A stretch of DNA of 39,098 nucleotides from Deltaproteobacteria bacterium (GTDB lineage: Bacteria > Desulfobacterota > Binatia > HRBIN30). A model generated the notes under the pieces. It worked only from the letters and a program-made list of their open reading frames with translations, made no database searches and was not told the origin of the DNA. Where the stretch lies: assembly GCA_016200585.1 (NCBI GenBank), contig JACQEN010000120.1, positions 1 through 39,098 on the forward strand. The letters run 5' to 3'. Below are positions 1 to 39,098 of this stretch, piece by piece. Every line of letters starts with the position of its first letter. The first letter of the stretch is position 1. Made by a program: the position numbers and the translations under genes.

Positions 1-1
1 C

Positions 2-1255
2 AACACGGCGATTCTCTATGAGGAAGCGCGTTTGACGCGTCTAGGCACCGAGAAGTTCATGCTCGACGGCCGCCACACCGGCACCGGCGGCGGCAACCAT
101 ATGACGATCGGCGGGCCGACGCCCTCCGACAGCCCGGTTCTCCGACGTCCCGAGCTGCTGCAGAGCCTGGTGACCTATTGGCAGAATCACCAAAGCTTGT
201 CGTATCTGGTTTCGGGAATGTTCGTCGGCCCGACGAGCCAGGCGCCGCGCATCGACGAGGCGCGCAACGAAAGCCTTTACGAGCTCGAGATCGCCTTCCA
301 GCAGATACCGGGTGGCGAGGTGCCGCAGCCGTGGCTTGTCGACCGTCTGCTTCGACACCTGCTGATCGATTCCACCGGCAACACGCATCGCGCCGAGTTC
401 TGCATCGACAAGCTCTACTCGCCCGACTCGTCGACCGGGCGTCTTGGTCTCGTCGAGATGCGTGCCTTCGAGATGCCGCCGCATTGGCAGATGAGTCTGG
501 TGCAGCAACTCTTGCTACGCGCCTTCATCGCCCGCTTCTGGCAGCAGCCATACCGGCAGCATCTGGTCCGCTGGGGCACGGAGCTGCACGACCGTTTTCT
601 GTTGCCGCACTTCGTCTGGCAGGATTTTCGCGACGTCCTTTGCGAGCTCCACAACTTCGGCTACGCATTCGAACCGGAGTGGTTTGCGCCGTTCTTCGAG
701 TTTCGCTTTCCTCCGTACGGCAGTGTTCAAATCGGGGATGTGCATCTGGAGCTGCGAATGGCGGTAGAGCCGTGGCACGTGCTCGGCGAAGAGGTGACGT
801 CGCAGGGCACGGCGCGCTATGTCGATTCCTCGGTGGAGCGGTTGCAAGTCAAAGTCCGCGGCATGACGGACCCGCGTCACGCCGTTACCTGCAACGGCCG
901 GCGGCTGCCGTTGCGGCCGACCGCTACCAAAGGCGACTACGTTGCCGGGGTGCGCTATCGCGCCTGGCAGCCGCCGTCGGCGCTTCATCCGACGATTGCC
1001 GTGCATGCGCCGCTGGTGTTCGACGTCATCGACACGTGGAGCGATCGCGCCATCGGCGGTTGCACGTACCACGTTGCCCACCCGGGAGGCCGCCACTACA
1101 GCACCTCCCCGGTGAACTCCTTCGCCGCCGAAGCGCGGCGCATTGCCCGTTTCTTTCCGTTCGGACACACTCCCGGACCGGTGACGGCGCCACCGGAAGA
1201 ACGCAGCCGCGATTTCCCGTATACATTGGATCTGCGCTACAGGGATGTGTGCTGA
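2..1255 (+). CDS. DUF2126 / transglutaminase-like protein, C-terminal part (5' truncated by window)
   Basis: Frame is open to the window edge ([33 protein letters not shown]...); C-terminal DUF2126-like motifs [27 protein letters not shown]; lies immediately upstream of a CP_ATP-grasp/alpha-E gene, the usual neighbourhood. Confidence 0.85.
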
Positions 1256-1260
1256 ACGCG

Positions 1261-3789
1261 ATGAGTGAGACAAACGCCGCCGAACCCCTGCGAGAGGAAG
1301 CCTTGCGCCTGCACGCCGAGTATCGTCTTGCGACCGATCGCTTCGACGAGATGTGCGCCAGCAACGGCGAGCTGCGTTCGCATTGGACGTACCTGGTGCG
1401 CGGGCTCGAGGCGTTGGGTCCGGTCGACTTCGACATTCGCTGCGAAGAAGCCCGACGGTTGCTGAACGAGAGCGGCGTCACCTACAACGTCTACTCGGAA
1501 CAAGCGACGACCGATCGGCTTTGGCCGCTGGATCCTCTGCCCCTGCTGCTGACGAGCAACGAATGGAGCCACATCGAGCAGGCAATGGCCCAGCGTGCCG
1601 AGTTGCTCGACTTGATTTTGAACGATCTGTACGGTCCGCAGCTGTTGCTGCGGCGCGGCGTGCTACCGCCCGAGCTGGTGTGGTCGCACCCCGGCTTTCT
1701 GCGTCCGTGTGTCGGCATGAAGGCCGTGCGGGCACCGCAGCTGCATCTCTATGCCGCCGATCTTGCACGTACGCCGGATGGCACGTTGCACGTCATCGGC
1801 GACCGTGCGCAAGCGCCCTCCGGAGCCGGCTACGCAGTCGAGAACCGCATGATCTTGTCGCGCGTCTTTCCCAGCTTGTACCGCGATTCCTCCGTGCACC
1901 GCCTGGCATTGTTCTTCCGCGCCTTCCGCGGCTTGCTGGGCCGGCTCGGACCGCGTGGGCAGGACAATCCGCGCATCGTCGTGCTCACCCCCGGGCCGGA
2001 GAACGAGACCTACTTCGAGCACGCCTACCTTTCGGCCTACCTCGGCTACCCGCTGGTCCAGGGCAGCGACCTGGTCGTCTATGAAGATCGAGTTTGGCTG
2101 CGGGCTCTCGACGGCGCGAAGCCGGTCGACGTGATTTTGCGGCGCGTGGACGACGAGTATTGCGATCCCCTCGAGCTGCGCGGTGATTCTCTCCTCGGAA
2201 CGCCTGGCCTGTTGCACGTCGTCCGTTCCGGCAACGTCGTCATCACCAACCCTCTCGGCAGCAGCATCTTGGAGAATCCCGGACTGATGGCTTTCCTGCC
2301 GCAGCTGGCGCGCGAGATTCTCGGCGAGAACCTGCATCTGTCGTCGGTCCCGACCTGGTGGTGCGGCGACAACCAAGGCCTGCAATACGTGCTCGAACAC
2401 ATCGAACAGTTGGTCGTCAAACCGATCGTTCCTCACGCCAGCGCCACGACCGTCTTCGGAGGTCTGCTGAGCACGCAAGAACGCTGGCAGCTGGCGGAGC
2501 GCATCCGCTCCCATCCGCATCTTTACGTCGGCCAGCACCATCTGGCCTTGTCGACAGCACCCACCGTCGCCAACGGCGGCGTCGAGCCGCGGCCGCTGGT
2601 GCTGCGCAGCTTCGCCGTTGCCAGCGACGGCGGCTACTTCGTCATGCCGGGCGGATTGTGCCGGGTTGCGCCGCGGCCCGACGTCGAAGTGGTATCGAAC
2701 CAGCTCGGCGGGGTCAGCAAAGACGTCTGGGTGTTGGCCTCGGAGCCGGAACGACAGGTGACGCTGATCAACACCGTCGCGCCGGCAGCCCAACTTGCCA
2801 GCGAGAGCGACGACGTACCGGCGCGTGTCGCGGACGATCTTTACTGGCTCGGACGCTACGCCGAACGCACGGACGGTACGGCGCGGCTGCTGCGCGAGGT
2901 ACTGGGACGGCTCCTCGAAGTCGAGCGCGTTCCGCACGACGAAGCATTGCCCCTGTTGCTGCAAGCGGTCACCGCGCAGACCGCCACCTACCCGGGCTTT
3001 ATCGGCGAGGGCCGCGAGGAGCGATTGCACGCGCCGGAAGGCGAGCTGACCGGCGTCGTCTATGATCGCCGCCGCGTCGGCAGCCTGCGCTACGACATCG
3101 ACGCCGTGGTGCGTGCCGGTCGTTCGGTGCGCGATCGGTTGTCGAGCGACGTGACGCGAGCCATCAACTCTCTCAATCGAGAGCTGGCGCGGCCGGGTGA
3201 TCTGACGTCGGCGTACGAAGCGCTGCAACGCATCGTCTTCTTGATGGCCGGCTTTGCCGGGTTGTGTAGCGACAGCATGAGCCGCAGCCAAGGCTGGTGC
3301 TTCTTGCAGATCGGACGTTCGCTCGAGCGCGCGGTGCAATCGGTGTCGCTGCTGCAATCGCTCCTCGTGCCGGCGGCCGATGCGGCAAACGTTTCGGCGC
3401 TCGAGGCCGTGCTGGCCGTGGCGCACAGTATCAAGACCTATCGCCGCCGCTATCGCGCTCAGATTCAGTTGAACGGAGTGATGGATCTGTTGTTCGTCGA
3501 TGAAACCAATCCGCGATCGGTCGGCTATGAGCTGGCGGCGCTCGAGGGATTGGTGGCGTCGCTCGACGGCAATATCGGTGCGCGACGCAGCGCCGCATCA
3601 CGCCTGGCGCTCGACGCGCTTACGCAGGTGCGGCTATTCAACCAGGAGACGGTAGTCGAATCCGGTACGGCACCCCTGGTGCCGCTGTTCGGGCAGCTTG
3701 CCGGCCAACTGGCGATGCTCTCGGATGAGCTCACCCGCCGCTATTTCACACACGCCGAGACGCCGCATCAATTGGTCCGGATCGCCTGA
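1261..3789 (+). CDS. Circularly permuted ATP-grasp + alpha-E (DUF403) fusion protein, ~842 aa
   Basis: ATG at 1261 in the frame of the 178..3789 ORF; ATP-grasp motifs (GVTYNVYSEQ, VIGDRAQAPSGAGYAVENR, LVVKPI) then alpha-E start ARVADDLYWLGRYAERTDGTARLLREV. Confidence 0.88.
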   Translation: MSETNAAEPLREEALRLHAEYRLATDRFDEMCASNGELRSHWTYLVRGLEALGPVDFDIRCEEARRLLNESGVTYNVYSEQATTDRLWPLDPLPLLLTSNEWSHIEQAMAQRAELLDLILNDLYGPQLLLRRGVLPPELVWSHPGFLRPCVGMKAVRAPQLHLYAADLARTPDGTLHVIGDRAQAPSGAGYAVENRMILSRVFPSLYRDSSVHRLALFFRAFRGLLGRLGPRGQDNPRIVVLTPGPENETYFEHAYLSAYLGYPLVQGSDLVVYEDRVWLRALDGAKPVDVILRRVDDEYCDPLELRGDSLLGTPGLLHVVRSGNVVITNPLGSSILENPGLMAFLPQLAREILGENLHLSSVPTWWCGDNQGLQYVLEHIEQLVVKPIVPHASATTVFGGLLSTQERWQLAERIRSHPHLYVGQHHLALSTAPTVANGGVEPRPLVLRSFAVASDGGYFVMPGGLCRVAPRPDVEVVSNQLGGVSKDVWVLASEPERQVTLINTVAPAAQLASESDDVPARVADDLYWLGRYAERTDGTARLLREVLGRLLEVERVPHDEALPLLLQAVTAQTATYPGFIGEGREERLHAPEGELTGVVYDRRRVGSLRYDIDAVVRAGRSVRDRLSSDVTRAINSLNRELARPGDLTSAYEALQRIVFLMAGFAGLCSDSMSRSQGWCFLQIGRSLERAVQSVSLLQSLLVPAADAANVSALEAVLAVAHSIKTYRRRYRAQIQLNGVMDLLFVDETNPRSVGYELAALEGLVASLDGNIGARRSAASRLALDALTQVRLFNQETVVESGTAPLVPLFGQLAGQLAMLSDELTRRYFTHAETPHQLVRIA

Positions 3790-3808
3790 CCTCAAAGGGA
3801 GTCTTGCC

Positions 3809-4696
3809 ATTCTCTTCCAGATCACCCACACGACCCATTATCGCTACAGCCAGCCGGTGACCTTGTGTCACAACGAAGTCCACCTGCGGCCGCGCGACCA
3901 GCCCGGGCAGAGTTGTCAGTCGAATCTGGTGACGATCGAGCCGGCGCCGGCGCAACTACATTGGCGCACCGACTACTTCGGCAACCCGGTTGCTTCCTTT
4001 GCGCTTCAGCAAGCGCACCAGTCGTTGACGGTGACCGCAACCAGCCGTGTAGAACGTCTAGCGGCGCAGATTCCGCTGCTTTCCGCGTCGATCGCTTGGG
4101 AACAAGTGGCAACGCGTGTGCGGGCAAATGGCTCCGACGACACGTGGATGGCACGTGAGCTGGTGCTCGACTCACCGCTCGTCGCGGTCTTCCCGGAGCT
4201 GCGCGACTACGCGTCGCCGTCGTTTGCGTCCGGACGTCCGCTGCTCGAGGCGGTTGCCGATCTCGCGGCGCGCATTCACCACGACTTTGCCTACGATCCC
4301 GACTTCACCACGGTGTCGACGGCGCTATCCGAGGTCCTGCGGTACCGCCGCGGCGTGTGCCAGGACTTCGCCCACCTGGCCATCGGTTGTTTGCGCTCGC
4401 TCGCCGTGCCGGCGCGCTATGTCAGTGGTTACATCGAAACGTTGGCGCCGCCGGGCGGCGAACGCTGGCGCGGCGCCGACGCGTCGCACGCCTGGGTCGC
4501 GGTCTGGGAACCTTCTCTTGGCTGGATCGAGATCGACCCGACGAACAACCAGTTCGTCGCGGAACGCCACGTTTCCCTGGCATGGGGACGCGACTACTCC
4601 GACGTCACACCGTTGAAGGGGGTGGTGTTCGGCGGCGGTAGCCACAGGCTCGACGTTTCCGTCGATGTTACGTCCATTGGAGCAGGCCACGCGTGA
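3809..4696 (+). CDS. Transglutaminase-like cysteine protease family protein (bacterial N-terminal transglutaminase domain)
   Basis: ILFQITHTTHYRYSQPVTLCHNEVHLRPRD...YRRGVCQDFAHLAIGCLRSLAVPARYVSGY...DASHAWVAVW...WIEIDPTNN: Cys-His-Asp triad motifs. Start is uncertain: no ATG/GTG/TTG in frame near the domain start; ATT 3809 lies 8 nt after AAAGGGA, alternatives are ATG 3698/3725. Confidence 0.87.
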   Translation: MLFQITHTTHYRYSQPVTLCHNEVHLRPRDQPGQSCQSNLVTIEPAPAQLHWRTDYFGNPVASFALQQAHQSLTVTATSRVERLAAQIPLLSASIAWEQVATRVRANGSDDTWMARELVLDSPLVAVFPELRDYASPSFASGRPLLEAVADLAARIHHDFAYDPDFTTVSTALSEVLRYRRGVCQDFAHLAIGCLRSLAVPARYVSGYIETLAPPGGERWRGADASHAWVAVWEPSLGWIEIDPTNNQFVAERHVSLAWGRDYSDVTPLKGVVFGGGSHRLDVSVDVTSIGAGHA

Positions 4697-5712
4697 AGAT
4701 CGACCACGAGTCTGTGCTGACGTTGCAGTTGCCGTATCGCGAACGTTTCGAGCTGCGGCGTACCGTGTTTCAGGGCGGCGACGGTCCGAAGGTCGCCGTG
4801 GTTTCCGGAATCCACGGCGACGAGCTGGAGGGAATCTACGTCTGCCACCGTCTGGCAGAATGGCTCGAGAAGACGACGGCGCTGCGGCCCGACGCATTGC
4901 GCGGACGCGTCGAGCTCTACCCGGCGCTCAATCCGCTGGGCATCGACACGCTCGAACGGTCGGTGCCGGTGTACGACACCGACCTCAATCGTAACTTTCC
5001 CGGCCACCCGGAAGGTCTATTGCCGCAGCGGCTCGCCGCCGCGGTCATGAATGCGTTGGCAGGAGCGTCGCTGGTTATCGACGTGCACGCCAGCAACATC
5101 TTCCTGCGCGAAATCCCACAGGTGCGCATCAACCAGGAATTCGCCGCGAGCCTCGTCCCGTTGGCGCGGACGATGAACCTCGATGTCGTGTGGCTACACG
5201 GAGCACTGACCGTACTCGAGGCGACCATTGCTCACAGCCTCAACGCGCGCGGCATTCCTTGCCTGGTGGTCGAAATGGGAGTCGGAATGCGCGTCACGCC
5301 GGCGTACAGCGATCAACTCCTCGTCGGCATCCTCAATACCTGGCAAGCGCTCGGGGTGCTCGATCCGGGACTCGAGTTGCCGAAGGCGACGCACGAGCCG
5401 TTGATCGCCGACGACTCGAACGTCCACTACTTGAATGCCGCCACGTCGGGCCTGTTCATTCCGGAGGTCGCCCACTGGATCTCGGTGTTTCAAGGGCAGA
5501 TCTTGGGACGCATCGTTTCGCCGCACGAGGCGGGCACGTTGTCGGAGGTGCGCTCACCGGTCAACGGCGTGTTGTTCACGCTACGCGAGTATCCGATCGT
5601 CTACGAAGGTTCGTTGATGGCTCGCATCATGGCGATCGACTTTGCGTCGATGCGCCAGGAGGGGAAGGAGAAGAATGACGTAGGCAGCCTGGGCGCGAGG
5701 AGTCCGACATGA
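4693..5712 (+). CDS. Succinylglutamate desuccinylase/aspartoacylase (M14) family protein, paralog 1
   Basis: GIHGDELEG, DLNRNFPG, VIDVHASN, VVEMGVGM motifs; GTG start overlaps preceding stop (GTGA). Confidence 0.87.
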   Translation: MKIDHESVLTLQLPYRERFELRRTVFQGGDGPKVAVVSGIHGDELEGIYVCHRLAEWLEKTTALRPDALRGRVELYPALNPLGIDTLERSVPVYDTDLNRNFPGHPEGLLPQRLAAAVMNALAGASLVIDVHASNIFLREIPQVRINQEFAASLVPLARTMNLDVVWLHGALTVLEATIAHSLNARGIPCLVVEMGVGMRVTPAYSDQLLVGILNTWQALGVLDPGLELPKATHEPLIADDSNVHYLNAATSGLFIPEVAHWISVFQGQILGRIVSPHEAGTLSEVRSPVNGVLFTLREYPIVYEGSLMARIMAIDFASMRQEGKEKNDVGSLGARSPT

Positions 5713-6704
5713 CCGATACGCCGAGCTTGCTGCAGATGACCGCGCCTTTGCGCGAGGACTTCGACATCCCGTACCACGACATCGGGCCGAAGAATGCGCC
5801 GGCGAGAGTCGCGCTCGTCGCCGGGATCCACGGCAACGAGCTCAACGGCGTGTTCGTGCTGTCACGCCTGGCGGCGTTTCTCAATGCGACCGCGTGCGGA
5901 GAACAGCCGGGTGTGGAGTTACGCGAACGCGTCATCGTCATACCGGCGGTCAACGTGTTGGGACTGAACACTCTGAGCCGCCGCTGGCCGTTCGATGGTA
6001 CCGATATCAATCGCATGTTTCCGGGATACAATGCCGGCGAGACAACGCAACGCATCGCCCACGCCGTGCTCGAGGTGACGCGCCCGGCTTCATACCGTGT
6101 CGATCTCCACAGCTCGAATCTTGAATTCGAGGAGCTGCCGCAGATTCGTTTGTATGCGCCAACCGAAGCGGAGCGTCTGACGGCGCGTTGCTTCGGAATG
6201 CCGGCCATCATCGAGCGCCCGATGAACAGCGTGTTTACCAGCACCATCGGTCACGCGTGGCGCGAAAGCGGTGGCCAGAATTTCGTCATCCAAGCGGGCC
6301 AAGCCGGGGTTCTACAGCCACAGCACTGCGAGCGCGTGTTCGCGGCACTGGTCCGCCTGCTCCAGCATGTCGAAGCGCTGGTAGGCGCGCCGCTGTCGAC
6401 CGACGACGCCGACGTCCACTATTTCGGCGTCGATCAGACCGCACCGCTCATTTCGGCGCACGCCGGCATTTTCGTTTCGCGCCTCGAGGTCGGGCGTTGG
6501 GTTCGTTCAGGCGAAGTCATCGGACAGGTCTACGACAGCTTCAACGGCGAGCTGCGTATCGAAATTCGTTCGCCGGTTTCGGGATTGCTCAGCGGTCTGC
6601 GGCGCCAGCCGCTGCTCTGCGAAGGCGATTTGATCGCGCGTATCGAGACGCGCCAGCCGGTGCCGTCGGGTGTCGATACGTATCTGCACGGGCAAGGCCA
6701 ATAG
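5709..6704 (+). CDS. Succinylglutamate desuccinylase/aspartoacylase (M14) family protein, paralog 2
   Basis: GIHGNELNG, DINRMFPGY, RVDLHSSN motifs; ATGA overlap with paralog 1; the position equivalent to VVEMG reads VIQAG. Confidence 0.85.
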   Translation: MTDTPSLLQMTAPLREDFDIPYHDIGPKNAPARVALVAGIHGNELNGVFVLSRLAAFLNATACGEQPGVELRERVIVIPAVNVLGLNTLSRRWPFDGTDINRMFPGYNAGETTQRIAHAVLEVTRPASYRVDLHSSNLEFEELPQIRLYAPTEAERLTARCFGMPAIIERPMNSVFTSTIGHAWRESGGQNFVIQAGQAGVLQPQHCERVFAALVRLLQHVEALVGAPLSTDDADVHYFGVDQTAPLISAHAGIFVSRLEVGRWVRSGEVIGQVYDSFNGELRIEIRSPVSGLLSGLRRQPLLCEGDLIARIETRQPVPSGVDTYLHGQGQ

Positions 6705-6789
6705 CGACCGACACGCGACCACTTGCGTTTCCGCCTCGACGGTACGAGAAGGGAGAGGCGCGGCACGGGCCGAGCGAGGAGGAGTGGGG

Positions 6790-8376
6790 ATGGGGAACAC
6801 GGCCGTGCGGGTGGAGCCCGCGGAAGCGTCGGACACCGAGGCGCTCACTCTGGTTTTGAGAGTGCTGGATCCGGAGATCGTCGCCGAGATCGAGCGTCAC
6901 GACTCTGGGCCGGCGCGCGAGCAGTTCGCGCTGGCGGCGCTGCGGCTGGGAGTTCTGGCTCTGCGCCAGGCCAGCGGCAGCATCGACGCCGAGCGCATTC
7001 GCCTGGAAGGTGAACGGCTGATCGGTGACGTGCGCACGGTCCTGGCGGAACATTCGGGAACGTTTGCGCAGCGCCTGCAAGGAGCCATCGCCCAGTACTT
7101 CGATCCGCAGACCGGCGACCTGACACAGCGTCTGGATCGCCTGGTGCGAAAAGACGGTGACATCGAGCAGGTTCTCGCCCGCTACCTCGACGGTGAAACC
7201 TCGGCGTTGGCGCGCACGCTGAGCGATCTGGTCGGCGAGTCGAGCCCGTTGGTCAAACAGCTGTCACCCGGTCAAGGTGACGGTTTCCTGGCGTTGCTGC
7301 GCGAAACGGTGGAAACGACGGTGCTGGCACAACGCGATCAGATCGTGGGACAGTTCAGCCTCGACGATCGGACGTCGGCCCTATCGCGTTTGGTAGCGGA
7401 GATCACCGGCAGCAACGGCAAGCTGCGCGAAGATCTGGCGCGTGACATCGAGGCGGTGCGCAAGGAGTTCTCTCTCGATCATTCTGACGGCGCGTTGTCA
7501 CGACTGGTCAACCGGATCGACGAGACCACGGCCCAGGTCCGCAGCAGCCTGACTCTCGACAGCGACGCCTCGCCGCTGGCGCGCCTGCGGCGCGAGCTCC
7601 TCGACGTCATCGAAGGTCTCAGCAAAGCGAACGTACAGTTTCATTCCGAGGTGCGCAGTACACTCGAAGTCCTACAAGCCCGGCGCACCGAGGCGTCACG
7701 ATCGACGCGCCACGGCCTCGAGTTCGAGTCTGCGGTCGGCGAGTTGCTTGCCGAGCAGACGCGGCATAGCGGCGACCTACTCGAGGCGGTGGGCCAGAAC
7801 GTCGGCCGCTTGCCGCGCTGCAAGGTCGGCGACTTCGTTCTTGGACTCGGTCCGGAGAGCGCCGCGCCGGAAGCGCGTATCGTCATCGAGGCCAAGGAAG
7901 ATCGTTCCTTCAATCTCAAGAAGATGCTCGAGGAGATCGGGCAAGCGCGTGAGAACCGCGACGCGCAGGTGGGCATTGCGGTGCTGTCGCGGTCGACGGC
8001 TCCAGAGGGAATGGAGTCGCTGGTACGGTTCGGACCCGACATCCTCGTCGTCTGGGATCGCGACGATGCCACCAGCGATGTCCTGCTGACGGCGGCGCTG
8101 TCATTGGCGCGGGCCTTAGTCGTGCGCGAACGCGCGCAACAGGAGCGCGTGCAGGCCGAGTTCGTGGCGCTGGAAGACGCCGTCCGCCGCCTCGCCAAAG
8201 CCGCCGAGACGTTGTCTGAGATCGTCACCCTGGCCGGAACCGTACGCTCGCACGGCGACAAGATTCGCGCCCGTGCCGAAAAGCTGCAGGAGGAAATCGA
8301 CGTGCAGCTTGAAGTTCTGCGGCAGAACGTCGAAGGGCTGAAGCAGCATGCTGCCGATGAGGTGGTCGCAGCCTAG
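6790..8376 (+). CDS. Uncharacterised coiled-coil/repeat protein with C-terminal PD-(D/E)XK-like nuclease core
   Basis: ATG 6790 preceded by GAGGAGGAG; repeats (F/L)(S/T)LD..x(S/G)xLxRL; C-terminal LEFESAVGELL...KVGDFVL...RIVIEAKED...AQVGIAVLS resembles E / GD / ExK motifs of the restriction-endonuclease fold. Confidence 0.65.
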   Translation: MGNTAVRVEPAEASDTEALTLVLRVLDPEIVAEIERHDSGPAREQFALAALRLGVLALRQASGSIDAERIRLEGERLIGDVRTVLAEHSGTFAQRLQGAIAQYFDPQTGDLTQRLDRLVRKDGDIEQVLARYLDGETSALARTLSDLVGESSPLVKQLSPGQGDGFLALLRETVETTVLAQRDQIVGQFSLDDRTSALSRLVAEITGSNGKLREDLARDIEAVRKEFSLDHSDGALSRLVNRIDETTAQVRSSLTLDSDASPLARLRRELLDVIEGLSKANVQFHSEVRSTLEVLQARRTEASRSTRHGLEFESAVGELLAEQTRHSGDLLEAVGQNVGRLPRCKVGDFVLGLGPESAAPEARIVIEAKEDRSFNLKKMLEEIGQARENRDAQVGIAVLSRSTAPEGMESLVRFGPDILVVWDRDDATSDVLLTAALSLARALVVRERAQQERVQAEFVALEDAVRRLAKAAETLSEIVTLAGTVRSHGDKIRARAEKLQEEIDVQLEVLRQNVEGLKQHAADEVVAA

Positions 8377-8510
8377 ATTCACCGACCGATCCGTCAGCGC
8401 CAACCCCCGAACCCCACCTTGGGTTTTCGCTGCGAATGTGCCACTAGACCCCAAAGGACAAACGACGCGCCTGCGGGGGATGCGGCGCGAGAATCGAGGG
8501 GATCGAGGCT

Positions 8511-9506
8511 ATGTCATTCGAGAGTCAGCTGTCGCGGGAGTTCTTACGGGTCGTCGAAGAAGCCGGAATTGCGGCTGCACGCACCATGGGCCAGGGCGAT
8601 CGCAAGGGGTCGGATCGTGTCGCGGTCGAGGCCATGCGCAAATCCATGGACTCGCTTCCGATGCGCGGCACCGTCGTCATTGGTGAAGGCGAGCGCGACG
8701 AGGCGCCGATGCTGTACATCGGCGAGAGGGTCGGCCGTCAAGGCGATGGTGACATCGAGGTCGACATCGCCGTCGATCCGCTCGAAGGAACGAATCTGTG
8801 TGCCACCGGTTCACCCGGCGCGATCGCGGTGTTGGCGGCATCGAACCACGGCGGACTGCTGCACGCGCCCGACTGCTACATGGAGAAGATCATCGTCGGC
8901 CCGGCGGCGCGCGGCGCCGTGCATCTCGATGCAAGCGTGAAAGAGAACTTGTCGGCGATCGCCAAGCGTTTGAACCGTGCCGTCAAGGACCTGGTGGTCA
9001 TCGTGTTGGATCGTCCGCGCCACCAACAACTGGTCGAAGACATTCGCAGCGCCGGTGCGCGTATCCGCCTGATCAGCGACGGTGATCTTTCGGCCGGCGT
9101 CTCGGCCGCGGTTCGCCGCACCAACGTGCACGCGGTGATGGGAATCGGCGGCGCGCCCGAAGGTGTTCTCACCGCCGCCGCTTTGCGCTGTTTGAACGGC
9201 GGAATGGAAGGTCGCCTGGTACCCTTTAAGGAAGGTGAGGAGGAGCGCAAGAAATTCACCGAGCGCCTGCGCGGCATGGGCATCGCCGACCCCGACCGCA
9301 CCTACTCGGAACGAGAGCTGGCACCGGGGCCCGACATCCTGTTCGCCGCCACCGGCGTTACCGACGGCAATCTGCTGCGCGGTGTGCGCTTCTTCGGCCA
9401 CGGTTCGCGCACCAGCTCGCTGGTGATGGCGCTGCGCGAGCACAGCATCCGTTTCATTGACACCGTACGCCTCGACGGGTCGCAGGACGCCGTCGTCGAG
9501 TTCTGA
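8511..9506 (+). CDS. glpX: Class II fructose-1,6-bisphosphatase
   Basis: [43 protein letters not shown]...[18 protein letters not shown]...DPLEGTN...[24 protein letters not shown]. Confidence 0.95.
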
Positions 9507-9580
9507 GAATCCCCCCTGTCCCTCCGAGGGGAAAATGAGCAGTGTCCCCCTTTTTCAAAGGGGGACGACAGGGGGATTCA
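9507..9580. repeat. Imperfect C/G-rich palindromic intergenic element, copy 1
   Basis: GAATCCCCCCTGTCCC ... GTCCCCCTTTTTCAAAGGGGGAC ... GACAGGGGGATTC: inverted termini plus inner hairpin; similar element at 10768-10857. Confidence 0.75.
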
Positions 9581-9658
9581 TCGCACTGCAAGACGATCCC
9601 TGCTTGCACGTCACCCCCACGACGCTACAAAGATCGTTCTGAGAGGAAGAAACAACGC

Positions 9659-10757
9659 ATGGATGATGTTTCCCTGAAAGATCGCATTGCCAATCTGGAA
9701 GAGCGCCTGCAGACCTTCGGGAGGCATCTTTGACGTCGCTACGCGCGAGCAACGGATCAGCGAGCTAGACGCAATCGCCGCAGACCCGGATTTCTGGAAC
9801 GACGCCGAGAAGGCGCAGAAGGTTCTCAAAGAGCGCAGCGAGATCGCCGGGCCGATCGAATCGTGGCGCAAGCAACTGCAAGGCATTGACGACGCCAAAG
9901 TCTTCAACGAGCTAGCCGCAGAAGGCGATCCGGAAGCCGCAACCGAAGCGCGCCGCAAGCTTGACGAGGTAGCGGCCGACCTCGACAAGCTTGAGCTGCA
10001 ACGCAAGCTGGGCGGCGAGCACGATCCGGGCAACGCCATTCTGACCCTGCATCCGGGGGCCGGCGGTACGGAGGCGCAAGACTGGGCCGAGATGCTCATG
10101 CGCATGTATCTGCGCTGGGCCGAACGTCACGGCTTCAAAGCGGAGCTCGTTGATTTGCTGCCCGGCGAGGGCGCCGGCATCAAGAGCGCGACGATCACGG
10201 TCGAGGGATCGTACGCGTTCGGTTATCTCAAGGCCGAAGCCGGCATTCACCGCCTGGTGCGCATTTCACCATTCGACGCCAACGCCCGACGCCACACTTC
10301 GTTTGCTTCGGTGTTCATCTATCCCGAAGTCGACGACGACATTGAGATCGAGATCAACGAAGGCGACCTGCGCGTCGATACCTACCGCGCCAGCGGCGCC
10401 GGCGGCCAACACGTCAACAAGACCGACTCGGCGGTGCGCCTCACCCACTTGCCCACGGGGATCGTCGTCGCCTGTCAGAACGAGCGTTCGCAGCACAAGA
10501 ACAAATCGATGGCGATGAAGATCCTGCGGGCGCGGTTGTACGAGCTCGAGCAGCAGAAGCAGCGCGAGAGGATAGCGGAGCTCGACAAAACGAAGAAGGA
10601 GATCGCCTGGGGTAGCCAGATCCGCTCGTATGTCTTGCACCCCTATCGTCTGGTGAAAGATCACCGCACCGGTGTCGAAGCGGGCAATGCCGACGGCGTG
10701 CTCGACGGCGACATCGATAAGTTCATCGAAGCCTATCTACAGCAGCAGGCGGCGTGA
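9659..10757 (+). CDS. prfB: Peptide chain release factor 2, programmed +1 frameshift: join(9659..9730, 9732..10757), 365 aa
   Basis: Frame 0: MDDVSLKDRIANLEERLQTFGRHL then TGA at 9731; the site GGGAGGCATCTTTGAC matches the RF2 SD-CTT-TGA-C site; +1 frame continues DVATREQRISELDAIAADPDFWND..., with ASGAGGQHVNKTDSAVRLTH. Confidence 0.96.
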
Positions 10758-10767
10758 GGAGCTGCGT

Positions 10768-10857
10768 GAATCCCCCCGCCGCTATCGCGGCGACCCCCAT
10801 TGGAAAACGTTGCCCCCTTTTCCAAAGGGGGCGGCGAACGCCGTGAGCGGGGGATTC
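10768..10857. repeat. Imperfect C/G-rich palindromic intergenic element, copy 2
   Basis: GAATCCCCCCGCCGC ... TGCCCCCTTTTCCAAAGGGGGC ... GAGCGGGGGATTC; same architecture as 9507-9580. Confidence 0.75.
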
Positions 10858-10865
10858 CTTCTCCC

Positions 10866-12776
10866 ATGCGCGACAAGCTCCTCGACTATCTTCTGCAACG
10901 GCCCGCCGGTGCTTCGCCGCAGGAGCTGCTCGATCTGATTTTCACGCAGCCGGGTAGCGACCCGGAGCTCGCGCCGCGCTTCCTGCAGACCCTGCTGGGC
11001 TGCGACAGCCGATTCTTCTGGCGCCCCGACGACGGTACATGGGTGGCGCGAGCGCACGACGTATTGGCCCGGCCGTTGGCGGCGACGCGGTTCGTCGTCG
11101 TCGATCTGGAGACCACAGGCTTACGCCCCAGCGCTCACGGCATCGTCGAGATCGGCGCGATCCGTATCGAAAACGGCAAGATCGTCGACCAGTTCTCACA
11201 GCTGGTCAATCCGGGTGTGCCGCTCCAACCGTTCATCGTTCGGCTCACCGGGATCTGCGACGCCATGCTCGCCGACCAGCCGCGCATCGACGCCGTGTGG
11301 CCACGTTTCGTCGAGTACCTCGGCGACGACGTGCTGCTGGCGCACAACGCAGGATACGACATGGGTTACCTCAATGCTGCTGCGTTCGCCTTCGGCGGGC
11401 GGCCCTTGCCCAACTCACATCTGTGCTCGCTCAAGTTGGCGCGACGTCTGGTGCCGGAATCGCGGCGCCGCGGGCTCGACGCGCTCGCCGGCGTCTTCGG
11501 AATCCCGCTCGCCGATCGCCACCGCGCCCTCGGGGACGCGCGCATCACCGCCGAGGTCTTCTTCCACCTGCTGGAACGCATGGCGGCACGCGGCATTTCG
11601 CGCTTGGACGAAGCCATCGAATTGCAACACCGGGCGCGCGATGGCCGGCCATTCGTTTGCTTTCTGCCGCGCGACAAAGTCGACCAACTGCCGCTACGGC
11701 CGGGCATCTACCGCTTCTTCGCCGAAGACGGCCGCTTGCTGTACGTCGGCAAAGCAAAGAATCTGCGGCAGCGGGTCGCCAGCTATTTGGGGAACGCCGC
11801 CGATCACTCCGACAAGACGCTCGACCTGATTCGCCACGCCCACGATGTGCGCGTCGAAGTGCTGGGTTCCGAGCTCGAAGCCGCGCTCGAGGAAGCAGTC
11901 GCGATCCGCCGCGAACAACCGCCCTACAATCGACTCGGCAAACACCTGCCGCGCATTGCCTTCCTCAAGCTATCGTTGCGCGATGCGTTCCCGCGCTTGT
12001 CGATTGCCCGCCGCCTCGGTGCCGGGCAGGCGCAGTACATCGGCCCATTTCGCAACCGCGACGAAGCCGAGAGCATGCTCGGGTTGCTCACGCGCCTGTA
12101 TCGCTTGCGCACCTGCAGTGGCCGCTTGCAACCCGACCCGGGCTTTTCGCCGTGCCTGCAGGGTCAGGTGGGAGCGTGTAGCGAACCGTGCGCCGCACGG
12201 GTGACGAGCATCGAGTATCGTCGACAGGTGGAGGCATGCCTGGCGTTGCTGGTGGATACTTGCCCTGCAACGGAGGGCGCTCTTGCGGCCGCCCGGTTGC
12301 AGCTCACCCGGCGCCGTGACGAGCTTTCGGCCGAGCTACGTTTCGAGGCGGCAGCGAAGGTCCAGCGCGACGTCGATTTGCTACAGCGCTTGGAGCGCCG
12401 GCAGCGCACCCTTGGTTGGATCAGTACGCGACAGAACTTCCTGGTGCTGCAGCCGACGGCGGATCACCGTCTGGTGCTTGCCTATGGCGTGATCGGCGGC
12501 CGCCTGGCGCTACGTGCTCGGCTTGCCGACGCGAGCGAGATCAACGCTTTGGTGCCGCAACTAATGGCGGAGCTCGACGAGGGTAAGAAGCGCGGGCTGC
12601 GGCCCGACGATGTCGACGGAACGGTGATCCTCGCAGCCTGGCTGCGTGACCACGGCGAGAAGGTAGGCTGTGTCTTTCGCTTGGACCCGCCGCGCGAGCA
12701 AAAAAAATGGCCCGCCACCCAGGTTGATGAGTGGCGGGCCGCTTGTACGAGCTTACTTACGCCGGTTGCGGATTAG
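10866..12776 (+). CDS. DnaQ-like DEDDh exonuclease + GIY-YIG (UvrC/Cho-like) nuclease fusion with UVR-like segment
   Basis: VVDLETTGLRPSAHGIVEIGAI ... LAHNAGYDMGYL ... HRALGDARITAEVF (DEDDh); PGIYRFFAEDGRLLYVGKAKNLRQRVASYLG (GIY-YIG); LTRRRDELSAELRFEAAAKVQRDVDLLQRLE (UVR-like). Confidence 0.9.
   Translation: MRDKLLDYLLQRPAGASPQELLDLIFTQPGSDPELAPRFLQTLLGCDSRFFWRPDDGTWVARAHDVLARPLAATRFVVVDLETTGLRPSAHGIVEIGAIRIENGKIVDQFSQLVNPGVPLQPFIVRLTGICDAMLADQPRIDAVWPRFVEYLGDDVLLAHNAGYDMGYLNAAAFAFGGRPLPNSHLCSLKLARRLVPESRRRGLDALAGVFGIPLADRHRALGDARITAEVFFHLLERMAARGISRLDEAIELQHRARDGRPFVCFLPRDKVDQLPLRPGIYRFFAEDGRLLYVGKAKNLRQRVASYLGNAADHSDKTLDLIRHAHDVRVEVLGSELEAALEEAVAIRREQPPYNRLGKHLPRIAFLKLSLRDAFPRLSIARRLGAGQAQYIGPFRNRDEAESMLGLLTRLYRLRTCSGRLQPDPGFSPCLQGQVGACSEPCAARVTSIEYRRQVEACLALLVDTCPATEGALAAARLQLTRRRDELSAELRFEAAAKVQRDVDLLQRLERRQRTLGWISTRQNFLVLQPTADHRLVLAYGVIGGRLALRARLADASEINALVPQLMAELDEGKKRGLRPDDVDGTVILAAWLRDHGEKVGCVFRLDPPREQKKWPATQVDEWRAACTSLLTPVAD
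12700..12740 (-). terminator. Strong Rho-independent terminator for the minus-strand FG-GAP gene, inside the 3' end of the plus-strand CDS
   Basis: Plus strand AAAAAAAA T GGCCCGCCAC-CCAGGTTGATGA-GTGGCGGGCC; on the minus strand a perfect 10-bp stem followed by A and a T8 tract, 12 nt past the stop at 12753. Confidence 0.88.
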
Positions 12777-15490
12777 CGGGATCGAGCGCACCAGCACACT
12801 CTGCGCCCGGCGTCGCAGCCAGAAGGCAAACGGCAGGACAGCCAGAAGCGCGAGGCCGTCGTGGCCGTTTTGACCATCGCCGATCGTGCAACCGCCACTA
12901 CGGCTCACCGAAACCTTGAACGGCGGCGTCGGCGTGGGTGGTACGTCTTGAATGGCAGTTGCTGTCGGACTCGGCGGTGGAGCGCACAGTAGCGTCACCG
13001 GGTTGCAGAAACTGGTTTCGCAGTCGGCCGGTTTCTCGCATGAATCATCGATCATCAACGGCGGTACACAGTAGCCTTTGAAGTTGAAGATGTCGCAGCG
13101 ATTCGGACGAGTGCACGGGTTGCTGTCGCAGCAGACGCCATCGATGCAGCCTTGTGCATCGGTGTTGCACTGCGAAGCGTTGGTGCAAACGTCTCCCAAC
13201 ATGTTCTTCGTCGGCACGGGTGTTGGGGTGGGGTCCTGTTGATGGCAAAAGCCCGCTTGACCTACTTGAGTACTGCGACAGGTCTGGCCGTCCGGACACT
13301 GTTGCAGGTTGCAGCAGACCCCGCCTTCGAAGGTGTTACACAGATATCCACCCTGACATTGCGCCGTCGTTCCGCAAGAACCGCCCGGTGGAACCGGGGT
13401 CGGCGACAGTGTCGGCGTGGCTGTCGGAGGCGTGTCGCATTGCTTGCTGGCATTGCAGTACCCCGAGGTGCAATCTTGATTTCCGGAGCACGACACGCCG
13501 TTTCCACCCTTCTGCACGCAGTGACCTGGGCTGGCGGGCATGCTGCACGACTCGTTGGCCCCACAGCTCGCCGACTCGCAACAAACGCCGTCGACACAGT
13601 TCCCTGAGAGACAATTTGCCCCGAAGCTGCATCTTGCGCCGAGCCCGGCGGGCGTTGGCGTAAGCGTCGGCAGTGGGGTCTTTGTCGGTGTTGGTGTCTT
13701 TGCCGGAGCCGGAACGCACCGGCCCTCGGAACCGGGGAAGGCGCAGGTTTCGCTGTCGGTACACTGTCTCTCGCAGCAGAAGTTGTTTTCGCAGAAGGAC
13801 GGGTCGCAAGCGGTGATGTCCGTCGTGCTGGTGCAACACTGGCGCGAATCCGTGCAGGGTTGACCGGGTGGCAGACGCGTGGTGCAAACGCCTTCGGAGC
13901 CGGGGATGTTGCAGGCGGCGTTGACGGCGCAAGACGCGTCGCCGCAGCAGACGCCGTCGGTGCAATGATTCGAGGAACACTGCTCGTCGGCATTGCACTG
14001 CGTCCCGTTGGAGGCCGGCGGCGCGCACATCCCGGTGTTGCAGTATTGACCAAGGGGGCAAGAAATCGTGGTGCAGCAGAAGCCGTTCACACAATCATGC
14101 GTCGAGCACTGGGTACCGTCGAGGTCCGTGCACGGCGTTCCCGGCGGTGCGGGTTGCTGACACGTCCCCGGGTTGGGCAGAATGTCGCAGAATTGGCCGG
14201 TCGGACACGACCCCGAATCGCAGCACACGCCGTCGACGCACTTGCCTGAAAGGCACTGGCGCCCGACCACACAGGACTCCCCGAGATTCTTTTTTGGGGG
14301 TGTTTTGGCGCGCAGGACCTGCACGGTGCTGTCGGTGTAGGCGGTCACGACGACATCGGGCACGGAATCTCCAGTGACGTCGGCGGCGACGATACGACGC
14401 GGCCCGAGGCCGACGATGATCTGTGTGCCGAAATCGAAGGTGCCGTCCCCGCGTCCAGCGTAGGCGTTGACGAAGCCCGAGGTCGCCTGCTGCGTGTTGG
14501 TGGCGCGGGTGCTGAAGGAAATGGCGATGTCCGGCCGCGAGTCGCTGTCGAAGTCACCGGTCTTGATGTCTTGCGGTTGGCAAACGACCTCAATGCCGTT
14601 GAGACGCGATGGACAACCGAAGATGATCGGAGGGAGAACGTTGAACAGCGGGTTGACGTCGCCGAGGAGAATCGAAAGCGTGAAGTTGTTGAGGCCGGCG
14701 CCTCCGCTGTTGACGACGGCGATGTCGAGCTTGCCGTCGTTGTTGAAGTCGCCGGTGGTCATGGCAACGGTGTTGACGCCGACGACGTAGCGCTGCGGTA
14801 CGATTCCCTGGAAGGTTCCGTTACCCTGGTTCAGATAGATCGACACCTCGTCGACGCCACGCGTGCCGGTGTCGAGAAGGATGAGGTCGTCGAAATGGTC
14901 GTTGTTGAGATCGGCAGACAGAATCGAACGTGGGCCGACGCCGGTAGGAAAGCTCCCGACCGCGGCCAAACCACGGGTGCCGCCGGCGTTGTTGAACACG
15001 GTGAACGTGTCGCGCGTGCGGTTGGCAACGGCGACGTCAAGCGACGGACCGGAATCGAAATGGCCGGGGACGACGTCGTACGGGCCGCGCGCCTGTCCGG
15101 CAAAGAACTGCGGTGAAGAAAAAGTGGCTCCAGTCTGTCCCGAAATGACGAAGATACCACCGGAGTAGTTGTCGGCAACGACGATGTCTGGAATGCGGTC
15201 GGCGTTGAAGTCGCCGGTGGAGATATCACGCCGGTCGGGATCTCGACGACGGAGCCGGCGAAATTCCCATCCGGAGAACCAAACAGGACGGTTACGGTGT
15301 CGCGAACCGTGCTCGAAACGACCGCATCCATGATGTTGTCGTTGTTGAAATCATCCGCAGCGATAAACGCCGGTCCGCTCGGGACCTTGCGGGCGACACC
15401 CGGAACGAACGAAATTTGTGCCCAGCACATGGCAGGCAGCAGCAGGGCCACGGTAAACAGAGACTGGGCGCCAAAAAACTTACGACTCAT
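12753..15490 (-). CDS. Secreted FG-GAP/VCBS repeat protein with nine Cys-rich modules and MYXO-CTERM-like C-terminus; contains an apparent frameshift near 15235
   Basis: Signal peptide MSRKFFGAQSLFTVALLLPAMCWAQ; FG-GAP units (DFNNDNIMDAVV, DFNADRIPDIVVA, DLNNDHFDDLIL, DFNNDGKLDIAVV); modules like LGxxCxxGxxCxSGxCVDGVCCxxxxC...C; C-terminal SGGCTIG-TM-RRR. The homologous reading passes from ORF 14831..15490 to ORF 12753..14999 (open upstream) by a -1 shift. Confidence 0.78.
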
Positions 15491-15641
15491 CTAGCTTTCT
15501 CCTCGTGCAATGAGGCCCGTTGTGCCCTTGCGGACGGTGGGCCACCTGCGTCTAGCATTGACCTCTTACTCTTTCTGGACAGTCCCTGTTTGTCAAACGA
15601 AAACGCTGAGACCCAGCTGCCGAACGACTTTCGTACACCAT

Positions 15642-15654
15642 CATTGTAACAATG
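15642..15654. promoter_or_regulatory. Candidate operator palindrome CATTGTAACAATG in divergent intergenic region
   Basis: Perfect inverted repeat CATTGT-A-ACAATG between divergent FG-GAP (-) and acyl-CoA dehydrogenase (+) genes; on the minus strand it includes TTGACT...TGTTACAAT (possible extended -10). Confidence 0.4.
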
Positions 15655-15785
15655 CAAGTCAACTTTTTTGCGCGATGGGATGGGCTGGGGTAACCGGGCT
15701 AGCTTCGGCGTCAGCGCCGGTGCTAGTTGGGTTGGTGCCGCGCCGGCCGTTATGGCGGGGGCTGGTACATGCCAAGGAGGTCGTC

Positions 15786-16928
15786 ATGTTCTCATTCGAA
15801 ATGAGTGCCGAACAGCAAGAAATGAAGGATCTGGCCAAGAAGTTTGCGGCCGAAGAGATCATCCCGATTGCCAGTAAGTGCGACGAAACGGAGACCTTTC
15901 CGACCGACGTCTGTCGCAAAGCTTGGGAGCTGGGATTGATGAACCTTGAGGTCCCCAAAGAATACGGTGGACCCGGGCTAGGGGTTCTCGACACGATTCT
16001 GATGCTCGAGGAGCTCAACTACGGCTGCGCCGGGATAACCAACGCGCTGGCGGCCAACGGTCTGGCCGCGGTCCCACTCCTGAAGGCCGGCAACGACGAG
16101 CAAAAGAACAAGTACCTCGGCATGCTGGCCAGCGAATTCAGCTTTGCAGCCTTCTGCACCACCGAGCCGGGGGCGGGTTCCGACGTGGCCGGTTTGTCGA
16201 CGACCTATCGCCGCGTCGGCGACGACTACGTCATTAACGGCACCAAGCACTTCATCTCGAACGGCTCGATGGCGCACTGGTACACGGTGTTCGCCACCAA
16301 GGACAAGAATCTGCGACACCAGGGCATCTCGTGTTTCGTCATGCCGGCCGACACACCCGGCATCCGCACGCATCGCATGCACGGCAAGTTGGGGCAGCGA
16401 GCTGCCGATACGGCTGAGGTGGTATTCGAGGACGTCAAAGTGCCGAAGAGCGCTTTGGTCGGCGACGAAGGTCAGGGCTTTAAGATCGCCATGCAAACCT
16501 TTGATCATACGCGTCCGGAGATCGGCGCGATCTGCATCGGTATTTCACAGCGCGCCCTCGACGAAGCAACCAAGTATGCGCTCGAACGCCATGCCTTCAG
16601 CCAACCGATCGCCAATTTCCAAGCCGTGCAGTTCATGCTCGCCGACATGGCGATCGAGGTCGAGGCGATGCGTTTGCTGACCTACAAAGCGGCTTGGCTC
16701 CTCGACAGCGGTGCCGGCGCGCCGATTGTTTCGAGCTATGCCAAAGCTTTTGGCGCCGATTCGGCGATGCGGATCACCACCGACGCCGTACAGGTCTTCG
16801 GCGGTTACGGCTACATGCGCGACTACCCCGTCGAGAAGCTGATGCGCGACGCCAAGCTGCTGCAGATCTACGAAGGTACGTCGCAGATTCAGCGGGTGGT
16901 GATTGCGAGAAACTTGTTGAAGAAGTGA
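15786..16928 (+). CDS. Acyl-CoA dehydrogenase
   Basis: AFCTTEPGAGSDVAGL, NGTKHFISNGSMAHWY, GQGFKIAMQTFDHTRPEIGA, QVFGGYGYMRDYPVEKLMRDAKLLQIYEGTSQIQR; AAGGAGG upstream of ATG 15786. Confidence 0.95.
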   Translation: MFSFEMSAEQQEMKDLAKKFAAEEIIPIASKCDETETFPTDVCRKAWELGLMNLEVPKEYGGPGLGVLDTILMLEELNYGCAGITNALAANGLAAVPLLKAGNDEQKNKYLGMLASEFSFAAFCTTEPGAGSDVAGLSTTYRRVGDDYVINGTKHFISNGSMAHWYTVFATKDKNLRHQGISCFVMPADTPGIRTHRMHGKLGQRAADTAEVVFEDVKVPKSALVGDEGQGFKIAMQTFDHTRPEIGAICIGISQRALDEATKYALERHAFSQPIANFQAVQFMLADMAIEVEAMRLLTYKAAWLLDSGAGAPIVSSYAKAFGADSAMRITTDAVQVFGGYGYMRDYPVEKLMRDAKLLQIYEGTSQIQRVVIARNLLKK

Positions 16929-16943
16929 CGGAATGAGGAAACG

Positions 16944-16980
16944 GGGGCTTGGCGAGTCCATTCAACGCGCTCAAGCCCCC
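16944..16980. terminator. Candidate bidirectional terminator hairpin between convergent genes
   Basis: GGGGCTTG ... CAAGCCCC stem in the gap between the stops of the acyl-CoA dehydrogenase (+) and aldolase (-). Confidence 0.5.
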
Positions 16981-16985
16981 AGACC

Positions 16986-17909
16986 CTATTTCGTCTTCCC
17001 GGCGTAGATATCCATCACCGCGCTCAGGAACTTGAGCGCTTCCTCCTTCGGGCGCTGGAACGAATTGCGGCCGATGATCGAACCGAAGCCGCCGCCGTCG
17101 CGAATACCACGTACCTCATCGAAGATCGCCTCGGTCTCTTTGGCTTCGCCGCCCGAGAAGATGACGATGCGACGGCCGTTGAAGGCGCTCTGGACGACGT
17201 GTTTGATCCGCTCGGCCAAGGTCGCGACGGGTACTTTGTATTTTTCGTAGACCTTCTTCGCCGCATCCTGCTCGATGTGGGCCGTCGGCGGCTTCACCTT
17301 GATGAAGTGGGCTCCGAGTTGTGCCGCGATCTGGGCCGCGTAGGCGACGACGTCGATGGCCGTTTCACCCGCTTTCGAAAGTCCGGAGCCGCGCGGGTAC
17401 GACCAAACGACGACCGCCAGACCCTTGCGCTTGGCCTCTTCGGTAAGCTCGCGGATCTGGCCGTACATGTCGTTGCGCGCCGCCTAGGCTGGATAGATGG
17501 TGAAGCCGATGGCGGAGCAACCGAGGCGCAGCGCTTCGTCGACGCTGCCGGTGATCGCCGGGCAGGGGGCGTCACCGCCGTAGAGCGAATCGGAGTTGTT
17601 GAGCTTGAGGATGAGCGGAATCTGGCCGGCAAACTCGGCGGCGCCGGCTTCGATGAAACCGAGCGGCGCGGCGTAGGCGTTACAGCCCGCGTCGATGGCC
17701 AGCTGGAAATGATAGCGCGGATCGTAACCGGGCGGGTTGGGGGCGAAACTACGTGCCGGTCCGTGCTCGAAGCCCTGGTCGACGGGAAGAATGACCAGCT
17801 TACCCGTTCCCCCGAGGCGCCCGTGGTTGAGCATCCGAGCGATGTTGCTCAGCGTGCCGGGGCTGTCGCTGCTGTACCAGCTGAGAATCTCGCGTACCCG
17901 TTCCGTCAT
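16986..17909 (-). pseudogene. Class I fructose-bisphosphate aldolase (DhnA/FbaB type) interrupted by one in-frame TAG (17484-17486)
   Basis: MTERVREILSWYSSDSPGTLSNIARMLNHGRLGGTGKLVILPVDQGFEHGP...GCSAIGFTIYPA*AARNDMYGQIRELTEEAKRKGLAVVVWSYPRG...GAHFIKVKPP...RRIVIFSGGEAKETEA...GGGFGSIIGRNSFQRP; both halves are in the same frame. Confidence 0.85.
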
Positions 17910-18056
17910 TTGAAGCCTCCTGAAAAAATGAGCATTGCGGCGCGCTGGCGGCCGATGCTCGTAAGTTAGTTCGCTGGCTTGCGCCAAGTCAACGTGGATG
18001 GCGGAACAGGATCATCCCTCGGCCGGTACCTCAATCGCGTTCGGGTCGTGCAAATC

Positions 18057-18194
18057 GTCTCCATTCGGGGAGACATGGGCTTGCGTGCCTGCGCGTCACG
18101 GTGTAGGCAAGGCAGGAACCACGCAGGCTAACCAGGACGCAACTTTTGCCGACCAATATAGGTTATCGAGTGCGACTTGGGACGCCTAGCCTGC
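18057..18194 (+). other. Candidate structured 5' leader with alternative pairings upstream of the RHH-like gene
   Basis: Hairpin GTCTCC-ATTCGG-GGAGAC (18057-18074); CGCAGGC (18122-18128) can pair with GCCTGCG (18087-18093), while overlapping GCAGGCTA (18123-18130) can pair with TAGCCTGC (18187-18194). Confidence 0.3.
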
Positions 18195-18222
18195 TGAATA
18201 AACCTGCGAGGAGAACAGACGT

Positions 18223-18468
18223 ATGAAGCGAGCCCGAAAAGCGCCGGACGTGCCGCTGACGCAATTGAAGTTTAAAGACTTGGTCCGCCAGGACTCAAAT
18301 CAGCAAGAGCGCAAGCTGGTCAACCTGAAGGTCCCAGCCGACGTTCTGGCCCGTGTGCATCACCTGGCGCGCAAGCTCGGAGTCACCAAGACGTCGGCGA
18401 TCATCGCGCTGCTTAACGAGGGATTGCAGGAAGCCCACCGCCGCGGCGTCGGCGTGAAAAAGAAATAG
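18223..18468 (+). CDS. Small (81 aa) basic ribbon-helix-helix-like DNA-binding protein
   Basis: GAGGAGA RBS before ATG; ERKLVNLKVPADVLARVHHLARKLGVTKTSAIIALLNEGLQEA resembles an RHH fold; no toxin-like partner adjacent. Confidence 0.6.
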   Translation: MKRARKAPDVPLTQLKFKDLVRQDSNQQERKLVNLKVPADVLARVHHLARKLGVTKTSAIIALLNEGLQEAHRRGVGVKKK

Positions 18469-18577
18469 CTACGACCCACCGCGAATCGGGGACGGGATAC
18501 GGAAACCAAATTCAGGTCGCAGAACACGCACACGATTCGGGTGAATCGGGTTTTGTGTTCTGTGACAATCCTTCGCG

Positions 18578-19759
18578 CTAGCCGCGAGGCAATCCGAGCA
18601 CCTGCATCGCGATGATGCCGCGCATGATCTCCGAAGTGCCGGAAGCAATGCTGGCTGCCGGCGCCTGCAGGAACGCCGACTGAATCATCTCTTCTTGCCT
18701 GACACGTTCGTGCGGCAGTGGCGTGTGGTAGCGCAGGCAATCGGTGCCGAGGATCGACATGCCGATCCTTGGCATCATCTGGGTGAGCTCCGTCCAGTGC
18801 AGCTTGATGATCGACGCTTCCGGTCCCGGCATACCCATGCGCAGGAGCTTATCCAGCGTACGCTGGCAAGTGTTGCGGAAGGTCTCGACGCCCAGGTAAA
18901 CGTCGGCAAGTTGCTGGCGCAGCAGCCGGTTGGATGCAACGCCGCGCTGACGTGCAAGTTGCATCAACCCGTCACGCGCCCGTGCCAACAAGATCTGCAT
19001 TTCGACGACGTAGAGGATGCCGCGTTCGTTTTGCAGCGCCGCGGTGGCGATTTGCCAACCACCGTGCAACTCGCCGAGCAGATTGTCTCGTGAGACGCGC
19101 ACGTCTTCAAAAAACACTTCGTTGAACTCCGCCATGCCGCCCATCTGCCGCAGCTGGCGGACGCTGACGCCCGGGCTCTTCATATCGACGAGCAAACAAG
19201 AGATCCCCTGCCGGCGCTTCGACTCCGGATCGGTGCGGCAGAGCAACATGCACCAGTCGGCGTGGTGGGCCAACGTCGTCCAGACCTTCTGACCATTGAC
19301 GATGAAGTGGTCGCCGTCGAGGATGGCGGTGGTACGCAGTGACGCCAGGTCGGAGCCAGCACCCGGTTCGGAGAAGCCAAAGCACCAGAGATCCTCAGCA
19401 GAGAGGATGCGCTTGGCGAAGCGCTGCTTCTGCGCTTCCGTGCCGTAGGCGATGAGGGGAGGCCCGGCAATGCCGATCCCCAAGCTGCCGACGACCTCGG
19501 GGGCTCCGGCTCGCGCCATCTCCTGCGTATAGACGATCTGCTCGGGAATCGAAGCACCGCGACCGCCGTACTCTTCGGGCCAGGTAATGCCCACCCAGCG
19601 CGCTTCCGCGAGTTTCTTCTGCCAGGAACGCAGGCGCGCGATGCGCTCGGTTTCTGAAAGCTCGGCGGCGCGCTCGGGACGCAAATCGCCGGGAAGATTT
19701 GCCGCAAGCCAGCTGCGCAGGTCCTGCCGAAACGCTTCGAGATGGTCGGTGGTGGTCAT
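18578..19759 (-). CDS. Acyl-CoA dehydrogenase
   Basis: MTTTDHLEAFRQDLRSWLAANLPGDLRPERAAELSETERIARLRSWQKKLAEARWVGITWPEEYGGRG...CFGFSEPGAGSDLASLRT...NGQKVWTTLAHHADWCMLLCRTD...ASIASGTSEIMRGIIAMQVLGLPRG. Confidence 0.95.
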   Translation of the reverse strand: MTTTDHLEAFRQDLRSWLAANLPGDLRPERAAELSETERIARLRSWQKKLAEARWVGITWPEEYGGRGASIPEQIVYTQEMARAGAPEVVGSLGIGIAGPPLIAYGTEAQKQRFAKRILSAEDLWCFGFSEPGAGSDLASLRTTAILDGDHFIVNGQKVWTTLAHHADWCMLLCRTDPESKRRQGISCLLVDMKSPGVSVRQLRQMGGMAEFNEVFFEDVRVSRDNLLGELHGGWQIATAALQNERGILYVVEMQILLARARDGLMQLARQRGVASNRLLRQQLADVYLGVETFRNTCQRTLDKLLRMGMPGPEASIIKLHWTELTQMMPRIGMSILGTDCLRYHTPLPHERVRQEEMIQSAFLQAPAASIASGTSEIMRGIIAMQVLGLPRG

Positions 19760-19925
19760 GGCGACCTTGTAGCCGCAATCCAACGCTGCGGGAACATACC
19801 CAGCCAGAGCGAAATGAAACGGCAGAACCGGGAATCGCGACTGGAGAACCGGAATGCTCGAATTGCGCACTTCGATTTGTCGAGGCGGTGCGAAATCGAT
19901 GTAGCCCGCACCGGGTCGGCGCGGT

Positions 19926-22112
19926 ATGAATGCCTTCGTGTGTGAAGGTCGGTCGCGGCGAACGGCTGGGTGTCGGCACGGCTACGTCGTTGCGGCCGTC
20001 GCCGCCATTGCGTTGGTCCTCCCACCGGCGCTCGTTCGGGCGCAGTTGCTGGGTGACGCCAACTGCGATGGCATCCTCGAACCGAGCGACGCAGACGCCA
20101 TCTTGGAAGCGCTGTATACGCCCAGCAATTGCTCCGAAACCGACGTGAATCGAGACGGAAGAGTGTCGGCAGCAGACCTTGTGGCGATCGTTCCGTGGTT
20201 GACCGGTCCGGCCGCAACGCCGACACCGACCAGCACCGGCCCGTCGCCGACTGCGACCGCCAGCGGCACCAGCACAGCGACACCTTCACCCTCCGCCTCA
20301 GCGACGGCCACACCGACCGCCACCTTCGATCTTTGTCCCAGCCCGGCGACTGTCCGGATCGCCGTCGACAATCAGACCGGTACCACGCCAATCGCCTTCT
20401 CGTTGAGCGGAACCTTGCTGCAGGCGACCTGCCGCAACACCAGCGCTCTCGACGAGACCTACAGTCTTACAACCTCCGACAACCCGGCTTCGGTGTCTAC
20501 CCTCGCTCCCGGCGTTTGGGTCCATTCGATTCGCATGAATTCACCCGCCACCGGCCAGCTGCAGTACCAGTCGGGTCTCGTCCTGGCGAACGTCGGTCCG
20601 AATGACGTGCGCTTCACCGCCTTTGCCAGCGTGAAAAACGTCCTCAATCCCAACGACGGTCTCGGCAGCGGCACACTGCGTGACGCGTTGTTGGCTGCAC
20701 CGTCCGCTCCCAAGCCGCACCTGATTCAGTTCGACGAGGTGTTGTTTCCGTCGGGCTCGCCGACGGCAATCACCCTCAACAGCGCTCCCCCGCCCCTGAC
20801 GGCATCCAATGTCACCATCGACGGCACCGACGGCAGCGGCGCTGCCGGAAACCGCATCATCGATGCCGGCGGCCGGCAGAGCTCGGCGCTCGGCATCAGC
20901 GGTGCAATGAACCACATCGTCGGTTTGCGCCTGCGCAACACCGGCGCCAATAATCGTGACGTCGTTTCGATCACCGGCAGCAGCGCCACCGCCAACGTCA
21001 TCGAGCGCTGCATCATCGAAGAATCGGCGACGGGCGACGGCGTTGGAATCGATGCCGGCGCCGGTTCGGATCTACTGGCCAGCGCCAACATCGTGCGCGA
21101 TTGCGAAATCTCCGGCGCTTCGGACAAGGGCGTGAAAGTCACGACCAATTCCTATGCCCGAGTCGAGGGGAACTGGGTCCACGACAATGCCAACGGCGGC
21201 ATCCAGTCGACTCTCAGCGCTCACGTTTGGTCACGCGACAATCTCGTCGAACGCAACGCCGGCAATGCGGATGCGCGCAACGGTTTGTCGGTGAACGGAA
21301 CCGCGCCCGATACGCCGCAGATCGCCAGCGAGCTGTTGTCCAGCGGCGACATTTCACGCTTCAACGGCGGCAACGGCGTGTCGTTGCGTGGTCTGTCGAC
21401 GGCAACTCTGAACGACGACTACCTCGCCGCCAACCAACACGACGGATTGCGCATTGCCACCGAAATCACGCCGGCGACGGCGGTGGTGCAGGGCACGACG
21501 TTCGCCTGCAACGCCGTCAACGGTGCCGTCGTCGAGCTCCTGTCGCAGGCCGACTTCGGCGGCGGTGCGCTCCGCAGCCCGGGCAGCAACGCCTTCACGG
21601 AAAACAATCTGACCGGCGGCTTCGACAACCTGTTCAATCAAACCGCTGCCGCTCTTTTCGCCGTGAACAATCAGTGGGAGCACTGCGGTCGCAATACGAC
21701 CTGCGACGATGCATCGATCGCCGCTTACGACGTCAGCGACCATGGCCGTTTCACCCTCTTCGCCCCTTCGCAGGCGCATCGTTCGCACCTCGCACCGGCG
21801 GTCACCGGTGTACGACCGAGCAAAGGCGTCGCCGGCGATCTGGTGCGCATCTTCGGCAGCGGCTTCAACGTCATCGACGGACATGCCGCCGATGCCACCT
21901 GTCCGAACGTTGCCGCACGCAACCGCTGCGTACCGTTACGCGGCAATTGCGTCCGCATCGGTGACGTCGCGGCACCCATCGAGGCCGTCACCCCAACGAT
22001 GATTGCCGTGCGCCTGCCGCTGAGCTGCGTTCAGCCAATGGCGCTCACCGTGGCGACGCAAGAAGGCGGAATCAGCGCCCCGGTGATGTTTTGTACGAAT
22101 GCGGTGCAGTAG
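19926..22112 (+). CDS. Secreted protein: signal peptide, type I dockerin-like pair, TPT/S-rich linker, parallel beta-helix region, C-terminal IPT/TIG-like domain
   Basis: LLGDANCDGILEPSDADAILEALY...DVNRDGRVSAADLVAIVPWL; ATPTPTSTGPSPTATASGTSTATPSPSASATATPTAT; NRIIDAGGRQSS...VIERCIIEES...NIVRDCEISG...GNWVHDNANGGI; APAVTGVRPSKGVAGDLVRIFGSGF. Confidence 0.85.
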   Translation: MNAFVCEGRSRRTAGCRHGYVVAAVAAIALVLPPALVRAQLLGDANCDGILEPSDADAILEALYTPSNCSETDVNRDGRVSAADLVAIVPWLTGPAATPTPTSTGPSPTATASGTSTATPSPSASATATPTATFDLCPSPATVRIAVDNQTGTTPIAFSLSGTLLQATCRNTSALDETYSLTTSDNPASVSTLAPGVWVHSIRMNSPATGQLQYQSGLVLANVGPNDVRFTAFASVKNVLNPNDGLGSGTLRDALLAAPSAPKPHLIQFDEVLFPSGSPTAITLNSAPPPLTASNVTIDGTDGSGAAGNRIIDAGGRQSSALGISGAMNHIVGLRLRNTGANNRDVVSITGSSATANVIERCIIEESATGDGVGIDAGAGSDLLASANIVRDCEISGASDKGVKVTTNSYARVEGNWVHDNANGGIQSTLSAHVWSRDNLVERNAGNADARNGLSVNGTAPDTPQIASELLSSGDISRFNGGNGVSLRGLSTATLNDDYLAANQHDGLRIATEITPATAVVQGTTFACNAVNGAVVELLSQADFGGGALRSPGSNAFTENNLTGGFDNLFNQTAAALFAVNNQWEHCGRNTTCDDASIAAYDVSDHGRFTLFAPSQAHRSHLAPAVTGVRPSKGVAGDLVRIFGSGFNVIDGHAADATCPNVAARNRCVPLRGNCVRIGDVAAPIEAVTPTMIAVRLPLSCVQPMALTVATQEGGISAPVMFCTNAVQ

Positions 22113-22159
22113 CGTCGCCGGTTGACGGTCAGCAGCGAAATCGACAACTATCGGTGGCT

Positions 22160-22951
22160 ATGCAGCTCACTTCGTATGTCGACAAGACAGCCCTTGTCAC
22201 CGGCGCTTCGAGCGGCATCGGCCGCCTTCTTTCGCTGCGCTTGGCGCGCCTCGGAGCCAAGGTGGCGCTGGTGGCGCGGCGCGAGGAAGAGCTGCGGGCG
22301 CTGGCGGCCGAAATCGAAGATGCGGGTGGCAAGGCGATCGTGTTGCCGTGCGACGTCGCCGACCGTAGTCAGGTATTTGCCACGGCAGAGCAAGCCATCG
22401 CGCAGCTCGGCGGCGTCGACATTCTCATCAACAATGCCGGCTACGGGCATCATCGTACCTTTCTCGAGTGGGATCTCGACGACATGGAACGCATGATGCG
22501 GGTCAATTTTTTCGGCACGCTCTACTGGACGAAAGCGCTGCTGCCGCACATGGTCGAGCGCCGTCGAGGTTGGGTCGTCATGATTGCCTCGGTCGCCGGC
22601 AAGCTCGGCGTTCCGGAAGAAAGCGCCTACGCCGCGTCGAAGTTCGCGCAGGTCGGGCTGGCGGAGGCGCTGTCGTACGAGGTCGAGGATCTCGGCGTGC
22701 ATGTCCTGACCGTCTGCCCCGGCGCGATCAACACGCCGTTTTTCGATGCCGAGGCTCTGGCACGCATGCCGCCGGTCGCCAAGCGCATGATGATCCAGCC
22801 CGAGCCGTTGATCGACGCGATCATCGACGCCTTGCGGCGCGGCAAGCACGAAATCACGGTGCCGGGGATCATTCGCTCGGGATACATCGTCCGCACCCTG
22901 GCCCCCGGTTTCATGCGCCGCAACACTAAGCGCACGACGATGAAGCGCTGA
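22160..22951 (+). CDS. SDR family NAD(P)-dependent oxidoreductase
   Basis: TALVTGASSGIGRLLSLRLARLGAKVALVARR...ILINNAGYG...YAASKFAQVGLAEAL...VCPGAINTPFF. Confidence 0.94.
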   Translation: MQLTSYVDKTALVTGASSGIGRLLSLRLARLGAKVALVARREEELRALAAEIEDAGGKAIVLPCDVADRSQVFATAEQAIAQLGGVDILINNAGYGHHRTFLEWDLDDMERMMRVNFFGTLYWTKALLPHMVERRRGWVVMIASVAGKLGVPEESAYAASKFAQVGLAEALSYEVEDLGVHVLTVCPGAINTPFFDAEALARMPPVAKRMMIQPEPLIDAIIDALRRGKHEITVPGIIRSGYIVRTLAPGFMRRNTKRTTMKR

Positions 22952-22999
22952 CGGGGCGCCTTGAAGTAGCCTTCGGCGGCTCTTATATCCTGCCCGACC

Positions 23000-23215
23000 A
23001 TGTCTCGAGGAACTGCAAGCGCCCTGACGATGATCCGTGTCCAGCGCGGTGCGCCACGACCTTCGCTGGACGAGCTGCGGCAAGCCCTGGCGCGTGATCG
23101 CGCCGCCCTCAACATCGAGGAGGTCGACGTGATCTGCGATTTCGGTGTTGCCGGGCCCTATGCCATCCGCGTCGACGGCAAAGAGCTCGATGAATACGTC
23201 GTTTGGGAACGTTAG
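23000..23215 (+). CDS. Small hypothetical protein, 71 aa
   Basis: ORF in same-strand context between SDR and acyl-CoA dehydrogenase genes; no family recognised. Confidence 0.45.
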   Translation: MSRGTASALTMIRVQRGAPRPSLDELRQALARDRAALNIEEVDVICDFGVAGPYAIRVDGKELDEYVVWER

Positions 23216-23256
23216 CCTTGATGTGATTAAAGGACCTTCACGACGGAGGCGTTGCC

Positions 23257-24399
23257 GTGGATCTCGATTACTCGCCCGAAGAAATCGCCTTTCGTGAACA
23301 GGTAGCGGCTTGGATCGCCGCCAATGCACCACGCGCCGATGAGCGGCGCGAGTTGGAGGCGTGGCGGGCCTGGCAGAAACGCTTGCATGCGGCCCGGTTC
23401 CTTGGTGCTGGCTGGCCGGCGGAGTACGGCGGCGCCAAGTTGTCGCCGATGCAGCAGGCGATCTTCAATGAAGAGCTGGCGCGGGCCGGGGCACCCGGAC
23501 CGATCAACGCCATGGCCTTGTGGTGGGTCGGCCCGGCGATCATCCGCTACGGCACCGAAGCGCAGAAGAAACGCTTTCTCCAGCCGATTCTGACCGCCGA
23601 TGAAATCTGGGCGACGGGTTACTCCGAACCAGGATCGGGCAGCGACATGGCTGCGGCCAAATGCCGCGCTGTACGCGACGGCGACTTCTATGTCGTCAGC
23701 GGCCAGAAGGTGTGGACGACGCTGGCGCATATCTCCGATTGGTATTTCATCCTGGTGCGGACATCGACGGAAGGTCCGAAATGGGCTGGCCTCAGCCTTC
23801 TGCTCATCGACATGAAGTCGCCCGGTGTCGAAGTCCGTCCGATCCGCCAGATCACCGGCGACTCGGAATTCAACGAAGTCTTCCTGCACGATGTCCGTGT
23901 GCCGGCGGAGAATCTTCTCGGCGCCGAAGGGCAGGGTTGGGAGATCGTCAGCTCGGCTCTGGTGAACGAGCGCAGCGGCATCGCCGGGTCGGTGCGTTTC
24001 GATCAGGGTTTCGATCGCATCGTCGCCAGCTCGCGGCTGCGCGGTCACGCCAGCGATCCGCTCTGGCGCCAGCGGCTCGCCGACCTGGCGATCAAGGCGC
24101 GCGTCACCAAGTCGTTTCAACTGCGGTCGATGAGCGACTCAATCCATGGCCGCATCAACCCGCACATGTCGGCGGCGATGAAGCTGTTCACGACCGAGCT
24201 GACGCAGCGGTTCTCCGAAACGGGCATCGACTTGCTCGGTGCGTACGCGACTCTTTGGGAAGGGTCGGCACACGTACCCGACGACGGTCGTTGCGCATAT
24301 CAATATCTCTACGATCGCTCGATGACGATCGCCGGCGGCACCAGCGAGGTGCAGCGCAACATCGTGGCGCAGCGCGTGTTGGGGTTGCCGAGGAAGTGA
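23257..24399 (+). CDS. Acyl-CoA dehydrogenase
   Basis: MDLDYSPEEIAFREQVAAWIAANAP...ATGYSEPGSGSDMAAAKCRAV...SGQKVWTTLAHISDWYFILVRT...AGGTSEVQRNIVAQRVLGLPRK; GTG start. Confidence 0.95.
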   Translation: MDLDYSPEEIAFREQVAAWIAANAPRADERRELEAWRAWQKRLHAARFLGAGWPAEYGGAKLSPMQQAIFNEELARAGAPGPINAMALWWVGPAIIRYGTEAQKKRFLQPILTADEIWATGYSEPGSGSDMAAAKCRAVRDGDFYVVSGQKVWTTLAHISDWYFILVRTSTEGPKWAGLSLLLIDMKSPGVEVRPIRQITGDSEFNEVFLHDVRVPAENLLGAEGQGWEIVSSALVNERSGIAGSVRFDQGFDRIVASSRLRGHASDPLWRQRLADLAIKARVTKSFQLRSMSDSIHGRINPHMSAAMKLFTTELTQRFSETGIDLLGAYATLWEGSAHVPDDGRCAYQYLYDRSMTIAGGTSEVQRNIVAQRVLGLPRK

Positions 24400-24420
24400 G
24401 ACCGTCCTCGGTTCACGGTC
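24400..24420. terminator. Short convergent intergenic hairpin (weak terminator candidate)
   Basis: GACCGT-CCTCGGTTC-ACGGTC between convergent stops at 24399 and 24424; no long T tract. Confidence 0.35.
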
Positions 24421-24423
24421 GCT

Positions 24424-24930
24424 TTACTGCCGCCGCACCTGCACGACGAGAACGATCACGATCAACACGTTGAGCGCGAAGACGACGAGCTTGCCGATGC
24501 CGTCGTGGACGAAGATCTCGTAGACCTCGACTGGAATGAAGCCGCCGGTAGCGACGATCGTCAGGTACTCGGCCCACAGCGCGCCGAACCACAAGCCGAT
24601 TCCCTCGAAGAGGAACAAGGTCGCGTAGAGACTGGTTCCGGCAGCGATCAGCTCGAGGCGCGTTGCATCGAGCCGTAGGATTTCCGCCAAGATTCGCTGC
24701 AAGAAGGGCGCGCCCGGATCAAGGCGCAAACGCATTGCCCAGACGAAGACGGAAAGCTCCGGATCGTGGGCGTGAACGAGTTTGAACAACACCGCCAGCG
24801 ACAACAGCAACACCGAGACCTTCAGGAGTTTGAAGATTGCGATGAGTCGCAGCAACGTAACTTGATTCTTCCGGATCGCCACCCGCCCCTTGTAGCGTAC
24901 AAGCTCGCCGGCAACAGCCATGCGAACCAC
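24424..24930 (-). CDS. DUF2127-like membrane protein
   Basis: VTLLRLIAIFKLLKVSVLLLSLAVLFKLVH...GTSLYATLFLFEGIGLWFGALWAEYLTIVATGGFIPVEVYEIF; several hydrophobic segments. Confidence 0.8.
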   Translation of the reverse strand: MVRMAVAGELVRYKGRVAIRKNQVTLLRLIAIFKLLKVSVLLLSLAVLFKLVHAHDPELSVFVWAMRLRLDPGAPFLQRILAEILRLDATRLELIAAGTSLYATLFLFEGIGLWFGALWAEYLTIVATGGFIPVEVYEIFVHDGIGKLVVFALNVLIVIVLVVQVRRQ

Positions 24931-25022
24931 GACGCGGACCTTGCGAGCAACCGGCGCCGGAATGCGTCGAAAACCGCACCTGCTGCAGCCGGACGAGGTT
25001 CACGCTAAATGCTCCGGCTTCC

Positions 25023-26642
25023 ATGATTCGACTCGACCAAATCAGCTTGCAGCACGGCCGGCAGATCCTCTTCGTCGACGCGGTGGCGGCGATTCACCGT
25101 GGCGAAAAGGTCGGGCTCGTCGGACCCAACGGCGCCGGCAAGTCGACGATCTTCCGGCTGATCACCCGGGAAGAGATACCTGACGACGGCCAGGTATCGA
25201 TCGATCGCGGTGTCAGCATCGGCTACTTCAGTCAGGACGTCGGCGAGATGAGCGGGCGTCCCGTCGTCGCCGAAGTGATGGACGGAGCCGGTCCGGTATC
25301 GCAAGTCGCCGCCGAGCTGCGTGCTCTGGAGCACGCCATGGCCGACCCGGCACGTGCCGACGACATGGACGAGATCGTCGAACGCTACGGCGAAGTGCAA
25401 GGCCGCTTCGAGGATCTCGGCGGCTACGCTCTCGAAGCGCGGGCCCGCGAAGTGCTAGCCGGGCTCGGGTTTTCGCAGGAGATGATGGACAACGACGTCG
25501 GCCGTCTCTCCGGCGGCTGGAAGATGCGCGTCGCCCTGGCGCGCATTCTGTTGATGCAGCCGGATGCCATGCTGCTCGACGAGCCGTCGAACCATCTCGA
25601 CATCGAATCGCTCATCTGGCTGGAGAACTTTCTGAAGACGTATGAAGGTGCGCTGTTGATGACCTCCCACGATCGCGAGTTCCTCAATCGCATCGTCAAA
25701 CGGGTCATCGAAATCGACGGCGGTGAGCTCACCAGCTACTCCGGCAACTACGACTTCTACGAAGCGCAGCGCGCTCAAAGCGAAGCCCAAGCCGAAGCCG
25801 CCTATCAGCGGCAGCAATCGAAGCTGGCGAAGGAAATGCGTTTCATCGAGCGCTTCAAAGCGCAAGCGGCAAAGGCTGCGCAGGTGCAATCGCGCGTCAA
25901 GCAGCTCGACAAGATCGAGAAGCTCGAGCCGCCGAAACGGCGCAGCACCCTGGTCTTCGACTTTCCTGCCTGCCCGCGCTCCGGCGACGACGTGGTCAAG
26001 ATCGAGCACATGAGCAAACGCTACGGTTCGAAGGTGATCTACGACGACCTGAGCTTGGTGATCCGGCGCCGCGAGCGCTGGTGCGTCATGGGCGTGAACG
26101 GCGCCGGCAAGTCGACTCTGCTGAAGCTCGTCGCCGGTGAAAGCGAGCCAGACGGTGGGACGATCGCACTCGGTGCCAGCGTCAAGCTCGGATACTTCGC
26201 ACAGCACAGCATGGAGGTGCTGCAACCGGAGCAAACGGTTCTGCAAACTCTTGAGCAATCCTTTCCGCTTGCCAGCGGCGGTTCACTGCGCGCCTTGGCC
26301 GGATGCTTCGGCTTCTCCGGTGACGACGTCGACAAGACCTGCCGCATCCTGTCCGGCGGCGAGAAGGCGCGCCTGGTGCTGGCGCGCATTCTCTACGAAC
26401 GCCCCAACTTCCTGGTGCTCGACGAACCGACGAATCATCTCGACGTGGCGACCAAGGACATGCTGATGTGCGCCCTCGACGACTACGACGGAACCATGCT
26501 CTTCGTCTCGCACGACCGCCGCTTCCTGGCACGCCTGTCGAACCGCGTCCTCGAGCTCAGCCCGGACGGCCCGATTCCCTACACCGGCGGCTATCTCGAA
26601 TACGTCGCCGCCAGCGGTCACGAAGCACCGGGGCTACGGTAG
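25023..26642 (+). CDS. ABC-F family ATP-binding cassette protein
   Basis: Two Walker A motifs (GPNGAGKST, GVNGAGKST), LSGGWKMRVALARILL / LSGGEKARLVLARIL, DEPSNHLDI / DEPTNHLDV, no TM segments. Confidence 0.94.
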   Translation: MIRLDQISLQHGRQILFVDAVAAIHRGEKVGLVGPNGAGKSTIFRLITREEIPDDGQVSIDRGVSIGYFSQDVGEMSGRPVVAEVMDGAGPVSQVAAELRALEHAMADPARADDMDEIVERYGEVQGRFEDLGGYALEARAREVLAGLGFSQEMMDNDVGRLSGGWKMRVALARILLMQPDAMLLDEPSNHLDIESLIWLENFLKTYEGALLMTSHDREFLNRIVKRVIEIDGGELTSYSGNYDFYEAQRAQSEAQAEAAYQRQQSKLAKEMRFIERFKAQAAKAAQVQSRVKQLDKIEKLEPPKRRSTLVFDFPACPRSGDDVVKIEHMSKRYGSKVIYDDLSLVIRRRERWCVMGVNGAGKSTLLKLVAGESEPDGGTIALGASVKLGYFAQHSMEVLQPEQTVLQTLEQSFPLASGGSLRALAGCFGFSGDDVDKTCRILSGGEKARLVLARILYERPNFLVLDEPTNHLDVATKDMLMCALDDYDGTMLFVSHDRRFLARLSNRVLELSPDGPIPYTGGYLEYVAASGHEAPGLR

Positions 26643-26696
26643 CAATGAATCGGGCGATGCCGCGAGCCGTAGCGCAATGAGTCGCAAGGCTCGCTC

Positions 26697-27707
26697 TCAA
26701 GACCGCGTGCGAAATTCGCGCGGCGACTTCCCGGTCCAGCGTTTGAACGCTCGCGAAAAGGCGCTGGTGTCGGCAAAACCGAGGACGAAGGCGACCTCGG
26801 TGACCGGCAGACGGCCCTCCTGGATGTAACTGCGCGCCAGGCTGGCACGCGCTTGGTTGAGGATCTCTTTGAACGAGGTTCCTTCCCCCGCAAGATGGCG
26901 CTGCAGGTTGCGCGGGCTCATGGCCAGCTTGCGGGCGATCGCTTGCTTGCTCGGTTCGCCGTTCGGCAGCGTTTCGATCAATGCCTGCTCGACGCGGCTC
27001 GACAAACCAACTTGCTTGACTCGCGCCAGATAGCGCACCACCACCTCGTCGTTCTGTCGCGCCAACTCGGCGTTTGCTGCCGGTAAGCGGCGCTCCAGAT
27101 CGGCACGCGCGTACTCGAGGAAGTTGGTTGGTTGGGCGAAGGCGACCGGGGCGCGAAACAGACGCTCGAAGGGCGCGCTGTTGGGTGGCTCAGGACGCTG
27201 CAGCGACACCGCCAATGGGTTCAGATCGCGGCTGCCATGCAGCAGTCGCGCTTGGCGCACGGTGACGGCGGCAAATGCGTCGACCGCTTCGAACGGCACC
27301 GCGCCCGGCCGGCTCGACACGTCGATAACGAAACGACAGCGCTCGCCCCCTTCTTCGAGGCTGAGCTGGACGACATCGCCGATCAGCCGACGGTAGCGGA
27401 TGATGCGCTCGATCGCCTCCTTCAACGTGGCGCTCGCCAACACCGCGTAGCCGAGCGCGTGGAAGGTGGTTTGCATCGGGAAGCGCGCGACGGTTAGACC
27501 GAAACAGGGGTCGCCGGTCGCTTCGACCGCAAGCTCCCAGAGTCGCGTCAGCGCCATCCGCTGCACACGCGCGTCGGGTTCTTGCAGCGACGCCGGGTCG
27601 ATCCCCGCTTGCTTGGCAATCGCCTGCGCGTCTAGACCTTGTGCTTCCAGCGCGCGCAGGATCGTCGCGCTCCAGCTGGCAATCGTCGATTGAGGCTGCG
27701 GGCTCAT
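26697..27707 (-). CDS. AraC family transcriptional regulator with Arabinose_bd-like N-terminal domain
   Basis: MSPQPQSTIASWSATILRALEAQGLDAQAIAKQAGID...; C-terminal MSPRNLQRHLAGEGTSFKEILNQARASLARSYIQEGRLPVTEVAFVLGFADTSAFSRAFKRWTGKSPREFR. Confidence 0.92.
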   Translation of the reverse strand: MSPQPQSTIASWSATILRALEAQGLDAQAIAKQAGIDPASLQEPDARVQRMALTRLWELAVEATGDPCFGLTVARFPMQTTFHALGYAVLASATLKEAIERIIRYRRLIGDVVQLSLEEGGERCRFVIDVSSRPGAVPFEAVDAFAAVTVRQARLLHGSRDLNPLAVSLQRPEPPNSAPFERLFRAPVAFAQPTNFLEYARADLERRLPAANAELARQNDEVVVRYLARVKQVGLSSRVEQALIETLPNGEPSKQAIARKLAMSPRNLQRHLAGEGTSFKEILNQARASLARSYIQEGRLPVTEVAFVLGFADTSAFSRAFKRWTGKSPREFRTRS

Positions 27708-27804
27708 GGGACCTGGGTTCGGGGTTGGGTGTCCTGTCTCGGGCAAGAATGTCTCTTCCGGCAAAGAAACTTGGCGCGGCCGGCAAAGCACGCCGCCCCA
27801 ATTG

Positions 27805-27819
27805 TTCGTATAGTACGAA
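27805..27819. promoter_or_regulatory. Candidate operator TTCGTA-TAG-TACGAA
   Basis: Perfect 6+3+6 inverted repeat in the 143-bp divergent region between the AraC regulator and the dioxygenase-like gene. Confidence 0.5.
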
Positions 27820-27850
27820 GCGTCGCAAGTTCTATCCAGCGGGAGGAGAC

Positions 27851-28789
27851 ATGAGCACACCGATCATACGAGTCAGAGATATGGCGTTTCCACGTTTCCA
27901 GGTTCCCGATCTCGACCAGATGGAGGCATTCCTCACCGCCTTCGGCATGCAGCGCTCGACACGTACGGCCGACGCCCTGTACATGCGCGGTAGCGACGGC
28001 CAGCACCACGTCCACGTCAGCCACCTGGGGCCGGCGGCGTTTGTCGGGCTCTCCTTCTGGGCCACCAGCCATGACGATCTCGAGACGCTGGCTCGTGGCA
28101 CCCGAACCAGGGTCGAGCCCACCAACGAACCGGGCGGCGGTGCAGTCGTCCACCTGCGCGACCCCGACGGTCGCCGGATTGACGTCGTCCACGGCCTCGC
28201 CGAGTTGGAGACCTTGCCGCTGCGCTCCCATCCGGCCCTCAACACCGGCGTCGAACGGCCGCGGATAGGAACGCTGCAACGAGTCGCTTCCGGACCCGCA
28301 CAGGTCAAACGCTGCGGCCACGCCGCCATCAAGACAACCGATCTCGCGACCTTGTCGCGTTGGTACGGCGAAACGCTCGGCATGCTGGTTTCCGACGACA
28401 TCTACATGGAAGGTCCGGACAAACCCATGGGCCGTTTCGTCCGTTGCGATCGCGGCTCCGAACCGGCCGACCACCACACGCTGCTGCTGCTCGAGACACC
28501 CGAGGTGAAGCTCGGGCATGTCGCCTACGAGGTCGCTGATTTCGACGACCTCATGGTTGGTCACGATCACCTCCAAGCCAATGGTCATGGCGGACGGCCG
28601 TACTGGGGCATTGGAAGGCACATCCTGGGCGGACAAATCTTTGACTACTGGAAGGATCCCTTCGGCTTCACCATCGAGCACTGGACCGACAGCGATCTGC
28701 TGCGTGCCGACACGGCGCCGGGAGCGCATCACATCCTCAATGCGCTGAGCCAGTGGGGCCCCATGCCGCCGCCGGATTTGGATTTCTAG
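27851..28789 (+). CDS. VOC-family extradiol dioxygenase-like protein (2,3-dihydroxybiphenyl 1,2-dioxygenase-like)
   Basis: Two VOC modules: FPRFQVPDLDQMEAFLTAFGM...HHVHVSHLG...; RCGHAAIKTTDLATLSRWYGETLGM...HHTLLLLETPEVKLGHVAYEVADFDDL...FDYWKDPFGFTIEHWTDSD. Confidence 0.88.
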   Translation: MSTPIIRVRDMAFPRFQVPDLDQMEAFLTAFGMQRSTRTADALYMRGSDGQHHVHVSHLGPAAFVGLSFWATSHDDLETLARGTRTRVEPTNEPGGGAVVHLRDPDGRRIDVVHGLAELETLPLRSHPALNTGVERPRIGTLQRVASGPAQVKRCGHAAIKTTDLATLSRWYGETLGMLVSDDIYMEGPDKPMGRFVRCDRGSEPADHHTLLLLETPEVKLGHVAYEVADFDDLMVGHDHLQANGHGGRPYWGIGRHILGGQIFDYWKDPFGFTIEHWTDSDLLRADTAPGAHHILNALSQWGPMPPPDLDF

Positions 28790-28823
28790 AAAAACCGTCG
28801 AAGGTCGAGGAGTCGAAGAGTCC

Positions 28824-29603
28824 ATGGACCTCGGAATCAAAGATCGCCGCGCGATCGTCTGTGCATCGAGCAAGGGGCTCGGCAGGGCTTGCGCGCTGGC
28901 TCTGGCGCGCGAAGGCGTTCACCTGACGCTCAACGGGCGCAACGCCGAAGCGCTTGAAGAAGCGGTGGCTGAAATCCATGCGGCCAGTACTGTTCGCGTC
29001 GCTACGGTCGTCGGCGACATCACTCTGGAAGAGACGCGCCAGGCGCTGGTTGCCGCCTGCCCCGAGCCGGACATTCTGGTCAACAACAATGGCGGCCCGC
29101 TGCCCGGACGGTTCCAGGATTGGAACCGCGACGTATGGATTGCGGCGCTCGATGCAAACATGCTTGCCCCGATTGCAATGATCCGCGCCGTCATCGACGG
29201 CATGGTCGAGCGTCGTTTCGGCCGCATCGTCAACATCACCTCGGCGATGGTGAAGGCGCCGCTGGCTCCGATGGGTCTGTCGACCGGTGCACGCGCCGGG
29301 CTCACCTCGCTATGCAAAGCCCTGTCGCGCGAGGTCGCCTACGCCAACGTCACCATCAATAACCTGCTGCCCGAACGTATCGACACCGATCGCCAACGCT
29401 TCATGGCGCAATTGTCGGCGAGCTTGAACGGGCAGTCGATCGACGAAGCCTACGAGCGGATTCGCGCTTCGATCGCCGCCAAACGATTGGGCCGGCCCGA
29501 AGAGCTCGGTGCCGCCTGCGCGTTCTTGTGCTCGGCGCACGCCGGCTTCATCTCCGGCCAGAATCTACAACTCGATGGCGGAACGTATCCCGGGATCATT
29601 TGA
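28824..29603 (+). CDS. SDR family oxidoreductase
   Basis: MDLGIKDRRAIVCASSKGLGRACALALAREGVHLTLNGRN...DILVNNNGGPLPG...FLCSAHAGFISGQNLQLDGGTYPGII. Confidence 0.93.
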   Translation: MDLGIKDRRAIVCASSKGLGRACALALAREGVHLTLNGRNAEALEEAVAEIHAASTVRVATVVGDITLEETRQALVAACPEPDILVNNNGGPLPGRFQDWNRDVWIAALDANMLAPIAMIRAVIDGMVERRFGRIVNITSAMVKAPLAPMGLSTGARAGLTSLCKALSREVAYANVTINNLLPERIDTDRQRFMAQLSASLNGQSIDEAYERIRASIAAKRLGRPEELGAACAFLCSAHAGFISGQNLQLDGGTYPGII

Positions 29604-29650
29604 TGGATGTCCAAATTGAATTGTTCGCTTTTGTGTGAGGTAGACCGAGC

Positions 29651-31327
29651 ATGAAAGATGTCTCGACTACGGTGCTGATCGTCGGCGGCGGGCCAACGGG
29701 CCTGACGGCCGGCATCCTCCTGGCACGGCTCGGTATCGATCATCTTATCGTCGAACGGCGGCCGGGTCCGCAACGCGCTCCGGCGGCGCACGTGGTCAAC
29801 GCGCGCACCTTCGAAATCTGGCGCCAGGGCGGTGTCGACATGGACGCCATCTTCGCCGCCGCAAAGGATCCGCGCGACGCGGGCACGGTGTATTGGGTCA
29901 CACGGCTGGGCGGTGAAATCCTCGGCCGGCTGCCGTACGAACGGCAGGGCGATGAGGTGCTGGCTTTGACGCCGACGCCGTTACGCAATGTTTCCCAGCA
30001 TCGCCTCGAACCGATTCTGCTCGATTCGCTGCAGCGTGCCGGTACCGCCCCACGCTACTCGCACCAATGGGAGTCGGCCGAGCAGTCCGGCGCAGACGTC
30101 GTCTCGCGGGTTCGGGGAATCGACGGTGGCGAGACCTATGAAGTCCGCAGCCGCTATCTGCTCGCCGCCGATGGTGCCGGCAGCCCGGTCCGCAAGTCGA
30201 TCGGCATCCAACCAATCGGACCCGACCGTATCCAGAGCTTCGTCATGATTCACTTCGAGGCCAACCTGCGGCCGATCGTCGGCGATTGTCCCGGCGTTCT
30301 CTACTGGGTCTCCGATCCGCAGTGTGCCGGAACGTTCGTCGCCCACGACATCGATCGCGAATGGGTATTCATGCACAGCTGGGATCCGGACCACGAATCG
30401 ATCGCCACGTACGACGCGGCGCACTGCGAGAACATCGTCCGTCGAGCCATCGCGCGCGACGACGTCGAGCTGACGATCCGTACGGTTGCTCCTTGGATGA
30501 TGACTTCGCAGACGGCCGAGCACTATCGCGACCGGCGCATTTTTCTGGCCGGTGATGCGGCGCATCGCTTTCCGCCTACCGGTGGCCTCGGGCTGAACAC
30601 CGGCGTCCAAGACGCGCACAACCTGGTGTGGAAAATTGCCGCAGTCGAAAAGGCTTGGGCTGGGACTCGACTGCTCGACACCTACGAGCAAGAGCGCCAG
30701 CCGATCGCGCACTACAACGCCGAACAGAGTTTCCGAAACGCCATGCGCATCCTCGAGGTGCCGCAGGCCATGGGTACGATGGAAGAACCCGAACGGGCGC
30801 GGCAGCATTTTGCGCGGATGCTCGTCGATCCGCTGCGGCGCGCGGCGGTGGAATCGGCCATCGCCAACCAGGCCGAGCACTTCGACATGCTCGGTCTGCA
30901 ACTCGGCTATGCGTACGAAACCGGAGCTCTAGTCGCCGATGGAACGGAGCGACTCCTACCGGCGAACCCCGTACGTGAATTCCTTCCGAGCAGCCGACCC
31001 GGGTCGCGTCTGCCGCATGGTTGGGTGGAAAGCGAAGGGCGGCGCGTTTCCACCCTCGACCTCATCGCGCTCGACAGCCTCACCGCGATCGTCGGCACCG
31101 CTGGAGCCGCGTGGATCGAAGCGATTCGGGACCTCCGCGTGCCGATTCGCGTGCGACAAATCGGGCTCGACGTCGGCGATCGCGACGGTTGGTGGATCTC
31201 CGTGGCGCAGATGGAGCCTGACGGGGTGCTCCTCGTGCGCCCCGACCAACACGTCGCGTTTCGTTCCCGCGCCGGCGTTCGAGACGCGCAGGCAACCCTT
31301 CGCGAAGCCGTCTCGTCGATGCTCTGA
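29651..31327 (+). CDS. FAD-dependent aromatic monooxygenase (class A flavoprotein)
   Basis: TVLIVGGGPTGLTAGILLARLGIDHLIVERR; RYLLAADGAGSPVRKSIGI; RRIFLAGDAAHRFPPTGGLGLNTGVQDAHNLVWKIAAV. Confidence 0.93.
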   Translation: MKDVSTTVLIVGGGPTGLTAGILLARLGIDHLIVERRPGPQRAPAAHVVNARTFEIWRQGGVDMDAIFAAAKDPRDAGTVYWVTRLGGEILGRLPYERQGDEVLALTPTPLRNVSQHRLEPILLDSLQRAGTAPRYSHQWESAEQSGADVVSRVRGIDGGETYEVRSRYLLAADGAGSPVRKSIGIQPIGPDRIQSFVMIHFEANLRPIVGDCPGVLYWVSDPQCAGTFVAHDIDREWVFMHSWDPDHESIATYDAAHCENIVRRAIARDDVELTIRTVAPWMMTSQTAEHYRDRRIFLAGDAAHRFPPTGGLGLNTGVQDAHNLVWKIAAVEKAWAGTRLLDTYEQERQPIAHYNAEQSFRNAMRILEVPQAMGTMEEPERARQHFARMLVDPLRRAAVESAIANQAEHFDMLGLQLGYAYETGALVADGTERLLPANPVREFLPSSRPGSRLPHGWVESEGRRVSTLDLIALDSLTAIVGTAGAAWIEAIRDLRVPIRVRQIGLDVGDRDGWWISVAQMEPDGVLLVRPDQHVAFRSRAGVRDAQATLREAVSSML

Positions 31328-31353
31328 AGGTTGCGCCGCTACCAGGTCTCAGC

Positions 31354-32403
31354 TCAGTGCACGCCCTTGAATGCAACGCTGGTGTTCTTCTTGATCAAGC
31401 TACCGCTGTACGCGTCGCCCCAGCAGTTGGCGTTTTCCGAGTTGATCAGTTGTGCCGTAACCGTACCGGCTGCTGTGAATGGCAACGATAGCGGGACGCC
31501 GATCGCGTCGCCGGTTCCTATCGCGGTCATCTTGGCGTTGACCTTGGTGGGCGAGTTGGCAGCTAGGATCAGGGTCTGCAGGGACTTCGACTCCGGGTCC
31601 TTGTACTTGAAGCCTGTCGTGGTGGTCGCCCACAGGGCGCTGGTCGGAACACGTAGAGCACCGGCAAGCGCAGAGTCGGCATACAAACAGAGAGTGTAGG
31701 CGGCAGTGGTTTGAGGATTCCCGAAGTCGGCTGCGCTTGCCGTGCCTTTCGACCAGACGAAGCTCAGGTGCTGCTTGGCGCCGTTGCTGATCACCAGCTT
31801 GCTGGCGCCAGGCGAGGAGCAAACGCTGGGCGTCGCCGGGCAGAGAGTGTTGTTGATCGTTGCCAGGTGAGCCACGACCGCCGAATCGCCGGTCTGCAGC
31901 CCATTGTGATTGACGGCATTGCCCCAACCTGTGAGCAGCGCCGCGCTGGCAAACGGATCCGGCGCGTCGGGAGCCGTCCAACTGAAAGTAAAGATGGTGG
32001 TCCCGCTCGTGCCTTGTTTCGGCGCCGTATGCGTCAGCTCGTTCTGACCCGATATAGGATTGGGTAGCAGGTGGGTCTCGCCGTCGACCGGGGCCAGGTC
32101 GCCCTCATCGGTTGCGACGTTCATACCGGCGTAGGTCTGCACGCCCGGGTTGCTGACCGTCAAGGTGTAGATGTTGGTTGATCCGGGAGTGACCAGCGCT
32201 GGCCCAGTCATTTGAACGATCGGCTTCGCCGCTTTGGGCGGGGCGCCGCCCGCCGTATGGCAGGCAGAGTTGTTGCAGCCGGTATTGGCTTTCGGAAACA
32301 AGTTGCTGGTGATGCCAGCCGAACGCGCGTACGCCGTCGGCGCCACGGTCATCAACAGCACCGCGGCCAGCGCGGGTGCGCGAAATGATCGAATCGATTT
32401 CAT
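31354..32403 (-). CDS. Secreted Reeler/choice-of-anchor-like protein with CX4CH motif and unassigned C-terminal domain
   Basis: Signal peptide MKSIRSFRAPALAAVLLMTVAPTAYA; NTGCNNSACHTAGGAPP; beta-rich IYTLTVSNPG...TIFTFSWTAP; C-terminal GFKYKDPESKSLQTLIL...CWGDAYSGSLIKKN; RBS AGGGGAGG. Confidence 0.75.
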   Translation of the reverse strand: MKSIRSFRAPALAAVLLMTVAPTAYARSAGITSNLFPKANTGCNNSACHTAGGAPPKAAKPIVQMTGPALVTPGSTNIYTLTVSNPGVQTYAGMNVATDEGDLAPVDGETHLLPNPISGQNELTHTAPKQGTSGTTIFTFSWTAPDAPDPFASAALLTGWGNAVNHNGLQTGDSAVVAHLATINNTLCPATPSVCSSPGASKLVISNGAKQHLSFVWSKGTASAADFGNPQTTAAYTLCLYADSALAGALRVPTSALWATTTTGFKYKDPESKSLQTLILAANSPTKVNAKMTAIGTGDAIGVPLSLPFTAAGTVTAQLINSENANCWGDAYSGSLIKKNTSVAFKGVH

Positions 32404-32457
32404 GTCTACCTCCCCTGCAATCTCTAATGTAGTTCGGGTCAACCGAAACAGAACTGT

Positions 32458-33765
32458 TCAACCACCGAGCGGACAGAAATTCTGATGTACGTAACCGGCG
32501 ATGCCGCCGATGTTGGTTGCCGTCAGCTCGGGAAACGGCGGCATGGCATCGCTGCCAAATTGAACCTTCTCCAGGAAATCGTTCGTACCGGTGCAGCGGA
32601 TGTTCGGCCCGAAAATGTTGTCGGCGTTGCGCCCGCCGCCGGCCGTGGCGCCGTGACAGGTCGCGCAATTCGAAGCGAAGCGGTCCCCCGGCAAACCGCT
32701 GCACAGAGAAGCAAGATAGGCGACCAACTGATCCACCTGAGAATCCGGCATCGCCGAAGCCGGGAAGATCGGCATCAAGCCACTGCCGCGACCGCGGCGA
32801 ACAGCGTTGAAGATGCGGCTTCTCACGGTGCATTGGATGTTCGGCCGTCCTGCCGTGCCCGCGGCATTGCTGCTGTGGCAGGGCGCGCAGTTGCCGGCGA
32901 ACAGCTCAGGTCCCGTGGGGGCAGGGCAAAGACTGTCGAGGAAGCTCTGGATGACGGCAATGTCAGCGTCGGCGAGACTCGCAAAGGCCGGCATGGTACC
33001 GAGCGCACCCGTGGCGCCGTTGCGTACCGTATCGTGAATGCTCTTGTTGCAATGGATGTCGGGACCAACGAGACCGCGGGCATCGCTGCCGTGACACGAT
33101 GCGCAATTGCTCGCGAACAGATCGGTGGGGTTCGAGACCGGACACAGCCCGTCCAGGAAGCTCTGGATCGAAGCGATCTCGGAATCGGTGAGGGCCGTGA
33201 ACGCCGGCATAGTCCCGAGCGGACCCATTCGGCCGTTGCGGACGGTATCGTGGATACTCTTGTTGCAATGAATGTCCGGACCGACCAAACCGCGCGCGTT
33301 GCCACCGTGACAACCGACACAGTTCTGGGAGAACAAGCTGCCACCCGGCCCGCCGGCACCGGGTAGAACGAACGCGAGCGTCCCGCGACGATGGAGACCG
33401 CGAGTCCAAATCCAGACTCTTCCCGTCGGCCCACCCGCTTCTACCTTGCCCGCCCACAGGAACTTGGCCCCTGCAGAGTTCTTCCCGCGCAGACGAAACC
33501 GCCGTCCATTGGTTTTGCCCTGTACGGAGAACGTTCCCGTTAGCGTCGGTTCCGGCATGTTGACGGTGATCGTACCGGTCATGACCTTGCTCATTTGTGT
33601 CAGTGTACCGTTGGCAGTCAGGTTCGCAGGTGGCTTGTTGATCGTCAGCTGGCCGTCGTAGTTCGACGACAGATCCCCCCGGGAAGTTTGCGCTCGCAGG
33701 AGGCACGACGCGACAGCCAAAACGACAGCTGCGGCACGCGATCGGGTCGATAGAGATGCTGTCAC
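32458..33765 (-). CDS. Secreted tetra-domain c-type cytochrome
   Basis: Four CXXCH motifs (CVGCH, CASCH, CAPCH, CATCH), each module followed by GP(D/N)I(H/R)C or PNIQC and MPxF/MPPF; GTG start with AAGGAG RBS and signal-like N-terminus. Confidence 0.88.
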   Translation of the reverse strand: MTASLSTRSRAAAVVLAVASCLLRAQTSRGDLSSNYDGQLTINKPPANLTANGTLTQMSKVMTGTITVNMPEPTLTGTFSVQGKTNGRRFRLRGKNSAGAKFLWAGKVEAGGPTGRVWIWTRGLHRRGTLAFVLPGAGGPGGSLFSQNCVGCHGGNARGLVGPDIHCNKSIHDTVRNGRMGPLGTMPAFTALTDSEIASIQSFLDGLCPVSNPTDLFASNCASCHGSDARGLVGPDIHCNKSIHDTVRNGATGALGTMPAFASLADADIAVIQSFLDSLCPAPTGPELFAGNCAPCHSSNAAGTAGRPNIQCTVRSRIFNAVRRGRGSGLMPIFPASAMPDSQVDQLVAYLASLCSGLPGDRFASNCATCHGATAGGGRNADNIFGPNIRCTGTNDFLEKVQFGSDAMPPFPELTATNIGGIAGYVHQNFCPLGG

Positions 33766-34025
33766 CGTGGGCTCCTTTCTGACCCCCGGAGGCAGACGAA
33801 GGTTAGCGTTGCAACGAATACGCGCCGTTCCTCCCCTACCGCCGGTGATCGAGAGCGCTGCAAGACACTCGCCATGGATGGGCAATTCGTCGAGGTTGAA
33901 CACGAACGCCCATACGGGGGATTCGTCCCGGCGCAACCTGCAGCAAATTGCGCAACGGATTACGACCCGCCTGCATCTTCCTGCAGTATCGTGACGGCGT
34001 GGCCGTGTGCCCTGGCTTCGTCCTC

Positions 34026-37010
34026 TCAGGGCAGCGGGTTTATGATCGTCGGCGCACCGGTGAGCGCCGATTGGAAGAATGCAACCCGCTGCGCCGACGC
34101 CACCGGTGCGCCTTGTGCGCAGTAGTGGCCCTCCGGCTGCGACTCACAGCCGGGTGTTACGGTGATTCCTGGCACTCCGGCGGGTACGAATTGGTAGAAC
34201 GCCGCGCTCGTCGCTGCGTCGATGTTGGCGACCACCGGACCGACGACAGGCGTCAGGAAGGGTACCGGGCTCTGCACGGGCTGCAGATGCGGCAGCGGAC
34301 CGAGGGCCCACGCCAAAGAATCTGTGGCGTTGTTCGGTATCAACCCATCGGTGAGGCCTTCGGTCATCAGAATACTGGCGCGACTGGTCGTCCCACTGAT
34401 CGTCAACGGATGGTGGTAGATGAATGGCGCTTGATTGTGTGTGTCCTGCCGATCGAAATCGGCTTGGAAGAGCGCAAAGCCAACCCAGATGTCGGCCGCG
34501 GTCAGGTTTGGAAAGAATAGCGCGACACCGGCGAGAGCGGTTTCCGCCTGCTGATGGATGATCGTTTCGACGGCCCGCGCGCCGCCCACGACCAGCGCGG
34601 CGGCGTGGATGTCGGGCTCGTAGGCGAGAAGGGCTGGTGCATGAACGGACCCTTCGCTGATTCCGAAGTACGAGAGCGGTTTTCCGACGTCGATATCCGG
34701 AACACCGTCAGGGGCCCCTACGGGCAAGACGTCCAACGTGCCGAGAGTTTCAAGCGCCCGCACAAATCCGAGTTGCTCGGCGTTGGTTTGGATCCAGTAG
34801 TCGGGGATCTTCTGATTCGCCAGAAGGCCGTTGAGAATGGCGATGACTTGCTGGGTTGCGGCGTCGGTGGTCGTCTGCGCGTTCGGGCTCACTTCGCGAT
34901 TGAGCACGTCGCGGAAACCCATCAACGCAAATCCTGCGGCTGCCATTTCCTGACGCGCAATCTTCGGGACTTCTTTGGCCGGATCTCCCGGACTCCCGTG
35001 CTGGTACATGGTGATCGGCACCGGACCGTTGAGCGCCGCCTTGGGCAGTGCGAGCGTGAAGGGAATGGGATTGGTGGTGACGAGCAACGGCAGGCCGGCA
35101 CCGTCACGATTGAGGTTCACGCCATTGCGAAATTCCGGCGCCTCCCATGTGCCTTTTACAAACGCGGCAACCTTGCTGCCGGCTTGCGTCTCGGCGGTTA
35201 CGCTGGTGATGGTGATCCCCGGCGGCGGCAAAGCGCGTACCTGCTGGCGCATGGCAACCATCTCGGTGGGGAGATCGTCGTTGCTGCGCACCGAGATACT
35301 CAAGGCCAGGGCCACGTCGTCGGCTGGAATGGGCAGCGCGGCGTAGGTTGCGACGGTGTCGATCACGTCCCTCGCCAAGCCGCGGGCGCGAGTCACGGCG
35401 GCTGCCTCGCCGAGGGTTGGATCCGCCAGCGCCGCGCTGAAGAACGCCGAAGGGTCCAACGGGCGCGTCGCATCGACCAGGGCGCCGCGCGTTACCAGCA
35501 AACCGTAGTGCCCGCGTGGTGTGAGCGGAATGGACGGAAAGAGCATCAATGTATGCGACGTCACGTTCAGCGTATTGGTGTCGTTGCGCACGTCGACGCG
35601 GAAGGGCATGCGTTGTCCAACGGTCGCGCTGGCAGGATCGATATCGAACAAACCGATTGTGGCGAGTGGATCGACCGATTCCTCTCGCGTTGTCGGTATC
35701 GAAGTCGGGTCGATGGCGTCCGAAGTCTCGATCACGAAATGACCGATCGGACTGAAACCGTCGATCTGATTTGCTTCGTTGAGCAGGGCGACGAACAGGC
35801 TTTGCTCGCCGGGCGGAATGTCTGGAACCGCCATCGCGACACGGACACCGGTGTGCGTCGAGGCGTCGGGTTGGAGCCAGAAGTCGTCGGGAAAGGGAGC
35901 CGTGCGCGTCGCGTCGCTACGGTCGTAGAGCACCGAGGCCGGGGCTCCGGCGGCTGCAGTAGAAAAGGATAGATTCACCGGCCCGCTGCTGTTCTGCCAA
36001 GCGAGTACGCAAGCCGCGCCCGCCGGCAGGGAGCCCTGCGGATTCACGATCAGCACCGTCGGGTCCAAAGCCGAGGTCGTGAAGGATTGCGGCTGACCGT
36101 CGCAAACCAACGCGAACGCGCCGTAGGCGACGGGGTCTACCGCTTGGTTGAACTGCAACCGAATCCAGCGTGTGCGTGCCACCGCGCTGGCGCTGTCGAT
36201 CGGATCGCTCTGCGCCAGCGCCGGCAACGTGGCGGCGCCGCCGTTCACATCCAAGGCGACGCTGATGCGGTTGTTCGTGGCATCGGTGTCGCCGGTGGAC
36301 CCAGTGACCGTCAGGTCGAGGCTACAGCGGAAGGGCGAAAGCGCTAGCGCCGGAGGGAATGCCGCGGGATTCAGCGACAGCTGCAGCGTCGCCCCTTTCT
36401 TCGAGCCGAATGGTATGGTCAACGACGATTGCGTGCCCGGCGTTTTGAGGTCGAGGTCGACCGCACCGGCGACGCCACTTGGGCAAGTACCGTCGTGCGC
36501 CGAGACAGTCAGCTGCTGCCCACCGGTGTCACCGATTGCCCCATTCTTGGCGTGTATCTTCCTCACTTTTGCGGCCACCGTTCCGGGGTGGAAGGTGATT
36601 GCGGCGGGAGAAACCGTATCGAGGTAAACCTCCGGGCCGGTCGCTTGGTCGCTGGCATTGGCGTCGAGCACATTGAGCGCCAGGAAGGCCGTGTTGTTCG
36701 ACGGAGTGGGATCGGCGGGGTCGCCCACCGTTTGGGCGACGAAGCGCAACGTGCAGCGCGTCGGCGTTTTCGAATTGGCTGCATGGAAAGCACTGGTAGT
36801 GATTTTCAGCGGCACGGTCGCCGTCTTCGACGAGCCACCCTTCACCACGGTGATGCGTACCTTGGTCAGGATCTCTGTGGCGGCGGCGCGAATCTTCACC
36901 TGCTTCGGCCGCGGCTGCGCCACAACCGAGTCGTGCGCCAGAGCGACAACCGGCGCAAGGCACCCCATCGCTACGGCCAAGCTTCCGATCAGAACCCCGC
37001 GCAGATTCAT
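34026..37010 (-). CDS. Large secreted alpha/beta hydrolase (lipase-like) with N-terminal Ig-like beta domains
   Basis: MNLRGVLIGSLAVAMGCLAPVVALAHD signal; two CARDB-like units ending ...PTPSNNTAFLALNVLDAN and ...TDATNNRISVALDVN; PITMYQHGSPGD, nucleophile elbow YFGISEGSVHAP. Confidence 0.85.
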   Translation of the reverse strand: MNLRGVLIGSLAVAMGCLAPVVALAHDSVVAQPRPKQVKIRAAATEILTKVRITVVKGGSSKTATVPLKITTSAFHAANSKTPTRCTLRFVAQTVGDPADPTPSNNTAFLALNVLDANASDQATGPEVYLDTVSPAAITFHPGTVAAKVRKIHAKNGAIGDTGGQQLTVSAHDGTCPSGVAGAVDLDLKTPGTQSSLTIPFGSKKGATLQLSLNPAAFPPALALSPFRCSLDLTVTGSTGDTDATNNRISVALDVNGGAATLPALAQSDPIDSASAVARTRWIRLQFNQAVDPVAYGAFALVCDGQPQSFTTSALDPTVLIVNPQGSLPAGAACVLAWQNSSGPVNLSFSTAAAGAPASVLYDRSDATRTAPFPDDFWLQPDASTHTGVRVAMAVPDIPPGEQSLFVALLNEANQIDGFSPIGHFVIETSDAIDPTSIPTTREESVDPLATIGLFDIDPASATVGQRMPFRVDVRNDTNTLNVTSHTLMLFPSIPLTPRGHYGLLVTRGALVDATRPLDPSAFFSAALADPTLGEAAAVTRARGLARDVIDTVATYAALPIPADDVALALSISVRSNDDLPTEMVAMRQQVRALPPPGITITSVTAETQAGSKVAAFVKGTWEAPEFRNGVNLNRDGAGLPLLVTTNPIPFTLALPKAALNGPVPITMYQHGSPGDPAKEVPKIARQEMAAAGFALMGFRDVLNREVSPNAQTTTDAATQQVIAILNGLLANQKIPDYWIQTNAEQLGFVRALETLGTLDVLPVGAPDGVPDIDVGKPLSYFGISEGSVHAPALLAYEPDIHAAALVVGGARAVETIIHQQAETALAGVALFFPNLTAADIWVGFALFQADFDRQDTHNQAPFIYHHPLTISGTTSRASILMTEGLTDGLIPNNATDSLAWALGPLPHLQPVQSPVPFLTPVVGPVVANIDAATSAAFYQFVPAGVPGITVTPGCESQPEGHYCAQGAPVASAQRVAFFQSALTGAPTIINPLP

Positions 37011-37261
37011 TGAAACCCCCGTCTTGGAATCTCTGGTCACACTTTCGAGGTGGCGTCCCAATAGGGCCGCCGTAGAATGGATCCGAACCTCGTGTACGCG
37101 AAAACGGATTTAGTGGGCGACAAAGTATGCTCGCAGGCTGTACACCGAAGCAAGCGAAAATATCGCCGCCGGCTGCGACCGTGGCTGCTCGGCTTTTGAG
37201 TGAGACTTGATCCGCCTGCTCCAGTCTCGTTATGAGGTTCGGCTCCGAGGGAGGACAGCGC

Positions 37262-38320
37262 ATGGCATACCGAGTCATTCAGTGGGGAACCGGCAACGTC
37301 GGTGCATTTTCTTTGCGCTGCCTGATCGAGCACCCGGAGTTGGAGCTGGTCGGGGTGTTGGTGAACAGCCCGGCGAAGTCGGGGAAGGATGCCGGGGTAC
37401 TGTGTGGCATGAATCCGGTTGGCGTCAAAGCAACCGCCGACATCGACGCGATCCTGGCGCTCGAGGCGGACTGCGTGTGCTACACGGCGACGGCCGACTT
37501 GCGGCCGTTCGAAGCGGCGCAGGACATCGCCCGCATCCTGGCCTCGGGCAAGAACGTCGTCTCCAGCTCGATCGTCGCCATGGTGCATCCACAGTCGTTC
37601 GTCGCGAGCGTCCGCGACCAGCTCGCCGAGGCCTGCAAAGCCGGCGGCACGTCGTTCTTTACTTCCGGCATCGATCCGGGATTCGCCAACGACTTGCTGC
37701 CGCTGACTTTGAGCGGTTTGTGCGGCAGCTGGAGCGAGGTGCGCGTGCTCGAGATCATCAACTACGCAACCTACAACCAACCGCAGGCGTTGTTCGAAAC
37801 CATGGGCTTCGGAAAGCCGCTCGACGAGATGCCGCTGCTGCTGACGCCGGGGACGCTCGAGTTCGGTTGGGGTGGCACCGTGAATCTGCTCGCCGAGGGG
37901 TTGGGGGTGAAGCTCGACAAGATCACTTCGAGCTACGAAAAGCGTCCGGCAGTGAAACCGATCCGTATCGGTGCGCACACGGTGCAACCGGGCACCATGG
38001 CGGGGTTGCGTTTCGAAGTGCACGGCATCGTGGCAGGGCGGCCGGCGATCGTTGTCGAACACGTCACGCGCCTCGACGACGACCTCGCACCCGAGTGGCC
38101 GACCGGCAACGGCAGCTACCGCGTTCAGATCACCGGCTTCCCGAAAATTCACTGCGAGCTCGAGTTCGAAGACGAGCACGGTGACCACGCCGTCGGCGGC
38201 GTGGTGCTCACGGCGACGCGCATCGTCAACGCCATCCCGGCCGTCTGCGCGGCGCCGCCGGGGCTGCTGTCGGCGCTGGATCTACCGCTGGTAACCGGGC
38301 GTAGGCTGTATCGCCCCTGA
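37262..38320 (+). CDS. Dihydrodipicolinate reductase-like / NAD(P)-dependent oxidoreductase
   Basis: MAYRVIQWGTGNVGAFSLRCLIEHPELELVGVLVNSPAKSGKDAGVLCG Rossmann motif; GIDPGFANDLLPLTLSGL. Confidence 0.88.
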   Translation: MAYRVIQWGTGNVGAFSLRCLIEHPELELVGVLVNSPAKSGKDAGVLCGMNPVGVKATADIDAILALEADCVCYTATADLRPFEAAQDIARILASGKNVVSSSIVAMVHPQSFVASVRDQLAEACKAGGTSFFTSGIDPGFANDLLPLTLSGLCGSWSEVRVLEIINYATYNQPQALFETMGFGKPLDEMPLLLTPGTLEFGWGGTVNLLAEGLGVKLDKITSSYEKRPAVKPIRIGAHTVQPGTMAGLRFEVHGIVAGRPAIVVEHVTRLDDDLAPEWPTGNGSYRVQITGFPKIHCELEFEDEHGDHAVGGVVLTATRIVNAIPAVCAAPPGLLSALDLPLVTGRRLYRP

Positions 38321-38368
38321 CGTCGCAGGGGGTGGAGAGTCTCAGGCCCGCTTCGTGACAATCGTCGG

Positions 38369-39098
38369 TCACGCCGCGGCGCGCTGCCGGCGGCCCGGCT
38401 GCACGGCGACGACGAGTTTGAGGTCTTTGTGGCGCTCTTCGATCTGTCGCAGCCAGTAATCGTTCTTGAACAACATCAGTGGCCGTTGCTCGATATCGAG
38501 CAGACAAAGCACACCACCGAGGCGTTCGATGTCGGCGGCGTCGAAGTCGCCTTCCACCCAACGTGCATGCTGGAACGGCAGCGCCTCGAAGCGCACGTCG
38601 ACGCTGTACTCGCTTTTCAAGCGGTACTGGATGACGTCGAACTGCAAGCGCCCGACGGCGCCGAGAATGGGATCGCGCTCCAAGCGTTCGCGGTCGAAGA
38701 AGACCTGTACCGCTCCTTCTTCGGAGAGCTGATCCAAGCCCTTCTTGAGTTGCTTGCGCTTGAAGGGTTCGGTGAGGATGACGCGCACGAAGTGTTCCGG
38801 CGAGAAACGCGGGATGCCGGCAAACTCGAGATTGGGCTTTTCACTGAGCGAGTCGCCGATGCGTAGCAGGCCCGGGTCCCAGATGCCGATGATGTCGCCG
38901 GCGAAGGCTTCTTCGATCAGCATACGTTCTTGGGCGCGGAACTGCAGCGACCGTTTGAGGGAAAGCTCCTTGCCGGTGCGCGAGTGGATGACGTCCATGC
39001 CGCGTACGAAGCGTCCCGAGCACACGCGCACGAAGGCGACGCGATCGGCGTGCTGCGGATCCATGTTCGCCTGGATCTTGAAGACGAAGCCGGAGAAG
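38369..39098 (-). CDS. prfC: Peptide chain release factor 3, C-terminal part (5' end outside window)
   Basis: FSGFVFKIQANMDPQHADRVAFVRVCSGRFVRGMDVIHSRTGKELSLKRSLQFRAQERMLIEEAFAGDIIGI...GAVGRLQFDVIQYRLKSEYSVDVRFE. Confidence 0.94.
   Translation of the reverse strand, partial: FSGFVFKIQANMDPQHADRVAFVRVCSGRFVRGMDVIHSRTGKELSLKRSLQFRAQERMLIEEAFAGDIIGIWDPGLLRIGDSLSEKPNLEFAGIPRFSPEHFVRVILTEPFKRKQLKKGLDQLSEEGAVQVFFDRERLERDPILGAVGRLQFDVIQYRLKSEYSVDVRFEALPFQHARWVEGDFDAADIERLGGVLCLLDIEQRPLMLFKNDYWLRQIEERHKDLKLVVAVQPGRRQRAAA

Follow-up and report, generated by a model that had tools for sequence, protein, structure and literature searches.

The described protein closest in structure to those considered here is EutE/DoeB, the N-acetyl-L-2,4-diaminobutyrate deacetylase (PDB codes 6twm and 6twl), which, like the proteins of PDB codes 3cdx, 3na6 and 2qj8, shares subfamily and fold with p2, the second member of a tandem pair (p1 and p2) of M14 proteins of the succinylglutamate desuccinylase/aspartoacylase (AstE/AspA) type. 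The Zn motif, the DxNR motif and the strand of the catalytic Glu align between DoeB and p2, but DoeB keeps this Glu and p2 is devoid of it. With respect to the way in which such a pair could operate, the mitochondrial processing peptidase (MPP) of family M16 is built of α and β subunits, one active and the other an inactive homolog, which work together as is proposed here for p1 and p2; it belongs, however, to an unrelated fold family, and the p1-p2 heteromer is a predicted one. MPP is counted among the pseudopeptidases in PMC11266112.

M14 pseudoenzymes that have lost the catalytic Glu but not the Zn ligands are already known from Ecm14, a fungal pseudopeptidase conserved in ascomycetes, in which Glu270, the general base of M14 carboxypeptidases (PMC7706225), is replaced by Lys (K270) and for which no activity was detected, according to PMC7706225 and PMC11266112. 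Ecm14 thus resembles p2 in its active site but differs in belonging to the CPA/B subfamily, in its fungal origin and in its prodomain, and no tandem active partner is described for it in the passages considered from the two papers. Sharing the fold of p2 (E ~1e-19), the cyanophycin dipeptide hydrolase CphZ (PDB codes 8ein and 8eip) is an M14/AstE-type isoaspartyl dipeptidase, so that cleavage of isoaspartyl bonds is known in the AstE-type family (PMC10206079); it differs from p1 and p2 in being a single active enzyme of 370 amino acids, remote in sequence. An equivalence of CphZ E251 with Gln195 of p2 is not claimed here, because, in the ungapped profile match, the Glu column corresponds to chain position 242. 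Concerning gene neighbourhood, the Anbu operon, made of ATP-grasp, Alpha-E, transglutaminase and Anbu genes and of unsettled function (PMC6376114), resembles the present locus in that the same three companion families stand beside a putative hydrolase. Here, however, it is the M14 pair that follows the transglutaminase gene, and no Anbu gene was seen next to the pair. An incomplete search of the literature returned no description of a bacterial AstE/AspA-type pseudoenzyme in tandem with an intact paralog, nor of the reciprocal loss reported below, and the word aspartoacylase is absent from a 2024 review (PMC11266112).

Organization of the locus

The pair occurs in the window, i.e., the whole stretch of 39,098 nucleotides that was analysed (contig JACQEN010000120.1 of assembly GCA_016200585.1, a member of the Binatia). 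Reading along the plus strand, the C-terminal half of a DUF2126 gene, an ATP-grasp/Alpha-E fusion and a transglutaminase-like gene precede p1 and p2 (Table 1), the stop codon of the transglutaminase-like gene overlapping the GTG start codon of p1 by 4 nucleotides (GTGA). Both M14 proteins exceed the cut-off of 25 bits and belong to PF24827 by profile, the p2 model belonging to it also by fold, and a profile search of the whole genome yielded no other match to PF24827. Identity with DoeB (TIGR02994) was discarded, p1 and p2 reaching 59.2 and 49.8 bits against an equivalog cut-off of 402.7. A mis-binned contig was likewise ruled out, since the RF2 gene of the window shows 81% identity to genomes of the same family and the contig therefore belongs to the bin. 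Elsewhere in the window, on the minus strand (12753-14999), a 748-amino acid ORF begins with a FG-GAP-like region and continues with repeated cysteine-rich stretches (e.g., CVDGVCC) separated by Thr/Pro-rich linkers.

Table 1. Coordinates of the genes and residues of the M14 pair and of the genes preceding it in the window.
Feature	Position	Strand	Basis or remark
DUF2126 putative amidoligase, C-terminal half, running off the window start	2..1255	+	PF09899 positions 425-826
Fusion of a circularly permuted ATP-grasp with an Alpha-E domain, putative start	1261..3789	+	PF14403, PF04174, PF04168
Transglutaminase-like protein, start uncertain	3698..4696	+	PF08379, PF01841
p1, AstE/AspA-like M14 protein, 339 aa	4693..5712	+	PF24827 80.3 bits; GTG start, TGA stop
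p1 Glu194 at the catalytic position, codon GAA	5272..5274	+	Translation, BLASTP alignment
ATGA overlap of p1 stop and p2 start	5709..5712	+	4 nt
p2, AstE/AspA-like M14 protein, 331 aa, probable pseudoenzyme	5709..6704	+	PF24827 78.6 bits; ATG start
p2 HGNE, putative Zn ligands His41 and Glu44	5829..5840	+	Invariant in 14/14 paired group I p2
p2 Arg102 of DINR	6012..6014	+	Invariant in 14/14 paired group I p2
p2 His134, putative third Zn ligand	6108..6110	+	Invariant in 14/14 paired group I p2
p2 Trp184, diagnostic of the p2 clade	6258..6260	+	W in 46/46 paired-set p2 and 27/27 orphan p2
p2 Gln195 at the catalytic-Glu position, codon CAA	6291..6293	+	Translation, BLASTP alignment, orthologs

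The catalytic position

The initial annotation had read a Glu codon in p1 and a Gln codon at the equivalent position of p2, and had listed GIHGxE, D(L/I)NR and HxSN as motifs common to both paralogs. Translation returns the same codons at the same coordinates, the three motifs (the last as H(A/S)SN) are present in both proteins, and BLASTP (32% identity over 322 amino acids, E 3e-49) aligns PCLVVEMGVGM of p1 with QNFVIQAGQAG of p2, pairing Glu194 with Gln195 with no gap in this region. In sequence and profile alignments, the conserved Glu of 3cdx, 2qj8, 3na6 and 6twm/6twl also falls opposite Gln195. The AlphaFold2 model of p2 (pLDDT 91.1, pTM 0.90) locates Gln195 on strand 190-197; its top Foldseek match is DoeB 6twm (E 4.5e-24, TM 0.75), other good matches are 3cdx, 3na6, 2qj8 and CphZ, and succinylglutamate desuccinylases, aminoacylase 3 and aspartoacylase come next. 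Together, the structure-sequence alignments and the strand position put no other Glu of p2 at this place. A lost Glu that would result from chance or misalignment is ruled out by the orthologs, the profile alignments and the p2 model.

The catalytic role ascribed to the aligned Glu rests on the literature devoted to relatives. Glu178 of human aspartoacylase is a main contributor to activity, as stated in PMC10240701 with reference to Herga et al. 2006, and murine aminoacylase 3 was crystallised as its E177A mutant (PDB code 3nh5). In p1 and p2 alike, as well as in the 14 group I orthologs of either protein, the Zn triad HxxE...H is complete. The catalytic Glu expected of an active AstE/AspA-type M14 enzyme is present in p1 (Glu194) and, because Gln195 takes its place, p2 is not classed as an active member of this type.

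Conservation and selection in the window's group

Relatives, genome contigs and whole-genome searches of three large groups supplied the orthologs. The window's own group, referred to as group I, comprises 14 distinct complete pairs, found in genomes of the Binatia type and of a further class of that phylum, in Gammaproteobacteria and in one record labelled Deltaproteobacteria. In these pairs p1 displays the full set of H, E, N, R, H and E residues (14/14), and p2 the set H, E, N, R and H (14/14, Asn101 being as invariant as Arg102), with Gln in 11 and Arg in three of the 14 sequences at the catalytic-Glu column and Glu in none of them. The same column contains Glu in 14/14 group I p1 and in all 58 unpaired relatives, which argues that the substitution is not a matter of chance. 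Glu in orthologs of p2, an observation that would have spoken against the initial annotation, was encountered solely in 2 of the 26 sequences from a remote Myxococcota branch. Trp184 is common to the p2 of this group and of the second one described below (46/46) and is absent from the unpaired relatives and from p1, save four degenerate p1.

The order p1-p2 is constant, p2 always lying 3' of p1 in group I, and a 4-nucleotide overlap exists in most pair loci; none of the loci read contains a natural p1-p2 fusion. Close ortholog pairs with estimable dS gave NG86 dN/dS values of about 0.05-0.35 for p2, similar to those of p1, these values being rough as dS is high in several pairs. Loss of Glu across orthologs and purifying selection are thus found together, as in a conserved M14 pseudoenzyme, and the invariance of the Zn ligands, the DxNR Arg and the Trp, combined with a dN/dS far below 1, rules out for p2 both a gene in decay and an ordinary enzyme. 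Among the matches listed, plasmids carry only remote relatives (27-31% identity). An unpaired relative, L131 (genome G868), has kept Glu but has two Zn ligands replaced (AIYGNELNG, DLRTG) and is likely, judging from these residues, an independent pseudoenzyme.

Reciprocal losses in the Myxococcota

A second group of pairs (group II; loci L034-L045 and L088-L114), mostly from Myxococcota, displays a different distribution of the losses. All three Zn ligands of p1 are replaced, with GIRGDxPEG and ELRGA at the ligand sites, yet 19/23 of the p1 sequences still have the Glu and 23/23 the Arg, and a Zn-less p1 was modelled as a complete AstE/AspA fold (pLDDT 96). For p2, the first two Zn ligands occur in 24/24 readable sequences and the third in 18/26; Arg, Val, Thr or Ile replaces Glu in 24/26, and the active-site Arg is usually missing. 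The p2 of L094 and L095 do carry Glu at the catalytic column, a residue that would be either retained or regained, and their p1 partners are devoid of Zn ligands. In four pairs (L111-L114), most of both sites are lost. Where p2 has an intact Zn-binding His, 16/17 pairs retain the p1 Glu, versus 3/10 where this His is missing (Fisher p 0.0009, uncorrected for phylogeny, the loss of the Zn-His corresponding to a single clade). An homologous ORF lies 3' of the group II pair in seven of ten loci (L035, L036, L037, L039, L042, L043 and L044), and a C15 pyroglutamyl-peptidase was recognized by Pfam directly downstream of the pair in the locus examined for this purpose (L035:10892-11443).

Orphan p2 and the history of the duplication

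The gammaproteobacterial order of Plasticicumulans (genome G296) shows a third situation. Matches to p2 occur in 31 of 40 genomes, three of them with the pair and 28 with p2 alone, the latter count depending on a threshold that is close to p1 scores. In the 27 orphan loci that were read (L163-L189), no p1 is adjacent, the Zn triad persists in one sequence and DxNR in none; position 195 is occupied by His in 20 loci, by Arg in four, by Tyr or Cys, and by Gln in one. Trp184 is nevertheless always kept (Table 1), and a gene for PCMT (protein-L-isoaspartate O-methyltransferase) follows p2 in 26/27 loci. A p1-profile search of two genomes, G608 and G739, detected no p1 elsewhere in them. Comparison of the orphan p2 of L122 and L123 gives a NG86 dN/dS of 0.21. 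Since the Zn triad is complete in 14/14 p2 located beside p1 and in 1/27 without an adjacent p1, the sequences suggest that p2 depends on its metal site only when p1 accompanies it.

A 142-sequence tree separates the proteins of pairs from the unpaired ones (support 99) and unites the p1 of groups I and II (97-98). With a reduced set, constraining all p2 together gave a likelihood 3.3 lnL better than the free search (p-AU 0.575), and grouping the p1 and p2 of group I was 22 units worse (p-AU 0.099). From these supports and constraints, a single ancient duplication preceding the split of groups I and II appears as the best reading, the union of the p2 being not strongly supported and long branches being present.

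The neighbouring amide-bond module

Genes for ATP-grasp, Alpha-E or transglutaminase proteins adjoin 11 of the 14 group I pairs; the other three, all from the Plasticicumulans order, are unlinked to the ATP-grasp module. Co-occurrence with Alpha-E was dropped as evidence in that order because Alpha-E is found in 32/32 further genomes searched, with or without p2, and is therefore uninformative there. Since 28/28 group II genomes are devoid of Alpha-E, the pair cannot be explained by the module alone. Neither the pair nor Alpha-E occurs in six genomes belonging to the same family as the window; the ATP-grasp/Alpha-E module is therefore patchy and was probably gained laterally.

Another contig, C58 (G000; L159:3-2426), ends in the N-terminal part of a DUF2126 gene (profile 2-443), preceded by separate ATP-grasp and Alpha-E genes. 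The DUF2126 halves of C58 and of the window being complementary, C58 probably lies just upstream of the window, though without an exact overlap of the contig ends. As a separate observation, the unpaired AstE/AspA-type gene of L148 (NZ_CP010630.1, 82819-84767) is located directly beside rimK, which encodes an ATP-grasp ligase. The recurrent neighbours of the pairs and orphans (ATP-grasp, transglutaminase, PCMT and pyroglutamyl peptidase), together with the isoaspartyl activity of the related CphZ, suggest that the bonds acted upon are unusual amide or isopeptide ones.

Possible functions of the pair

The explanation considered probable combines an active hydrolase, p1, with a conserved pseudoenzyme, p2, in a complex that is probably heteromeric and attached to the ATP-grasp/Alpha-E/transglutaminase module. 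In this scheme, p1 would be a Zn-dependent M14 amidohydrolase or peptidase of the succinylglutamate desuccinylase/aspartoacylase type, with Zn held by His41, Glu44 and His132, the substrate carboxylate held by Arg100 and a water molecule activated by Glu194. Its ancient tandem paralog p2, in which the water-activating Glu has given way to Gln195, probably still folds and binds Zn and the end of the substrate, but turnover at a normal rate would not be possible. Being translationally coupled, p2 would most likely form a heteromer with p1 and, as a non-catalytic subunit, could stabilise or regulate p1 or present the substrate to it. An amide or isopeptide bond formed by the co-encoded DUF2126/ATP-grasp-Alpha-E/transglutaminase module would most likely be what the pair trims or reverses. 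The unanimity of Glu in p1 and in unpaired relatives as opposed to its replacement in every group I p2, the literature on the equivalent Glu, a purifying selection on p2 comparable to that on p1, the fixed and mostly overlapping gene order, the tree, the dependence of the Zn triad on an adjacent p1 and the genes beside most group I pairs all speak for this explanation. It has to accommodate the conservative nature of a Glu-to-Gln exchange, which could leave some activity, the three unlinked group I pairs and the absence of Alpha-E from group II. It must also accommodate the p2 that persist without an adjacent p1 in some 28 genomes of one order and indicate that p2 already has a function without p1 or is able to gain one.

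The orphans are the argument for regarding p2 as a standalone pseudoenzyme, a sensor or adaptor that would bind Zn or a ligand and be engaged in no obligate complex with p1. Their purifying selection, their constant Trp184 and the PCMT gene next to them make this a possible, clearly less probable, alternative, given that, wherever p1 is present, the two genes lie side by side, coupled and in an unchanging order, and that the Zn site survives, in the window's group, only beside p1. That p2 could be an active enzyme of altered chemistry or specificity with a functional Gln195 is unlikely: the complete Zn triad and Arg and the polar residue at position 195 of group I are compatible with it, and unusual M14 active sites do exist, such as that of Csd4 with Gln at position 46 (PDB code 4wcm), but position 195 drifts among Gln, Arg and His in group I and the orphans and among Val, Ile, Thr and Arg in group II, and is ill-suited to a defined catalytic role. 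Moreover, Ecm14, with Lys at the equivalent position, showed no activity (PMC11266112). The initial annotation had left a choice between an active enzyme paired with a pseudoenzyme and one paired with an enzyme of altered specificity. As no other Glu of p2 aligns with the catalytic place and none of its group I orthologs has Glu there, the former is well supported; the latter is less likely because of the drift at position 195 and the decay of the Zn site without an adjacent p1.

For the Myxococcota, the association of the p1 Glu with the p2 Zn-His leads to the proposal of a composite active site, in which p2 would hold Zn and p1 would supply Glu and Arg across the interface, neither being an enzyme alone. 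The complementary losses of the two group II proteins agree with it, but p1 and p2 are each predicted to fold as complete domains, known M14 folds place the Glu in its own pocket, and the pairs L111-L114 have lost both residue sets, which makes the proposal improbable. Loss of a catalytic residue is also the first thing expected of a decaying, non-functional duplicate; this possibility, practically nil, is refuted by the conservation of p2 across several bacterial phyla or classes, by dN/dS values far below 1 and by the invariance of the Zn ligands.

Significance of the pair

Descriptions of M14 pseudoenzymes have so far come mainly from animals and fungi. The proteins reported here are bacterial and of the AstE/AspA type, an intact paralog and a Glu-less one having remained coupled since what is best read as one ancient duplication. 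Three natural outcomes can be compared: an intact protein with a probable pseudoenzyme in the window, reciprocal loss in the Myxococcota, and an orphan p2 losing its metal site in the Plasticicumulans order. In this respect, the pair offers a tractable system to understand why dead enzymes persist, as well as a handle on the uncharacterised ATP-grasp/Alpha-E/transglutaminase module.
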